A stretch of 64,000 bases of DNA from Xenococcus sp. MO_188.B8. GTDB taxonomy: Bacteria; Cyanobacteriota; Cyanobacteriia; Cyanobacteriales; Xenococcaceae. A program made the position numbers and the translations under genes. This document shows, piece after piece, positions 1-64,000 of this stretch. The DNA lies in contig JASJDR010000006.1 in assembly GCA_030065615.1 (NCBI GenBank), forward strand, positions 1-64,000. Direction: 5' to 3'. Positions within the stretch are counted from its first letter, which is position 1, and each line of letters begins with the position of its first letter. Under the pieces are notes generated by a model. It was not told the DNA's origin. It saw nothing but the letters and a program-made list of their open reading frames with translations, and searched no databases.

Positions 1-99
1 GCCGCGAAAAATATCTTAACCGTTGGGCAAATGGGGATAGCTTGTGGAGAAACCGCTACCGAGGAGGTGATGCTCTCACCTCTAGGCAAGTTTCGTTGA
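1..99 (+). CDS. TnpB C-terminal end (IS200/IS605 family), partial
   Basis: The window opens inside a reading frame that ends at 97-99 (TGA). It translates to AAKNILTVGQMGIACGETAT and then EEVMLSPLGKFR. This is the usual C-terminal tail of cyanobacterial TnpB (OrfB) of IS200/IS605 elements, where the RuvC-like nuclease domain ends in a D-x-N-A-A-x-N-I-L type segment. Only the last 32 codons are visible, so whether the nuclease is intact cannot be judged. TnpB is an RNA-guided nuclease that helps the element persist. The right-end hairpin follows directly, supporting the assignment. Confidence 0.8.
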   Translation, partial: AAKNILTVGQMGIACGETATEEVMLSPLGKFR

Positions 100-141
100 A
101 GCAAGAATCCCCGTTCCTTTTAGGGCGGGGAGCAGTCAACT
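100..141 (+). mobile_element. Right end of an IS200/IS605-type element
   Basis: Just after the tnpB stop lies AAGAATCCCCG, then a short loop and GCGGGG. CCCCG at 109-113 can pair with CGGGG at 126-130. An imperfect hairpin right behind tnpB, preceded by an AAGAATC-type motif, is characteristic of the right end of these elements, where the subterminal hairpin is recognised by TnpA and overlaps the omega RNA. The exact end near 140 is an estimate because the left end is outside the window. Confidence 0.6.
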
Positions 142-257
142 TGCAATCACCAGGGGAATACGCACCAAATTATAGAGGTAGTTTTTAGAACAATTTATTA
201 CGATCGCTTTTCTGATTTATCCAGATACTTAATTTCTCAAAGCGATCGCTATTTCTT

Positions 258-653
258 CTACCCAGAGATTAAAGAAGCACTAGAAGCAGCTATTTCGACC
301 ATTAATTCTGGTGCACCTTCAACATAATCATCCTCACTAACTATGGTTTGTCCTCCTTCTATTCTCAGTAAAGCTTCAGGTTGAGGTGCATTATCAGCAT
401 CAAGTCTTACTGTTGCATTATCACCTAATTCAATACCAGGGGTCGCTGCGGCATAAAAACCTAGCCAAGCAATAATTTGGGCATGGGGTTTGCCATGCTT
501 TCTAAACCTTAATGCTGCTGGCATATAGACAATTCCTTCGATTAATTCTGCCTTTTTAAGCTGAGACATACTCTCGTAACGCTGTTCGAATTCAGCACGA
601 GTTAGTTGATCTCCATTTTCGAGCGGTGGAATTGTCTTGGTTGATGACATCAT
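258..653 (-). pseudogene. Uma2 family endonuclease, C-terminally truncated
   Basis: 131 codons that match the first two thirds of the Uma2 (DUF820) family of PD-(D/E)XK-like restriction-fold proteins, common in cyanobacteria. The L-x-x-A-E-L-I-E-G-x-V-Y-M start motif and the P-E-L-M-V-E-I-A segment with a putative catalytic Glu are visible. A complete member (such as the 185-residue one at 34442) continues with a Lys-Tyr region and a G-x-x-E-Y-W-x-V/I-D motif. Here the frame stops right after E-I-A-A-S-S-A-S, so the last catalytic Lys is missing and the protein is probably inactive. It starts 4 bp after the prfB stop and may be co-transcribed. The IS end about 120 bp beyond the stop suggests a rearrangement removed the 3' part. 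Confidence 0.7.
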
Positions 654-657
654 TTCC

Positions 658-1768
658 CTAAACTAATTGATTTGCTTGCCGCAGATAAGCCTCAATAAAA
701 GGATTCAAATTGCCATCCATCACATCGTTAATATCTCCTGTATCTAATTCGGTTCTTAAATCTTTGACCATTTGGTAAGGATGAAAGACATAGTTACGAA
801 TTTGATTTCCCCAAGCAGCCTCCACCATGTCACCGCGAATTTCGGCAATTTCTTGGGCTCTTTGCTCTTCAACAACTACTAATAGTTTTGCTTTGAGTAA
901 TGCTAGAGCTTTTTCCTTATTTTGTAATTGAGAACGTTCTTGGGTACAACGCACTGCTAAACCTGTAGGAAGATGCACAATCCGCACCGCAGTTTCTACT
1001 TTGTTGACGTTTTGTCCCCCTTTGCCTCCAGCGCGAGATGTAGTAACTTCTAAATCTTTTTCCGGAATTTCTAGTTCAATCGATTCATCCTCCAAATTGG
1101 GCATCACTTCAATGCCCGCAAAACTAGTTTGCCTCTTGCCATTAGCGTTAAAAGGAGAAATTCTGACTAAACGATGGGTTCCTTTTTCCGCTTTGAGATA
1201 GCCGTAAGCGTAACGTCCCTCAATTTCTAAGGTGGCAGATTTGATTCCTGCTTCGTCTCCTGGGGATTCTTCCGTTAAGCGAACTTTATATCCTTGTTTT
1301 TCTGCCCAACGAGTATACATCCGTAAGAGCATCTGGGCCCAATCTTGGGCATCGGTACCGCCAGCCCCCGCATTGATAGTTAGGATTGCCCCTCTAGAGT
1401 CATAAGTACCCGAGAGAAGTTGTTGCAGTTCCCAAAGATCTAATTCTTGCTTTAGTTGATGGAGACTAGTTTGCGCTTCTTCAGCTAAAGCTTGATCTGC
1501 TTCTATTTCCAACAGTTCCGCGATCGCTTGCGCATCTTCTAAGGCTCCATGCCATTGTTGATATTGGGCTAAGTTTGATTTTAAATCGTTAAGCTCTTGT
1601 AACGTTTTTTGGGCGGTTGTTTGTTGTGACCAAAATTCTGGTTGAGCTGCTACTTGTTCTAAGTCTTGGATTTTAGCTTTGAGGACAGGTAGGTCAAAGA
1701 TATTCCTGGGTCTTACCCAGGCGCAAAGATAAAATTTCTATTTCTCGTTTCAGTTCGGTAATTTCCAT
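658..1768 (-). CDS. prfB: Peptide chain release factor 2 (programmed +1 frameshift)
   Basis: RF2 ends translation at UGA and UAA codons. The downstream frame (1695 to 658) has the RF2 anticodon-like tripeptide SPF in V-R-I-S-P-F-N-A and the catalytic GGQ loop in [10 protein letters not shown]. The upstream frame starts with ATG at 1766-1768 and encodes 24 residues, [20 protein letters not shown] and then QEYL, before an in-frame TGA at 1694-1696. Reading CTT-TGA-C with a +1 slip joins the two frames into about 369 residues, the normal RF2 length. A tool that does not model the slip would start the gene near 1512 and lose about 85 residues. The Uma2 fragment follows 4 bp downstream. Confidence 0.95.
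1693..1709 (-). promoter_or_regulatory. RF2 autoregulatory +1 frameshift site
   Basis: On the minus strand the sequence reads CCAGGAATATCTTTGAC. It contains the shifty CTT codon, the poorly terminated TGA-C stop and an internal Shine-Dalgarno-like AGGA a few bases upstream, as in E. coli prfB (AGGGGGTATCTTTGAC). When RF2 is scarce the ribosome slips +1 and makes more RF2. The site is codon 25 of the frame starting at 1768. Confidence 0.93.
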
Positions 1769-2081
1769 ATAATCTAAGTTATTGATGAACCTATCAATCA
1801 CTATTTTAATACCTATTATCTATTACCTTGCTCAAGGTGTCCCTCTTTCATATAAGATGTAGATTGCCGATCTTATAAATCGTTTCGCAATTAGCTATAT
1901 GCTTTTAGCCATCAGCTTTCTTCCTTTGTTGGTGTAGGGGAGTTAACCCCTTTGCCACTACATGTATAGAAGAATGAAAGCAGGCTAAGAGCTGAAAGCT
2001 GTTCAAAACTATTATGTCCTAGGAAACGGTAACAAACCGCCCCGTTTCCTATTAATTGGAGTCTTTAGCGGAAAAAAATCA
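1769..2081. other. Divergent intergenic region prfB/acpP with leader hairpin
   Basis: This gap carries the promoters of prfB (leftward) and acpP (rightward). No gene was found. Just before acpP an 8-bp inverted repeat, GGAAACGG at 2022-2029 and CCGTTTCC at 2042-2049, can form a hairpin in the acpP 5' leader, about 30 bases before the ATG. AGCTGAAAGC-like words near 1911 and 1990 are low-complexity repeats. Confidence 0.5.
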
Positions 2082-2318
2082 ATGGATAAAGAAATATTTG
2101 AAAGAGTACAAAAGATCGTTGTCGAGCAACTTGAGGTTGACGAAGAGCAAGTTACTGAAGGTGCTAGCTTTGCTAACGATCTCGGAGCAGATTCTTTAGA
2201 TACTGTAGAGTTGGTAATGGCATTTGAAGAAGAATTTAATATTGAAATTCCTGACGAGGTGGCCGAACAAATTGATACTGTGGGCAAAGCAGTAGATCAT
2301 ATAAGTTCCGCTGCCTAA
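2082..2318 (+). CDS. acpP: Acyl carrier protein
   Basis: 78-residue acidic protein that carries growing acyl chains on 4'-phosphopantetheine in type II fatty acid synthesis. The attachment motif [10 protein letters not shown] is present, with Ser38 as the modified residue, and helix III (E-I-P-D-E-V-A-E) is normal. Length is typical. fabF follows 68 bp downstream in the same direction, the common bacterial acpP-fabF order. Confidence 0.98.
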
Positions 2319-2386
2319 TTTAAGTAAATTTATTAATTAAAATTAAATAGCAGCATTCTGGCATTAAAAAAGATATAGAAGCAAAA

Positions 2387-3640
2387 ATGACAAATTGGCA
2401 AATGAAACGAGTAGTCGTAACGGGTTTAGGCTCAATTACTCCTCTAGGCAATAACCTCCAAGAATATTGGGACAATCTTCTAAAAGGTTGTAATGGTATT
2501 GATAAAATTACTTTGTTTGATGCTTCCCAACATCCTTGTCAAATTGCTGCGGAAGTCAAAGGATTTGATCCGGCTGACTATATGGCAAAAAAAGAAGCTA
2601 AGCGCATGGATCGATTTTCTCAATTTGCTGTGGCAGCGAGTCTACAAGCCCTCACCGATGCCAATTTTGCTATTAATGACCTCAATGCAGATCGCACAGG
2701 AGTTTTGATCGGTACTGGAGTAGGTGGCATTCAAGTGATCGAAACTCAAAATGAAGTTTTGTTGACCAAAGGACCGAGAAAAGTAAGTCCGTTCACCGTT
2801 CCCACAATGATTGCCAATATGGCTGCTGGTCTGACGGCAATTCATACCGGAGCCAAAGGCCCTAATTCTTGTACTGTCACAGCTTGTGCTGCTGGTTCCC
2901 ATGCGATTGGCGATGCGTTTCGTCTGATCCAGAGAGGTTATGCCGATGCCATGATTTGCGGCGGTACAGAAGCGGCGATTACCCCTTTATCCTATGCGGG
3001 TTTTTGTTCGGCAAAAGCTTTGTCCCTATCTCACAATGATGATCCTGCCCATGCGAGTCGTCCTTTTGACAAAGATCGGGATGGTTTCATTATGGGAGAA
3101 GGAGCAGGTATTTTATTCCTCGAAGAGCTGGAACATGCTTTAGCTAGGAATGCCAAAATCTATGGTGAGATTGTTGGTTATGGGATGACCTGCGATGCTT
3201 ATCACATGACAGCCCCGGTGCCCGAAGGTTTGGGCGCAACCAGGGCGATCGAGTTGGCTCTGCAAGACGGTCAAATTGCCGCTGAAACAGTGAATTATAT
3301 CAATGCCCATGGCACTAGCACCCCAGCTAATGACTCCACAGAAACAAAAGCGATCAAAAAAGCCCTAGGAGAACATGCTTATCAAGTCGCTATTAGTTCT
3401 ACAAAATCCATGACAGGTCACTTATTAGGTGGTTCTGGAGGAATTGAAGCAGTAGCCACCATGATGGCGATTACCAATGACCAAGTTCCACCGACAATTA
3501 ACCTGGAAAACCCAGATCCAGAATGCGATCTCGATTACATAGCTAATCAAAGTCGAGAACTGAGAGTAGAAGTTGCCCTCTCCAACTCTTTTGGTTTTGG
3601 TGGTCATAACGTAACTTTAGCATTCAAAAAATATCAATAA
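2387..3640 (+). CDS. fabF: Beta-ketoacyl-ACP synthase II
   Basis: 417 residues. FabF condenses malonyl-ACP with acyl-ACP and elongates C16:1 to C18:1. The active-site Cys167 lies in [10 protein letters not shown]. The two His residues of the Cys-His-His triad are in N-A-H-G-T-S-T-P and in S-M-T-G-H-L-L-G-G. The C-terminal N-S-F-G-F-G-G-H-N motif is intact. A second in-frame ATG lies five codons in, so the start could be 2402. It follows acpP and is probably co-transcribed with it. Confidence 0.97.
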
Positions 3641-3662
3641 ATTCAAAGTCCCCTTGAGTCTT

Positions 3663-3741
3663 GCTCGTCGATCCCAAGAATGGGATGATGGAAAACGAGC
3701 CTTGGGGCAACCCACAGACATCAGGTTTGAGAACGCTCAAA
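3663..3741 (+). promoter_or_regulatory. Structured region between fabF and tkt
   Basis: Two inverted repeats lie in the 137-bp gap. GCTCGT (3663-3668) pairs with ACGAGC (3695-3700) around an inner stem, ATCCCA (3671-3676) with TGGGAT (3681-3686). A second stem is TTTGAG (3726-3731) with CTCAAA (3736-3741) and a four-base loop. Neither is followed by a clear T run, so they may be a fabF 3' end, a tkt leader structure or both. Confidence 0.4.
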
Positions 3742-3777
3742 TTATTATTTATCTGTAGTTTAGATTAGATAACAATT

Positions 3778-5802
3778 ATGGTAGTTGCCACCCAGTCACT
3801 AGAACAACTTTGCATTAATTCCATTCGCTTTTTAGCCATCGATGCCGTAGAAAAAGCTAATTCTGGACATCCAGGACTGCCAATGGGGGCTGCTCCAATG
3901 GCTTTTGTCCTCTGGGACCGCTTGATGCGCTACAATCCTAAAAACCCTAATTGGTTGAACCGCGATCGCTTTGTCCTGTCTGCTGGTCATGGTTGTATGT
4001 TGCAGTATGCTTTACTCCATTTGGCAGGTTATGACAGCGTTAGCTTAGATGATATAAAACAGTTTCGTCAATGGGAATCTAAGACTCCTGGACATCCTGA
4101 AAATCATGTTACTAAAGGGATCGAAGTCACTACTGGTCCTCTAGGACAAGGAATTGCTAATGGTGTTGGTTTGGCAATGGCAGAAGCTCATCTGGCGGCT
4201 AAATTCAACAAACCCGATAGTGAAATCATCGATCACTACACCTACGTCATTGTAGGCGATGGTTGCAATATGGAAGGTATTTCAGGAGAAGCCGCTTCTT
4301 TAGCGGGGCATCTGGGCTTAGGAAAGTTGATTGTCCTTTACGATGATAATAGTATCTCCATCGAAGGAAGTACTGACATTGCCTTCACTGAAGATGTTAA
4401 CAAGCGTTTTGAAGCCTATGGCTGGCATGTCCAGCATGTTGAGCAAGGTAATGGGGAAGATAACGGCAGTCTTGATTCCATCGCAGAAGCGATCGCCGCT
4501 GCCAAAGCTGTTACGGATAAACCATCTTTCATCAAGATTACCACTCTGATTGGTTATGGTTCTCCCAATAAAGTGAATACCTACGGGGTTCATGGTGCTG
4601 CTCTAGGGAAAGACGAAGTGAAGCTAACTCGGGAAAACCTAGGTTGGGACTATCCTGAATTTGTGATTCCTGATGATGCACTGGCTCATTTCCGTAAAGC
4701 AGTAGACCGCGGTGCAGCTGCCGAAGCGGAGTGGAATAAAACTTTTGACAGTTACAAAGTCAAGTACCCCGAAGATGCTGCCTTGTTGGAGCGCATGGTT
4801 AGCGGTGAACTACCCGCAAATTGGACTAATTGCTTACCCACTTACACCCCAGAAGACAAAGGTGATGCGACCCGTAACATCTCTGGTAAAATTTTGAATG
4901 CCCTTGCAGAAACATTACCTGAATTAATTGGTGGTTCTGCTGATTTGGCTCCTTCTAACAAGACAGCTCTTAAATGTACTGGTGATTATCAGAAAGGTTC
5001 TTATGGCGAACGTAATCTACATTTTGGAGTTCGCGAACATGCTATGGGTGCGATTTGTAACGCGATCGCGCTACACAAATCTGGTTTAATTCCTTTCGGT
5101 GCAACTTTCCTCGTCTTCACCGACTATATGCGGAATGCGATTCGTCTTTCGGCGCTTTCTGAAGCAGGAGTTATCTGGGTAATGACCCACGACTCAATCG
5201 CGGTAGGGGAAGATGGTCCGACTCACCAGCCAGTAGAGCATGTGGCATCTTTACGGATGATTCCTAATCTCAATGTGTTCCGTCCTGCTGATGGTAACGA
5301 AACTGCCGCAGCTTATAAGGTTGCTGTTGAAAGTCGTCACACTCCTACCTTACTTGCATTATCTCGTCAAGGTTTACCACAACTGAATGGTTCTTCCATT
5401 GAAAACGCAGAGAAGGGTGGTTATGTTCTGTCCTGTGGTTTCGCTCCTGAAGAATTAGACCTGATTCTAATTGGTACTGGTAGTGAAGTGCAACTATGTG
5501 TGAAAGCAGCAGATATTCTCAAAGCAGAAGGGAAGAAAGTTCGCGTAGTGTCTCTTCCTTGCTGGGAATTGTTTGAGGCTCAAAGCGATGAGTACAAAGA
5601 TTCTGTATTACCTAAAGTAGCTAAGAAACGTTTAGCAGTGGAAGCCGGTACTACTTTCGGTTGGCAGCGTTATACAGGCGACAATGGCGCGACTATTGGT
5701 ATTGATACCTTTGGTGCTTCTGCTCCTGGGGGCGTAGCTCTAGAGAAGTTTGGCTTTAATGTCGATAATGTTGTTGCTACTGCGAAGAAAGTTATTGGTT
5801 AG
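3778..5802 (+). CDS. tkt: Transketolase
   Basis: 674 residues, full length. It moves two-carbon ketol units between sugar phosphates in the Calvin cycle and pentose phosphate pathway, using thiamine diphosphate and Mg. The N-terminal signature S-G-H-P-G-L-P-M-G is at about residue 30. The TPP-binding motif [13 protein letters not shown] is near residue 160. The pyrimidine-domain motif G-V-R-E-H-A-M-G and G-E-D-G-P-T-H-Q-P are in the second half. A single gene is usual in cyanobacteria. A hairpin terminator follows. Confidence 0.97.
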
Positions 5803-5853
5803 TTAATAGCTATCTGCTATTAGTATTTTATTCAACAAAATCATGATCTGAGT

Positions 5854-5876
5854 CCTCTTCTCTAGAGGGCTTTTTT
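5854..5876 (+). terminator. Rho-independent terminator after tkt
   Basis: CCTCT (5854-5858) and AGAGG (5864-5868) form a short stem followed by GC and six T (5871-5876). It lies about 50 bp after the tkt stop. Confidence 0.7.
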
Positions 5877-6044
5877 GTTGCTTAGCAATTGAAATCGAGC
5901 TGATTTTACGATTATTATGTACTTCAGTCTTGTTAAGAAAAATTACAATAAGCGAGCTAGATGAGTTCAAAAATTTTTTTGACGTAGCATGGAAGAAAGA
6001 AGAAATTTTATTATTTTCAGAAGTTAAAACGTAGGAGAACGCCA

Positions 6045-6878
6045 ATGGTGGAAGTCTCAGAAACGATTAACGGATGTAGTACTGGTCAAATTCAGGGACT
6101 ATCTTTGCAGGTTCTTGAAAAAATAATTGCAGATCATCCAGGGAAATTATCTCGCATTGATCATGAATTAATTGTGTGCGAAGGAGCGCAGAATAATCCC
6201 TATTTGCAGACTAAAGCTTATGAAGCCCTAGTTCGTGCTGTAGAAAAACGCGGAATCAAGCTGCATATTAACAGTTGTTTGCGAACTCCTATGCAGCAAT
6301 ACATGCTGCGTCGTCAGTTTGAACTTGGAATTTGTGGTATTAGGGCGGCGGCTCCCCCACCGAAGAGCAATCACAATAGTGGTTTAGCCATCGATATTCA
6401 AGATTCTGTCGGCTGGCGCCGGACTTTGCAAGCACATCAGTGGAGATGGATTGGCGCTTTTGATCCTATGCACTACGACTTCAAGGGCGGTGGTGAAAAT
6501 TTAGGTTCGCTGCAAGTTCAAGCTTTTCAAGAATTATGGAATGAATTTAACCCCCAGGACAAGATTGCTACAGATGGTATATGGGGATCAGCCACCGCTG
6601 CTAGGGTACGCAAATCTCCCGCTCAAGGATTTGGCAACCCACCGGTTCTTAAGAAGGAAATGTTTTCTCAGGAGGTAGGTCAATTGCAATTGTTACTGCG
6701 CAAAGCTCTCGGATTGACCCCAGAGCAGTTGGCGGCAGATATGCACTTCGGCTCAGCTACTTTTAAAGCAGTTGTCCAATTTCAGGAGAAATATGACTTA
6801 GCTGCTGATGGTATTGTTGGACCTAGTACTATTGCCAAACTGGAAGAAGTAACAGGCGAAAAATTTGTAGTGACTTAA
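6045..6878 (+). CDS. M15-family peptidase with peptidoglycan-binding domain
   Basis: 277 residues. The N-terminal half fits the VanY/D-Ala-D-Ala carboxypeptidase (M15) fold: the zinc-binding motif S-N-H-N-S-G-L-A-I-D-I supplies His110 and Asp117, and the third ligand is His143 in P-M-H-Y-D-F. The C-terminal part (about 205-272) is a PG_binding_1 repeat (V-V-Q-F-Q-E-K-Y-D-L-A-A-D-G-I-V-G-P). A similar partial repeat (A-F-Q-E-L-W ... A-T-D-G-I-W-G) lies near 155-200. It probably trims peptidoglycan stem peptides. No signal peptide is visible, so export is unexplained. The lipoprotein at 6913 follows closely. Confidence 0.85.
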   Translation: MVEVSETINGCSTGQIQGLSLQVLEKIIADHPGKLSRIDHELIVCEGAQNNPYLQTKAYEALVRAVEKRGIKLHINSCLRTPMQQYMLRRQFELGICGIRAAAPPPKSNHNSGLAIDIQDSVGWRRTLQAHQWRWIGAFDPMHYDFKGGGENLGSLQVQAFQELWNEFNPQDKIATDGIWGSATAARVRKSPAQGFGNPPVLKKEMFSQEVGQLQLLLRKALGLTPEQLAADMHFGSATFKAVVQFQEKYDLAADGIVGPSTIAKLEEVTGEKFVVT

Positions 6879-6912
6879 AATTTGTGGTGACTTAAACTGA
6901 TAACAACACTAA

Positions 6913-7584
6913 ATGTTCTCTAACTATCGACAAATAATGATTGGGATACTGTGTTTGGCAATGTCTGCCTGCCAGTCCCCTTTGATTAAGAGCAACTCTT
7001 CTAGTTTGTCCTCCTCAAATTCAGCTCAATCTCAGCAGAAGACTCAAGAGACAGCCAAGGTAACTGCAAAATTTACCATCTCAACTCAGGGAATTGGTGA
7101 TGCTCAAATTGGGATGACCTACGGACAATTGAAGGCTAAATTAGGCGAAACAGCTCAATTTCAAGTTAAAATTCCCTTCATGGTTGGCTTTGATGCGATC
7201 GCCGTCTCTCAGTCTGGACAAGTGCAATACTACATCCTCTATCCTGCAGGACAAACCTTAAGAGATGCCGATGTGATTGAAGCAGTCCTGACCGACAATC
7301 CCAACTATATCACTGTTGAAGGTATTGGACCGGGAATGCCTCTTAGACAAGTCGAAAAAGTCTACGGTCAAGCGATTTTGTCCTACAATACGAGCAATGA
7401 ATCCAGAGAATATGTCAGATTTGCCAACCAGCCATTCTCAAATATTTATTTCCGTTCTGTTGCTGGCAAGGAAGAGTTGGCAGGAATTTATCCAAAACCA
7501 CTGCAGGAATACAACGAAACCAAGATTTTTCAAGATAGAGCAATTATCCGTTCTGCCGAAGTTATCAAGGAGTCAAGACCGTGA
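6913..7584 (+). CDS. Predicted lipoprotein, function unknown
   Basis: 223 residues with a type II signal peptide: hydrophobic segment from about residue 9, then lipobox A-M-S-A-C with Cys20 as the lipidation site. A Ser/Gln-rich linker follows. The rest has two related segments, G-I-G-D-A-Q-I-G-M-T-Y-G-Q-L-K and G-I-G-P-G-M-P-L-R-Q-V-E-K-V-Y-G, each resembling the start of a BLIP/SmpA-like alpha-beta repeat. Function not recognised. It starts 34 bp after the M15 peptidase gene and may act with it at the cell envelope. Confidence 0.7.
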   Translation: MFSNYRQIMIGILCLAMSACQSPLIKSNSSSLSSSNSAQSQQKTQETAKVTAKFTISTQGIGDAQIGMTYGQLKAKLGETAQFQVKIPFMVGFDAIAVSQSGQVQYYILYPAGQTLRDADVIEAVLTDNPNYITVEGIGPGMPLRQVEKVYGQAILSYNTSNESREYVRFANQPFSNIYFRSVAGKEELAGIYPKPLQEYNETKIFQDRAIIRSAEVIKESRP

Positions 7585-7615
7585 AAATTTTCCCTTTTGT
7601 TAAAAACCTACCCTG

Positions 7616-7717
7616 GTGAGCAACTACCCACTTGATGAAAATACAACTCAAACCAAGAGTTTAGACAAAGAAGCAATTAAGGCGATCGCTGCTCAACAAA
7701 AAGCCGAATTACAATAG
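7616..7717 (+). pseudogene. Possible gene remnant, 33 codons
   Basis: A short open frame beginning GTG reads VSNYPLDENTTQTKSLDKEA and then IKAIAAQQKAELQ, ending at TAG 7715-7717. The hydrophilic, helical tail looks like the C-terminus of a protein. There is no ribosome binding site. It may be a remnant or chance. Confidence 0.2.
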
Positions 7718-7871
7718 CGCGATCGCTGTATGTAAGAGCAAAATTAAACTAATAGATATAAACCAATACTTTGCCAATAATTAATTACGATCTCTTATTC
7801 GTTAATAGCAATCCTTATTCCTTTTAGGAAAATGTAATTTTCAATTTTTAATTCTCTAAATTGCGATCGCG

Positions 7872-9764
7872 ATGACTAAAATAATTCAAGAAACTGCATC
7901 AATGCTGACTAGAGATAGTATTAGGCTAGATGCGGATATTTATCGCCCTGATACTCAAGAAAAGTTGCCGATACTCTTAATGAGACAACCCTATGGCAAA
8001 GCGATCGCGTCTACGGTAGTATATGCTCATCCGAGATGGTATGCCAGCAATGGTTACATAGTAGTAATCCAAGATGTTCGGGGAAGAGGCACATCAGAAG
8101 GCAGTTTTGAGTTATTTGCTCATGAAGTAAATGATGGCATCGATACCATCGATTGGGTATCTCAGTTACCAGGTACGACAGGAGAGGTCGGCATGTATGG
8201 CTTTTCCTATCAGGGAATGACTCAGTTATACGCAGCAATGGGTCTGTCACCTGCTTTAAAAGCGATCGCTCCTGCGATGGTAGGCTATGATTTATACTCG
8301 GATTGGGCTTATGAAAATGGCGCTTTTTGTTTGCAAGCCAATCTTGGTTGGGCAATTCAGTTGGCAGCAGAAACCGCCCGTTTGAGAGGGGATGAGATAG
8401 CTTATCAAAAGTTATATAGAGCTTCTCGTAATTTGCCCTTATCAGATCTGATTCCTGCTAATCCCAATATTATGCAAGAGTTGGCAGCAGATTCTTTTTA
8501 TCATCAATGGTTGGATAATTATCTTCCTGGAGAATATTGGGAAAAATTATCGCCGAAATATTTAATCCAAAATGTCGATCTTCCTATGTTGCATATCGGA
8601 GGCTGGTTCGATCCGTATTTACGGGGAACTTTAAATTTATATCGCGCCATGGCAGCCAGAAGTAAATATCCCCAACATCTGATTGTGGCTCCTTGGGCGC
8701 ATCTGCCTTGGGGAAGAAAGTTAGGAATGATTGATTATGGAGTAGAAGCGGAAAATTATATCGATGAGATACAAATACGTTGGTTCGATCATTGGCTCAA
8801 AGGAAAAGATACGGGGATGTTAGAGAAAGATCCTGTGTCTTTATTTGAAATGGGTAGTAATCAATGGCGTTATTTTGACCGAGAGGGATGCGTGGTTTTT
8901 CCCCATTCGAGGACAAGCCCGCGCATATCCGCCCTCGACAGTTGCTTATCGACGGAAAGCGAAGGGGCTGACTCTCGAATTCGATTCGAGAGCTTGAAAG
9001 CCCCGTCCGAGTCCGCACTGTCTCGCAATCGAGGTGTTGATAATTTTCCTCAAAACCAACAAAAAATCTATTACTTAGCTAGTGATGGTTTAGCTGGGAT
9101 GAAAAGCGACAGCGGCATGTTGCGGGAATATGAAGTATCAGAAGAAAACCCTCAAGAAATTATTTCAACTCAAGATTTAGCGACGAATTTATTAGTAGAA
9201 GCTGAAATAACTACAGAATTCACCAAGAATACTGATATTTTAGTCCATGATCCTTGGCGACCTGTACCTGCTTTGGGCGGACATTCTAGCTTTCCCGGTG
9301 GTTCATGCGATCGCTCTATGCTCGATTGTCGCTCGGATATTCTAACCTATACTTCTGCTCCTCTAGAAGTCGATTTACATCTCGCCGGAGAAGTTATAGT
9401 CGAACTCTATTGTGAAGCAGATTGTCCTAGTTTTGATTTATCGGTAGTTCTATCTGAGGTGCATCCTGACGGTAAGGTTTTTAATTTCACCCAGGGTTAT
9501 ATAGGTTATATCAGGCAAGAAGAAGAGGAAATAAGCACTCCGATAACTATTCCCTTACAAGCAACTTGTATGAAAGTTTCTCAAGGAAATTCATTACGTT
9601 TAAGTATTAGTGCTGCTTGTTTTCCTGCTTATCCTGTCAATCCAGGTACAGGTCAATTTCCCCAGGAAACTCGTTTAATAGATGCCCAAATTATTACTGT
9701 TTTACTTCATTCAGGAGAAGATTATCCATCACAAATTAAGTTAAGTACTTGCTTATTTAATTAA
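7872..9764 (+). CDS. CocE/NonD family hydrolase
   Basis: 630 residues. The first part is the alpha/beta-hydrolase domain of the X-Pro dipeptidyl-peptidase/cocaine esterase family (S15): Q-D-V-R-G-R-G-x-S-x-G at about 66-76 and nucleophile elbow G-M-Y-G-F-S-Y-Q-G-M with the catalytic Ser near 115. The C-terminal part (about 455-625) is the jelly-roll PepX_C domain (P-V-P-A-L-G-G-H, L-S-I-S-A-A-C-F-P). Between about 340 and 395 lies an Arg/Ser-rich insertion that matches no part of the family and is encoded by a palindromic repeat (see 8895-9045). Probable intracellular acyl or amide hydrolase; substrate unknown. Confidence 0.88.
   Translation: MTKIIQETASMLTRDSIRLDADIYRPDTQEKLPILLMRQPYGKAIASTVVYAHPRWYASNGYIVVIQDVRGRGTSEGSFELFAHEVNDGIDTIDWVSQLPGTTGEVGMYGFSYQGMTQLYAAMGLSPALKAIAPAMVGYDLYSDWAYENGAFCLQANLGWAIQLAAETARLRGDEIAYQKLYRASRNLPLSDLIPANPNIMQELAADSFYHQWLDNYLPGEYWEKLSPKYLIQNVDLPMLHIGGWFDPYLRGTLNLYRAMAARSKYPQHLIVAPWAHLPWGRKLGMIDYGVEAENYIDEIQIRWFDHWLKGKDTGMLEKDPVSLFEMGSNQWRYFDREGCVVFPHSRTSPRISALDSCLSTESEGADSRIRFESLKAPSESALSRNRGVDNFPQNQQKIYYLASDGLAGMKSDSGMLREYEVSEENPQEIISTQDLATNLLVEAEITTEFTKNTDILVHDPWRPVPALGGHSSFPGGSCDRSMLDCRSDILTYTSAPLEVDLHLAGEVIVELYCEADCPSFDLSVVLSEVHPDGKVFNFTQGYIGYIRQEEEEISTPITIPLQATCMKVSQGNSLRLSISAACFPAYPVNPGTGQFPQETRLIDAQIITVLLHSGEDYPSQIKLSTCLFN
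8895..9045 (+). repeat. Palindromic element inserted in frame in the hydrolase gene
   Basis: Inside the CocE gene, CTCTCGAA (8972-8979) and TTCGAGAG (8985-8992) form a perfect stem, flanked by GGGGCT (8964-8969) and AGCCCC (8999-9004). CCTCGA and TCGAGG words lie further out. This stretch is richer in GC than the gene around it and encodes about 50 residues lacking in the family. The frame stays open through it. Borders are estimates. Confidence 0.6.
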
Positions 9765-9805
9765 TTAGTACGCGATCGCTTTTATAATTAGCATTTAATA
9801 AATTT

Positions 9806-10066
9806 TTATTCAATGAATCTTTTCTTGTCAAAAGTAGCAGGATCAATAACTATTAATTCACTATTTTTGCTTAACCCATTAAGAGACGATTTAGGAACAA
9901 AAACTCTTGCTGCTCCAACCGATGATTGTTGTTGACTGGTAAATGGGATTACTGTAATTTTTTCGTCTTTTCTGGTTAAATCCTGTCTTGCTAACAAGTA
10001 ATCCTGGTCTAACAAGATTATTCTATTGGAAAACTGAATAGGATTGGTAGTTTTCTCTATTAATTT
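9806..10066 (-). pseudogene. PemK/MazF-like toxin remnant
   Basis: The frame from about 10066 to 9806 has no normal start (a stop precedes it). It encodes a MazF-like C-terminal half: K-I-T-V-I-P-F-T-S-Q resembles the V-V-P-L-T-S strand, V-F-V-P-K-S-S-L-N-G-L-S-K-N-S resembles the following strands, and V-I-D-P-A-T-F-D-K-K-R-F resembles the D-x-x-x-x-V-D-K-x-R-L helix. The N-terminal R-G-E-I-W/R-P-x-L-V part is gone. A short upstream frame ending near 10070 (E-A-E-T-I-T-D-A-V-E-I-R-N) could be what remains of an antitoxin. Likely a decayed toxin-antitoxin locus. Confidence 0.4.
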
Positions 10067-10116
10067 CTAATTTCTACTGCATCTGTAATCGTTTCTGCTT
10101 CTTGTAATGTATTAAC

Positions 10117-10944
10117 TTATTTATTTTGAGCTGCTTCATCAAAGCCCGGCCTGATAAATGATCTAGCATTGGGAAATTCTTTTTCTGCAAGCTCTCGAAT
10201 TTGTTTAAGATAGTTTACAATTTCTAATATTTCTCTTTTTTCATTTTCAAAATATTGCAACAACTTACTCCATGCATTAATTGAACGGTCTGTTTCAATC
10301 AAAGCAATTTTTGCTGAACCATCAGAGTCTTTTGAAATATTTTCCAATCTGATTTTTGCTTCATTCTCTCTGCTTTTGATAGCTCTTGATAATTTAACTG
10401 TTATTGCATATTTATAATAGTTAATAACTTCTATAACTTCTTGAAGAGAAATAGGAATCTCGGTAGTATGTGGATGTATCAATTTCAAATGTGATTGCTT
10501 TTTTTGCTCTAGAAGCTCATTTTCTATTATGTTCTGATTGTTTTTAAACCACTCATCAACCATATTTGCATAATTCATTGATCTATGAGTTAGCATATCT
10601 ACTTTATTATCTATTTCATCATCTTCATCAATTTCAAGTGATTCGAGATCAAATCCCTTTTCTTTCGCTAAATCTTCAAGGAGGCTAAATGCCAATTCAA
10701 AAGAATCCTTGATACTATCCCAAAATCGCTCATTTGCTACATCAATTTCCTCCAATTTGCAATTTTGCTTTTCTGCTATCGAATGATTTAAACAACGAGA
10801 AGTGAATTGGCATCGTTCGCACCATCTATCACAATAATTGTAAATGCCAGGAATATATTTTGGATCTTGTACTTTTTTAATTAGTTCTTTCCTATCCATT
10901 TTTTTAATTTTTACTTTATTAATAAAATTATTTACTAAAAGCAT
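10117..10944 (-). CDS. Conserved hypothetical protein with Cys cluster
   Basis: 275 residues from the first ATG. A second ATG (10899) begins M-D-R-K-E-L-I-K-K and is a good alternative start; neither has a clear ribosome site. Near the N-terminus is Y-C-D-R-W-C-E-R-C-Q-F-T-S-R-C, four cysteines in C-x3-C-x2-C-x5-C spacing, which suggests a metal or Fe-S site. The rest is charged and mostly helical (E-D-D-E-I-D region near 105, long helices at 165-255), with no recognisable enzyme motif. Similar C-D-R-W-C-E-R-C starts occur in uncharacterised proteins of other bacteria (recalled, not searched). Strongly AT-rich. Confidence 0.65.
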   Translation of the reverse strand: MLLVNNFINKVKIKKMDRKELIKKVQDPKYIPGIYNYCDRWCERCQFTSRCLNHSIAEKQNCKLEEIDVANERFWDSIKDSFELAFSLLEDLAKEKGFDLESLEIDEDDEIDNKVDMLTHRSMNYANMVDEWFKNNQNIIENELLEQKKQSHLKLIHPHTTEIPISLQEVIEVINYYKYAITVKLSRAIKSRENEAKIRLENISKDSDGSAKIALIETDRSINAWSKLLQYFENEKREILEIVNYLKQIRELAEKEFPNARSFIRPGFDEAAQNK

Positions 10945-11094
10945 TGTTATTTATAACTCTTGACTCTTGACTTCCCCTCCTGGTTTGTTTCCCATCCTGC
11001 TCCCCTCCTTGGAGGGGCTGGGGGTGGGTTGGGTTAGGGGTGGGTCACTCTTGACTCTTGATAATATAAGTAGCTGTGTAAAATAAATTACTGT

Positions 11095-12054
11095 TCACCC
11101 GTTTACCATCAGAAGAGCCTGCTGTGATAAATCATTTTCTGTCACAATCTGAAACTGAATCTTCGAAGTATCAAAAGAAAATCCAGGCTGCGGACGAATT
11201 CTTAATAGATAATATCCATTAGTTTTTGGAGCAGGTAACTTATACTCTGTATTGTTAATCTCGCACCAACTCAAAGGCAAACTAGAGCGGTCATAGAGAT
11301 TAAAATAAATATTGCAGTGCTCAATAATATCTGAAGTAAATGTTAAAGATAAAATCTGGTTTTTTTCTAGATAATTATAAGCAAAAAAAGTATCTGGTGC
11401 TCCTACAGGTAAAAACTCTCTTTTAACAAAAGATTCTGGTAAAAATTTTCTAAGTTTTAAAATAGTAAAAATATAATAATGCAAACCAGAGTAAAACCAG
11501 TTTTTGGATTGAATTAAATCATGATAAAAATCATTATTATCTGAGGGAATATTTTGAGCATCAGCAAAATTATTATTGTCGATCTTAATCTCAGGTAAAT
11601 TAATTGTATCTAGTCGATTGTAATATCTCAGCCCCAAAGAATATTTACCAGGGGCTAGTTTAAGAGTATACCAATCATTATCTGAAGAGATTTTGCTTGA
11701 TTCTAAACTAGTAATAGTTTGATAACTAGGAAAACTATAAACAACAGCAATCCAAGAACGGGCTGAACTATTCGCAGTAGTAATATTCAAGCTTACTTCT
11801 TTTTCTACTTTAAAAGGGCCTAAAGTCCCAATAATTGCATGGGTATTCCAACGGGGCCCTTTAGTCATCAAAACAGGTAAGCTAAGAACAGAATCCAAAG
11901 TTTCTTGAGATAAAACTCGCCACACCGAAGCCTTACTTTTATTGATAGCCAAATAAATAGTAAAGAGATTCCCAATAATGAACTTCATGACCTTGTAAAA
12001 TAACAAAGAGAATAAAGCTAGGGGAATTTCCCATACTAGAATTAATGGTTTCAT
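11095..12054 (-). CDS. Cyanobacterial conserved protein, DUF6208-like
   Basis: 319 residues with an N-terminal membrane-associated segment (I-P-L-A-L-F-S-L-L-F-Y-K and I-I-G-N-L-F-T-I-Y-L-A). The middle is beta-rich with V-L-M-T-K-G-P-R-W-N-T-H-A-I-I-G-T-L-G-P-F near 60-80 and a carbohydrate-binding-like pattern (L-A-P-G-K-Y-S-L-G-L-R-Y-Y). A second beta domain fills 210-319. It resembles a family seen only in cyanobacteria (DUF6208 from memory). No catalytic motif is visible. Probably membrane-anchored. It is divergent from the TIR-FGE gene at 12209. Confidence 0.6.
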   Translation of the reverse strand: MKPLILVWEIPLALFSLLFYKVMKFIIGNLFTIYLAINKSKASVWRVLSQETLDSVLSLPVLMTKGPRWNTHAIIGTLGPFKVEKEVSLNITTANSSARSWIAVVYSFPSYQTITSLESSKISSDNDWYTLKLAPGKYSLGLRYYNRLDTINLPEIKIDNNNFADAQNIPSDNNDFYHDLIQSKNWFYSGLHYYIFTILKLRKFLPESFVKREFLPVGAPDTFFAYNYLEKNQILSLTFTSDIIEHCNIYFNLYDRSSLPLSWCEINNTEYKLPAPKTNGYYLLRIRPQPGFSFDTSKIQFQIVTENDLSQQALLMVNG

Positions 12055-12208
12055 TATAATTTTTTTGAGGTTAGTTTAGGATTGAAATTTACCATAAAAT
12101 AGAGTTGTGTTTAACCCCAAGAGACTGATTTATCTTTAAATCAGAGGATGACTGATTTAGAAGAGAAGATGGCGAAGTTGGAATTTGAGGTAAGGAGTAA
12201 AGCTTAGG

Positions 12209-13390
12209 ATGCCTGAATTTGATGTCTTTCTTTCTTATAATAGAGAAGATAGGTCGGAAGTAATAAAAATTGCTCAACAACTTAAGCAAAGACATCTTAA
12301 GCCTTGGTTAGATGTGTGGGAGCTTCCTCCTGGACAATCTTGGCAGGATTTATTAGAAGAACAAATTGAACAGATTAAATCTGCTGCTGTTTTTGTGGGT
12401 AGTAGTGGTTTTGGCCCTTGGCAAGAAGTTGAAATGAGAGCCTTTATAAGAGAATTTATTAAAAGGAGATGTCCAGTTATTCCAGTCTTATTAGAAAATG
12501 CTCCTCAAGAACCTGCGCTTCCGATATTGCTTCAAGATTTAACTTGGGTTGATTTTCGACATGCAGAATCTAATCCCATGGGGCGATTAATTTGGGGAAT
12601 TACTCAGATTAAGCCTGATAATTTTGATTCTTTTCAAGTTACTGATGTTGAGCCATTAAAACCAGTTCCGGAAGTAAAAAGCAAGTTTCAGCGTTTTACT
12701 GAAGATTTAGGTAATGGTGTTGAATTAGAAATGATTGCTATTCCTGGCGGTAAATTTTTGATGGGTTCGCCAGAAGGTGAAGGAGATGATTCGGAGAAGC
12801 CTCAACATGAGGTTGCTGTTCAGTCTTTCTATATGGGTAAATTCCTAATTACTCAAGCGCAGTATCAACAAGTGATGGGTAAAAATCCTTCTCATTTTCA
12901 AGGTGATGAGCGACCTGTAGAATGTGTTTCTTGGGATGATGCAGTAGAATTTTGCCAAAAATTATCGAAACAGACTGGAAAAGGGTATCGACTGCCTAGT
13001 GAAGCAGAATGGGAATATGCAGCTCGTGCAGGGACAAATACTAAATACTCCTTTGGTGATGATATTTCAGGTAAGTTAGCTAACTATGGTGGAAATATTG
13101 GTGAAACTACTTCTGTTGATCAATATGAAGCTAATAGTTTTGGTTTGTTTGATATGCATGGAAATGTCTGGGAATGGTGTCAAGATGATTGGCATGATAA
13201 TTATAAAAATGCTCCAACTAATGGTCAGGCTTGGTTTTCAGAAAAAGAGAACACAAAAGTAATACGCGGTGGTTCATGGTACGACGATCCTGATATTTGC
13301 CGTTCGGCGTGTCGCAACCTCAGTACGCGCGGCTACCGTAGCAGCAATATCGGTTTCCGTGTTGTCTGTGTCGCCCCGGGGACTACATAG
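12209..13390 (+). CDS. TIR-like domain fused to FGE/C-type-lectin domain; likely DGR variable protein
   Basis: 393 residues. Residues 1-135 look like a TIR domain (F-D-V-F-L-S-Y-N-R-E-D start, D-V-W-E-L-P-P-G, S-A-A-V-F-V-G-S-S-G-F-G-P-W). Residues 165-390 are a formylglycine-generating-enzyme (FGE-sulfatase) domain: I-P-G-G-K-F-L-M-G-S, P-V-E-C-V-S-W-D-D-A, Y-R-L-P-S-E-A-E-W-E-Y-A-A-R, G-N-V-W-E-W and I-R-G-G-S-W. Its last 35 residues carry the adenine-targeted substitution pattern of a diversity-generating retroelement variable region. This suggests a variable ligand-binding surface driving a TIR effector. No reverse transcriptase lies in the window. Confidence 0.85.
   Translation: MPEFDVFLSYNREDRSEVIKIAQQLKQRHLKPWLDVWELPPGQSWQDLLEEQIEQIKSAAVFVGSSGFGPWQEVEMRAFIREFIKRRCPVIPVLLENAPQEPALPILLQDLTWVDFRHAESNPMGRLIWGITQIKPDNFDSFQVTDVEPLKPVPEVKSKFQRFTEDLGNGVELEMIAIPGGKFLMGSPEGEGDDSEKPQHEVAVQSFYMGKFLITQAQYQQVMGKNPSHFQGDERPVECVSWDDAVEFCQKLSKQTGKGYRLPSEAEWEYAARAGTNTKYSFGDDISGKLANYGGNIGETTSVDQYEANSFGLFDMHGNVWEWCQDDWHDNYKNAPTNGQAWFSEKENTKVIRGGSWYDDPDICRSACRNLSTRGYRSSNIGFRVVCVAPGTT
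13265..13380 (+). other. Candidate DGR variable region (VR) and GC-rich 3' end
   Basis: The codons after R-G-G-S-W are TAC GAC GAT CCT GAT ATT TGC CGT, then TCG GCG TGT CGC AAC CTC AGT ACG, then CGC GGC TAC CGT AGC AGC AAT ATC GGT. In DGR variable proteins of this fold these positions are AAC/AAT in the template; here each suspect codon can come from AAC or AAT by changing only A. The invariant codons (CGT, TCG, GCG, CGC, ACG, ATC, GGT) hold few or no A. The block is far richer in GC than the gene upstream and ends in TCGCCCCGGGG, a plausible IMH-like anchor. Confidence 0.65.
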
Positions 13391-13513
13391 CCCTTTTGCT
13401 CTCTTTCCCTCTTTCCCTTTTTGCAATTTTTTTTATTTATAGTATCACTATAAAAGTTTTATTATAAAATTTATCAGGTATTGTTCATTTTAACGCTCAA
13501 AAACAAAATTCCC

Positions 13514-13976
13514 ATGATAATTAATCCAGAACGGGCACCAGAAAGAAAAGGTACAAATTATCCAGAAGCATTTAAAAATTTAGTGTCGGGAAGAACCAAA
13601 AAACGTCTTGGAGATGCGGCGGGATTAAAAAATTTTGGTGTAAATTTAGTGACCTTAGAACCTGGAAGTTGGTCTTCTATTAGGCATTGGCATTCTCGGC
13701 AAGATGAGTTTATATATGTTATCAAAGGCCCAATAACTTTAGTAACCGATGAAGGAGAAGAGATGCTGCAAACTGGTGCCATGGCGGGATTTCCTGCGGG
13801 AGAAGCCAATGGACATCATTTAATCAATAATTCCAGTGCTATAGTAACTTATTTAGAAATTGGCGATCAGCCGAAGGCTGGCGCTACGCGATCGCAATAT
13901 AGGAGATCAAGTCAACTATCCTGATGCCAATTTAGTGGCAAATTTCACTGAACAAGGATGGCAATTTGGAAAATAA
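13514..13976 (+). pseudogene. Cupin-domain gene frameshifted by a 25-bp repeat
   Basis: Small cupin protein with the metal-binding motif R-H-W-H-S-R-Q-D-E-F-I-Y-V-I-K-G and a second G-A-M-A-G-F-P-A-G. The start used here is ATG 13514 (MIINPERAPE). As written the frame ends at 13924. A 25-bp insertion at 13869-13893 shifts it. Without it the frame reads E-I-G-D-R-N-I-G-D-Q-V-N-Y-P-D-A-N-L and stops at 13974-13976, the normal end for this family. The 3' third is therefore replaced by a foreign 19-residue tail. Whether that product works is unknown. Confidence 0.8.
13863..13896 (+). repeat. Single 25-bp HIP1-nested hairpin unit
   Basis: GCGATC, hairpin AGCC-GAA-GGCT, GGCGCTAC, then GCGATCGC. 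Removing 25 bp leaves one HIP1 octamer, GCGATCGC, joined to the restored cupin frame. The same unit architecture is found four times in tandem at 31617 and once as a 27-bp variant at 45588. Confidence 0.85.
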
Positions 13977-14286
13977 GTAATGAGTAATAAGTAATAAATT
14001 ATCTTTGACTTATAACAATTTCCCTAACCCTCAATCCTTCAAGGTTATGTTTTTAATAAATTACAATTTTTTTGGCAAAAATCAAACAATTACGAATAAA
14101 ACCAAATTTTTCCATCTTATCGATCAACACTTACGGCAGGGGGTTGGGGAGGTCGTAACGTCCCCAATAGGGGGGCTGGGGGACTAGTCCCCCGGTAAAA
14201 TTATGGCTTTGATTGATAACTTATGTAGAGTAAAAATCTCAAATCCTAACTCCTAACTCCCGAAACCTAAAATCTAACCTTGAACT
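13977..14286. other. Non-coding gap with two GC palindromes
   Basis: No gene was seen. TTGGGGA (14144-14150) pairs with TCCCCAA (14161-14167). A perfect 16-bp palindrome, GGGGGACTAGTCCCCC, covers 14178-14193. They sit in an otherwise AT-rich stretch between the cupin gene and the oxidoreductase gene. Confidence 0.6.
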
Positions 14287-16311
14287 ATGTCCTTAACTGC
14301 AAAAATCTCTAATTTCCTCGTAAAATCTCTTCTCGGATGTTCAATCAGTTTACTATTATGGGAATCTTCGATCGCGCCCACTCAAGGACAAACCTCACCA
14401 GAAAGCGAAGTCGAATGTGAACTCTTAGTAGTTGGTGGAGGATTAGCAGGAGCAGCGGCTAGTTACGAAGCATTATTACTGGGAAAAACCGTTTGCTTAA
14501 CCGAAATTACCGATTGGGTAGGCGGACAAATTTCCTCTCAAGGAACTTCCGCTTTAGATGAGCGCACTACCCAGCGATCGCGTTTATTTTATCCTCGGGG
14601 TTATCTAGAATTACGCGATCGCATAGAAGAATTTTATGGCGAACTCAATCCTGGAGATTGTTGGGTCAGTGAATCTTGTTTTCTGCCCCAAGATGCCCAT
14701 GAAATTTTAGCCGAACAGTTACAAGATGCGGCTAAAAAAGGGCAAGGCACCTTGCATTGGTTTCCCTCAACCGTGATCAAAGAACTAGAAACCGCCAACA
14801 TCGGAGAAGGAGAACAGATTACCAGCGCGATCGCAATCCAGCATACACCGCAAAACAACGCAGCGCCCCTCAATACAGAGCCCCTTTCTCAAACCATCGA
14901 AGATGCCTACAGCTACCAAGATTCCGATCGGTTTCAGAAACAGATTATTCGTTTTGTCCCTCCAGAAAACTCTGACGATTGGTTTATCATTGAAGCCACG
15001 GAAACAGGAGAAATTGTTGCTTTAGCTGATGTTCCCTATCGCTTAGGCATCGATCCTGTATCCCACTTAGAACCTTCTTCTTCCAGTGTTGACGGTGATC
15101 CATATTGTACTCAGGGATTTACCTACACTTTTGCGATGGAAGCAACCGCCGAACCCCAGAAACATCAGGAGCCAGCGTTTTACCAGCAACATGCACCCTA
15201 TTACAGTTACGAACTAGAAAGACTAGCTGACTTTAACTTAGTCTTTACCTATCGCCGCATTTGGAGTCCTGAAACAGGAGCCGACGAGAATTTTCGCGGA
15301 GTTAAGTTTACCGCTCCTACTCCTGGGGATATCTCGATGCAAAACTGGACTTGGGGCAATGATTACCGTCCAGGCACAGCTCAAGATAATTTAGTTTATA
15401 CTCGCGAACAATTACAAGCAACAGGACAGCTCGATCCTGGAGGTTGGTTAGGGGGATTACGTACCGCAACTCTTCAGAAAGGAGAAGATCATGCCTTGGG
15501 TTATTTCCATTGGTTAGTCGCTGGAGATACGGACTCCCAACTCGGAAAAGGGGTTAAAAAACCTGATCCCAATCATCGTTTGCTAACGGGTCTTGACTCC
15601 CCCATGGGAACAGTTCATGGTTTGTCCAAATATCCCTATATCCGCGAAGGCAGAAGAATTATTGGGCGAACCTACCCTGGCTATCGCAATGGTTTTACCG
15701 TTTCCGAAATTGATATTTCCCGTCGTGACTATAAGGATAAATATTATCGAGAAAATCTTTCTGAGACTAGTTATCGTCAACTATTACAAGCGATTAATGG
15801 CTTAGAATTAATTAGCAATAAAAATGCCAATCTCGATCAAATTCAACGCCGCAGTCGCTCCACAATCTTTCCTGATTCGATAGGAATTGGTCACTACGCG
15901 ATCGATTTTCACCCCTGTATGACTGATTATCCAGCAGAAAAAGCGGGAAATACAGAACGAGCAGGGGAAAGAAGGGGTGGAGGACAAGCTTATCCTTTTC
16001 AAATTCCTCTCAGAGCTATGATTCCTCAGAAAATCGACAATCTTCTGGTTACAGGAAAAACTATTGCCACCAGTCATATTGCTGCTGCAGCATATCGAGT
16101 ACATTCCTTTGAATGGTCTTCTGGGGCAGCCGCCGGAATCATCGCAGCTTTTGCTTTAGAAGAAAATATCTTACCCTATCAATTAATTGATGAATCCTAC
16201 ATCAAGGAAAAACAATTACAATCTCTACAAAGAATACTCAATGAATCGGGAAATCCCACTGCTTTTCCTGACACTTCAATTTTTAATGAATCTTGGGAAG
16301 AGTGGCAGTAA
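14287..16311 (+). CDS. FAD-dependent oxidoreductase, probably exported
   Basis: 674 residues. An N-terminal hydrophobic segment (about 10-25) followed by A-P-T-Q-G-Q suggests a signal peptide. The dinucleotide-binding motif is L-L-V-V-G-G-G-L-A-G-A-A-A-S-Y-E-A near 47-63, followed by D-W-V-G-G-Q-I-S-S-Q-G. The C-terminal FAD motif L-L-V-T-G-K-T-I-A-T-S-H-I-A-A-A-A-Y-R is at about 595. This is the FAD_oxidored (PF12831-like) family, often found in secreted or periplasmic proteins. The substrate is not predictable. Length is normal for the family. Confidence 0.85.
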   Translation: MSLTAKISNFLVKSLLGCSISLLLWESSIAPTQGQTSPESEVECELLVVGGGLAGAAASYEALLLGKTVCLTEITDWVGGQISSQGTSALDERTTQRSRLFYPRGYLELRDRIEEFYGELNPGDCWVSESCFLPQDAHEILAEQLQDAAKKGQGTLHWFPSTVIKELETANIGEGEQITSAIAIQHTPQNNAAPLNTEPLSQTIEDAYSYQDSDRFQKQIIRFVPPENSDDWFIIEATETGEIVALADVPYRLGIDPVSHLEPSSSSVDGDPYCTQGFTYTFAMEATAEPQKHQEPAFYQQHAPYYSYELERLADFNLVFTYRRIWSPETGADENFRGVKFTAPTPGDISMQNWTWGNDYRPGTAQDNLVYTREQLQATGQLDPGGWLGGLRTATLQKGEDHALGYFHWLVAGDTDSQLGKGVKKPDPNHRLLTGLDSPMGTVHGLSKYPYIREGRRIIGRTYPGYRNGFTVSEIDISRRDYKDKYYRENLSETSYRQLLQAINGLELISNKNANLDQIQRRSRSTIFPDSIGIGHYAIDFHPCMTDYPAEKAGNTERAGERRGGGQAYPFQIPLRAMIPQKIDNLLVTGKTIATSHIAAAAYRVHSFEWSSGAAAGIIAAFALEENILPYQLIDESYIKEKQLQSLQRILNESGNPTAFPDTSIFNESWEEWQ

Positions 16312-16360
16312 GGGATTAAGTCTTTAAGAAAATAATATCGACCATACCAAAGAATAGTCT

Positions 16361-16954
16361 TCATGAACCTTCATTACTGTCAGCATGAGTAAACTTCCAC
16401 AAACAACTCGAAACTAAATTAGTAATAATATGGGCAAGAATGGGGATTAATAAATTACCTGTAATCAAAGCAACGTAACCCAGAGCAAAACCAACTATTG
16501 TTGCCCAAACAACATAGGGCCATTGCCCAGCACCGCTAAGATGGAGTACGCCAAATAAGAGGCTGGAAATAATTACGGCAGCGAGATTTAATCCCAGAGC
16601 AGGTAACATGACACCGCGAAATAGTAATTCTTCGCTTAAACCAGGTAATAAACCTAACCAGATCAAATCTGGCCACAGTAATGGTCTAATAACCATATTC
16701 AGATAAATATCGGCACTATCGCGATAGGCAGGCCATAAACGATAGATAATACTACTAGCGATTGTAATTCCTGCAGCTAAACCAATTCCCCAGACTAGAG
16801 CATTAGTATCAAAGATTAAAGGTAACAATTCTACCGAACCGATTTTTTGCCAGATCTTTGATATCACCAACAGCAAGATTGCGGTGACTCCCATTACTAC
16901 TAAAATTTGAGTACGATTGAGCGGTTCGATTTCAAAATTGTTAGAATTTCCCAC
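16361..16954 (-). CDS. CPBP family intramembrane metalloprotease
   Basis: 197-residue multi-pass membrane protein (about six hydrophobic segments). The three CPBP/Abi motifs are present: E-E-L-L-F-R-G at about 108, F-G-V-L-H-L near 136 and H-I-I-T-N-L near 178. These supply the Glu, His and Asn of the CAAX-protease-like active site. It lies 5 bp after the DUF3326 gene on the same strand, so the two are probably one operon. Confidence 0.9.
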   Translation of the reverse strand: MGNSNNFEIEPLNRTQILVVMGVTAILLLVISKIWQKIGSVELLPLIFDTNALVWGIGLAAGITIASSIIYRLWPAYRDSADIYLNMVIRPLLWPDLIWLGLLPGLSEELLFRGVMLPALGLNLAAVIISSLLFGVLHLSGAGQWPYVVWATIVGFALGYVALITGNLLIPILAHIITNLVSSCLWKFTHADSNEGS

Positions 16955-16959
16955 TGATT

Positions 16960-18012
16960 TTACGATAAATGACGCAAAGATTGAATCTTGGGTTGTAGAG
17001 CATTAATGCTAATACCAGCACGGCAAGCAGCTAACACACCCAAAGCTTCTAGATAAGAGTTTACTCCAATAGTCTTCATTCCTAAAGGTTCTGAAGGCAC
17101 TTCTATTTGGGTAGAATTTTCTGCTACAGTAATAATTTTAGCTGAAGAATTACTGAAACTCATGACAGCACTACCACCACAGGCTGCAGCGGGTATCACT
17201 ACAGCATCTATTTGATCTGCCCAAATTAAATCAGAATTAGCATTACGATTCGTAACAAACTGAGGAGCGCGCGCTAACCCAACTAGGACACAGGGCAAGA
17301 AAGTATAGCCTAACTCTTCGGCTGCTGCACGGGGAGCAACCTGCGGATCGACAGGGATAGGGCATAAAGCGGGAGCATGGGCGGCGGGAATCTGAAATTG
17401 ACGCACAATAAGATGAGAAATGACCGCTTCTGCTCCTGCCAGGGGATCTACTCCTGCACCTTGACGATAATTATCTAGTTGCACTGCATCAATATCATCG
17501 GGGAAACGCGCTACTATTGCGATCGCGTTTGCTTTTGCTTGAGTAATCAGTTTTTCTGCTCCTCTCAACAGAGCTGCTGGATTGCCGATAGTCCCCCAAC
17601 TTGCTCCTGACTGGGCAGTGCGTAGTTCTACCTCTAGGGGTGCATCAGTAATCACATAATCGGTAAGTTCTAAGCCTAGGGTAGCTCTAACCGCATCGGC
17701 TGCTTGAAGATGACGCAGACGCAATTCTGGCTCGATCCCCTCATCTAATAATAACCCTACCTTATTCTGTCTTACTGGTTGTAAGCCCCATTTACCAGCG
17801 GCAAATTGATCTAGTCCATAGCCTTCTACATAGTAGGTGTTATCGAGTGACCAATATAATTGCGCTCCATTTAGCACATTAGGATGGGTAATCAGGCGAT
17901 CGCAAACTTGTGCCATTACTCGCGCTACCGGTAAGGCATCTCCCGCATAACCACCAATGGCGGCACCGATTCCTGTAGGCACAATTAGAACTGTAGTGAA
18001 AGGTTTTTGCAT
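16960..18012 (-). CDS. DUF3326 domain protein
   Basis: 350 residues matching the DUF3326 family of cyanobacteria and plants. Recognisable pieces are I-V-P-T-G-I-G-A-A-I-G-G-Y-A-G-D-A-L-P at the start, T-D-A-P-L-E-V-E, P-D-D-I-D and the late I-P-A-A-A-C-G-G-S-A-V-M-S-F. Function is unknown; the glycine-rich start may bind a cofactor or phosphate. It is the first gene of a two-gene unit with the CPBP protease. Confidence 0.85.
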   Translation of the reverse strand: MQKPFTTVLIVPTGIGAAIGGYAGDALPVARVMAQVCDRLITHPNVLNGAQLYWSLDNTYYVEGYGLDQFAAGKWGLQPVRQNKVGLLLDEGIEPELRLRHLQAADAVRATLGLELTDYVITDAPLEVELRTAQSGASWGTIGNPAALLRGAEKLITQAKANAIAIVARFPDDIDAVQLDNYRQGAGVDPLAGAEAVISHLIVRQFQIPAAHAPALCPIPVDPQVAPRAAAEELGYTFLPCVLVGLARAPQFVTNRNANSDLIWADQIDAVVIPAAACGGSAVMSFSNSSAKIITVAENSTQIEVPSEPLGMKTIGVNSYLEALGVLAACRAGISINALQPKIQSLRHLS

Positions 18013-18827
18013 AGGTAAGAGGTGACAGAATTAACAATCAGGAGATTGAAAAGAGAGCTTCTCCTGTGATGGATTCGTACAATAATATCTTGCGCTATAG
18101 TTTTTCATTTTCCCTCTTGCCGATTACCTCTCTTGGTGAGCGTTTCCTAATTCCCGGAAATATTAAATTTTCTTAATCAAACTTTTAATAAATCGGTCTT
18201 TTGTTTGCAGTAATTAATATTTGTTTGTGGAACTTTATCTATTTCAGGGATTGTTTTAAAAGAAGTTGCAATTTTCTGCTCGACTTACCCATTAGGCGTT
18301 AATCTCACCATAAGGGTATTAATTTACAGTTAATCAAATTAATATCCTTAGTTAATCATATTAGGACTGTTTACTTCTCAGCAAGATCTCAAGAAATGAC
18401 TAGGAAAAATAGGAGGATCACGAAGAAAGAGGCAAAGCAAATATCAATCTATTATCGGCTTCGACATTTGATCTCACTAAAATTCAAATAAACTAATAAA
18501 ATCAAATAACGAAGATCAGAACCAATAGTTACTATTTTAATTTGATTTATCAAGCTAAAATTTACCCTTAATTATGAACTAAATTTCTTGTAGGAAATTG
18601 AGCTTGATCTCCTCATCTTTTTTAGCCAGCTTAACGCTTTAAAATCCAAGCTTAAAGTCTATAGCTAATCGAGAAGCGATTTTGACTTTCCTCATTTCCC
18701 AGTCAGTCTTAAAAGTTAACTTATTGAACTTGGCAACAGTCCTGTTGAACGGGCTAGATCGTTTCCTGAAATGCGGGTAGCGGAATCGCTCATCAGATCA
18801 CAGAAATTTGACTTGGGGGTTTCAAGT
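18013..18827. other. Long AT-rich gap before the EF-G-like gene
   Basis: About 0.8 kb with no convincing gene. A 31-codon ATG frame at 18396-18491 (start ATGACTAGGAAAAATAGG) has no ribosome site and no recognisable product. The region probably holds the DUF3326 promoter on the left and a long 5' leader for the EF-G-like gene on the right. No tRNA or known small RNA was identified. Confidence 0.4.
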
Positions 18828-20906
18828 ATGAGTAAAAATAGCATTGAAAATGTTCGTAATGTGGCTATTGTGGGCCCTTATTCCAGCGGCAAAACGACAT
18901 TATTAGAAAGTATTTTATTTTTGACAGGAGCAATTAATCGCAAAGGCACAATTAAAGAGGGTAATACCGTAGGCGATAGTGCTCCCGAAGCCAGAGAGCG
19001 CAGCATGAGTGTCGAAGCCTCAGTTGCCAGTACCCAACACCAGGACATTAAATTCACTTTTTTGGATTGTCCTGGTTCTGTTGAATTAGTACAAGAAACC
19101 AATAATATTTTAGTCGGAGCAGGAGCCGCGATCGTCGTTTGTGAACCAGTAGCCCATCGAGTGTTAACCTTAGCTCCCTTATTTAAATTTTTAGATGATT
19201 GGGAGATTCCCCATTTAGTATTCATCAATAAAATGGATCGCTCTGCTGCTCACTATCGAGAAATCCTTGACGCTCTCAAAGCAGTTTCCTCCCGTCCTTT
19301 AGTCCCCCAACAATATCCCATTTTTCAAAAAGAGAGTTGTATTGGTTATATCGATTTAGTAACCGAACAAGCCTATCATTATCATGCGGGAAATCCTGCA
19401 GATCCTGTCCCCTTTCCCGAAGAACTAGCAGAAGAAGAACAATCTGCCCGTCATGAATTACTAGAAACCCTGGCAGATTTTGATGATCATTTACTAGAAG
19501 AGTTAATCGAAGATATTGAACCCCCCCAAGAAGAAATTCTTCAAGATTTAAAGCAAGAATTAAGTGCCGATTTGATTGTGCCTGTCTTCTTTGGCATGGC
19601 AGAAGCAGGATATGGAGTCAGACCTCTGTTGAATGCCTTAGTAGCAGAAGCTCCTGCGCCCAACATTACAGCAGAAAGAAGAGGGCTCAAAGCGAAAGCT
19701 GATGGCGATACTTTAGCCCAAATACTCAAAACCTATTACACTCCCCAGGGTGGCAGATTATCTCTAGCTAGGGTTTGGCAAGGTACTCTGACTGATGGTA
19801 TGACCCTTAATGATGTGCGGGTGAGTGGTGTCTATCGTCTGATGGGTAGTCAACAAGAACCGCTCCAAAAGGCGGGCGTAGGCGAAATTGTCGCCTTGGG
19901 AAGAATGGAAGGTATCCAAACTGGCGATACTTTAACTAGTTCTAGTGCCAAGGTCACTCCGCTCCCGAAAGCAGATGTTCTAGCTCCTGTCTATGCTTTG
20001 GCGATCGCGCCTGAAAATCGTCGTGACGAGGTGAAATTGAGTGGGGCAATTGGGAAATTAATCGAAGAAGACCCTTCTTTATATTGGGAACAACATGGTG
20101 ACACCCACGAAGTCATTCTCTGGGGACAAGGCGAAATCCATCTTCAGGTCTCTTTAGATCGGCTACGTCGCAAATACAATTTACCGATGACCACTGGTTT
20201 ACCCCAAGTTCCCTATAAAGAAACCATTCGTAAAGCTACGACTTCCCACGGTCGTTACAAACATCAAAGTGGAGGGCATGGCGCTTTTGGTGATGTCTAT
20301 CTCGACATTAAACCTTTATCTCGGGGAGAAGGCTACCATTTCCATCAAACTATTGTAGGTGGTGTGGTGCCAAAACAATATATTCCTGGGGTAGAAATGG
20401 GAGTGCGAGAATATTTAGCTCATGGTCCTTTGGGTTTTCCTGTTGTCGATGTGGATGTTACTCTCACCGATGGCTCTTACCATTCGGTAGATAGTTCGGA
20501 ACAAGCTTTCAAGCAAGCAGCACGCATTGCCATGACTGATGGCATGCGCCAATGCAAACCTGTACTTTTAGAACCTTTGTTATCGATTAAAGTCTCGGCT
20601 CCTTCGGAGTTTACTTCCAAAGTATTGACCTTAGTATCGGGTCGTCGAGGACAAATTCTTGGTTACGAGCATGTCGAAGGTTGGAAAGGTTGGGATCATG
20701 TGTCTGCTTTTTTACCCCAAGCCGAAATGCATAACTTTATTATCGAACTGCGATCGCTTACTTTAGGAGTGGGATTTTTCCAATGGAAATACGATCACTT
20801 ACAGGAAGTTCCCGAAAAATTAGCCAACAATATCTTAGCTACTGTTGCTAGTGATGGTGATGGGAATAATAGTAAAGGTAATAGTAACAGTAATGGCAGG
20901 GGTTAA
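18828..20906 (+). CDS. Elongation factor G-like translational GTPase
   Basis: 692 residues from ATG 18828; an upstream in-frame ATG (18771) exists, but the GGGGG 12-16 bases upstream of 18828 and the sequence M-S-K-N-S-I-E-N-V-R favour the later start. Domains follow EF-G: G1 is G-P-Y-S-S-G-K-T-T-L, G4 is N-K-M-D, and domains II-V continue to the end. G3 reads L-D-C-P-G-S-V-E, where canonical EF-G has D-T-P-G-H-V-D; the catalytic His is a Ser. The C-terminus adds an Asn/Ser/Gly tail. It is the divergent EF-G-like paralogue of cyanobacteria, not the main factor. A terminator follows. Confidence 0.88.
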   Translation: MSKNSIENVRNVAIVGPYSSGKTTLLESILFLTGAINRKGTIKEGNTVGDSAPEARERSMSVEASVASTQHQDIKFTFLDCPGSVELVQETNNILVGAGAAIVVCEPVAHRVLTLAPLFKFLDDWEIPHLVFINKMDRSAAHYREILDALKAVSSRPLVPQQYPIFQKESCIGYIDLVTEQAYHYHAGNPADPVPFPEELAEEEQSARHELLETLADFDDHLLEELIEDIEPPQEEILQDLKQELSADLIVPVFFGMAEAGYGVRPLLNALVAEAPAPNITAERRGLKAKADGDTLAQILKTYYTPQGGRLSLARVWQGTLTDGMTLNDVRVSGVYRLMGSQQEPLQKAGVGEIVALGRMEGIQTGDTLTSSSAKVTPLPKADVLAPVYALAIAPENRRDEVKLSGAIGKLIEEDPSLYWEQHGDTHEVILWGQGEIHLQVSLDRLRRKYNLPMTTGLPQVPYKETIRKATTSHGRYKHQSGGHGAFGDVYLDIKPLSRGEGYHFHQTIVGGVVPKQYIPGVEMGVREYLAHGPLGFPVVDVDVTLTDGSYHSVDSSEQAFKQAARIAMTDGMRQCKPVLLEPLLSIKVSAPSEFTSKVLTLVSGRRGQILGYEHVEGWKGWDHVSAFLPQAEMHNFIIELRSLTLGVGFFQWKYDHLQEVPEKLANNILATVASDGDGNNSKGNSNSNGRG

Positions 20907-20946
20907 TTTCTAGAATGACTTGTAGTTGATCTCAAAATTACTTTAA

Positions 20947-20970
20947 ATCCCTCTTCCTAGAGGGATTTTT
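20947..20970 (+). terminator. Rho-independent terminator after the EF-G-like gene
   Basis: AATCCCTC and GAGGGATT flank a short loop and run into TTTTT (20966-20970). It lies 40 bp after the stop codon and separates this gene from the convergent transporter gene. Confidence 0.8.
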
Positions 20971-21024
20971 AAGATCAAAACTATAAGATGTAAGACTTAG
21001 CAAAATTGAGATTGAAATTTACAA

Positions 21025-21918
21025 TCAAGAATAGATCAATAACCACAAAATAATAGGAATCGAGATAAAACTAAGTAATGTAGAAGTGACAATGACTCGG
21101 GCTGTGAAATCTTTATCTCCCCCAAATTCACTGACCAAAACCAAAGAACTAACTGCTGTTGGCATGGCACTTTGTAGCACTAATACCTGAAGATCTAAAC
21201 CTGTCAGATGTAAAAAATTTCCCACACCATAGGCAATACTAGGGGCAATTAATAAACGAATACTCGCAGCTAATAATTCCGAAAATTTTAATTCAAAACG
21301 AGTTCTAGCTATTTGCATTCCTAATAAAATTAACGCGATGGGAATTGCCGCTGCTCCTACTTTTTGAATTCCGAGATCTAACTTAAAAGGAACATCACCT
21401 GAAAATATCCGCAGAGTTATACCTAATAATAATGCCCAGATTAAAGGCAGTTTCAGAATTAACTTTAATCCAGAGATAATATCTTGCTCTTTGAGAATAG
21501 CAGGGCCAAAACAATACATTACAATGCTAGAACCTAACATATAAATTACTGCTCTTGTTAACCCTCCTGTTCCTAAAGCAAAACTTACGACAGATAACCC
21601 CATATTTCCATTATTAGGAAATAGAGAAGTGGCAACCAACGTCGTTCGTGAGCATCGAGAAAAATATTTAATATTACTAAGCAACCTTATAGTTAAATAA
21701 AGAATGCTAGAGGTCATCGCAAAACCTGCTAGTAAAGCAAAAGAACTGGCTACAGATAGATTATTGCGGGACAAACTATCGATAATCAATGCTGGCGTTA
21801 ATACATAAAGAGTCAATTGGGAAAGAGTTTGTTGTTGTAGGGGTAAACTCCGACCAGCGATTAAACCAATTAAAATAATCAAGCCTATAGGCAAGATCGC
21901 AGAGGTTAAATATATCAT
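21025..21918 (-). CDS. AEC family transporter
   Basis: 297 residues, almost all hydrophobic, with about ten membrane segments in two similar halves. The conserved N-N-G-N-M-G-L-S-V motif near residue 104 and S-A-M-P-T-A-V-S-S-L in the second half are typical of the auxin-efflux-carrier/malonate permease family. Bacterial members move organic acids or unknown solutes. It is divergent from the PHP gene with a 169-bp gap. Confidence 0.88.
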   Translation of the reverse strand: MIYLTSAILPIGLIILIGLIAGRSLPLQQQTLSQLTLYVLTPALIIDSLSRNNLSVASSFALLAGFAMTSSILYLTIRLLSNIKYFSRCSRTTLVATSLFPNNGNMGLSVVSFALGTGGLTRAVIYMLGSSIVMYCFGPAILKEQDIISGLKLILKLPLIWALLLGITLRIFSGDVPFKLDLGIQKVGAAAIPIALILLGMQIARTRFELKFSELLAASIRLLIAPSIAYGVGNFLHLTGLDLQVLVLQSAMPTAVSSLVLVSEFGGDKDFTARVIVTSTLLSFISIPIILWLLIYS

Positions 21919-22087
21919 AAGCTGTATGCTAAACTGAATAAAATAAAAAAAATTTACAATCTGTTATAAATAGAGAATGTTCAACTCACAGCCATTTAAT
22001 ATGCAATTTTGTTACGTAGTTCGTCACAATTGATTTGTTATGTTGTTCGTAACTATTGAGTAGTAACGTCGATTAGTCCGAAAACTT

Positions 22088-22783
22088 ATGGTTGTCACAA
22101 CCCCTGCTGCAAAAGCAATAGCCCAAGATAGTCTGCGACTGCAAAAAGTTTGGCAGACTGTTCATAGTAATAGTTGTCCTACGGTATACAATTTCCATCT
22201 GCATACTACTGCTTCTGATGGGAGATTAACTCCCTTAGAGATTGTAGATCAAGCTTTGGAATTTGGACTCAAAGGTCTGGCAATTACAGATCATCATTCA
22301 GTTAATGGTTATCGAAAAGCCCAAGCATATCTAAACGAGATTCAAGAACAAAACCCTCGCAGTGATTTATTTTCTCTTTGGACAGGTACTGAAATTACCT
22401 CTAATTTGCAAGGAATCACTGTTCATATTTTGGCTTATGCTTTCAATCCACAACATCCCGCGATTACACCTTATTTACAATCGATCGCTCCTTTAGGAAA
22501 AGAAAGTCAAGCCGAAACCGTAATCAATAGTATTCATCAAGCAGGTGGTTTGGCAATTTTAGCTCATCCTTTTCGTTATCGTCGTCCCGCCAAAGAGTTA
22601 ATTCCGCTGACTGCTTATTTAGGTATTGATGGAATTGAAGCTTATTATTCCTATAGTAAGACTAATCCTTGGCAAACTAGTCCTCATCAAACAGAAGAAG
22701 GTTTAGAATTAGCTTTTAAATATAATCTCCATACGTCTTGCGGTACCGATACTCATGGGACTAATATCTTGCTGCGACTTTAA
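22088..22783 (+). CDS. PHP domain protein (putative metal-dependent phosphoesterase)
   Basis: 231 residues. Motif 1 is Y-N-F-H-L-H-T-T-A-S-D-G, motif 2 is A-I-T-D-H-H, motif 3 includes G-L-A-I-L-A-H-P-F, and motif 4 is S-C-G-T-D-T-H-G. These give the His/Asp ligands of a tri-metal site as in YciV/TrpH-type phosphatases that act on nucleotide or oligonucleotide phosphates. The substrate is not known. GC-rich repeat DNA starts about 30 bp after the stop. Confidence 0.87.
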   Translation: MVVTTPAAKAIAQDSLRLQKVWQTVHSNSCPTVYNFHLHTTASDGRLTPLEIVDQALEFGLKGLAITDHHSVNGYRKAQAYLNEIQEQNPRSDLFSLWTGTEITSNLQGITVHILAYAFNPQHPAITPYLQSIAPLGKESQAETVINSIHQAGGLAILAHPFRYRRPAKELIPLTAYLGIDGIEAYYSYSKTNPWQTSPHQTEEGLELAFKYNLHTSCGTDTHGTNILLRL

Positions 22784-22814
22784 TTTAACAAGGAAAAAAA
22801 GAAAAGTCAGTAGA

Positions 22815-22926
22815 GACTTTGCCCTAAAGGATTTCCTAAAGGATACCGCTGCCCTAAAGTACTAGCTTCCCGTCGCGCACGGGGCGTACAAGCTTTCGAG
22901 GAAACCTCGAAAGACAGCCCCTCACC
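22815..22926. repeat. GC-rich modular palindromic element (copy C)
   Basis: Short element between the PHP and HAD genes. It has a perfect hairpin CTTTCGAGG-AAA-CCTCGAAAG (22893-22913) and CCCGT-CGCGC-ACGGG (22869-22883). The words CCTAAAGGATACCGCT and ACTAGCTTCCCGTCGCGCA are shared, nearly exactly, with the elements at 24057 and 30780. Confidence 0.75.
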
Positions 22927-22953
22927 AAGAGAAGTCAAAAGTGCTCTCATCTT

Positions 22954-23709
22954 CTACCCATTCTCTATAATTTGTTGAAGATAATTAATATCTAAATATG
23001 TTGTGTGGGGAGTTTTTCCTTGGATAATATTTAAAGGAGATTCTGCTTCTCCAATCTGATTAACAACTAGAATGGCATCGTTAAAGTCTTGATTTTTGGT
23101 GTATTCATTGACAGTTACAATGGTTTTCAAATTGGCTTGGGTAGCAGCCTGTAAACCATGAGCCGTATCTTCAAATACTAAGCAATGTTCTGGTGCAATA
23201 TTCATCTGGTCTAAAACATAGTGATAAATATCTGGTGCCGGTTTTTTATTGGCTACTATATCTCCGGCTCCAATAACTTCAAACCAGGAAGAATCTAGAG
23301 TCGTTTCCAGTAATGCTTTCGCATTTGGGAAACTACTGGTGGTCGCGATCGCTAAACGAATTCCCCTCGCTCTAGCCTCTAAAATAAGTCTTTTAACCCC
23401 AGGACGCAAAGGAATCGCACCCTGTTGTAATAGCGATCGATAATATTGACTCTTGAGCTGGTGCGTCTGGACAATAAATTCTGCAAGATCCTCAGTTTGC
23501 CAATCTGGTTGATATTTTTCGAGATAAAACTTCAGTCTTTCTTGGCCACCTGCGATCGCGAGTAACTCCCCATAGAGCTCGATTGACCAATGCCAATCTA
23601 AACCTATCTGGGAAAAGGCATGATTAAACGCGATACGATGACCATCCCGTTCCGTATCGGCTAAAGTACCATCAACATCAAAAATTAAAACTTTTAATTG
23701 ATCACTCAT
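22954..23709 (-). CDS. HAD-family hydrolase, CbbY-like
   Basis: 251 residues. Motif I is I-F-D-V-D-G-T-L-A-D-T-E with the nucleophile and general-acid Asp. Motif II is A-I-A-T-T-S-S near residue 128. Motif III and IV appear as K-P-A-P-D-I-Y and C-L-V-F-E-D-T-A-H-G. A helical cap sits between motifs I and II. This is the beta-phosphoglucomutase/CbbY subgroup; in photosynthetic organisms CbbY removes inhibitory xylulose-1,5-bisphosphate. That specific role is inferred from family resemblance only. Confidence 0.87.
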   Translation of the reverse strand: MSDQLKVLIFDVDGTLADTERDGHRIAFNHAFSQIGLDWHWSIELYGELLAIAGGQERLKFYLEKYQPDWQTEDLAEFIVQTHQLKSQYYRSLLQQGAIPLRPGVKRLILEARARGIRLAIATTSSFPNAKALLETTLDSSWFEVIGAGDIVANKKPAPDIYHYVLDQMNIAPEHCLVFEDTAHGLQAATQANLKTIVTVNEYTKNQDFNDAILVVNQIGEAESPLNIIQGKTPHTTYLDINYLQQIIENG

Positions 23710-23949
23710 TCAATCTTTTCTGATAACTCAAGTTTATTTACTTATTTTCTGTACTGCAAAATATATCACTGAAAGATTCTCTATGGAGTTACAAAAGCAC
23801 TAGCAATCTCAATAAATTTTTCTTGATAAATTGTATATTTAGATACTAATTATATTTTTTTTGTCAATACTAATTGTTAAAACAGAGAAGATTTATTACT
23901 TTTCTTTACAGAAGATAACAAAAGTTATACTCTTTGCTTACTTAAAATT

Positions 23950-24718
23950 ATGGGACTAATTAAAGGTGTTCAGATTCGTACCCTGGAATCTATCCAAGGG
24001 GGAATGATGGAATTTTATCCCCCTCAATCTAGCAATGAAAATATGGTAGTCACGACTCGCGCGTTCCCTTGCTCGGTCGGCGTTCCCTGTCTTGGTGCGC
24101 GACGCGAAGCTAGTCCTTTAGGGCGTCTCTTGGTCAGCATTCCCTTGCGTCTTACGCCGCCCTAAAGGATACCGCTCCGCATAACGCGGGGTCTGACCGC
24201 TTCCTTAGCTGCTTACAAAGCAGCAGGGTCGCACCGCTTGCCCAGAACACGAAGCTGGGCTTGTCCCCAGAACACGGAGCTGGGTAAACAGATCGGTGCT
24301 CTGGATAAACGGATTGAAAATTCCGCGGGTTCCGACCACTGTCGGCGGCGCGGGATCGCTCGTCAAAATACCAGCCAATGCTGTTGATGATTTATTCGTT
24401 CATCGACATCAAACAGACCAGTTGTTAGTCGTCAAAGGTAGTTGTGTTTTAGTGGTTTTGTATAACAGACAATATCAATATGTTCCTTTAAGCGCTAACG
24501 TCCCCCAAGTCGTCACTATCCCACCAAAAATTCTTTATGGAGCCATTAATCCTAATAATGAAGATTGTTTGTTAGTTAATGCTGTATTGCGTCACGGCGA
24601 ACCTCAAGAAAAAGATTATCAGCCCGTAAGAAAGCCCTTTGAATATCAGATAGGCGAAGCAAAATTAAGCTTACAAAATCTGGAGACAAAAGCTTCGATG
24701 CTCGCTTTATATTCTTAA
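23950..24718 (+). pseudogene. RmlC-like cupin gene split by a GC-rich repeat
   Basis: The N-terminal part, M-G-L-I-K-G-V-Q-I-R-T-L-E-S-I-Q-G-G, runs from 23950 to about 24050 and then enters repeat DNA and stops at 24163-24165. The C-terminal cupin part resumes near 24296 (L-W-I-N-G-L-K-I-P-R-V-P) and continues with V-H-R-H-Q-T-D-Q-L-L-V-V-K-G, V-T-I-P-P-K-I-L-Y-G-A and a normal end at 24718. The two halves are in different frames. A GTG at 24296 could allow the second half (140 codons) to be made alone, but its ribosome site is poor. Confidence 0.75.
24057..24285. repeat. GC-rich modular palindromic element (copy B)
   Basis: The element interrupts the cupin gene. Its middle part (about 24134-24212) is the reverse complement of blocks in the element at 30780, including GACCCCGCGTTATGCG and TATCCTTTAGGGCGGCG. 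Hairpin modules inside include TGCTT-ACA-AAGCA and two direct copies of CCCAGAACACGAAGCTGGG (one differs by one base). It also has GGGTCGCACCGC, shared with copy A. Confidence 0.8.
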
Positions 24719-25338
24719 AATTTGGCTGCAAAAGCCATAAAGGTAAAACTCTTGTCTTACTGTGTCTTTAGTCGGCGTGGGAGTAAATCAGCACAGTATT
24801 CAAGAAATACTCTAAAACATTTACCTCATACCGAATCTGATTTAGATACCCCACTTAAAAATTAGACAAGACAGAGGACAGAAGGATTTTATCAGGAACA
24901 AAGAAAAAGGGGTTTTGAGATGCGGATTTGGTATAAGACAGGTTAAACATTATTGCTACATTTATAGCGCTACGCGCAAGTCAAAAGTCAAAAGTCAAAA
25001 GTCAAAAGTTGACCAGAACAGGTTTTCAGCTCATACCAATGTCCTAACCTGAGTGCGTAGTGCTATACTATTGCTCCGTCTTTACGCCGAGGTACTGTCA
25101 AGGTAGAAATGAGGAATAGAAGTATGCAGGGGAGCAGGGAGCATGGGGAAAAATTTATTCCTCAAAACAAAGTTGACGCTCTACCAGGCGCAGGCAGTGC
25201 GCTTCCCCCTTTCCCCAAAACAATTACAAAAACTAAAGGTTTCAAACTAGAAGCGGTTTAACTTTTTCCCTTATCCTACTAATCAATAGATAGGCTGATT
25301 CGAGAATTACTGCTAGGTAATTTATTGGGCACTGCTCC
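24719..25338. repeat. Non-coding gap with heptamer repeat
   Basis: No gene was seen. Four exact tandem copies of GTCAAAA occupy 24980-25007, a heptameric short tandem repeat typical of cyanobacteria. TAGCGCTACGCGC at 24965 resembles the GGCGCTACGCG part of the 25-bp hairpin repeat. The rest is unremarkable. Confidence 0.6.
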
Positions 25339-27375
25339 TTAAACGACAGCAGCACTATTTTCAAACCCCCAACGACCGACAAGGCCATCATCTAGGTCGA
25401 CAAAATAGAGATTCTCATCAGGACCTTGAGTTATTTGTACTACATTCTGCATTCCGGTGGCAAAAGTATCTACTGATGCAATAACGCCACCCTCCCCAAA
25501 ACTGACATGACGGACAATTCCTTGACCGAGATCATTAAAGAATAAATCGCCTCGATATTGAGCCGGGAAAGCGTTACCACGATAAATATCACCGCCGACA
25601 ATTGCGTTAATATTATCAGCACCATGACTTAAAGCCAAAATCGCTGGGGTGGCTTCTCCTCCACTAGCGTAAAAAGCTTGAGCTTCTGGCAGAGATTCAT
25701 ATTCTGGTGTTCGAAGATTGTTCCCATTGCCCCCTTCATAATAGGGCCAACCAAAATTAGCTCCTGGTGCACCAAAATTGATTTCTTCCCAACTAAACCA
25801 ACCCACATCGCCAGTGTAGACGCCTCCTGTGACCTCGTCTACAGTAAAGCGGAACGGATTACGAAAACCATATTGATAAACCTTAGAGCGATTACTATTA
25901 GGATCGCCATCATAATAAGGATTACCTGGTAACCCAGCTCCTGTGAGAGGATCAATCCGCAAGATTTTTCCTGAAAGGGTATCGAGATCTTGAACGCGTA
26001 CCGTCCGAGGATCAACTTGATTAAAAGAAGTCCCATCTCCATTACTAAAATATAAAGCCCCATCAGGCCCAAATTCTACTGCTCCAGTCGAATGAGAGAC
26101 ACTATCTGCAGCAAGAAAATCAGGGGTTTTGTTCCGTATGCCCAGAGCTGCAGGTTCCTCAAAATTAGTGGTACTATCAACGAATCCATTGAAATTATCC
26201 CAAGTACTGTTGCGACCTACAATTACTTCTTCACTACCAGGAACAGCTGTAAAAGTATCCAAGTCAATGGTAATTCTACTGAGTCGCCCAGCACGATTTC
26301 CTTGTCCATCGGGACCAGCTAAACCACTATTATCGTTAACTTGAGGAGGATCGTAGGTATAGGCGGCATACAGATAGGGACTGCCATTTAAAAAGTCAGG
26401 ATGAATCGCAATATCTGACAAACCTCGATCCTGAAAGTCATTGACTTGAGCCGAGAGATCAATCACGGGAGTGGGGAGTACTTGACCATTACGAACAGCT
26501 TTGATCACTCCTCCTTTTTCGGCGACAAACATCGTGGCTCCATCAGGAGTCCAATCGATTGCTGTCGGTAGAACTAACCCAGTAACTACATCTTGCCGAA
26601 TCGGCTCTCCACTGGGTCTCCCGCCACTGGTAGAAGATGAGGGATTAGGACCGCCAATTTCAATAATGCCGCGGAATCGCGATTCGGTTCCTGAGACATC
26701 ATCCCATTGTCCCGTCGGACCAAAGTTAATGACGGCAAAGTCTTGACCCCCGTCCTGATCATTAGGCTCTCCTGGAGTCCAGTTAGTATAAGTCACTGGT
26801 TGGCCACTAATCCATCGATATTGACCTTCAGCTGGGGCATCGGTAAAACCTGTCCAAAATAGCTCATCAGCCCCAAAGTTTGCTTTGAGCCAGTCTTCTT
26901 CTGCCGCATCATTGATCGTCACGAGATTACCACCCAAATCTTCTGCTTGTTTTTGGGCTGCTCCCCAGGTTAAGTTTGGGTCAGTCAATAAATACTGGTT
27001 GCCATTATAAACCAAGGCTCCAGGTACTATGTCATTATCTTCAATCGTAATCAAGGCCGTTCGCGGTGCAAGTAAACTTGCCCCATTAGTAGCATTGTCG
27101 ATAGTAAAGCTAAAAGTTTCTGCCCCTTCTGAGATACTATCTTCGAGAATCGGGATTCTGATGGTTTTGCTGGTTTCCCCATCATTAAAAGTGGCTGTTC
27201 CCGTCACTGCTGTATAGTCGGAACCTGCGGTGGCGGAACCATTCACGCTGCGATAGTCTACGGTTACTACTCCATCACTACCCTGAGTTCTCACAATCGT
27301 GACTGCCACTGCTCTACCGCCTTCACCGGCCGTAATTTGAGTTGAGTTTGGTTCGAGGGAAATTCGTCCTTCCAT
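25339..27375 (-). CDS. Calx-beta / C-type lectin / sugar dehydrogenase-like protein
   Basis: 678 residues in three blocks. Residues 1-115 are a Calx-beta domain (Y-R-S-V-N-G-S-A-T-A-G-S-D-Y, I-P-I-L-E-D, I-T-I-E-D-N-D). About 125-250 are a C-type lectin domain (A-E-D-L-G-G-N-L-V-T-I, W-T-G-F-T-D, W-T-P-G-E-P-N-D, Q-W-D-D-V-S). About 262-675 are a GSDH/sorbosone-dehydrogenase-like beta-propeller (F-V-A-E-K-G-G-V-I, I-A-I-H-P-D-F, Y-Q-Y-G-F-R-N-P-F-R). No classical signal peptide, so type I or other export is possible. It lacks the C-terminal repeats of its neighbour at 28050 and is a diverged tandem paralogue. Confidence 0.88.
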   Translation of the reverse strand: MEGRISLEPNSTQITAGEGGRAVAVTIVRTQGSDGVVTVDYRSVNGSATAGSDYTAVTGTATFNDGETSKTIRIPILEDSISEGAETFSFTIDNATNGASLLAPRTALITIEDNDIVPGALVYNGNQYLLTDPNLTWGAAQKQAEDLGGNLVTINDAAEEDWLKANFGADELFWTGFTDAPAEGQYRWISGQPVTYTNWTPGEPNDQDGGQDFAVINFGPTGQWDDVSGTESRFRGIIEIGGPNPSSSTSGGRPSGEPIRQDVVTGLVLPTAIDWTPDGATMFVAEKGGVIKAVRNGQVLPTPVIDLSAQVNDFQDRGLSDIAIHPDFLNGSPYLYAAYTYDPPQVNDNSGLAGPDGQGNRAGRLSRITIDLDTFTAVPGSEEVIVGRNSTWDNFNGFVDSTTNFEEPAALGIRNKTPDFLAADSVSHSTGAVEFGPDGALYFSNGDGTSFNQVDPRTVRVQDLDTLSGKILRIDPLTGAGLPGNPYYDGDPNSNRSKVYQYGFRNPFRFTVDEVTGGVYTGDVGWFSWEEINFGAPGANFGWPYYEGGNGNNLRTPEYESLPEAQAFYASGGEATPAILALSHGADNINAIVGGDIYRGNAFPAQYRGDLFFNDLGQGIVRHVSFGEGGVIASVDTFATGMQNVVQITQGPDENLYFVDLDDGLVGRWGFENSAAVV

Positions 27376-27551
27376 AGTTTAGTTCTTTGCTGTCAGTGAA
27401 TATACGTAAGTGATCATACGTAGTATTGCATACAATTTATAATATATAGCCTTCGTTTAACTTACTAGGCGTAAATTTTGTTTTCCTTTAACCTTTCTCC
27501 TTGAACCTTAAAAATTACCAGAACTATAGTTTTCAAACTAGGCACGAGTTA

Positions 27552-27912
27552 TTAGACTTTGGCTTCAAAGGCAATGCCTTCTTCGAGCAAGTTAGGAAAG
27601 TTGGCTCGAGTATTTTGACCGCTGACTTTCTGGTTCTCTTGCATAGAGATAAGTACCCAGTAAATTACTTTTTTAGAAGCGATTTAAACGTATTAAATCA
27701 TCTCCTGGTTGAGCCGCTACGTTAAATGCTATCTTTTCTTCGATAAAATTGGGGAAGTTCAACCGAATCTTTTGGCTTTCTGGTTCTCCTGTATAGAGAT
27801 AAGTACCAGAGCGAGCGCTATTTTGGAAGCGATGAAGAGAAATGTTGAGCTCAGCACTGTCAATGACATTTTCAAACCCCCAACGAACGACAAATTCATC
27901 ATCTAGGAGCGA
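27552..27912 (-). pseudogene. Decayed C-terminus of a third GSDH-lectin paralogue
   Basis: On the minus strand this stretch reads V-V-R-W-G-F-E-N, then H-R-F-Q-N-S-A-R-S-G-T-Y-L-Y, P-N-F-I-E-E-K-I-A-F-N-V, then an in-frame TAA after L-N-R-F, and after a frame change A-N-F-P-N-L-L-E-E-G-I-A-F-E-A-K-V and a stop. These match the propeller end and the R-F-Q-N-S repeats of the 829-residue protein upstream. It has at least one stop and one frameshift. It lies between the two intact paralogues and is best read as the remains of a third copy or a recombination scar. Confidence 0.85.
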
Positions 27913-27970
27913 TCAACTTTTCTTAAAGAGATTCTTGTCAAGATCCTGATCTCAATTCTGAGTCATAAAA

Positions 27971-28016
27971 TTAGCCAAGAAATTATTTCTTGGCTAATAT
28001 CTTATTTCTTGGCTAA
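27971..28016 (-). terminator. Perfect 12-bp hairpin after the 829-residue gene
   Basis: TTAGCCAAGAAA (27971-27982), a 3-base loop, and TTTCTTGGCTAA (27986-27997) form a perfect stem. A second copy of the right arm lies at 28005-28016, so two alternative hairpins can form. The position 34 bp after the stop of the minus-strand gene suggests a transcription end or mRNA 3' stabiliser, though the T run is short. Confidence 0.55.
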
Positions 28017-28049
28017 AACCTCAAGTTTATCTGATAGAAATTTTGCAGA

Positions 28050-30539
28050 TTAGACTTTGGCTTCAAAGGCGATGCCTTCTTCGACAAAATGAGGAAAGTT
28101 GGCTCGAATATTATTGGCTTCGTCCCCTGTGGCATAAATATAAGTTCCTGGAACCAGAGAATTTTGGAACCGGAAGAAAGAAGTTTCTTCGCCCGCACCT
28201 ACCCCATAAACGTAGAAGGCAACTCCCTCTTCGATAAATTTGGGGAAGTTCGCCCGAATATTTTGGCTTTCTGGTTCTCCTGCATAGAGGTAAGTACCAG
28301 GTAAATCACTATTTTGAAAACGATTGATCTGGATTAAATCATCTTCTGGTTCATCTGCTACTTTAAATGCTTGTCCTTCTTCAGTAAAGTTGGGGAAATT
28401 CGCCCGAATATTTTGGCTTTCTGATTCTCCTGCAAATAAATAGGTTCCAGGGCGATCGCTATTTTGGAAGCGATTAATAGGAATGTCGAGCTCAGGAGTA
28501 TCTTCAAATTCCCAACGACCAACTAAACCATCATCAAGATCGACATAATAGAGATCGCCATCAGGACTTTGTACCATCTGGACTACGAACGTGGAAGCTT
28601 CGTCAAACACCTCGACATCACTAATATTTCCATCCGCATCAAAACTGATATTGCGAACAATTCCTTGACCGAGATCATTAAAGAATACATCACCTCGATA
28701 TTCTGCTGGGACAGTATTTCCCCGCAAAATATCCCCCATGACAATCGCGTTAATGCCATCAGTACCGTGGTTCAGAGCCAGAATAGGAGCGGTCGCATCT
28801 CCTCCGCTAGCGAAGAATGCTTCGGCTTCCGGTCGAGATGAATATCCTATTGTTGGAAGATTAATCCCGCTACCACCTTCATAATAGGGCCAACCAAAGT
28901 TAGCTCCTGGTGCGCCAACATTAACTTCTTCCCAAGTTCCCCAACCCACATCACCAGCATAGATTCTTCCCGTTTGCGGATCTACGTTATAACGAAAATT
29001 ATTACGAAAACCATATTGATAAATCTTCGATTGATTACTATTAGGATCGCCATCATAAAAAGGGTTACCTGGTAAACCAGCTCCCGTAATGGGGTCGATG
29101 CGTACTATCTTCCCTGAAAGGTTATCAAGTTCTTGAACTCGAAACGTACGAGGATCGAGTTGATTGAAAGAAGTACCATCCCCCATACTGAAATATAAAG
29201 CGCCATCAGGACCAAATTCTACTGAACCGACCGAATGGGATAAACTATCTGAGGCGAGGAACGAAGGTAGTTTTTCAACTATACCTCGGGCTGGAGGTTC
29301 ATCAAAATCATTCGTACTATCAACAAAAGCATTGAAATAATTCCATATATCTTCATCATATCCCTGATTATTAATACCATTACCTACAAGAACAAATTCA
29401 CTAGTAGGATCGACAGTTAAATTATCCGGGTTAACAGTAAATCTGCTAAGTCGCCCCACACGATTTCCGCCGCCATCGGGGCCAGCTAGACCAGTATTGG
29501 CATTAACTTGAGGAGGATCGTAGGTATAGGCAGCATAAAGATAAGGACTGCCATTAAAAAAGTCGGGGTGAATTGCAATATCTATGAGTCCCCGATCTTG
29601 AATGTTATTGACTTGAGCAGAAAGATCGATGGCTGGGGTTGGGTTCAATTGACCATCAGCCAAATTATATGATCTGATTACACCACCTTTCTCGGCGATG
29701 AAAATCGTTGAGCCATCAGGGGTAAAATCGAGCGCGGTGGGTTGAATTAAACCAGTAGCTAATGTTTTTTTAATCGGGCCTGGTGGTGGTGGTGGTGTTT
29801 CGGGATTGGCATTAGGACCTCCAAGTTCGATAATGCCTTGGAGTTGGGTAGTTCCTGAAACATCATCCCATGCGCCTCCAGGGCCGAAGTTCATCACCGC
29901 AAAGTCTTGAGCTCCATCAACATCATTAGGTTCTCCCGGAGTCCAGTTCGTATAGGGTGTGGCTTGACCGCTAGACCATTGAAATTGACCTTCAGTCTCG
30001 GCATCGTTGAACCCTGTCCAGAGTAGCTCACTAGCACTAAAGTTTTCTCTGAGCCAGTTCTCTTCTGCTCTGTCGCTAATGGTTACTAAATTACCGCCTA
30101 AATTTTCAGCTTCGGCTTGGGCTTCGGCCCAGGTTAAGTCTGGGGACGTGAATAAATACTGGTTGCCGTTATAGACCAAGGCATCAGGAAGAAAATCGTT
30201 ATCTTCAATCGTGATGAAGGCAGTTCTAGGAGCGCCCAGAAATGCCCCGCCAGTAACCCTGTCGATGGTAACGTTAAAGCCTTCTGAGCCTTCGGCGAGA
30301 CCATCTTCGAGAATCGGAATAGGAATAATTTTGCTGGTTTCACCATCAGCAAAAGTAGCTGTGCCACTGACTAGGGTATAGTCCTCACCTGCATTAGCAC
30401 CATTGTCTCTGGTAATATAGTCTACGGTTACTGTCCCATCACTACCGTCAGTTCTGATAATTTCGACTCCAACTTCTCCACTGCCTTCATTGGCTATAAT
30501 CTCATTTGAGTTGGGTATCAGAGAAATAGTTCCTTCCAT
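28050..30539 (-). CDS. Calx-beta / C-type lectin / sugar dehydrogenase-like protein with C-terminal repeats
   Basis: 829 residues. It has the same block order as the gene at 25339: Calx-beta (1-113), C-type lectin (about 118-240), a Pro-rich linker (E-T-P-P-P-P-P-G-P) and a GSDH-like propeller (about 258-665). Beyond it are three repeats of about 50 residues with R-F-Q-N-S-x-x-P-G-T-Y-x-Y/F-A and N-I-R-A-N-F-P-x-F-x-E-E-G-x-A-F, resembling DUF5648-type repeats. Lectin, Ca-binding and repeat modules suggest a surface or secreted carbohydrate-binding protein with possible oxidase activity. No signal peptide. It is the first gene of this tandem set. Confidence 0.88.
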   Translation of the reverse strand: MEGTISLIPNSNEIIANEGSGEVGVEIIRTDGSDGTVTVDYITRDNGANAGEDYTLVSGTATFADGETSKIIPIPILEDGLAEGSEGFNVTIDRVTGGAFLGAPRTAFITIEDNDFLPDALVYNGNQYLFTSPDLTWAEAQAEAENLGGNLVTISDRAEENWLRENFSASELLWTGFNDAETEGQFQWSSGQATPYTNWTPGEPNDVDGAQDFAVMNFGPGGAWDDVSGTTQLQGIIELGGPNANPETPPPPPGPIKKTLATGLIQPTALDFTPDGSTIFIAEKGGVIRSYNLADGQLNPTPAIDLSAQVNNIQDRGLIDIAIHPDFFNGSPYLYAAYTYDPPQVNANTGLAGPDGGGNRVGRLSRFTVNPDNLTVDPTSEFVLVGNGINNQGYDEDIWNYFNAFVDSTNDFDEPPARGIVEKLPSFLASDSLSHSVGSVEFGPDGALYFSMGDGTSFNQLDPRTFRVQELDNLSGKIVRIDPITGAGLPGNPFYDGDPNSNQSKIYQYGFRNNFRYNVDPQTGRIYAGDVGWGTWEEVNVGAPGANFGWPYYEGGSGINLPTIGYSSRPEAEAFFASGGDATAPILALNHGTDGINAIVMGDILRGNTVPAEYRGDVFFNDLGQGIVRNISFDADGNISDVEVFDEASTFVVQMVQSPDGDLYYVDLDDGLVGRWEFEDTPELDIPINRFQNSDRPGTYLFAGESESQNIRANFPNFTEEGQAFKVADEPEDDLIQINRFQNSDLPGTYLYAGEPESQNIRANFPKFIEEGVAFYVYGVGAGEETSFFRFQNSLVPGTYIYATGDEANNIRANFPHFVEEGIAFEAKV

Positions 30540-31560
30540 AGTTTAGTTCTTTATTGTCGGTAGATAGTATGTAATATGTATAGGGTTTCTTAAACTCATA
30601 AGATACAAATTTTTACCCCTGAATATATCTTGGTACGCGTTACTTAACCAAGAATTGCTATATAAATATAAAGGTTCAAAACTTCGAGCTTTCAATCAGG
30701 TAAAGTTTTGGTAAATGTTGGTACAATTATGTCAAAAGACTAAAAAATAACTAATCCGAATAAATACGGAAATTATTTGACCGCGGAATGCGGTCAGCGC
30801 AGCGGGCAGACCCCGCGTTATGCGCTTGCGAAGCTCTACCCGAAGGGGCAGCGGTATCCTTTAGGGCGGCGAAAGACCCTAAAGGACTAGCTTCGCGTCG
30901 CGCAAGGGAATGCTGCCCAAGAAAGGCTCCGTCGTCTCTTGGTGCGCGTTCCCTAGATGAGTAAAACTCATCGGGGTCGCACCGCTTTTACGTCGGAGTA
31001 CCGCGGGCTAGATTATGATCTTAAGGAGAATTAATTGAAAATTCTTAGCAGAATCAACTATTGATAAGTTAAACCGTGTCCAAATACAAAATTGAATTTT
31101 TAAAATATAATAAAGCAAAATTTTGCCTCAGTTTATCTGTATTTTCATCGACGCTTTTTCCCCCTGCCTCCGATACTTCACAACAGCGAAAATCTTAAAA
31201 ACATACCTAAAAAATTCGGGAGAAATATAGCTAGGTGGTTATAACCCCTGGTGGAATAGGAACACGAAGAATAGGACTTACAAACTTGGAATGTCTAATC
31301 CTTTTGCTAACGCCGTCATATTACTTATCTTTAAAATATTTCAGTACAACTACCGCGTGGTTTTTGCTAAGTGGTAACAAACCAGTTAATATCTTGATAT
31401 TTCCCCCTTCCGTCCTGTCAGGTTACGAAGACTCGTTGAACCAAGAATCCCCTGGATTTCTTGAGCGTCGTTTAAACGCTATCTAATGGGAAATGTCAAT
31501 TATTTCCTCTTCAACGATAAATAAATTATAATTGCTTAATAATTAGTATCATCCCTATAA
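30540..31560. other. Repeat-rich non-coding region
   Basis: About 1 kb between the lectin genes and fusA. It holds the GC-rich element at 30780-31012 and otherwise AT-rich DNA. Near 31420-31465 the string GGTTACGAAGACTCGTTGAACC followed by AAGAATCCCC resembles the tnpB end and right-end motif at the window start, so a short IS200/IS605 relic is possible. The open frame over 31235-31486 has no recognisable product. Confidence 0.4.
30780..31012. repeat. GC-rich modular palindromic element (copy A)
   Basis: About 230 bp, much richer in GC than its flanks, with the ends CCGCGG and CCGCGGGC. It contains GCAGACCCCGCGTTATGCGC, GGTATCCTTTAGGGCGGCG, CCCTAAAGGACTAGCTTCGC, GTCGCGCAAGGGAATGCTG, TCTCTTGGTGCGCGTTCCC and GGGTCGCACCGC. 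Each is shared with copy B (24057), some with copies C (22815) and D (55033). Extra hairpin modules, such as GATGAGT-AAA-ACTCATC, sit between shared blocks. No coding potential. Confidence 0.82.
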
Positions 31561-31803
31561 CCATTGAAAATACCCATAGGTATAGATGGTTAAAATATAT
31601 CCAGTTTGGGTATCCAGCGGTCAGGCTTTGCCTGTTACTGCGTGGTCTTGCAAAGCAAGGCACTACGCGGTCAGTCAAAAGCTGGCGCTAAGCGGTCTCG
31701 CAAAGCGAGGCACTACGCGATCGCAAATGTTCTTGAAATCTTACTTCAAGACAATCTTCAAACAGATCCCTTTGACGATTCGCTAAAAATTTCTAACAAT
31801 TAG
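31561..31803 (+). pseudogene. Gene remnant interrupted by a four-unit repeat array
   Basis: If the 100-bp array at 31617-31716 is removed, a continuous frame reads W-L-K-Y-I-Q-F-G-Y-P-A-I-A-N-V-L-E-I, then L-L-Q-D-N-L-Q-T-D-P-F-D-D-S-L-K and a stop at 31801-31803. This looks like the acidic C-terminal tail of a protein. No start or family was recognised. The restored junction contains GCGATCGC. Confidence 0.4.
31617..31724 (+). repeat. Tandem array of four 25-bp HIP1-nested hairpin units
   Basis: Units start at 31617, 31642, 31667 and 31692, exactly 25 bp apart, and close with GCGATCGC at 31717-31724. Each is G(C/T)GGTC, an 11-bp hairpin, then G-N-N-(A/G)-CT-(A/G)-(A/C). The hairpins are AGGC-TTT-GCCT, TTGC-AAA-GCAA, AGTC-AAA-AGCT (imperfect) and TCGC-AAA-GCGA. 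The stem bases differ between units, but three of four remain fully complementary. Confidence 0.9.
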
Positions 31804-31817
31804 CTATACAGTAAATT

Positions 31818-33908
31818 ATGAAAGACCTCACTCGTTACCGAAATATTGGCATCTTTGCCCATGTAGATGCAGGAAAAACTACCACAACCGAAAGAATTCT
31901 TAAATTAACTGGGAAAGTTCACAAAATCGGTGAAGTACATGAAGGAGAAGCCACAACTGACTTCATGGATCAAGAACGAGAAAGAGGTATTACAATTCAG
32001 TCAGCTGCTACTAGCTGTTTCTGGAACGACCATCAATTAAATATTATTGATACTCCTGGTCACGTTGATTTCACCATTGAAGTATATCGTTCCCTGAAGG
32101 TTCTTGATGGTGGAGTTGGGGTATTCTGTGGTTCTGGTGGAGTTGAACCACAATCTGAGACCAACTGGCGTTATGCCAACGATTCTAAAGTAGCTCGAAT
32201 TATTTATGTTAATAAACTAGATCGTACTGGTGCTAATTTTTACAATGTTGTTGACCAGGTCAAAGAAATTCTTGCTGCGGAACCTTTAGTCATGGTCTTA
32301 CCCATCGGGATCGAAAATGATTTCGTGGGTTTAGTTGATCTACTCACTCGTAAAGCTTGGGTATGGGACGATTCTGGAGATCCCATGAACTATGAACTTA
32401 AAGACGTTCCTGAGGATATGGTTGATGATGTCGAAACCTATCGGGAACAACTCATCGAAACTGCTGTAGAACAAGACGATGATTTGATGGAAAAATATCT
32501 CGAAGGAGAAGAATTATCCATCGAGGAAATTAAAGCTTGTATTCGTAAAGGTACTCGCGAACTTGCTTTCTTCCCCACCTATTGCGGTTCTTCCTTTAAA
32601 AACAAAGGTGTACAGTTAGTACTTGATGCGGTGGTTGATTATCTTCCTAATCCCACAGAAGTTGAGCCTCAGCCCGAAGTAGATCCCGAAGGTAACGAAA
32701 CTGGTGTTTTGGCCTATGTCGATCCAGAAAAACCCTTAAGAGCTTTAGCGTTCAAAATCATGGACGATCGCTTTGGCGCTCTTACTTTTATCCGCATCTA
32801 TTCAGGAATTCTCAACAAGGGAGAAACCATACTCAACACCGCTACGGGTAAAACAGAACGGGTTGGTCGCCTAGTAGAGATGCATGCTGATTCTCGCGAA
32901 GAAATTAGTACAGCCCAAGCTGGAGATATTGTGGCGATCGTCGGTTTAAAAAATGTCCAAACAGGTCATACTCTTTGCGATCCTAAATACCCTGCAACCT
33001 TAGAACCCATGGTCTTCCCAGATCCCGTTATTTCGATCGCGATCGCGCCTAAGAAAAAAGGTGGTTCCGAGAAAATGGGTTTAGCACTCAGCAAAATGGT
33101 GCAAGAAGATCCTTCTTTCTATGTAGAAACCGACCAAGATAGTGGTGAAACCATTATTAAAGGAATGGGTGAGTTGCACCTAGATATTAAGGTTGACATC
33201 CTCAAGCGGACTCACGGGGTAGAAGTAGAAGTTGGAAAACCCCAAGTAGCCTATCGCGAATCTATTACCAAAAAAATTCAAGATACCTATACCCATAAGA
33301 AACAATCTGGTGGTTCTGGTCAATTCGGTCGCATCGACTACACTGTTGAACCTGGAGAAGCAGGCAGCGGCTTCCAGTTTGAATCTAAAGTAACTGGTGG
33401 TAATGTTCCCAGAGAATTTTGGCCTGCGGTACAAAAAGGATTTGAGAACAGTATTGACAAAGGTGTCTTAGCAGGATTCCCCTGTGTAGATCTTAAATTC
33501 ACTCTCAATGATGGTGCTTTCCACCCCGTTGACTCTAGCGCGATCGCTTTTGAGATTGCCGCTAAAGCGGGTTACAGACAATCTATTCCCAAAGCAGGGC
33601 CTCAATTACTTGAGCCTATCATGAATGTTGATGTCTTCACTCCAGAAGATCATATGGGAGATGTCATCGGGGATCTAAACCGTCGTCGGGGCATGATTAA
33701 ATCGCAAACTACCAATCCTATGGGTGTGCGCATCAAAGCTGATGCACCTTTGAGTGAAATGTTTGGTTACATTGGTGATTTGCGTACGATGACTTCTGGT
33801 CGTGGTCAATTCTCCATGGAATTTTCTCATTATGCGCCTTGTCCCAAAAATGTTGCCGAGGAAGTAATTAAAGAAACTAAAGAACGCGAAGCTGCTCTTG
33901 CTAAGTAG
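31818..33908 (+). CDS. fusA: Elongation factor G
   Basis: 696 residues. EF-G drives ribosomal translocation and, with RRF, ribosome recycling. G1 is [11 protein letters not shown]2 includes R-G-I-T-I, G3 is D-T-P-G-H-V-D-F, G4 is N-K-L-D and G5 lies in [10 protein letters not shown]. Domains II-V are complete. It stands alone, not in the rpsL-rpsG-fusA-tuf operon, so it is more likely a second cyanobacterial EF-G paralogue than the main one. A terminator follows. Symbol by homology only. Confidence 0.93.
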
Positions 33909-33945
33909 TAAAGTCGCTTTGCAATAAAATATTAGCCTTTTAATT

Positions 33946-33984
33946 GGTTCAGGGGGAGGATTTAACTCTTGCTGAACCTTTTTT
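33946..33984 (+). terminator. Rho-independent terminator after fusA
   Basis: GGTTCAG (33946-33952) pairs with CTGAACC (33972-33978) and is followed by six T (33979-33984). It ends fusA and lies just before the ATG of the antitoxin-like gene at 34004, which argues against any earlier start of that gene. Confidence 0.85.
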
Positions 33985-34003
33985 CTTGAACCAAAATAAG
34001 ACA

Positions 34004-34204
34004 ATGGCTACTCTAAACATAGATAACCTTCCTGATGAATTAATTACCCAAATCGAAAAACTTGCCACTAAAAATAATTGTAGTATCAAAGAACAAGCGA
34101 TCGCTTTACTAAAAAATGCTTTGATTGACCAAACTACAGAGGCTGAAAATTTGCCCTCAAAATCTATAACTGAAATTATTGAAGAAAGTCGTAATCGAAG
34201 ATAA
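34004..34204 (+). CDS. Ribbon-helix-helix antitoxin-like protein (FitA/VapB type)
   Basis: 66 residues, start ATG 34004. The N-terminal strand A-T-L-N-I-D-N-L-P-D-E-L and helices I-T-Q-I-E-K-L-A-T and S-I-K-E-Q-A-I-A-L-L-K-N-A-L match the ribbon-helix-helix DNA-binding antitoxins that pair with PIN-domain toxins. The tail S-I-T-E-I-I-E-E-S-R-N-R-R would be the toxin-binding part. The usual VapC gene just downstream is not intact (see 34267-34400), so this antitoxin seems orphaned. Confidence 0.75.
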   Translation: MATLNIDNLPDELITQIEKLATKNNCSIKEQAIALLKNALIDQTTEAENLPSKSITEIIEESRNRR

Positions 34205-34266
34205 AAGCTACCAAGTAATATTCAACAATTAAAAATTACTGTTTTAATTGAAAGAAATCATGATAG

Positions 34267-34400
34267 ATGTGCAATATTTTACGCTGTGTTATAGATGCAA
34301 ATGTCCGTTTAACATTTCACTATCTTCAATTCCTCGGTATCCTTCGGTAATCGCCAGCACATCATAGCCTAAAGATAAGTCTAAAAACTAGTCAACATCA
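34267..34400. pseudogene. Toxin relics: PIN start (+) and DUF5615-like fragment (-)
   Basis: On the plus strand a 27-codon frame (34267-34350) begins M-C-N-I-L-R-C-V-I-D-A-N-V, like the first strand of a PIN-domain VapC toxin, and then stops. On the minus strand, about 34400 to 34313, the frame reads F-L-D-L-S-L-G-Y-D-V-L-A-I-T-E-G-Y-R-G and I-E-D-S-E-M-L, which fits a DUF5615 PIN-like protein. Both are fragments. They follow the orphan antitoxin and suggest a decayed toxin locus. Confidence 0.45.
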
Positions 34401-34441
34401 AATAATGCTAAACTACAAAATACATTGGCGGAAAAAATCCT

Positions 34442-34999
34442 ATGACCACAGCCGCTCAAACCACAACTATAGAAGAGTTCCTCAAGCTTCCAGAAACCAA
34501 ACCTCCATCAGAATTTATCAATGGAGAAATCATCACCAAACCCATGCCACAGGGTCAACATAGTCTGATTCAGATAGAATTATGTCAAGCGATCAACCAA
34601 GTCGCTAACCCCAATAAAATTGCTAAGGCATTCCCAGAACTGCGCTGTACTTTTAGCGGTGCCTCAATTATTCCTGATATCGCCGTATTCCGTTGGTCAA
34701 GAATTCCCCTTGAGACTTCTGGTAAAATTGCCAACCGCTTTACAATATATCCAGATTGGGCAATCGAAGTTCTCTCTCCAGACCAAAGACAAATCAAAGT
34801 CCTCAGCAACCTCCTTCATTGTTCGCGTCATGGAACCGAACTAGGATGGTTAATCGATCCAGAAGCAGAAAGTATTCTCATTATCGATGCTAATCAGCGA
34901 GTGGAAATACTTTCAGGAAATTCTCGGTTAGCAATTCTCAATGGAGTTGAGTTAGAACTAACAGCTAAACAAGTTTTTGACTGGTTAACTCTAGATTAG
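34442..34999 (+). CDS. Uma2 family endonuclease
   Basis: 185 residues, full length for the Uma2 (DUF820) family. Visible motifs are E-F-I-N-G-E-I-I, the P-D-I-A-V-F strand, the W-A-I-E-V-L-S-P-D-Q segment with putative catalytic Glu and the late G-T-E-L-G-W-L-I-D. The usual K-x3-Y before the Gly is replaced by L-L-H-C-S-R-H, so a catalytic Lys may be shifted or lost. Function in vivo is uncertain; members are very abundant in cyanobacteria. Compare the truncated copy at 258. Confidence 0.85.
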   Translation: MTTAAQTTTIEEFLKLPETKPPSEFINGEIITKPMPQGQHSLIQIELCQAINQVANPNKIAKAFPELRCTFSGASIIPDIAVFRWSRIPLETSGKIANRFTIYPDWAIEVLSPDQRQIKVLSNLLHCSRHGTELGWLIDPEAESILIIDANQRVEILSGNSRLAILNGVELELTAKQVFDWLTLD

Positions 35000-35248
35000 G
35001 GGTACTTTCAGTAGATCGAAAAAGAGCCAAAACCCTTTGAAGTCGGAGGAGTCATACTAAGTTGCGTTCAGATCCAGAACTTATTCATGATGTAGCAGGA
35101 GGGCAAGGAGAAAGGGAGATAAAATTACACCTTTGAATATAATTTGGTATTGCCTGTAACTCTCACTCCCAACCCCTATCATCGATCGCCCAAAACCTGT
35201 AATCTAAAAAAATAAAACAAAAATACAGATTGAAGGAAAAAACAGTTT

Positions 35249-36091
35249 GTGGCTATCAAAGAACATCAAATACAAGTTGGTAACTGGCAATGGTTTTATC
35301 GTGAAACGAAAGTAGAAAGTGAACGCCCTCGGGTATTATTGCTCCATGGAATTCCTACCCATAGCTATACTTGGCGGGGAGTGATGAATCAATTAGCAGC
35401 ACAAAAAATTAGTTCGATTGCGCCAGATTGGTTAGGTTGTGGATTTTCCGCCAAACCAGATAAGCGAGATTTTAACTATAGTCCCGATGCTTTTATCGCT
35501 GCCTTAGAAGATTTTGTTGCTGCTGTAGAATTAGATAACTTTTATTTAGTCGTTCAAGGTTTTTTAGGTTCAGTAGGGATTCAATACGCTTTAAGGAATG
35601 AAGAAAAAATCGAACGTTTAGTGATTCTCAATTGCCCTCTGACGAATCAAGATAAATTACCCTGGAAAATGAAACCATGGAGTTTTCCTTTTGTCGGGGA
35701 TATGATGACCCAAGATCCTTTGCAGGTAGATCGTACTTTAGAATCAGGAAGCGGTTTTGTCGTTGCAGAAAAAGATTTAGCAGTACATCGTCAACCATTT
35801 TTAGAGACTTCTGCGGTGGGAAGATCTTTAATGGCAATCACCAAAGGTCTAAAATTAGAGCAAGCTACGACAGAAATATCCCAGGGTTTAGCTAAATTTA
35901 AGACTCCAACCTTAATTCTCTGGGGAGAAGCAGATCCTTGGCTAGACGTTGAGGAAGCTTCAACCATTGCCAAATCTAACTCAGCTATTGAAATAGTTAA
36001 ACTCCCAGAGGCTAAACATTATCCCCAAGAACATTGGTCTGAAGAGGTTGCTACAGAAATTTTTCAGTTTTTCCGTCGTAAAGTTTTCTAA
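35249..36091 (+). CDS. Alpha/beta-fold hydrolase family protein lacking the usual nucleophile
   Basis: 280 residues from a GTG start; GAAGGAAAA lies about 10 bases upstream. It resembles haloalkane-dehalogenase-type proteins: L-L-H-G-I-P-T-H-S-Y-T-W (oxyanion region), D-W-L-G-C-G-F-S near 69, L-I-L-W-G-E-A-D-P-W with the acid Asp and K-H-Y-P-Q-E-H-W with the His. At the nucleophile elbow, where V-Q-D-W-G-G or G-x-S-x-G is expected, the sequence is V-V-Q-G-F-L-G-S. Gly takes the place of Asp or Ser. psbQ follows 59 bp downstream. Enzymatic activity is doubtful. Confidence 0.85.
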   Translation: MAIKEHQIQVGNWQWFYRETKVESERPRVLLLHGIPTHSYTWRGVMNQLAAQKISSIAPDWLGCGFSAKPDKRDFNYSPDAFIAALEDFVAAVELDNFYLVVQGFLGSVGIQYALRNEEKIERLVILNCPLTNQDKLPWKMKPWSFPFVGDMMTQDPLQVDRTLESGSGFVVAEKDLAVHRQPFLETSAVGRSLMAITKGLKLEQATTEISQGLAKFKTPTLILWGEADPWLDVEEASTIAKSNSAIEIVKLPEAKHYPQEHWSEEVATEIFQFFRRKVF

Positions 36092-36150
36092 AAGGGCTAA
36101 TTCTTGAGACAATTCTTTTTAGTAAACATATATAGATCATTTCATACAAT

Positions 36151-36594
36151 ATGAAAATCCTTCGCTCTCTTCTTTCCTTGATGCTAGTCTTGGTTGCCAC
36201 TGTCTTAGTTAGTTGCAGTGGTCCTACCGCTTCTGTCCCAGAAGTTTATACGCCTGAAAAACTTGAGACCATCAAAATCTATCGTATTCCTGTTGATATC
36301 GCTAAGAAGGAAATTTTTACTCTTAGTGGCTTAATCGGCGATGAAAATTGGACAGATGTGAAAAGTGTTATTCATGGTCCTTTAGGTCTTTTGCGAAGAG
36401 ATTTAAGATATTTATCGGAAGCACTACTTCCCGATGATAAAGAAAAATCTCTTGAGATCTCTGAAGACCTATTTTTGCGTCTAGAAAATCTTGACGCTGC
36501 TGCTGATGAGAAAAATTATAGTAACGCAATTGCAGCATACAATAAAGCGATCGCCGATTTAGACGCTTATGTACAACTAATTCCCAATACTTAA
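36151..36594 (+). CDS. psbQ: Photosystem II protein PsbQ (CyanoQ) lipoprotein
   Basis: 147 residues. The N-terminus is a type II signal peptide ending L-V-S-C-S, so the protein is lipid-anchored at Cys22 on the lumenal side of the thylakoid. The rest forms a four-helix bundle (Y-T-P-E-K-L-E-T-I-K-I-Y, D-W/N-W-T-D-V-K-S-V-I-H-G-P-L-G, then L-R-R-D-L-R-Y-L). CyanoQ stabilises the oxygen-evolving complex of photosystem II. Monocistronic with its own terminator. Confidence 0.93.
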   Translation: MKILRSLLSLMLVLVATVLVSCSGPTASVPEVYTPEKLETIKIYRIPVDIAKKEIFTLSGLIGDENWTDVKSVIHGPLGLLRRDLRYLSEALLPDDKEKSLEISEDLFLRLENLDAAADEKNYSNAIAAYNKAIADLDAYVQLIPNT

Positions 36595-36624
36595 AATATT
36601 TAACTTACATCATAATTGATTTAG

Positions 36625-36655
36625 GCTTCACTCTTTATTATGAGTGGAGCTTTCT
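36625..36655 (+). terminator. Rho-independent terminator after psbQ
   Basis: GCTTCACTC (36625-36633) pairs with GAGTGGAGC (36642-36650), with one G-T pair, and is followed by TTTCTG. It lies 30 bp after the psbQ stop. Confidence 0.7.
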
Positions 36656-36825
36656 GATAAGTAATCTCTCCCTCGCAAATAGATAAAGCAGATTCATCGT
36701 AGTTGCCGTCAAGATACCTGGCAGACAAAACTTATTTAAATATATATACTAAGATAAACGACAACTAAAAATAGACCTGTATTAAGCAATGATCCCTTCA
36801 ATTTCTGCACTAAGTAAAATATTTA

Positions 36826-37524
36826 ATGGCTCAAAATATAGAGTATAAACTACCAAAAATCACCAATCATAGTTTATTAGAATTAGCTTTAACTCATCGC
36901 TCCTATGCTAATGAACACCCTGAAGTTAATGGACATAATGAACGGCTAGAATTCTTAGGAGATGCCGTATTAGGTTTCCTAGTTGGGGAATTGCTATATC
37001 GATTGTACCCTTCGATGAGCGAAGCCGAACTAACCCGTTTGCGATCGCGTTTAGTCGATGAAAATCAATTAGGCCAACTAGGATCGTTAATGAATTTAGG
37101 AACATTAATCAGATTAGGTAAAGGAGCCGAAAAAGATAATGGTAGGGCTAATCCTTCCTTACTCAATGATACCTTTGAAGCGATTATTGGGGCCTATTTT
37201 CTCGATCAGGGAATCACGGCTGTTACCGCCTATGTCCAACCTCTCTTTACCTCTTTAGCCGAACAATTAGTGAGCGAACAAAGTAATTCTCAGGTGACAA
37301 CATTTATTGATAGTAAAAATAAATTTCAACAATGGGCATTAGCTAATTATCAAGAAGCACCAACCTATGAAATTATCAAAGAATCAGGCCCCGATCACGC
37401 CAAAGAATTTACCGCCCAAGTATTAGTTAAAGGAATTGTTTATGGTACAGGTACAGGAAAAAGGAAACAAGAAGCACAAAAACAAGCAGCCAAAGCTGCC
37501 CTTAAAAAATTATTAGATTCATAA
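36826..37524 (+). CDS. rnc: Ribonuclease III
   Basis: 232 residues. RNase III cuts double-stranded RNA in rRNA and mRNA processing. The signature N-E-R-L-E-F-L-G-D-A-V-L is near residues 41-52, and the second acidic site D-T-F-E-A-I-I-G-A near 110 completes the metal site. A double-stranded RNA-binding domain fills about 160-230 (S-K-N-K-F-Q-Q-W-A, K-R-K-Q-E-A-Q-K-Q-A-A-K-A-A-L). Length is normal. Confidence 0.96.
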   Translation: MAQNIEYKLPKITNHSLLELALTHRSYANEHPEVNGHNERLEFLGDAVLGFLVGELLYRLYPSMSEAELTRLRSRLVDENQLGQLGSLMNLGTLIRLGKGAEKDNGRANPSLLNDTFEAIIGAYFLDQGITAVTAYVQPLFTSLAEQLVSEQSNSQVTTFIDSKNKFQQWALANYQEAPTYEIIKESGPDHAKEFTAQVLVKGIVYGTGTGKRKQEAQKQAAKAALKKLLDS

Positions 37525-37538
37525 TCATAAATTATAGA

Positions 37539-38333
37539 TTAACTATTACTTGGTTCTGGTGGTTTAGCAACAACTCTACCATCAGGAAAAATTTCTAAAG
37601 TGCCGCCCAATTCTTCTATCTTTCTTCTTGCCAAATCCCGTAGCTGTTGATTTGAATTACTGGTAAAAACTGTAAACCAAGCACCTACTTGAGCTTGAAC
37701 AATATCGGGTTTGGTCGCTAAGAATTTAGCCGTGTTACGAGCAGCCCTTTCAATTCTTTCATCTCCTGCTATTTTTGCCCATTCTGCTGCCTTTTCATAG
37801 GATTTTTGTGCTTTTTGTAGATCCCCTATAAAAAGAATCTCATCTACTCCCTTATATAGCCAAACGAAATATGATTGAGGAATTTCTGGAGTCAGCTTTT
37901 GCAATCCTTGATCCATAATTGCCACTGTCTTATCTGGAGTACCACCAAAGACAGAGGAAGCAGGAGAAATCATTAGGTATGCTTGGGTAAAACGAGGGTC
38001 TTTGTCAACGATTAATTCTAAGTACTTATAACTCAGACCATAGCCAGTTTGTCTTCTAGCATCTCCATCACCCAAATATTGCAAAAATTCTATCATTGAC
38101 TTACTAGCAACTAGATTATCAAAGCCAAAAGTAGGAGTATTAGCTAAAAACTCTAACTGCATTTTTTCTACTTCTACTGCTTTTAAGTAGTCATCTTTAT
38201 CTAATTGAGCTTGTTTTAATTCTTGAAGATGGGGGAGTTGAAGTTTGACTAGACATAAACCTAAAGAAATACTAATAAGACCGACTAATAACAAGTTTAT
38301 TTTGCTGGTATGATATTGTCTAAATATATTCAT
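37539..38333 (-). CDS. Membrane-anchored TPR-like protein near pilin genes
   Basis: 264 residues. One N-terminal membrane helix (I-N-L-L-L-V-G-L-I-S-I-S-L-G-L-C-L-V), then helical pairs resembling TPR units (Y-L-E-L-I-V-D-K-D-P-R-F-T-Q-A-Y, Y-F-V-W-L-Y-K-G, A-Q-K-S-Y-E-K-A-A-E-W-A-K). The C-terminus is I-F-P-D-G-R-V-V-A-K-P-P-E-P. It is last in a minus-strand row of two pilin genes, so a link to pilus assembly is possible, but function is unknown. It is convergent with rnc (14-bp gap). Confidence 0.7.
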   Translation of the reverse strand: MNIFRQYHTSKINLLLVGLISISLGLCLVKLQLPHLQELKQAQLDKDDYLKAVEVEKMQLEFLANTPTFGFDNLVASKSMIEFLQYLGDGDARRQTGYGLSYKYLELIVDKDPRFTQAYLMISPASSVFGGTPDKTVAIMDQGLQKLTPEIPQSYFVWLYKGVDEILFIGDLQKAQKSYEKAAEWAKIAGDERIERAARNTAKFLATKPDIVQAQVGAWFTVFTSNSNQQLRDLARRKIEELGGTLEIFPDGRVVAKPPEPSNS

Positions 38334-38521
38334 CTTCGATCTCCTAAATATAATTTATTGTTTAGATTTGACAATTAAAGATTCAAATATAAGAAGTAAA
38401 TCTGAAATTTAATTAATAATTTATTGTCGTCGAACAGCTTAAATCTAATTAGCTTTATATAGCTTTATATATTTAACATTCCCATTTATAAAAAAATTTT
38501 TAAAGATAAAAATATTGATAA

Positions 38522-39133
38522 TTATTGGACTTCATTAGCAGTAACACAACCATTAACTATCCCATTACCATCAACACTTGTATTAGGAAAACTAGCACTA
38601 TTAATTTGCAGTTCCTCACAAATGATTGTTGCAAATTCCCCATTAACTCCCTGGGTAACATGAGCTACGTAATCTAAGATATCATTAGCAAATTGTTCAC
38701 CACCTCTAGCTATGACAAATGCTTCTGTCGAAGTGGCAGGAGTTCCGCCCGGTAGAGCAGGAGTAGTTGCAGTTGTCCCATCTTGAATTGTATAAAATGT
38801 TAACTGTAAAGCTATAGGTAAAATATTATTGGCAGGTGGAACATATTGAATTTCATTGATACCGTTGCCTGGGGCAGCGTCTGTATATGAACCTACATTG
38901 CCAAATGTCCCAAATTCCATACGATGAACTTGTTGAGATCGGTTAATATTACCAAGAACGTTTTTAGCTTCAGCTTGTCTTCCTTTGGCAACTTGTCCTA
39001 AGAGGTTAGGTAGTGCAATAGCAGCTAGAACTCCAATCGTAACAATAACTGCTAATAGTTCGAGGAGAGTAAAACCTTGGTTTTGTTTGTTTGGGAATAG
39101 AGAATGAAAGTATTTGCTTAAAGTGATGTTCAT
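38522..39133 (-). CDS. Type IV pilin-like G/H family protein
   Basis: 203 residues. The prepilin site Q-G-F-T-L-L-E-L-L-A-V-I-V-T-I-G is at about 19-34: cleavage after Gly, methylated Phe1 and Glu5 of the mature form. The body matches the cyanobacterial G/H pilin family (R-Q-A-E-A-K-N-V-L-G-N-I-N-R-S-Q-Q). It shares its N-terminal 70 residues closely with the pilin at 39316, a recent duplication. It is separated from that gene by a hairpin and is probably expressed at a lower level. Confidence 0.9.
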   Translation of the reverse strand: MNITLSKYFHSLFPNKQNQGFTLLELLAVIVTIGVLAAIALPNLLGQVAKGRQAEAKNVLGNINRSQQVHRMEFGTFGNVGSYTDAAPGNGINEIQYVPPANNILPIALQLTFYTIQDGTTATTPALPGGTPATSTEAFVIARGGEQFANDILDYVAHVTQGVNGEFATIICEELQINSASFPNTSVDGNGIVNGCVTANEVQ

Positions 39134-39184
39134 TTGAGTTTCACAATTTTCTCAGCATAAATTCAAAAGTATTTATTTAAAAAA

Positions 39185-39231
39185 TAAGCAAGGAAGATAG
39201 AGGATTATTGACACCCTTTTTTCCTTGCTTA
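39185..39231 (-). terminator. Hairpin between the two pilin genes
   Basis: Perfect 11-bp inverted repeat, TAAGCAAGGAA (39185-39195) and TTCCTTGCTTA (39221-39231), with a 25-base loop. Read on the minus strand the stem is followed by TTTTTTAAA. It fits a terminator or attenuator that sets the ratio of the first pilin to the second. Confidence 0.65.
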
Positions 39232-39315
39232 CATTGACGATTAATTTAGTAAAATACCGAGTTTTGTTAAGCCAGGCACTTAAGAGTAATTCTCTCAAGA
39301 CACCCAACTCAAGAA

Positions 39316-39888
39316 TTAGTTGACTTCCTTACCACCAGTGCATTCAGTAACCAAATTACCAACAGCGCCATCGGCAACAGGAGCAGCACCATTAATGCCA
39401 GCTTCTTCACAAATGATGGAGGCAAATCCAGCGCCAACTTGAGTGACTTGAGCTATGTAATCAAGAATGTCATTTTCATAAGTATCAATAGAGGTTGCAT
39501 CGACCTGCATGAATGTAGGATCGGGACCAGCATTATCCTGAATTTGATAGTATTCAAGCTGTAAAGCTAGAGGTAGTGCATTATTAGGATCAGGAGCAGT
39601 AGTTAAAGTAACAGGATCGCCAAGCGCAGCCTGAGAGTAAACTCCAATTTCACCAAAGTTCCCAAATTCCAAACGGTGAGCTTGTTGCGCACGATTGATC
39701 GTACCAAGAGTGTTTCTTGCTTCAGCTTGTCTACCTTTAGCAACTTGCCCTAAAAGGTTGGGTAGTGCAATAGCAGCTAGAACCCCGATGATGATCACAA
39801 CTACCAGAAGCTCGATTAAAGTGAAACCTTTATTACTTTTTTTGTTACGTAAGTTTTGTAATAATTTAGCAGCAAATAGGTTATTCAT
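39316..39888 (-). CDS. Type IV pilin-like G/H family protein
   Basis: 190 residues. The leader ends K-S-N-K-G, then F-T-L-I-E-L-L-V-V-V-I-I-I-G, the methylated pilin helix. Body G-R-Q-A-E-A-R-N-T-L-G-T-I-N-R-A-Q-Q-A-H-R-L-E-F identifies the cyanobacterial G/H pilin family. A C-terminal pair of Cys (I-I-C-E-E-A and V-T-E-C-T-G) may form the usual disulfide loop. First gene of the minus-strand pilin group; the 498-bp region upstream likely holds its promoter and a long leader. Confidence 0.92.
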   Translation of the reverse strand: MNNLFAAKLLQNLRNKKSNKGFTLIELLVVVIIIGVLAAIALPNLLGQVAKGRQAEARNTLGTINRAQQAHRLEFGNFGEIGVYSQAALGDPVTLTTAPDPNNALPLALQLEYYQIQDNAGPDPTFMQVDATSIDTYENDILDYIAQVTQVGAGFASIICEEAGINGAAPVADGAVGNLVTECTGGKEVN

Positions 39889-40386
39889 GATATTATTTCC
39901 TCAATAAGTGTATGTGGTTTGTGTTTTGGGTGGTTTTTTGTTTCCCTATTTAAAAACTACCCAGTTTTATTTGCGAACCTATCATTTTTTCAAAAAAAAA
40001 TTTCTCACAAAAATCTACTGTGCTACAAGTGAGACAAATCACTGACAAAAGATCATTCTTATGATTTTTTTTAAGATTTATTTAGGGTTTAACAACGACA
40101 GAATGGTATGATTTCCTCTAGTTTTGAGATCGGTATTGCCTAACCTTCCTATAAAGGTCAGCTTGACGAAGTGATAAAAAATCTGGTCTCGGTTTAGGAA
40201 AAGGTTAAAGGGGAAAGAGCAAAGACTATTTTCACTTCTCAACCTTGAACCTCTCGAAGTTATAGCATTAGATATCATGGCGTTTCTCAGATTCATGAGG
40301 TATCCCTATCTCCTGCCTCAAAACTAAAAGCTTGGCATCTCAAAGTATGAGAACTGCTATCCCTAATCCTTAGTCCCTAACTACCT
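39889..40386. other. Divergent intergenic region between pilin genes and hisF
   Basis: Nearly 500 bp without a convincing gene. The left side is very AT-rich (TTTTTTCAAAAAAAAATTTCTC near 39990) and probably holds the pilin promoter and leader. The right side serves hisF. No known riboswitch or tRNA was recognised. Confidence 0.4.
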
Positions 40387-41157
40387 ATGCTGGCAAAAAG
40401 AATCTTACCCTGTCTCGACGTTAATGCAGGACGGGTCGTCAAAGGAATTAACTTTGTTGAGCTCAAAGATGCTGGAGATCCCGTAGAACTTGCTAAAGTT
40501 TATAACGATGCCGGTGCAGACGAATTAGTCTTTCTCGATATAACAGCAACTCACGAAGATCGAGGTACTATTATAGATGTCGTTTATCGTACCGCAGATC
40601 AAGTTTTTATTCCCCTAACTGTCGGTGGAGGAATTAATTCCTTAGTTGATATTAAAAATTTATTAAGGGCAGGAGCGGATAAAATTAGTATCAATTCCGC
40701 AGCAGTACGGTCTCCTGATTTAATCAATCGAGCAAGTGATCGCTTTGGCAGACAATGTATTGTAGTTGCTATAGATGCCAGAAGACGCTCAGACGCAAAA
40801 AATCCCGGATGGGACGTTTATGTACGAGGAGGCAGAGAAAATACGGGTTTAGATGCGGTTGCTTGGGCCAAAGAAGTTACAGCAAGGGGAGCAGGAGAAT
40901 TACTGGTCACTAGTATGGATGCAGATGGCACTCAGGCAGGATATGACTTAGAACTGACTCGTACGATTGCAGAACAAGTAGAAATACCTGTAATTGCCTC
41001 TGGTGGTGCAGGGAACTGTAAACATATCTATGAGGCTCTGAGTGAAGGAAAAGCGGAAGCAGCTTTACTCGCTTCTTTACTGCATTATGGACAATTAACA
41101 GTCAAAGAAGTCAAAAGCTATCTACAACAACATCAAGTTCAGGTTAGACAAAGTTAA
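40387..41157 (+). CDS. hisF: Imidazole glycerol phosphate synthase subunit HisF
   Basis: 256 residues, a (beta/alpha)8 barrel. With HisH it turns PRFAR and ammonia into imidazole glycerol phosphate and AICAR in histidine synthesis. Catalytic Asp11 is in [15 protein letters not shown] and the second Asp in V-V-A-I-D-A-R-R near residue 130. Phosphate-binding loops V-G-G-G-I and A-S-G-G-A-G are intact. It is not clustered with other his genes, as usual in cyanobacteria. Confidence 0.97.
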
Positions 41158-41239
41158 ATAAAACTTAAATTCTCCAGCAATAGTACTAAATGATAAAAAT
41201 TGTGTATTAGAATGAGAAAGAGTTTACATTTCTTAAAAA

Positions 41240-41422
41240 ATGCTGATTCCGATTCTCATATTCGATGTAGCTCTGGTCGCTTGGTCTTTGCACCTGATGC
41301 AAGAGGCTTTAAATCGGCAAGAGTTCTCTTTAATGCTTGCCGGTACTCTGGTAGCATTAGCTGCTGCTGCAATGTTAGTGGTCTACTTTCTTGTGGGAAA
41401 TTGCTTGAGTCAGCTAGTATAG
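41240..41422 (+). CDS. Small two-helix membrane protein
   Basis: 60 residues with two hydrophobic helices (I-P-I-L-I-F-D-V-A-L-V-A-W-S-L and L-M-L-A-G-T-L-V-A-L-A-A-A-A-M-L-V-V-Y-F-L-V) joined by a short polar loop (Q-E-A-L-N-R-Q-E-F). The composition is that of a true membrane protein, and similar small proteins exist in cyanobacteria (recalled, not searched). No strong ribosome site. The longer overlapping frame at 41200-41493 is Cys/Arg-rich and looks like its shadow. Confidence 0.5.
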   Translation: MLIPILIFDVALVAWSLHLMQEALNRQEFSLMLAGTLVALAAAAMLVVYFLVGNCLSQLV

Positions 41423-41923
41423 TTGTTAATTTTTATCCCCAAGCTGAGAGAAGAGTTTGCTCAAATCCGCTAGTAACAAAAAGGTTGACTTGAGGTCTAA
41501 GAAATTATATTCTTAGGATTAAGCTAAAAGAGCAATATAAGGCTTAAGAACCTGGTTAGACCACTGTAAATAGCATCCTTATATAAGGTTATTGAGTAAG
41601 TGCTAACGATAATTGCTCCCAAGCAAGGGGCAAGCAAAGTACTCAAGTTTTAATAAATTCTTTTGAGGACAAGCTATTACCGAATTTAAGCTTGCGGAGT
41701 ATTTAGCGCTGACGTTACTACGTTAAACGCGAGCTTGAATAGCAAAAATTATCAGTCCATAGCTGTTGGCTTGACTGCCTTGATATATATGGATAGGGCT
41801 CTACCAACAGTTCTGTGTGCAATGGATAATAAACGCTAAACTGGGTTTCTTAGTTATGGTTAGGTTTTACAAAGTAGTCACACTCAGTACTCCAAAATAA
41901 TCTATGTACTGTAAGGAGGAATT
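41423..41923. other. Non-coding gap upstream of the sugar nucleotidyltransferase gene
   Basis: About 500 bp with no gene seen. Imperfect inverted words (AAGCTTGCG near 41691 with CGCGAGCTTGAATAG near 41727) could form a weak leader structure. The end holds a strong ribosome site, TAAGGAGGAATT, directly before the ATG at 41924. Confidence 0.4.
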
Positions 41924-44449
41924 ATGCGTGCAGTACTAATGGCTGGGGGTTCCGGAACGAGATTAAGACCCTTAACCTGCGATCTCCCGAAACCAATGGT
42001 GCCAGTACTCAATCGCCCCATAGCAGAGCATATTATTAACTTATTAAAAAGAAATAATATCAAAGAAATCATTGCCACTCTTTATTATTTACCTGATGTA
42101 ATGCGTAATTACTTTCAAGATGGTAGAGATTTTGGGGTAGAGATGACCTATGCAGTAGAAGAAGAACAGCCCTTAGGAACTGCTGGTTGTGTCAAAAATA
42201 TTCAACAGTGGTTAGATGATACTTTTTTAGTCATTAGTGGTGATGGAATTACTGACTTTGATTTACAATCGGCGATCGCATTTCATCGAGAAAAACAGTC
42301 AAAAGCCACTTTAATTCTAACCCGTGTTCCTAATCCTGTAGAATTTGGGGTCGTTATTACCGAGCCTGACGGACGCATCAACCGTTTCTTAGAAAAACCC
42401 TCCTTAAGTGAAATTTTTTCTGACACCGTCAACACGGGAACCTATATTCTAGAACCAGAAGTTTTAGATTATCTCCCAGAAAACGAAGAATCAGACTTTT
42501 CTCAAGATCTTTTCCCCATCCTACTGGCCAGGGGAGAACCGATGTATGGTTATATTGCCGAAGGCTACTGGTGTGATGTTGGTCATCTAGATGCCTGTCG
42601 AGAAGCTCAATATGAAGCTCTAGAACAAAAAGTTACTATCGATTTTGCTTACGCAGAAAAATCCTCTCGCATTTGGATTGGTTCTAACACCTATATCGAC
42701 GCCAGTGCGAAAATTGAAGCTCCAGCATTAATTGGTAATAACTGTCGTATTGGGGCGCGAGTTAAAATTGAAGCAGGAACGGTAATTGGGGATAACGTAA
42801 CTATTGGCAATGATGCCGATCTCAAACGGCCGATTATCTGGAATGGCGTAACAGTAGGTGAAGAAGCCCATTTACGAGCCTGTATTATCGCCCGAGGTAC
42901 GAGGGTAGACCGACGAGCTCAAGTTTTAGAAGGAGCAGTATTAGGGCCTTTATGTCATGTAGGAGAGGAAGCCCAAATCGCTCCTGGGGTTCGTGTTTGG
43001 CCAAGCAAAAGAATTGAATCGGGTGCCATCCTCAATATCAATTTAATTTGGGGCAATATGGCACAACGCAACCTTTTTGGACAGCGGGGAGTGTCGGGGT
43101 TGGCTAATATCGATATTACTCCCGAATTTGCAGTAAAACTAGGTGCTGCATATGGCTCTACTCTAAAGTTAGGAGCAACTGTCTTAGCGTCTCGGGATCA
43201 ACGCAGTGTTTCTCGGATGGTAAGTCGTTCTCTAATTTCGGGATTAATGTCGGCAGGGGTTAATGTCCAGAATCTCGAAGCAACGGCAATTCCCATTTCG
43301 CGTACGATGACTGAACGCCTCGATACAGCAGGAGGACTCCATGTTCGTTTGGAACCTAATCACCACGATCATATTTTAATTGAATTTTTTGACAGGCAAG
43401 GCATTAATATTTCCAAGTCAAAAGAAAAGAAAATCGAAGGCACCTACTTTAAAGAGGATTTGCGTCGGGTTTCGATTACTGAAATTGGTAATATTGCCTA
43501 TCCTGATGGGGTTATTGAAACCTATAGCCATACTTTTGAAACCCATCTTAATATTGAGGCGATTCGCAATAGCCGCTCTAAAGTCGTTATTGACTATGTT
43601 TATGCCGTATCAGGGGCCATCTTACCTCAGTTATTAGCTAAATTTGGTTGCGATGCAGTAGTACTCAATGCTAGCTTAAATCAAAACGCTATTTCTAATC
43701 AGGAGAGGGAACAGTTACTTAAGCAATTGGGTCAAGTTGTTGAAGCCCTCGGAGCCAATTTAGGGGTTCAGGTATCGGCTAATGGAGAACAATTTATTCT
43801 GGTAGATGAATCAGGATTACCAATTCGTGGAGAAAACTTAACGGCTTTGATGGTAAATACGATCTTTACTGCCAATCCCCGTAGTACTGTAGTTGTTCCA
43901 GTTCATGCCTCTAGTGCAGTGGAACAAATTGCCCGGCGTCATGATGGTCATGTCATTCGGACTAAAGTTAATCCCACTGCTTTGATGGAAGCATCCCAAG
44001 CTAATCCTAATGTGGTTTTGGGTGGTAGTGGAGAGATTGGTTTCATCTTTCCCCAACTTCATCCAGGGTTTGATGGCATGTTTGGGATTGCCAAACTGAT
44101 TGAAATGTTAACTATTCAAGAGCGCTCTTTGGTAGAAATTCGCAACGAACTCCCTTCTGTATGTCATAAATCTCATACTGTACGTTGTCCGTGGAAGATT
44201 AAAGGTTCATTGATGCGTCATTTAGTCGAGACTCATCCTACAGAAAATTTGGAGTTGATAGACGGGGTAAAAATTATTAATCCCCAAAACGATAATTGGG
44301 TACTGATATTACCTGATGCAGGAGAGCCTCAAGTTCATATCTTTGCTAACAGTGAAGATCGTAATTGGGTGGATCAAAGTCTTAGTGATTATCGTCAGCG
44401 AGTCCAAAGTTTTATTGATCATGAACAAGGGTTGGTCATTGAACAGTAA
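41924..44449 (+). CDS. Mannose-1-phosphate guanylyltransferase-like / degenerate phosphomannomutase fusion
   Basis: 841 residues. The N-terminal domain is a nucleotidyltransferase (A-V-L-M-A-G-G-S-G-T-R-L-R-P-L-T, K-P-M-V-P-V, G-D-G-I-T-D-F-D). A left-handed beta-helix with hexapeptide repeats follows (about 245-370). Residues 390-830 have the fold of alpha-D-phosphohexomutases, but the phosphoserine loop (normally T-A-S-H-N-P) reads V-R-L-E-P-N-H-H-D-H, and the D-x-D-G-D-R metal loop is not found. The mutase half is therefore probably inactive or regulatory. It likely makes an NDP-sugar for surface polysaccharide. AAGGAGG precedes the start. Confidence 0.9.
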   Translation: MRAVLMAGGSGTRLRPLTCDLPKPMVPVLNRPIAEHIINLLKRNNIKEIIATLYYLPDVMRNYFQDGRDFGVEMTYAVEEEQPLGTAGCVKNIQQWLDDTFLVISGDGITDFDLQSAIAFHREKQSKATLILTRVPNPVEFGVVITEPDGRINRFLEKPSLSEIFSDTVNTGTYILEPEVLDYLPENEESDFSQDLFPILLARGEPMYGYIAEGYWCDVGHLDACREAQYEALEQKVTIDFAYAEKSSRIWIGSNTYIDASAKIEAPALIGNNCRIGARVKIEAGTVIGDNVTIGNDADLKRPIIWNGVTVGEEAHLRACIIARGTRVDRRAQVLEGAVLGPLCHVGEEAQIAPGVRVWPSKRIESGAILNINLIWGNMAQRNLFGQRGVSGLANIDITPEFAVKLGAAYGSTLKLGATVLASRDQRSVSRMVSRSLISGLMSAGVNVQNLEATAIPISRTMTERLDTAGGLHVRLEPNHHDHILIEFFDRQGINISKSKEKKIEGTYFKEDLRRVSITEIGNIAYPDGVIETYSHTFETHLNIEAIRNSRSKVVIDYVYAVSGAILPQLLAKFGCDAVVLNASLNQNAISNQEREQLLKQLGQVVEALGANLGVQVSANGEQFILVDESGLPIRGENLTALMVNTIFTANPRSTVVVPVHASSAVEQIARRHDGHVIRTKVNPTALMEASQANPNVVLGGSGEIGFIFPQLHPGFDGMFGIAKLIEMLTIQERSLVEIRNELPSVCHKSHTVRCPWKIKGSLMRHLVETHPTENLELIDGVKIINPQNDNWVLILPDAGEPQVHIFANSEDRNWVDQSLSDYRQRVQSFIDHEQGLVIEQ

Positions 44450-44542
44450 ACATTTATCATTGAACATTAATAGTAACTAGTTATCAGTTGATTTCTGGTT
44501 TCTTTGATACAATTGGACTTAATAATTTGGAGTAGTCAATTT

Positions 44543-45049
44543 ATGAATAGTTGTGTTTTGATGGCTCAAATCGTTAGTGATCCTGAATTGCGTCAAACTC
44601 AAGACGGAACTAATGTTGCCAATATGTTAGTTGAATTTGAGAGTGCGCGACCAGAGGATCCTACGTCAAAGCTGAGAGTTGTTGGTTGGGGTGGTTTAGC
44701 AGAAGAAATTAGTCAAAGATATAAAAATGGAGATCGCGTTATTATTGATGGCCGTCTAGCGATGAATCTAGTAGATATGCCAGAAGGCTATAAGGAAAAG
44801 CGTGCCGAATTAGTAATTTCGCGAATTTTCCCTTTAGATAGCAGCAATCAGAGTTACCCGTCTACTACAGCTACTAGTATTTCCCAGAAAACTCCTTCAA
44901 ATGCAGTTAATTTAGAACCTGTGCGGGTTGCTCAACCTAAACCTGTTAGCACTGAAGTTTCTCCTCCTCCTCAGATGGAAACAACTCCCCAACCTGCTGC
45001 AACTCCTGGAAATTATACTGATGAGCAACTTGATGATATTCCATTCTAA
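44543..45049 (+). CDS. ssb: Single-stranded DNA-binding protein
   Basis: 168 residues from ATG 44543 (GGAG about 11 bases upstream; a start at 44504 would add a nonhomologous stretch). The OB-fold spans about 1-100 (V-L-M-A-Q-I-V-S-D-P-E-L-R, V-V-G-W-G-G-L-A-E-E-I, D-R-V-I-I-D-G-R-L). A Pro/Thr-rich linker leads to the acidic tip D-E-Q-L-D-D-I-P-F, which recruits repair and replication proteins. Cyanobacteria often carry more than one SSB; this one is divergent from the E. coli type in the core. Confidence 0.88.
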   Translation: MNSCVLMAQIVSDPELRQTQDGTNVANMLVEFESARPEDPTSKLRVVGWGGLAEEISQRYKNGDRVIIDGRLAMNLVDMPEGYKEKRAELVISRIFPLDSSNQSYPSTTATSISQKTPSNAVNLEPVRVAQPKPVSTEVSPPPQMETTPQPAATPGNYTDEQLDDIPF

Positions 45050-45054
45050 ATTAA

Positions 45055-45089
45055 GGTAAAAGGTAAGAGGTAAGAGGTAATAGGTACTC
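45055..45089 (+). repeat. Heptamer tandem repeat after ssb
   Basis: Five 7-bp units in tandem: GGTAAAA, GGTAAGA, GGTAAGA, GGTAATA, GGTACTC. This is the short tandemly repeated repetitive sequence type common in cyanobacteria. Confidence 0.8.
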
Positions 45090-45295
45090 AATTCTAATAT
45101 CTATCCTCTCTCAAAATTATTCTTAAAATTAAAGTTTTAAACTAGACGCAGTTTACAGTATTTTCTTGCTCTTGCTGAAACTAAAAAATCAACAGAATAG
45201 ACTTAAAACTTAAAGTCTTGCTATGATTACTTTCTGACCTTCTTTTTAGGGCGTGTAGCGTCCTTCAGGGAATTTTGAGAAACAGTATTAGTAGT

Positions 45296-46144
45296 ATGGA
45301 GCTTAATCTTGAAATAAGAGGACAAGGATATCCTATACTTTGCTTGCATGGTCATCCTGGTTCTGCTGCCAGTATGTCCGTATTTACTGATGTCCTCTCT
45401 CAAAAATATCAAACTATTGCTCCCGATCTTCGAGGATACGGTAATAGTCGTCACCGAGGAGATTTTGCCATGGAGAAACATCTAGAAGATTTGCAACAAC
45501 TTTTAGAGCAATATCAAATAGAAAATTGTTTATTACTAGGATGGTCTTTAGGTGGGATTCTCGCTTTAGAATTGGCAATTCGCGATCTCGCCAGAGGCGA
45601 GGCACTGGGTGAGCGCAATAGGTTTAGTGGTATCATTTTAGTGGCTTCAGCAGCAGCTCCCCGCAGCGATCATCCGCCCATTACCAAACAAGATTTGATT
45701 TATACGGGAATTGCGGGAATTATTAATTATCTTAAGCCTGGATGGTTGTGGAATATTAATCGTTTTGGCAAGAAATCTCTATTTCGTTATCTCATTGCCC
45801 AGCAAACTCCCGAAGCTTATCAATATTTGGCGAGTTTTGGAGTACCTGCTTATTTTAAAACTTCTGCTGCGGCAAATAAAGCTTTATCTAATGCCATTGC
45901 TCATGGTTATAATCGCCTCGAAGATCTTGAAAAAATTGAGGTTCCTTGTTTAGTCTTAGCTGGAGAATGTGATCGGCATATTACGGCTAACTCTAGTAAA
46001 AAAACGGCACAAAAGCTCAAGAATTCTCAATTTATTTGTTATCCTAATACAGCTCATTTATTTCCTTGGGAAATTCCGCAACAAGTCTTACAAGATGTTC
46101 AGGAATGGCTAATCGCTAGTAGTTTACCCTCGAATGGGGCCTAA
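45296..46144 (+). CDS. Alpha/beta hydrolase with in-frame 9-codon repeat insertion
   Basis: 282 residues from ATG 45296 (an upstream in-frame TTG at 45275 is unlikely). The oxyanion region is L-C-L-H-G-H-P-G-S, the nucleophile elbow is L-G-W-S-L-G-G with catalytic Ser near 88, the acid is in L-A-G-E-C-D-R-H and the His is in N-T-A-H-L-F-P-W. Between A-I-R-D and R-N-R-F-S-G lies a 9-residue insertion, L-A-R-G-E-A-L-G-E, coded by a 27-bp repeat. Without it the sequence reads A-I-R-D-R-N-R-F-S-G-I-I-L-V-A-S, as expected for the family. Substrate unknown. Confidence 0.87.
   Translation: MELNLEIRGQGYPILCLHGHPGSAASMSVFTDVLSQKYQTIAPDLRGYGNSRHRGDFAMEKHLEDLQQLLEQYQIENCLLLGWSLGGILALELAIRDLARGEALGERNRFSGIILVASAAAPRSDHPPITKQDLIYTGIAGIINYLKPGWLWNINRFGKKSLFRYLIAQQTPEAYQYLASFGVPAYFKTSAAANKALSNAIAHGYNRLEDLEKIEVPCLVLAGECDRHITANSSKKTAQKLKNSQFICYPNTAHLFPWEIPQQVLQDVQEWLIASSLPSNGA
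45582..45620 (+). repeat. Single HIP1-nested hairpin unit, 27-bp variant
   Basis: GCGATC, hairpin TCGCC-AGA-GGCGA, GGCACTGG and GTGAGC, then GCAATA. The inserted part is 45588-45614. Removing it restores GCGATCGC. The stem is one base pair longer than in the 25-bp units, giving 27 bp, a multiple of three. Confidence 0.85.
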
Positions 46145-46238
46145 TTACTATCAAAATCTTGTGACTACGTACTTTATTTGAGAAAAATGTTCTAAATCAT
46201 CTTAATTTTAATTTTTATCTTGTATCGTTGTGCCTTTT

Positions 46239-46376
46239 TTATTGACTAACCCATTGACAAATTAATTGGCCTTTAACTGTTTTCCAACGTGCTACTAACT
46301 TTTGTTTTTGAGGCGTATTTAATTCTTTATTTGGTAAAGATTTATTATGAGTTAATGCTTTTGCTGTACTCATCAT
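46239..46376 (-). CDS. Conserved-looking 45-residue microprotein
   Basis: Starts ATG at 46374-46376 (or the next ATG, 46371-46373) with an excellent ribosome site, AAGGAGAAAG, spaced 7 bases. The protein begins MMSTAKALTHNKSLPNKEL and ends K-L-V-A-R-W-K-T-V-K-G-Q-L-I-C-Q-W-V-S-Q. It is basic, with no membrane helix. The R-W-x-x-x-x-G-x-L-I-C-x-W-V ending resembles short cyanobacterial proteins of unknown function. The strong start signal makes expression likely. Confidence 0.65.
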   Translation of the reverse strand: MMSTAKALTHNKSLPNKELNTPQKQKLVARWKTVKGQLICQWVSQ

Positions 46377-46823
46377 TTTCTTTCTCCTTGAGGTATTGAT
46401 TGCTTTGATTATCAGTATGAATGAGATCTCGAGCAGAAAAAATACCCAAAAGTTGAGAAAAGTTCAGGATTAGAATTAAGAAAAATTCAGTAATCGAAAA
46501 ATCTCAATCAAAATTACTCGGTACCATAAGCTACAAAAACTATATATATCACGACTACAAACAAAGACGGTGTAAACACGAGCAAACACACGAGCACAAT
46601 AGCAAAAACATTGCTCGTTTTTTTCTCTTTCTGCCAATTAAAAAGGAGAACAATAGCAATAAAAACAACAACAACAAGAATTTGTATTGCCCTTTTATTA
46701 CTAGTGTTTTTTCCTTATTATCCCATTTAATGGGAGGCAGGTTCGCTCATCAAGTACTTTAGTGATTGGCAACTAAAGTCTGTCCACCTTACAAAGCACA
46801 AGATTTCTAGCAAATAGGACTGC
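46377..46823. other. Non-coding gap, possible small RNA
   Basis: No protein gene found between the microprotein and atpC. A terminator-like hairpin on the plus strand, ACGAGCAA (46578-46585) with TTGCTCGT (46611-46618) followed by TTTTTT, has no plus-strand gene nearby to serve, the last one ending at 46144. A short transcript starting near the TATATATAT at 46540 is conceivable. Confidence 0.3.
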
Positions 46824-47240
46824 TTATGCAGAGACCATTCCGCCAGCAGCCTGAAAGCGCGCTCGTGCTTTTTTAAAGGCTTGATTAGCTCTATTTTTTT
46901 CTAGAGGATCACCAGTTTGTTCAGCAGCATCAACATTCGCTTTAGCAGATTCGAATTCAGTCCGAGCTGATTCGAGATCGATATTTTCTCCAATCTCTGC
47001 ACCATTAACCAAAACCTTGATTATGTTATGTTCAACTTCAGCAAAACCACCCATAAGAGATATTGCTTTCCAATCTTTTCCTGGACGAACTCGCATCACA
47101 CCAATCTCTAGAGCAGTAATCAATGGTGCGTGATTAGTGAGAATCCCTAATTGTCCTGTGGTACTCGGTAGAATAACCTCTTCTACCTTATCTTCCCAGA
47201 CAATACTATCGGGAGTAATTACTTTTAGATTTAATGACAT
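46824..47240 (-). CDS. atpC: ATP synthase F1 subunit epsilon
   Basis: 138 residues (atpE in chloroplast and many cyanobacterial gene names). N-terminal beta-sandwich L-N-L-K-V-I-T-P-D-S-I-V-W-E and I-L-P-S-T-T-G-Q-L-G-I-L-T-N-H-A-P-L, then a two-helix C-terminal hairpin rich in Ala/Glu. It is part of the central stalk and can inhibit the rotary enzyme. It follows atpD by 193 bp on the same strand, the usual cyanobacterial pair. Confidence 0.97.
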   Translation of the reverse strand: MSLNLKVITPDSIVWEDKVEEVILPSTTGQLGILTNHAPLITALEIGVMRVRPGKDWKAISLMGGFAEVEHNIIKVLVNGAEIGENIDLESARTEFESAKANVDAAEQTGDPLEKNRANQAFKKARARFQAAGGMVSA

Positions 47241-47246
47241 TTTAAT

Positions 47247-47302
47247 CAGTTAACAGTTAACAGTTATCAGTTAACAGTTATCAGTTAACAGTCATCAGTT
47301 AT
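47247..47302. repeat. Eight-unit heptamer repeat between atpD and atpC
   Basis: Eight tandem 7-bp units of CAGTTAA/CAGTTAT type (one CAGTCAT) fill 47247-47302, inside the atpD-atpC spacer and immediately upstream of atpC. Further CTGATCACTGATCACTG words lie near 47410. Confidence 0.85.
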
Positions 47303-47433
47303 TAACGGCTAGATTAAAGCTTCGGATGACAAGCTATAAATTACAACGTTTAAGTGTTGGGACAGAATTGGATGGAATTTCGTCCAGATACTTACTAATA
47401 ACTAACAACTGATCACTGATCACTGTTCGCTGT

Positions 47434-48897
<1,464 letters not shown>

Positions 48898-49047
48898 CTA
48901 CTTGGTGGTTTAGATATTTAATATGGCAGAGTAAATCTTAATTTAATCTAAAATTTGCCATCTTATAGATTATCACCTTATGGTGTGGCATGTCTTAGAT
49001 AATGAGGAGATAAATGAGATTCATCTACTAATATCAGGTTGGAAGTA

Positions 49048-49200
49048 TTATGTTTCTGGTTGATCATCTGATTCTGCTTCTTGATATCCTAGTCCAGAAC
49101 AGAAAGAACAAGTTTCTGTGCGCTGAATCTCTCCTGCACAATCTCGAATTTCGTTATAGCCTTTGCCTTCGCAATAATGACAAGGTTTTTTTTGGGTCAT
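49048..49200 (-). CDS. 50-residue DnaJ-like zinc-finger microprotein
   Basis: ATG at 49198-49200, stop at 49048-49050. It has two C-x2-C pairs: P-C-H-Y-C-E-G-K-G-Y-N-E-I-R-D near the start and T-C-S-F-C-S-G-L-G-Y-Q further on. This C-x2-C-x-G-x-G pattern is that of the DnaJ cysteine-rich zinc domain, reduced to one zinc site. The tail is acidic (E-A-E-S-D-D-Q-P-E-T). Stand-alone proteins of this kind are common in cyanobacteria and chloroplasts and may act in thiol or protein-folding chemistry. It lies 55 bp upstream of the start of nothing obvious and downstream of the gene at 49256. Confidence 0.75.
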   Translation of the reverse strand: MTQKKPCHYCEGKGYNEIRDCAGEIQRTETCSFCSGLGYQEAESDDQPET

Positions 49201-49255
49201 GGTTATTATGATGCTATTTGAGTCAAACGGAATTTATGAAACAAGTAATTAATTA

Positions 49256-49843
49256 TTAATCTTTACTCCAAAGTGCTAGTCCCCCGCCTCTGCCCCTAGC
49301 AGCAATAGCGGAATCTGTTATGTAAAAGTAAGCAAAGAAGGCTTGCTGAGAAATCTTATCGGTATAAAAACTTGCCTCTTTAGTTTTTCCACCGCGAATA
49401 TAGCCGTCATAGAGGGTAACGCCGAGTAATTTTACTTTCATTCTGGTAAAATCAAACGCCAAAATATTTTGAGGAACTAGAAATTTAACTGGGCCTGTTA
49501 ATGATAAGTGTAAGCCTCCAAGATTCACTCGATTTTCAACCTTTCCTTGATTTGTCGATAATTCTTTACTAGAGAAATAATTAAGAGAAATTTTGACAAA
49601 CCGAGGTAAATATCTTCCTGAACCAAGAACAATTCCTGCTTTTTTTCTGGTCTTTTTAGTTCCTGTGACGAAACATAGTCGCCAATTACCAATTAAACTT
49701 TCCCAGGGGTAAGTAATTTTCTCTTTTTTAGCGTTTTTTTCTACTTTTAGCAGGGCATTTACAACTTCTGAAGCTGAAGGCAAATTAGTTTGATCACTAA
49801 AGTAATTAGCTGCCTGTTGCAGAATAGAATTGCTTGTTATCAT
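49256..49843 (-). CDS. Fibrillin/lipocalin-like conserved protein
   Basis: 195 residues, soluble, with no signal peptide. The pattern S-L-I-G-N-W-R-L-C-F-V-T-G-T-K-K near 49-64, a central run of beta strands (N-L-G-G-L-H-L-S-L-T-G-P-V, L-A-F-D-F-T-R-M-K-V) and the late R-G-R-G-G-G-L-A-L-W resemble plastid-lipid-associated (fibrillin) proteins of cyanobacteria and plants. Those are thought to bind membrane lipids. The assignment rests on pattern only. The zinc-finger microprotein follows 55 bp downstream on the same strand. Confidence 0.6.
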   Translation of the reverse strand: MITSNSILQQAANYFSDQTNLPSASEVVNALLKVEKNAKKEKITYPWESLIGNWRLCFVTGTKKTRKKAGIVLGSGRYLPRFVKISLNYFSSKELSTNQGKVENRVNLGGLHLSLTGPVKFLVPQNILAFDFTRMKVKLLGVTLYDGYIRGGKTKEASFYTDKISQQAFFAYFYITDSAIAARGRGGGLALWSKD

Positions 49844-49914
49844 ATTTGGGAATTTAAGTAATCTTTAGATCAACTTATTTATTTGTTTCACAATAGACTT
49901 ATTACTTTTACCTT

Positions 49915-50034
49915 TTATCTTTTATCTCTTTTATTACCAGGAAATTTAGTCCCCATCTCTGTTAAAGCTGAGAAAACTAGATAAACAATCAGCAAAGCAA
50001 ATCCAATTAAAAAAGGAACTAGATCATGATTCAT
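49915..50034 (-). CDS. Possible 39-residue single-helix membrane protein
   Basis: ATG at 50032-50034, stop at 49915-49917. It begins M-N-H-D-L-V-P-F-L-I-G-F-A-L-L-I-V-Y-L-V and ends in a basic tail (P-G-N-K-R-D-K-R). One membrane helix followed by positive charges is reasonable for a small photosynthetic-membrane protein, but no family was recognised and no ribosome site is evident. Confidence 0.35.
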   Translation of the reverse strand: MNHDLVPFLIGFALLIVYLVFSALTEMGTKFPGNKRDKR

Positions 50035-50310
50035 AACACTTAAATTTATAGTCAACGTGACAATAAATAAAAAACATCCCCTAGACTACCAATCAACAGG
50101 GAATGTATTCAAATTTTAATTTATGTAAATCTAGATTAATAATAACACTGATGGCTTAATCGTTTCTTGCTTCAAAGAACAAATTTGGCGATTTTTAACT
50201 TAATTTAAGCTAAATTTAATTTCCAGTTTTGATATTATTCTTGCTGCAGGTTCTCTAATCTTTTGAGAGAATAGGGGTTCGCCTTCAATTTGCAGGATTT
50301 TATTTTTTTT

Positions 50311-51732
50311 ATGTTCGACAAACTAACAGCACCCACCACAGGTAGTAAAATAACCTTCAAAGATGGGAAACCAATTGTACCTGATGATCCGATTATTCCT
50401 TTTATTCGAGGTGATGGCACGGGAGTTGATATTTGGCCAGCTACAGAGAAAGTAATCAACGCTGCAGTAGCCAAAGCTTATGATGGTAAACGCAAGATCA
50501 ATTGGTTTAAAATTTATGCTGGAGATGAAGCTTGCGAAAAATATGGTACTTTCCAGTACTTACCTCAGGATACTCTAAAGGCAATAGAAGAATATAAAGT
50601 TGCGATCAAAGGACCTTTAACGACACCTGTAGGTGGTGGGATTCGCTCTCTTAATGTCGCCCTAAGACAAATCTTCAATTTATATGCTTGTGTACGTCCC
50701 AGTCGCTATTATCCAGGTACCCCTTCCCCACACAAAAATCCCGAAAAATTAGATGTGATTGTCTATCGGGAAAATACCGAAGATATTTACTTGGGAATTG
50801 AATGGCGCAAAGATGATCCCATAGCAATTCAGTTAATTAATTTACTAAATACAGAATTAATTCCTGCTACTCCTGAACATGGCAAGAAGCAGATTCCTCA
50901 GGATGCGGGCATTGGGATTAAACCTATAAGTAAAACAGGTTCTCAACGCCTGGTGAGAAAAGCTATTGAAAATGCCCTCAGATTACCCAAGACCAAACAA
51001 AAAGTTACTTTAGTACACAAAGGCAATATTATGAAATACACCGAAGGTGCTTTTCGGGATTGGGGTTATGAACTGGCGACTACAGAGTTTCGAGACCAAT
51101 GTGTAACCGAGAGAGAATCTTGGATTCTCAGTAATAAGGAAGCTGACCCCGACATTAGCTTAGAAGCCAACGCTCGTAAAATTTCTCCAGGATATGATGC
51201 TTTAACTGCGGAAAAGAAAGCAGAAATCTGTCAGGAAGTTGAATCTGTCCTTGAGGAGATTTGGGACACTCATGGAGATGGCAAATGGCAAGATAAAGTA
51301 ATGGTAAATGATCGCATTGCTGATAGCATTTTTCAACAAATTCAAACCCGTCCCGATGAATATTCTATTCTGGCAACTATGAATCTCAACGGTGATTATG
51401 TTTCTGATGCGGCAGCTGCTATTGTCGGAGGATTGGGAATGAGTCCTGGAGCCAATATTGGCGATAATTGTGCTATCTTTGAAGCTACCCACGGTACTGC
51501 TCCTAAGCATGCAGGTTTAGACCGTATTAATCCAGGCTCTGTCATGTTATCAGGAGTCATGATGCTCAATTTTTTAGGCTGGCCAGAAGCCGCCGAATTA
51601 ATTCAACAGGGATTAGCAAATGCGATCGCTGATAGCAAAGTCACCTATGATTTAGCTAGACTGATGGAGCCTCCAGTAGCGCCCTTGAAATGTTCTGAAT
51701 TTGCTGATGCCATAGTTAGTTACTTCGCTTAA
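50311..51732 (+). CDS. icd: NADP-dependent isocitrate dehydrogenase
   Basis: 473 residues from ATG 50311; the upstream TTG at 50290 is less likely. It oxidises isocitrate to 2-oxoglutarate, the carbon skeleton for nitrogen assimilation in cyanobacteria. [11 protein letters not shown] is at the N-terminus, the isocitrate-binding S-x-N-x-x-L-R appears as S-L-N-V-A-L-R-Q, and [10 protein letters not shown] and N-L-N-G-D-Y-V-S-D match the metal and NADP regions. Length fits the cyanobacterial enzyme, longer than E. coli's by an inserted loop. Confidence 0.97.
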
Positions 51733-51989
51733 GCAACGGTACAAACTATTGAGTTGGTTTAAGGTAATAGGTGATTAGAGTATTTAGTAGCTGCTAATAT
51801 TCCCTATTACCCAAAGATAGCGCCTAAATGATTTTTGGAATATAAATAATAATGGTTCATTATAATGCCTGACTCAAAACCTTTTGATATATTCTTTGAT
51901 AGTATCCAGTCGGCAGTAACATCAATGTATGGCTGTAACCTGTCAGCTTATCCACCCCAGTAGTAAAATCATCTCTACTTCGATACCCT

Positions 51990-53492
51990 ATGTCTGATCT
52001 AATAGGAGGACGTTACCAAGTTACTAAGACCCTAAGAAAAACCGGGTTTTGTGACACTTTTCTCGCAAAAGATACTCAGCTTCCTGGGCATCCTTTCTGT
52101 GTAGTTAAACAGCTTCAACCTAAATCTAATGAGGGTTTCGTCTTAGAAACTGCTAGGAGATTATTTGATAATGAAGCAAAAGTTCTCTACAGATTAGGTA
52201 ATCATCCTCAAATTCCTCGTCTTTTAGCTCATCTTGAAGTAGAGGATCAATTTTATTTAGTACAAGAATTTATCGAAGGCAAAGATCTTAGTCAAGAAGA
52301 AATTGCTTCTCATCAAAAACCTTGGAATGAAACAGAGCTGAGAGATTTTCTCTTGGATGTACTGGATATTTTGACCTTTGTCCATAAAAATAATGTTATT
52401 CACCGCGATATTAAACCTTCTAATCTTATTAGGCAATCTGACGGCAAGATCGTCTTGATTGATTTCGGTGCAGTTAAGGAGATTACCCACATAACCCTCA
52501 CAGAAGGTCAAGTCAATATCAAAGATGTCACTGTGGCGATTGGAACACCAGGTTATATGCCCATTGAACAACAAAATGGGGTTCCTAATTTCAATAGCGA
52601 TATTTACGCTTTAGGAATGACGGCAATTCATGCGATTACCGGTTACCATCCCGATCAATTACCTCGGTATGATACGGGGGAAATTAGTTGGCAGGATCGA
52701 GCCAATTGTAGCCCCCAGATGGCTCAGATCATTAATAAGATGGTTAAAATCTCATCCTACCAACGTTATCGTAGCACCACCGAAGTTATTGAGGATCTCC
52801 AGAAACTTCACCGGCCACCGGAACCCCCTCCCGATGGATGTCAAGCGAAATTCAAAAATATAATTTGGGTTACTGGCATTTTTGCTGTGGTAGGGATTGC
52901 CGTTCTGATTCCCAATATTTGGGGGGCAGTCAAAGCTCTAGGACACTACAATCGAGGACAACAACTAACGGAATCGGGAGAATATGAAGCAGCCATTGCA
53001 GAATACAATAAAGCAATTTCTATTAAACCAAATTTTGCGATCGCTTGGACTAATCGAGGCTTTGCTCAGGGTAAATTAGGGAAACATGTAGACAAGTTTT
53101 CTTCCTGCGCTCAAGCAACTAATGTGGCACCAGATTTTGCCGAGGCCTGGAATTGTAGAGGATTGGCAAGATATGACCTGGGGCAATTCGAACTGGCCCT
53201 CAAAGAATATGATCGAGCGATTGCAGTGGATAAGGAATTTTATCGAGGCTGGTTTAACAAAGGTCAAGTTCTGATTAAACTAGGGCAGCATGAAGATGCC
53301 ATTGCTGCAACCCGCAAAGTACTTGCTATTAAGCCAGACTATTTTTTAGCTTGGACTCAAATTTGTAGTGCTTTTTTCGAGTTACAGCAATACCAGGCAG
53401 CTAAAACTAACTGCCAACAGTCCTTGGCTATTAAGCCAGACTATCCACCTACCATTGCACTCATGAAGAAAATTGAACAGAAACTTCAATAA
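51990..53492 (+). CDS. Serine/threonine protein kinase with TPR repeats
   Basis: 500 residues. Hanks-type kinase domain (about 5-270): catalytic loop V-I-H-R-D-I-K-P-S-N-L and D-F-G motif in V-L-I-D-F-G-A-V-K-E; A-P-E is replaced by M-P-I-E-Q as in many cyanobacterial kinases. The glycine loop (R-K-T-G-F-C-D-T-F-L) is loose. One membrane helix at about 288-312 (W-V-T-G-I-F-A-V-V-G-I-A-V-L-I). Three to four TPR units follow (A-I-A-E-Y-N-K-A-I-S-I-K-P-N, A-L-K-E-Y-D-R-A-I-A-V-D, A-I-A-A-T-R-K-V-L-A-I-K-P-D). Probable membrane signalling kinase; target unknown. Confidence 0.93.
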   Translation: MSDLIGGRYQVTKTLRKTGFCDTFLAKDTQLPGHPFCVVKQLQPKSNEGFVLETARRLFDNEAKVLYRLGNHPQIPRLLAHLEVEDQFYLVQEFIEGKDLSQEEIASHQKPWNETELRDFLLDVLDILTFVHKNNVIHRDIKPSNLIRQSDGKIVLIDFGAVKEITHITLTEGQVNIKDVTVAIGTPGYMPIEQQNGVPNFNSDIYALGMTAIHAITGYHPDQLPRYDTGEISWQDRANCSPQMAQIINKMVKISSYQRYRSTTEVIEDLQKLHRPPEPPPDGCQAKFKNIIWVTGIFAVVGIAVLIPNIWGAVKALGHYNRGQQLTESGEYEAAIAEYNKAISIKPNFAIAWTNRGFAQGKLGKHVDKFSSCAQATNVAPDFAEAWNCRGLARYDLGQFELALKEYDRAIAVDKEFYRGWFNKGQVLIKLGQHEDAIAATRKVLAIKPDYFLAWTQICSAFFELQQYQAAKTNCQQSLAIKPDYPPTIALMKKIEQKLQ

Positions 53493-53517
53493 TCAAGTCT
53501 TGGTCGCTCTATTTACC

Positions 53518-54087
53518 TTATTTTAAGTATTTTGGTCCAAAAATCAGATCGAGAATGCTAATCGAGTAAGAGATAGATTGTACTCCTCTTTCACTAGACT
53601 GAGAACTTACCTTATTACTCTGTAAGTCTTTATCTAAAATCTCTGTCAATAAATTACTAGCAGTTTTAACTGGATTATCTGTGGGCGATAAAGTAAATAA
53701 AACAGCTTCACAGCCAGTTGTAGAATCATTGGTCGCACAAATAGTAGGTAATCCCAGCTGTTCGTCTGCTCTAAAACTAAAATTAAAATTTTGAGCTGAA
53801 TTGTCACTTTCCGCCGTATAGTTGGCAGCTACATATTCATTTAACCTAATAGCTACATCATTACAGAGTTCTGTAGCATTGGCTCCTGATGACGCTAGGA
53901 GATTTCCTTGCCAATGGAAAACTGGCTTGGACTCACCATTACTCTGAGATACGGTAACAGAAGTACCATTCTCCTTAATGCAAACAAAGTTGACACTATT
54001 CGATACACCTGATTCTGCCATAGCTGAAGTAGTAGCTATCGCCATAACCCCTAATGTTGCCAAGGAAGATATATACTTAAATCTCAT
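53518..54087 (-). CDS. COP23 domain protein
   Basis: 189 residues with a cleavable signal peptide (A-T-L-G-V-M-A-I-A-T-T-S-A-M-A). The mature part has the COP23 (circadian oscillating polypeptide) pattern: F-V-C-I-K-E-N-G-T, F-H-W-Q-G, A-T-E-L-C-N-D-V-A, I-C-A-T-N and C-E-A-V-L-F-T-L. Conserved Cys residues probably pair. Exported, function unknown. It is convergent with the kinase gene. Confidence 0.85.
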   Translation of the reverse strand: MRFKYISSLATLGVMAIATTSAMAESGVSNSVNFVCIKENGTSVTVSQSNGESKPVFHWQGNLLASSGANATELCNDVAIRLNEYVAANYTAESDNSAQNFNFSFRADEQLGLPTICATNDSTTGCEAVLFTLSPTDNPVKTASNLLTEILDKDLQSNKVSSQSSERGVQSISYSISILDLIFGPKYLK

Positions 54088-54303
54088 AACTTGCTCCTTA
54101 AATTCTAAGATTCCCCATCTTGGATTGTTATATTTTTCAGTATGTATACTATTTAATAGTACAACCTATGCCAGATATTATTCACTTTCTTTATTTATTT
54201 TTATTTATTTATTGTTTTTCCTTAAAAACATAATCATAGCCATTTTTAAAGTTTTAATCGATAATTTTTTTACAACGTAATATATAGTTTTTAGTACTTG
54301 AAT

Positions 54304-55029
54304 ATGAGCAGTAATATTCTTGAAGTCAAAAATGTCTATGCTGGCTATCTACGGGATTTGAATATCTTAAAAGGGATAAATTTTCGCATTGCACCAGGAG
54401 AACTAGTAGCGGTTATTGGACCTAATGGTGCGGGGAAGTCTACCTTGGCTAAAACTATTTTTGGTTTGTTAACTCCAAATCAAGGAAAAATAAGCTTTAA
54501 AGGAGAAAATATTGCTGGTTTAAAGTCTAATCAAATTGTTAGTCGGGGTATGTGCTATGTTCCTCAAATATCTAATGTTTTCAGTACTCTTTCTGTAGAA
54601 GAAAACTTAGAGATGGGAGCATTTATTCGTCAAGGTTCCATAACATCTCTGAAAGATTCTATTTATGCGATGTTTCCTCGATTAGCCCAAAGGAGTCGCC
54701 AACGAGCAGGGACTCTTTCTGGTGGGGAAAGACAAATGTTAGCGATGGGTAGAGCTTTAATGCTTGATCCAGAATTACTTATCTTAGATGAACCCTCAGC
54801 TGCCTTGTCCCCAATTTTGGTTAAGGGGGTGTTTGAACAGATTGTAGCGATTAAGGAAACAGGGAAAGCGATTATTTTAGTGGAACAAAATGCGAAAAAA
54901 GCCCTGATGATGGCTGATCGCGGTTATGTGTTGGAAAATGGATGCGATCGCTTTGAAGGCAAGGGAATCGATCTCCTTAATAATCCCAAAGTCGGCGAGT
55001 TATATCTGGGAGCAGCTTATAATAAGTGA
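54304..55029 (+). CDS. ABC transporter ATP-binding protein, LivF/UrtE-like
   Basis: 241 residues from ATG 54304 (a TTG two codons upstream is possible). Walker A is G-P-N-G-A-G-K-S-T, the signature is T-L-S-G-G-E-R-Q-M-L-A-M-G-R-A-L, Walker B is L-L-I-L-D-E-P-S and the switch region ends I-L-V-E-Q-N-A-K-K-A-L. The last part, L-Y-L-G-A-A-Y, is typical of the branched-chain amino acid ATPase LivF and its urea relative UrtE. No permease or binding protein genes lie beside it, as usual for the scattered cyanobacterial Nat/Liv genes. Confidence 0.88.
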   Translation: MSSNILEVKNVYAGYLRDLNILKGINFRIAPGELVAVIGPNGAGKSTLAKTIFGLLTPNQGKISFKGENIAGLKSNQIVSRGMCYVPQISNVFSTLSVEENLEMGAFIRQGSITSLKDSIYAMFPRLAQRSRQRAGTLSGGERQMLAMGRALMLDPELLILDEPSAALSPILVKGVFEQIVAIKETGKAIILVEQNAKKALMMADRGYVLENGCDRFEGKGIDLLNNPKVGELYLGAAYNK

Positions 55030-55032
55030 TTG

Positions 55033-55090
55033 GCGGGACGACCCTGCGGGCAGACCCCGCGGAGGTTGTCTTTGAGAAAGAAGCGTCCCA
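55033..55090. repeat. GC-rich palindromic element (copy D, short)
   Basis: Right after the LivF-like gene. GCGGGCAGACCCCGCG is shared with copy A (30780). GGGACG (55035-55040) and CGTCCC (55084-55089) bracket the element as an inverted repeat. Confidence 0.65.
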
Positions 55091-55346
55091 AGAAATTTAG
55101 TTGAAAGAAGAAAATTTTTGTTTATTTTGTCCGAAGTCCAATCATTATAAGTACCGATAGTTAAAAAATAATACAACCTATTATAAATTGGCTAACAAAT
55201 GGGACAATTAAGGTAGCGATAAACTTGGCAGTTTAGTGAGGGTGAGTCTACTTTGAAGCTCCAAAACTAAACCCTTACTAAATCCTTAATCAATTAGAAG
55301 AGAAGGCTCTGAAGGCATGGTCTCTCCAGCCTAAGGTGTAAAAAAG
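55091..55346. other. Promoter region of the exporter locus
   Basis: AT-rich gap before the C39 exporter gene, no gene seen. AAGGTG lies 11-16 bases before the ATG at 55347 and may be its ribosome site. Confidence 0.35.
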
Positions 55347-57566
55347 ATGAGATACTCTCTTGTCCGACAACATTCTGAAGAAGACTGTGGTGCAGCCTGT
55401 CTAGCCACGGTCGCCAAACACTACGGTCGTACCTTTGCCCTGTCTCGCGTCCGCGAAGCCGTTGGGACTGGAGCAAGGGGCACTACCCTGTTAGGTTTAA
55501 GTCGGGGTGCTGATGCCCTTGGATTCCATGCCCGTCAGGTGAGAGCTACTGCGCAAGTAATTGACCGACTCAACGAAGCCCCTCTGCCAGCGATCATTCA
55601 CTGGAAAGGGAACCACTGGGTCGTTTTATACGGGAAACAGCGGAAAAAATATGTCATTGCCGATCCCGGGATTGGCATTCGCTACCTGAATCGTCAAGAA
55701 TTAATCAGTGGTTGGGGCAATGGCGTTATGTTGCTCTTACTACCAGACGACAGTCGTTTTTACCAACAACTAAACGATCAAGTAGGAGGTTTTGGTCGTT
55801 ACCTGGCAAGGGTTTGGCCCTATCGCTGGCTGCTAGCCCAAGCCATTGCGATTAACATTGCCATTGGGCTGCTCTCTCTGGCCTCTCCTTTAATGATGCA
55901 ACTACTCACCGATGACGTGCTGGTGCGGGGGGATACCCAACTCCTCACTACAGTAGCGATCGCAGTTATCACGATGAACCTGTTTCGAAGTGCGGTGGGT
56001 TTAGTTCAGTCTCACCTAATCGGTCATTTTGGTCAGCGTTTGCAATTGGGGTTGATCCTCGAATACGGACACAAACTTTTGTCCTTACCTCTAGAATACT
56101 TTGAAGGACGGCGCAGTGGAGAAGTAGTTAGTCGGATTGCTGATGTCAATGCCATCAATGCCCTGGTTTCTCAAGTTGTCCTGGGATTACCTAGCCAATT
56201 TTTTATCGCCCTAGTTTCCTTGGGCTTCATGCTGTTTTACAGTTGGCAACTAACCATAGCATCCTTGGCAGCTTTTGTCATTGTCACAGTGGTTAACCTC
56301 TTGTTTCTGCCTGCTTTGCGCGCTAAAACCCGTAATATGATCGTTCTCGGGACAGAAAACCAAGGTTTTTTGGTGGAAACTTTTCGCGGGGTCCAAGTAC
56401 TCAAAACCACCCAAGCTACCCCTCAAGCTTGGCAAGAGTATCAGAGCAATTATGGTCGCTTAGCTAATCTGGGTTGGAGTACGATGAAACTGGGGCTTTA
56501 TAGTAGTACCCTCACAGGCATCCTTTCTAGTTTCACCAGTATTAGCTTACTCTGGCTAGGCAGTTACCTAGTGATTAATGGCACGTTAAGCATCGGTCAG
56601 TTGCTAGCTTATAACGGCATGAGTGGCAACTTTCTCGGCTTTTTGGGGGCAGCAATCGGTTTAATAGACGAGTTTATTACGGCACAAATCGTGATTCAAC
56701 GCTTAACAGAAGTAATCGATGCCACTTCCGAAGATGAAAATGACTTTCAAAAACCTTGGGCGGCAATTCCTGAATCTGCTGATATCATCTGTACTAACCT
56801 CAACTTTCATCACGCCGGCAGAATCGATCTCCTGGAGAATTTTTCCCTCACTATACCTGGAGGTCAAGTTACTGCTCTGATTGGCAAATCTGGTTGTGGC
56901 AAAAGCACTCTGGCCAAACTGATTGCTGGTTTATATTCTGTCCAGTCTGGCAATATCCGCTATGGTTCCTACAATCAGCAAGACCTCTCCCTCGAATGCC
57001 TGCGACAAGAGGTCATGCTAGTGCCTCAAGAACCCCATTTTTGGAGTCGCTCGATTATTGATAACTTCCGCTTTAGTTATCCCCAAGTTACCTTTGAGCG
57101 CATTGTTGAGGCTTGTCAGATAGCTGGGGCTGATGAGTTTATCAGCGAACTGCCTGACAAATATCAAACAGTGTTAGGGGAATTTGGCGCCAATCTTTCT
57201 GGGGGTCAAAAACAGCGATTGGCGATCGCTAGATCCCTGGTCACCGAGCCACCGATCTTAATTTTAGATGAATCTACTAGCTCTCTCGATCCCGTCAGTG
57301 AAGCGCAAGTATTAGATAATCTATTGTCACAGCGACAGCAACAAACCACAATCTTGATTAGCCATCGCCCTCAAGTTATTGGACGCGCAGATTGGATTGT
57401 GATGCTGGACAAAGGGCAATTAAAAATTCAAGGCACTCCCGAACAGTTACGCTCCGTTCCTGGCGAGCATTTAGACTTCCTAGATAGCATTATTCCATCG
57501 AGAAAGAGTTTGCCAGTCAAATCCTGCGACTTGCATCCTAACGGTGGCTCTCCCGCCAGCATTTGA
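55347..57566 (+). CDS. Peptidase-containing ABC exporter (C39, bacteriocin/double-glycine type)
   Basis: 739 residues. The N-terminal C39 protease has the catalytic Cys14 in E-E-D-C-G-A-A-C-L-A, the His in G-N-H-W-V-V-L-Y and the Asp in I-A-D-P-G-I-G. Six membrane helices follow (about 150-440), then a nucleotide-binding domain (Walker A G-K-S-G-C-G-K-S-T, signature L-S-G-G-Q-K-Q-R-L, Walker B I-L-I-L-D-E-S-T). Such proteins cut a leader after Gly-Gly and export the rest. The HlyD-type adaptor begins 20 bp downstream, and a candidate substrate with a G-G leader is at 59695. Confidence 0.95.
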   Translation: MRYSLVRQHSEEDCGAACLATVAKHYGRTFALSRVREAVGTGARGTTLLGLSRGADALGFHARQVRATAQVIDRLNEAPLPAIIHWKGNHWVVLYGKQRKKYVIADPGIGIRYLNRQELISGWGNGVMLLLLPDDSRFYQQLNDQVGGFGRYLARVWPYRWLLAQAIAINIAIGLLSLASPLMMQLLTDDVLVRGDTQLLTTVAIAVITMNLFRSAVGLVQSHLIGHFGQRLQLGLILEYGHKLLSLPLEYFEGRRSGEVVSRIADVNAINALVSQVVLGLPSQFFIALVSLGFMLFYSWQLTIASLAAFVIVTVVNLLFLPALRAKTRNMIVLGTENQGFLVETFRGVQVLKTTQATPQAWQEYQSNYGRLANLGWSTMKLGLYSSTLTGILSSFTSISLLWLGSYLVINGTLSIGQLLAYNGMSGNFLGFLGAAIGLIDEFITAQIVIQRLTEVIDATSEDENDFQKPWAAIPESADIICTNLNFHHAGRIDLLENFSLTIPGGQVTALIGKSGCGKSTLAKLIAGLYSVQSGNIRYGSYNQQDLSLECLRQEVMLVPQEPHFWSRSIIDNFRFSYPQVTFERIVEACQIAGADEFISELPDKYQTVLGEFGANLSGGQKQRLAIARSLVTEPPILILDESTSSLDPVSEAQVLDNLLSQRQQQTTILISHRPQVIGRADWIVMLDKGQLKIQGTPEQLRSVPGEHLDFLDSIIPSRKSLPVKSCDLHPNGGSPASI

Positions 57567-57586
57567 ATCTTGTTTCATTTTGAAGA

Positions 57587-59116
57587 GTGAATTGCTCCCC
57601 AATCATCATGCTCGATCGCTCTAAATCAGATTTTCTTCCCCAAGTTCAAGTTAATGAATTTTTGCCACCCATTAGTCGTTGGCTTAATTTTGGTGGGCTG
57701 ATTATCGTTGCTATTGTAGGGTTAGCCATTCCTCTAGCTTCCGTGACTAAATATAAAGTCACTGTCAGAGCCCAGGCCAACGTCCGTCCAGCTGGAGAAT
57801 TGCGACTGGTTCAGGCTGCTACAGAAGGCCCGATTATGCAGGTCTTAGTTGAAGAGAATCAACTAGTCACAAAAGGAGATATCATTGCTACTATTGATGA
57901 TTCTCGACTGCAAACTCAAAAAAGTCAACAGCAAAACAACATCGGGCAAGCCCGATTACAAATAGTGCAAATTAATGCCCAAATTACTGCTGTCAATAAT
58001 CAGATTTTAGCTGAAACTGACCGAATTGACCGCGCTGTTACTTCTGCTGAAGCTGAATTAGACCGCCGTGAGCGCGAATATCAAGATAAGCTGGTTACTA
58101 CCGTCGCTGATGTCGAAGAAGCCGAGGCCAATTTCAGACAAACCGAAGAAGAATTGCAAGAAGCTGGAGCACAGTTAAAGTCTGCCCAAGCCAACTTAAG
58201 GTCAATTAAAGCTGCTTTAAACGCAGCTCGCTCGAAACGCGATCGCTATCGTCCCATCGCCGAACTAGGAGCTTTGTCTCAAGATCAATTTGAAGAAGCA
58301 GAATTAGATGTCCAACAACAAGAACAAGCAGTGGCAGCACAAAAAGCAACAGTTGAAGCGCAACACCAGACCATTGAAAGGTTACAACAAGGAGTTAAGG
58401 CAGCAGTTGCTAGGTTAAAACGGGTTCAAGCTAGTCTCAATCCCAGTTATGCTGAAGTTGCGATCGCGCGATCGCGGATTGCCCAAGAACGAGCTAGTGG
58501 TCAAGTTAGCCTCGCCACCTTAAATAAAGAAAGGGAAGCTTTACTTCAGCAACGGATTGAGATCAATAAACAATTAGAACGAGACATTCGCGAACTCCAA
58601 CAAGTAGAAATCGATCTCGGGAAAACTACAATTACTGCTACGGCAAACGGTATTATTTCCGAGCTTGCTTTACGCAATCCTGGGCAAACTGTGCGTCCGG
58701 GAGAAGAAATTGCTCAAATTGTTCCTAGTAATGCTCCCTTGGAGGTAAAGGCAGCAGTTTCCCCAGGGGATATTGGCAAAGTAGAAACAGGTCAAAAGGT
58801 TCAAATGCGCGTCTCTGCTTGTCCTTATCCAGATTACGGTACTCTCTCTGGTGTGGTCAGTCAAATCGCGGAAGATACCACTAAACCTCAACAAAATAAT
58901 GGTACTGCAAATTTATTTACTCCTTCTGGCCAGAAGGGAAATCCAGTTAATGCTTTCTACGAGGTAACAATAAAGCCAGAAACCCTGACTCTAGATCGAG
59001 GCAAACATCAATGTGAAATCCAATTAGGAATGGATGGTAGAGCCGATATTATTACCAAAGAAGAAACTTTACTGCAATTTATGCTCAGGAAAGCCAAGTT
59101 GATCGCAGATTTTTAA
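57587..59116 (+). CDS. HlyD family membrane-fusion protein
   Basis: 509 residues from GTG 57587; ATG 57608 is an alternative start. One N-terminal membrane helix (L-I-I-V-A-I-V-G-L-A-I-P-L-A), then a biotinyl-lipoyl-like half (A-T-E-G-P-I-M-Q-V-L-V-E-E-N-Q-L-V-T-K-G-D), a long coiled coil (about 100-345) and the second lipoyl half plus beta-barrel (T-A-T-A-N-G-I-I-S-E-L). It bridges the inner-membrane ABC exporter to an outer-membrane TolC-like channel, which is not encoded here. It is co-transcribed with the C39 exporter. Confidence 0.93.
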   Translation: MNCSPIIMLDRSKSDFLPQVQVNEFLPPISRWLNFGGLIIVAIVGLAIPLASVTKYKVTVRAQANVRPAGELRLVQAATEGPIMQVLVEENQLVTKGDIIATIDDSRLQTQKSQQQNNIGQARLQIVQINAQITAVNNQILAETDRIDRAVTSAEAELDRREREYQDKLVTTVADVEEAEANFRQTEEELQEAGAQLKSAQANLRSIKAALNAARSKRDRYRPIAELGALSQDQFEEAELDVQQQEQAVAAQKATVEAQHQTIERLQQGVKAAVARLKRVQASLNPSYAEVAIARSRIAQERASGQVSLATLNKEREALLQQRIEINKQLERDIRELQQVEIDLGKTTITATANGIISELALRNPGQTVRPGEEIAQIVPSNAPLEVKAAVSPGDIGKVETGQKVQMRVSACPYPDYGTLSGVVSQIAEDTTKPQQNNGTANLFTPSGQKGNPVNAFYEVTIKPETLTLDRGKHQCEIQLGMDGRADIITKEETLLQFMLRKAKLIADF

Positions 59117-59694
59117 TTCTCAAACTAAATTATTTATTTCTATTAATCAGATTACATCTCCTAATTTTGCGTCAATTATAAATAATTTATTAACACTAAA
59201 ATATCGATTTATTTACATTAATAATGCATTGTACCTAAAAAAATATAAAAAATAGCAAATAGATTTAAATCAAATAGATATAATAAAGATGGAGGTGATA
59301 AGTAGCAAACTTTTGATAGAAAGTAGCAAGTTAGAAAATCCAGCTAGAAGTAAGATAAGGATTAATCGGGTTGACTAACAAAATTTAATTAGCATCAGAG
59401 ATAGGTTGTTGAACCTTTAACATAAGTCTAGTAGTCACATTACGCCTTATTTTCGAGAGTTTAGAGTAGGGATTAGATTTTAGATACTTTTCAAGATTAG
59501 AGTGTGGAACAATTCCTATCGAATAATTAACGCACCTTGAATCCAATCCTAGCCAATCCGAATTAAACAATATTTACTACAGATTATGGTATTCAGGGCA
59601 ATTGGTCAATCGCCCTTAGAGAATCAAGTGTCGTATTCTTACTTCAAATTAGTATAAATATTACTTCGGAAGTTTATTTCGAAGGAGGTAAATT
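59117..59694. other. Gap upstream of the double-glycine leader gene
   Basis: About 580 bp of AT-rich DNA with no supported gene; a short minus-strand frame at 59385-59570 has no recognisable product. It ends in a very strong ribosome site, GAAGGAGGTAAATT, right before the ATG at 59695. The spacing suggests that the leader-protein gene has its own promoter. Confidence 0.4.
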
Positions 59695-60051
59695 ATGCTA
59701 GATATTAACAAAATTCCGCAAAATACTTCGGCCAATCAAGACCTTTTCATTGATTTAAATGATGAAAAAGCTGAAAAAATTAGTGGTGGATACGAGGTCT
59801 TCACAATTGGGAACAAAACCCATTACAATGTTGGCTACTCCGTAGATGGTAAATCATGGAAACACAAACCTGGTAAAGTATGGATCTGGACTGCATGGAA
59901 AGGAGGAACTATTAAATTTGATCAAGATGGTCGCTCAGGAGTGATAAGTTACAAAACATACAATCTAGCCAATGGAGGAAAGTATGAATTTCAATATAAT
60001 TTATCAACTCATGGTAATCCATACGATATCGAACTCTATGACATAGGCTAA
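59695..60051 (+). CDS. Double-glycine leader protein, candidate exporter substrate
   Basis: 118 residues. The first 32 form a leader: N-Q-D-L-F-I-D-L-N-D-E-K-A-E-K-I-S-G-G, which has the acidic, amphipathic L-x-x-E-x-x-x-I-x-G-G pattern that C39 proteases recognise and cut after Gly32. The remaining 86 residues (Y-E-V-F-T-I-G-N-K-T onward) hold no Cys, are rich in Trp, Tyr, Lys and Gly, and look like a beta-sandwich (Y-S-V-D-G-K-S-W, G-G-T-I-K-F-D-Q-D-G-R, G-K-Y-E-F-Q-Y). No family recognised. This mature domain is larger than usual for bacteriocins. An excellent ribosome site precedes it. Confidence 0.8.
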   Translation: MLDINKIPQNTSANQDLFIDLNDEKAEKISGGYEVFTIGNKTHYNVGYSVDGKSWKHKPGKVWIWTAWKGGTIKFDQDGRSGVISYKTYNLANGGKYEFQYNLSTHGNPYDIELYDIG

Positions 60052-60752
60052 TGCGTAAATCTGCCATCTTTCTTCGCGCAGGGGTTAGAGAGAGTATTGA
60101 GAATTGCTGAATCAGTAATGCTGTTTCCCAATACTTCTACTCAGGTACTTATGAAGATGGTAGATAAAAGTAAAAGTGAAAGGTACTTGAGTAGGAAGCA
60201 ACTAGGAATATCTTCTGGCATACTGTGTTTTCCAAGGAGCACTTGCGGGCTTAGTTCTTAGTGATAGTGAGGAGTTAATTAGCTATTTCATACTTCTTTG
60301 ACCTAACAGAAAAAGATAAGATGCGTACTTACTAGCCGACTGGAGTATTGCGATAGGGGTATTTTGGTTGATGCAGGGATGAGGCGTAAATATTAATTGT
60401 GTTTTCAGCTCAAAAGTATCAGGGATGCGTCTCTGGAGTTGTTCAAAGGGCTGGCGTTATAAAGCTTTGGTTGGTATAGCTCATCTGATTTCAGGTGAGA
60501 AATATTGGCTTTAAGACTATTTCGATTAGAGTTAACAATGTAGAATCGCCTAAACTACTAGATCGCCGTTTAGACGATGTTTATGGGGAGCGATCAAGAA
60601 CTACCATCAGTTATCAGCAAAATATTACTTAATAAAAATTCACATAGGTTTGTTACTTTGATGAGAAATGTCCAAACCCAGGTATTATATACTATGACTC
60701 ATAACATTTAGTTGTCTGAATTAATTATATTTGGTAAGTAGCAGGAGAAAAA
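60052..60752. other. Non-coding gap between the leader gene and psb30
   Basis: About 700 bp with no supported gene. CTACTCAGGTACTT near 60142 and AGGTACTTGAGTAGG near 60181 form an imperfect inverted repeat. Nothing else was recognised. Confidence 0.4.
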
Positions 60753-60893
60753 ATGGATTTAATAGCAGGTATTTTCAGTGCTTTTGGCAATATTGACTTT
60801 AACGTAATTTTCCAACTAACTTGTGTGGCTCTAATTATGGTTTCGGGCCCTGTGGTGATCTTTCTTTTGGCACTACGAGGCGGAGATTTGTAA
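60753..60893 (+). CDS. psb30: Photosystem II protein Psb30 (Ycf12)
   Basis: 46-residue single-helix membrane protein. The C-terminal 30 residues, N-V-I-F-Q-L-T-C-V-A-L-I-M-V-S-G-P-V-V-I and F-L-L-A-L-R-G-G-D-L, match the Psb30/Ycf12 family; the S-G-P-x-V-I-x-L-L-A-x-R-G/R-G-x-L ending is diagnostic. GCAGGAG lies 6-12 bases upstream of the ATG. Psb30 sits at the photosystem II periphery near cytochrome b559 and PsbJ. A terminator follows, so the gene is monocistronic. Confidence 0.92.
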   Translation: MDLIAGIFSAFGNIDFNVIFQLTCVALIMVSGPVVIFLLALRGGDL

Positions 60894-60928
60894 AGATACA
60901 TTATTATTCTTTAATTTTTTACTGAATT

Positions 60929-60957
60929 TACCCTTCTCAAGCAGGAAGGGTATTTTT
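60929..60957 (+). terminator. Rho-independent terminator after psb30
   Basis: TACCCTTC (60929-60936) and GAAGGGTA (60945-60952) form an 8-bp perfect stem followed by TTTTT. It lies 35 bp after the psb30 stop. Confidence 0.88.
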
Positions 60958-61031
60958 ATGAGCATAATCACAATTCAAGCCAAAAAAACGTTAGTATGGC
61001 TAATTAAAAACCAAAAATAGCAATAATTATC

Positions 61032-61358
61032 GTGTTTGATTTAGAACCTCTGTTTGAATTTTCCCGTAATAACTGCATTGCGATTTGTGCTTTTCTCGTT
61101 CCTGCTAATTTGATAACTACTCTACAAACAATGATCTTGGTCTTCTTGAAACGCCCTCTCTTGACTACTAGCCTATCTGCTGCGATCGCGATAACCTTTG
61201 CTTTGACATTATTTTTCCATGTTGCCACCTGGTTCATTATTGGAGTAGTCACTCCTGTAACCTTTATTTTGGGCGCATTAGGGACTACCTGTATTTTGAT
61301 TAATCTTGCCGCTATTATCTACAGACGAAAACTATATTTAGCAAGGCAATATAGGTAA
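61032..61358 (+). CDS. Small multi-pass membrane protein
   Basis: 108 residues from a GTG start. Two to three membrane helices (I-C-A-F-L-V-P-A-N-L-I-T-T-L-Q-T-M-I-L-V, L-S-A-A-I-A-I-T-F-A-L-T-L-F-F-H-V-A-T-W and P-V-T-F-I-L-G-A-L-G). The C-A-F-L-V-P-A-N-L and H-V-A-T-W-F-I-I-G-V-V-T-P-V-T-F segments look like a conserved cyanobacterial protein of unknown function (recalled, not searched). No enzyme motif. Confidence 0.65.
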   Translation: MFDLEPLFEFSRNNCIAICAFLVPANLITTLQTMILVFLKRPLLTTSLSAAIAITFALTLFFHVATWFIIGVVTPVTFILGALGTTCILINLAAIIYRRKLYLARQYR

Positions 61359-61442
61359 TTAGGGATTTTCTTACCCGTTCATCATCCCCGATCCTATAAG
61401 TTATGACTATAATTGAGTTTCTTGATTCTAGAAAGAGACTGA

Positions 61443-61806
61443 ATGAGCATTAATCGACGACGATTATTAAAGTTATAGCATTGGCTACATCACCGAGTAA
61501 AATCATACTTCAAGTCTGGACTGCTGATGGTCAACCTTTAGATAGCAGAAACTCAATCAGCTTGATTTTTTCACCTTAGATGATGAACCAACTTCAGACA
61601 TCAAAGAACAAATTGCCAACCATATTTCTGAAGTTACCCGTTATTACCAAGGCAAGATTCCCTATTACGATATCATTAACGAAGCCAATAAAATTCCCTG
61701 GGCTAACGAACTCAACTTCAGTACGGAACAATTTTTAGAATTGACTCCCATTGCGGCTAAATCCTCAAAAAAGGGATATCCAGAGAAACAACTTTTTATC
61801 GCCTAA
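61443..61806 (+). pseudogene. Decayed GH10 glycosidase (xylanase-like) with Tat signal
   Basis: It begins M-S-I-N-R-R-R-L-L-K-L (twin-arginine signal start), then a stop; after a frame change I-A-L-A-T-S-P-S-K-I-I-L-Q-V-W-T-A-D-G-Q follows, and after a second shift near 61568 F-F-T-L-D-D-E-P-T-S-D-I-K-E-Q-I-A-N-H. The last part, V-T-R-Y-Y-Q-G-K-I-P-Y-Y-D-I-I-N-E-A, fits the GH10 motif with the acid/base Glu (W-D-V-V-N-E-A in active enzymes). Most of the catalytic barrel is deleted. It is a fossil of an exported endo-beta-glycanase gene. Confidence 0.7.
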
Positions 61807-61909
61807 ATCGTCTGATTCGTCGCTGGAGATCTTTCTGAACTGAGCTTAAGCTCTAAACCGGGGTTAATTTCTCTACTACTTTTTCTACTAAAAGGGAGCA
61901 AATCTATTT

Positions 61910-62635
61910 CTAAATCAATCGATTAAAAAGAGAAACCACACCAAACAAGACCAACAAAGTACCACTTACAGGATTAATCCAACCAGACCAACGACGAAAT
62001 TCTAATAACTTTTTAATTGATGCGGTAAAAGTTCCTGCCAAAACCAAAGGTGCCACGTATCCCAGAGCGTAGGCTAGTAATAAACCAGCACCTAAGAGTA
62101 AATCTTGAGTAGTAGCAACCCAAGCTAACAAAGTCGCTAAAACTGGGGTACTGCAAGGAGAAGCCACCAAACCAAAAGTCAAACCTAATAAATAAGAGCG
62201 GACACCACTAGGTAACTCATCGGTGATCCATTCTGTGGCTCCTAAAGAAGGAAAACGCAGCGGTATTACTTCTAACAAATTTAACCCCATGATGATCGCG
62301 ATCAGGCTCACTATAATGGGTAAACCAAGACCAATTTGCCCGTAAACTTTACCAATCGTTGTGGCAATAATCCCTAAAATAGCGAGGGTGCTGGCTAAAC
62401 CGAGAGCAAACCAACTAGACTGAGTTGCTGCTTGCCATCTTCCCTGAGATTCATAGCCCCCAATGTAACCAATGGTAATCGGCAACATCGAAAGCATACA
62501 GGGAGTAAGACTAGTTAGTAATCCTGCCAAGAAAATAATTCCCATACTAACTAGACTTAAATGGTCTAACTGAGTTGCGACTAAATTATCGGCAAACCTT
62601 TCGATGTAATATAACTGAGTTTCTAAAAATTCCAT
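61910..62635 (-). CDS. ccdA: Cytochrome c biogenesis protein CcdA
   Basis: 241 residues, six membrane helices. The two thiol-transfer Cys lie in S-L-T-P-C-M-L-S-M-L-P and V-A-S-P-C-S-T-P-V-L. CcdA passes electrons from stromal/cytoplasmic thioredoxin to the lumenal CcsX/ResA-type thioredoxin that keeps apocytochrome c reduced for heme attachment. Length is normal. It is divergent from ribBA with a 134-bp gap. Confidence 0.95.
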   Translation of the reverse strand: MEFLETQLYYIERFADNLVATQLDHLSLVSMGIIFLAGLLTSLTPCMLSMLPITIGYIGGYESQGRWQAATQSSWFALGLASTLAILGIIATTIGKVYGQIGLGLPIIVSLIAIIMGLNLLEVIPLRFPSLGATEWITDELPSGVRSYLLGLTFGLVASPCSTPVLATLLAWVATTQDLLLGAGLLLAYALGYVAPLVLAGTFTASIKKLLEFRRWSGWINPVSGTLLVLFGVVSLFNRLI

Positions 62636-62769
62636 TGTTGCAATAAAAGTTTTCCCTTAATGAATTGTAACAAAAGACAATTATTGGCTAATTGGCCTCT
62701 CATTATTTACAGGTCAACTTACGGTAAAATGACACCAGTAATAGCTACAAACAGCATAGCCTTATCTAA

Positions 62770-64000
62770 ATGGGAACTCCGCTTCAAAACGATAATTGTA
62801 TTTTTGATTCTATTGACTCTGCCTTAGCTGATATCAAAGCAGGTCGCTCAATTGTGGTAGTAGATGATGAAAATCGTGAAAATGAGGGTGATTTAATTTG
62901 CGCTGCTCAATTTGCTACTCCCAATATTATTAACTTTATGGCAGTAGAAGCGAGGGGCTTAATCTGTTTAGCAATGACAGGTGAAAGATTGGATGCTCTG
63001 GATTTGCCGTTGATGGTTTCTAACAATACTGATAGCAATCAGACAGCTTTTACTGTGAGTATCGATGCCGCACCTCGGTTGGGAGTTTCTACAGGAATTT
63101 CGGCTGAAGATCGCGCTCGGACTATTCAAGTCGCGATCAACCCCGCTACGGTAGCAGAAGATTTGGTCCGTCCTGGTCATATTTTTCCCCTCAGAGCGAG
63201 AAAAGGGGGAGTACTCAAACGAGCAGGACATACTGAAGCAGCAGTAGATTTGGCTAGACTAGCAGGATTATATCCGGCAGGAGTTATCTGTGAAATTCAG
63301 AATCCTAATGGCTCGATGGCGCGATTGTCTGAGTTGGTCAAATATGCCAGAGAGCATAGCCTGAAGTTGATTAGTATTGCCGATCTAATTGAGTATCGCC
63401 TCAAACACGATCGCTTTGTGTATCGAGAAACTATTTGTCAGTTTCCTAGTCAGTTTGGTAATTTCCAGATTTTTGCCTATCGTAATACTTTAAATGATAC
63501 GGAACATCTGGCTATTGTCAAAGGAGATCCCCAGGAATTTAGCGATCGCGATGTGATGGTGCGGATGCACTCAGAATGCTTAACTGGTGATGCTTTAGGC
63601 TCGATGCGTTGTGACTGCCGGATGCAATTACAAGCTGCTTTAAAAATGATCGAATCTGCTAGTTTGGGAGTAGTGGTTTATCTGCGACAGGAAGGGAGAG
63701 GCATTGGTTTAGTTAATAAGTTAAAAGCCTATTCTCTACAGGATATGGGACTAGATACGGTGGAGGCTAATGAACGTTTAGGTTTTCCTGCTGATTTGCG
63801 CGATTATGGTATGGGAGCCCAAATTCTTAACGATTTAGGGGTTAAGAAAATTCGTTTAATTACTAATAATCCTCGTAAAATTGCCGGGCTGAAAGGTTAT
63901 GGTTTAGAAATAGTAGATCGGGTTCCGTTACTGATCGAAGCTAATGATTATAACTCCGAATATCTAGCAACCAAAGCTAAAAAACTTGGTCATTTATTAT
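62770..64000 (+). CDS. ribBA: Bifunctional DHBP synthase / GTP cyclohydrolase II (3' end outside window)
   Basis: Starts ATG 62770 and is open to the window edge (410 codons visible). The RibB half has V-V-D-D-E-N-R-E-N-E-G-D-L with the catalytic acidic residues; it makes 3,4-dihydroxy-2-butanone 4-phosphate. The RibA half has the zinc-binding Cys set in H-S-E-C-L-T-G-D-A-L-G-S-M-R-C-D-C-R and the R-Q-E-G-R-G-I-G-L motif; it opens the GTP ring. Together they supply both branches of riboflavin synthesis. The N-terminus is a few residues longer than in E. coli RibB. No FMN riboswitch was seen upstream. Confidence 0.96.
   Translation, partial: MGTPLQNDNCIFDSIDSALADIKAGRSIVVVDDENRENEGDLICAAQFATPNIINFMAVEARGLICLAMTGERLDALDLPLMVSNNTDSNQTAFTVSIDAAPRLGVSTGISAEDRARTIQVAINPATVAEDLVRPGHIFPLRARKGGVLKRAGHTEAAVDLARLAGLYPAGVICEIQNPNGSMARLSELVKYAREHSLKLISIADLIEYRLKHDRFVYRETICQFPSQFGNFQIFAYRNTLNDTEHLAIVKGDPQEFSDRDVMVRMHSECLTGDALGSMRCDCRMQLQAALKMIESASLGVVVYLRQEGRGIGLVNKLKAYSLQDMGLDTVEANERLGFPADLRDYGMGAQILNDLGVKKIRLITNNPRKIAGLKGYGLEIVDRVPLLIEANDYNSEYLATKAKKLGHLL

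Follow-up and report, generated by a model that had tools for sequence, protein, structure and literature searches.

The STRR heptamers of cyanobacteria are tandem short repeats, some of which lie in stem-loops. The Rickettsia palindromic elements (RPE) are longer than 24-27 nt. They are described as ending in CGTC. The SDR5 sequences of Nostoc punctiforme, reportedly described by Elhai and colleagues in 2008, are said to share a common hairpin with compensatory changes and to be 21-27 nt in size. One account describes SDR5 as a very short module whose insertion point in HIP1 lies exactly between nucleotides 3 and 4 (PMC4390886). GTAG-tagged REPs have been described as dispersed short palindromes, cyanobacteria included (PMC3733652, PMC3116915).

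The DNA analysed here, hereafter the window, is a 64,000-nucleotide stretch from Xenococcus sp. MO_188.B8 that holds a tandem array of hairpin units upstream of the gene for elongation factor G (EF-G). The observation of the array is real and well explained. The array belongs to a dispersed family of hairpin micro-elements with covarying stems, and it is probably a stack of four copies, of which two have decayed, of an SDR5-type element inserting into HIP1, the likeness to SDR5 being one of description and not of consensus.

Layout of the array and the EF-G leader

The array at 31617-31716 is a head-to-tail run of four units, each exactly 25 bp long, followed by the terminal GCGATCGC (Table 1). 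Its identity is 0.61 at lag 25 and 0.71 at lag 50, compared to at most 0.56 for the best lag between 10 and 60 in 1000 dinucleotide shuffles. The original prediction of an exact 25-bp repeat of four units holds in both coordinates and units. The claim that three of the four stems are fully complementary holds as well; counting the constant outer C-G, units 1, 2 and 4 each have 5/5 Watson-Crick pairs, and unit 3 has three Watson-Crick pairs, one T-G and one mismatch. GCGATC had also been proposed as the joint between units. As the internal joints of this array read GTGGTC, GCGGTC and GCGGTC and its 5' edge GCGGTC, the 3' end is the sole true HIP1, and that part of the prediction has to be given up here.

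Table 1. Coordinates of the array, the single copies and the neighbouring features in the window
Feature	Position	Strand	Basis
Unit 1: hairpin AGGC-TTT-GCCT, decayed linker GTTACTGC	31617..31641	+	25-bp register, full stem
Unit 2: hairpin TTGC-AAA-GCAA	31642..31666	+	covariance model R1 match 31642-31674, 38.8 bits, E 9e-13
Unit 3: decayed hairpin AGTC-AAA-AGCT	31667..31691	+	register only
Unit 4: hairpin TCGC-AAA-GCGA	31692..31716	+	covariance model R1 match 31692-31724, 49.9 bits, E 3e-17
Terminal HIP1 GCGATCGC, closes array	31717..31724	.	sequence; sibling G001 has a single unit, also then HIP1
Single copy in HIP1; insert ATC...GCG 13866-13890, 25 bp	13863..13895	+	covariance model, 51.5 bits, E 8e-18
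Cupin_2 ORF, C-terminal end altered by 25-bp insert	13481..13924	+	ORF, Pfam PF07883
Single copy; insert of 27 bp, at 45585-45611 for a cut at GCG^	45582..45616	+	covariance model, 28.7 bits, E 9e-9
Alpha/beta hydrolase ORF with in-frame copy	45275..46144	+	ORF, Pfam PF00561 and PF12697
Elongation factor G gene	31818..33908	+	ORF, EF-G Pfam domains
Block upstream of array, aligning in most of eight leaders	31516..31552	+	MAFFT; L026 departs

A covariance model trained on length-11 copies, with every window copy left out (the window, L011, L012 and L014 excluded), matched 13863, unit 4, unit 2 and 45582 independently, with E-values of 8e-18 to 9e-9 that are rough owing to a short calibration. 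The single copies at 13863 and 45582 thus belong to the same family, as had been proposed. In the array itself the model search succeeded in part, since unit 1 was found as the hairpin alone, in minus-strand orientation (E 0.041), and no match to unit 3 appeared in the window up to E 1. Because the model misses the full units there, units 1 and 3 are taken as decayed and rest on their register. No Rfam family matches the array in a search of 31300-32100 up to E 1; the sole match in that segment falls outside the array and below the gathering score (E 0.73).

With its end 94 nt short of the ATG, the array is probably within the EF-G leader RNA and would be transcribed with it, the upstream block at 31516..31552 probably being the promoter of the EF-G gene. 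One possibility is that the array works as a functional RNA element of the leader and regulates the EF-G gene. Such a role would fit its place, 94 nt ahead of the ATG and following a block that can be aligned across most of the leaders compared, as well as its predicted fold (z -3.3, with 1/200 shuffles as good) and the different HIP1-linked hairpin in the leader of G005. However, the sibling G001 has one 25-bp unit and then GCGATCGC in its EF-G leader (E 3e-7) versus four units in the host, the EF-G loci of six other genomes (L016-L020 and L026, from G004, G014, G007, G011, G012 and G020) gave no model match below E 0.001 in a search covering 8/29 relatives' loci, and over a hundred further copies of the family are scattered elsewhere in the genome. 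A regulatory role is therefore improbable, and the array at EF-G would be a tolerated passenger rather than a regulator.

Two neighbouring features were also recorded. The hairpin in the G005 leader (L033, 1458-1492) is that genome's own, and G005, which belongs to another genus, is without family-pattern copies. On the minus strand of the window, 28050-30539 encodes an 829-residue protein with Calx-beta, C-type lectin, glucose/sorbosone dehydrogenase and DUF5648 domains.

A dispersed family with covarying stems

The family pattern GRTC-N(7-15)-GGCRCTNCGYG demands no complementarity. It has 157 matches in the 8.26 Mb host genome and 0 for the reversed pattern, and two other family patterns have 13 and 22 genome matches versus 0 and 1 when reversed. 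The pattern is present in 29/60 genomes searched, host included, with up to 107 matches in another genome; several order-level genomes have one to three matches, no more than the reversed control. A plasmid search with a 33-bp copy returned three weak matches, in unrelated bacteria. The exact 25-bp period noted for the array does not extend to the family as a fixed unit length: the 110 host copies range over 21-27 bp, with 81 of 25, 13 of 27, 11 of 24, 3 of 21 and 2 of 23 bp.

Whether the stems covary genome-wide, as the original prediction proposed to check, can be answered affirmatively, since complementary stems exceed shuffles in both the host and G007. For this comparison the stem arms were re-dealt within length class, using 100 listed of the 157 host copies and all 60 of G007. 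Fully Watson-Crick stems occur in 74/100 listed host copies, versus a shuffled mean of 27.8 and a maximum of 40 in 2000 trials, and in 44/60 G007 copies, versus a mean of 17.1 and a maximum of 28. The excess persists with distinct middles only (25/47 fully paired; shuffled mean 9.5, maximum 18). In named genomes, a scan returning at least 99 stretches, 80 of them listed and divided by record titles into cyanobacteria and others, found the HIP1-embedded pattern fully paired in 54/61 cyanobacterial matches (57 stretches) among the matches listed. Of the matches listed from other phyla, which are to be expected by chance, 1/23 was fully paired (23 stretches).

Covariation was measured in an alignment of 86 distinct length-11 (33-nt) copies, 71 from the host and 15 from G007. 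In the two-stem structure, 94.8% of 688 cells are paired versus 77.5% when shuffled, and sliding the stem partner by 1-3 columns collapses the signal. Doubly changed cells number 119 versus 53 shuffled, counts that relatedness inflates and that are not independent events, because few stem types dominate the host copies (59/73 of length 11 carry one of four perfect stems). The positions that change on both sides are three main-stem pairs and the middle pair of the 3-bp stem CRC-TNC-GYG; the latter pair is A-T in 35 copies, G-C in 34, G-T in 1 and unpaired in 16. An alternative pairing of CRC with the 5' GYG was dropped, as 47/86 cells are unpaired at the varying pair; it is the 3' GYG pairing that covaries.

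The original prediction also offered copying that favours foldback DNA as a cause of the matched stems. Alternatively, the stems would be kept paired not by selection on the mobile form but by DNA template switching in quasi-palindromes, a process described in general terms (PMC8794818). Switching should invert loops often. Among fully paired host copies, 79 loops are purine-rich and 9 pyrimidine-rich, and no stem type has its loop in both senses; such one-handedness argues against frequent hairpin inversion in the host. The foldback proposal is not supported. In G007 the loops are balanced, 20 purine-rich to 17 pyrimidine-rich among fully paired copies, with one stem type carrying two loops in both senses, and unit 1 of the array has a loop of the other sense, with TTT in place of AAA, as switching would give. 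Taken together, template switching is an unlikely account of the pairing, and selection on the mobile form is preferred. The hairpin would be needed for mobility, as DNA or RNA.

Some arrangements in the wider family are of a different kind. In G000, each of two contigs (C60, 535-582; C128, 20360-20407) carries a pair of oppositely oriented units with an overlap of a few bases; the two hairpins are the same on both contigs, possibly one repeated locus. AGACC directly follows the unit in 6/57 copies (L003, L004, L007, L010, L078 and L085); in L003, L004, L007 and L010, the four with further sequence to compare, it continues as AGACCTTCGGTAG, and 3/4 of these run into a GGCRCT tail. The AGACC-AGACCTTCGGTAG stretch seems to be a companion hairpin module that lacks the RTC start.

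Insertion into HIP1, array growth and coding length

HIP1 is the insertion target, as backed by one clean empty site. At the place corresponding to 13863, the sibling G001 has an empty GCGATCGC and no element, between flanks 84% and 82% identical to those of the host, placing the insertion point at GCG^ATCGC, apart from the uncertainty that the repeated GCGATC leaves. From the common ATG, the cupin frame has 136 residues in the host and 146 in G001, with differing ends; removing the 25 bp in silico restores the frame, which is unbroken there in G001. The 45582 insert is in frame in the hydrolase gene, and its 27 alignment columns are gaps in 5/5 relatives compared. As 0/5 of these relatives have HIP1 at the empty site, HIP1 as the target word is not demonstrated at 45582. 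The expectation of empty sites with GCGATC therefore held at the first site and failed at the second.

Both single copies of the window (2/2) are thus absent from the orthologous places in relatives. In the reverse direction, 0/20 usable G001 copies (of 22) match the compared part of the host genome on both flanks; five match on one flank, two of which aligned and are too diverged to judge in-place stem change. Of 57 copies, 26 are followed by ATCGC and 32 have GC before them, so that the HIP1 flanks are often partial. G007 has a unit (L278, 2333-2367) just outside the hydrolase match, close to the gene in which the window has its in-frame copy.

These features are probably best explained as follows. 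The module would be a hairpin of 24-27 nt that inserts into HIP1 at GCG^ATCGC and is built of RTC, a variable stem of 4-5 bp closed by a constant C-G, a G, and the mini-hairpin CRC-TNC-GYG. Since the 3' side of the insertion would keep ATCGC beside GYG, making a partial or full HIP1, the site could take another copy, and new copies at the regenerated HIP1 would line up head to tail with a period of one unit length. Ordered pairs of unlike units could also come from repeated insertion beside the regenerated ATCGC, a direction that we infer, with the array presumably growing at its 3' end. Against the SDR5-type reading stand, among other things, the single clean empty site, the lack of HIP1 at 45582 in all five relatives, units 1 and 3, which miss the model, and the commonness of partial flanks.

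Arrays might instead arise from one inserted unit that is multiplied locally, by tandem duplication or slippage, and whose copies then diverge by point mutation and compensatory change. The array itself has features that fit such a route: its period is exactly 25 bp, units 2 and 4 differ at 3/25 positions, two of which are a compensated pair, and its 50-bp halves are 72% identical. Among the 110 host copies, however, 17 pairs are directly adjacent and 0/17 share a hairpin. Random host pairs would do so 6% of the time, so 0/17 shows no excess over chance and still counts against duplication as the main route. Moreover, 13/17 host pairs are in one order: the 5' unit ends in ACTNCGTG, the joint is GTGGTC, and the 3' unit begins with GTC and has GCTNCGCG at its end. 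Such an order would not result from copying one unit; the window array does not keep the ACTNCGTG-then-GCTNCGCG order throughout.

In relatives, 4/13 adjacent pairs among those listed share a hairpin (2/6 in G014, 2/3 in G012, 0/3 in G007 and 0/1 in G001), and therefore local duplication also occurs. A four-unit array of G014 (C59, 6429-6526) has three identical hairpins at 24-bp spacing and is likely a local duplication. The original prediction that such arrays do not reflect simple slippage is thus supported in the host and goes too far for the relatives. Duplication with later compensatory change is a doubtful origin for the array in the window. Given that adjacent hairpins differ in the host (0/17) and that 4/13 are shared in relatives, host arrays grow mainly by repeated insertion, with duplication elsewhere.

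The length of a copy is related to where it is found. The sample consisted of 110 of the 157 host copies and 43/60 of G007, taken from listings and hence not random, and copies no more than 60 bp from a locus end were set aside. A frame counted as open if, in any one of the six reading frames, it ran uninterrupted over 150 nt or more on each side of the copy, which does not prove a gene. Over both genomes, 22/47 copies with lengths that are a multiple of three are in open frames versus 1/106 of the others. The same holds in each genome, with 10/27 versus 1/83 in the host (Fisher p 2e-6) and 12/20 versus 0/23 in G007 (p 8e-6). The sole exception is the 25-bp copy L211, and two further copies, one in the host and one in G007, have a frame only with the insert left out. 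In longer host stretches, 149/269 HIP1 sites and 1145/2000 random positions are in open frames. Against this baseline, genes hold few copies, and nearly all of these keep the frame. In a set of 57 copies, the 5 that kept frames were all of 24 or 27 bp.

This coding-length filter reads as purifying selection after insertion, and perhaps insertion is in addition biased away from genes. Among the papers listed in searches on HIP1, small dispersed repeats, RPEs, STRR and template switching, some of which cite the 2008 SDR5 paper, we noticed no earlier mention of such a filter, an outcome that does not prove its absence. As a tentative extension, two partner types, ATC...CACTNCGTG and GTC...CGCTNCGCG, may insert in a fixed order and so give arrays of unlike units; and the 24- and 27-nt forms may be ready-made in-frame insertions of 8-9 residues spreading through the proteome, with the 25-nt forms confined outside genes.

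Elements of about 25 nt are among the smallest mobile DNA proposed. The family offers closely related genomes in which sites are empty, hold one unit or hold a stack, together with a chance-match control in other phyla. Sites, control and coding-length filter make the insertion point, array growth and effects on proteins directly testable, and the filter and the ordered pairs are the parts most worth following.

Comparison with known systems

Like the GTAG-tagged REPs, the present family consists of dispersed short palindromes, and the minus strand of some copies reads GTAG-YGCC-hairpin. It could be imagined that the units are such REPs moved by a RAYT transposase, as the host genome has RAYT genes over the NCBIfam cut-off and, in 1/6 RAYT regions examined, a unit is about 170 bp away. 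The base that makes GTAG is, however, present in 19/100 listed host copies and 3/60 in G007. Furthermore, no copies are present in G005, G008, G013 and G017 despite RAYTs over the cut-off, while G001, G002, G004, G006 and G014 (81% complete) have copies and no RAYT over the cut-off. The family thus has no conserved GTAG, unlike the GTAG-tagged REPs, and its copies do not track RAYT genes across these genomes. RAYT-driven movement is highly improbable.

The family resembles the RPEs in that copies are found in frame inside genes and differs from them in targeting HIP1 and in its length of 24-27 nt. Compared to the STRR heptamers, it is distinguished by a 25-bp unit with a hairpin that is HIP1-bound and mostly dispersed. 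The closest likeness is to SDR5. SDR5 is from Nostoc punctiforme, whereas the present host belongs to the Hyella/Xenococcus group and is probably not a heterocyst former. The two nonetheless agree in inserting between nucleotides 3 and 4 of HIP1, as seen here at 13863 (GCG^ATCGC) though not at 45582, in the 21-27 bp of the host copies, which matches the size reported for SDR5, and in a hairpin kept by compensatory change, as seen in the host family. Recent mobility is a further shared feature, both single copies of the window being absent from the orthologous places in relatives.
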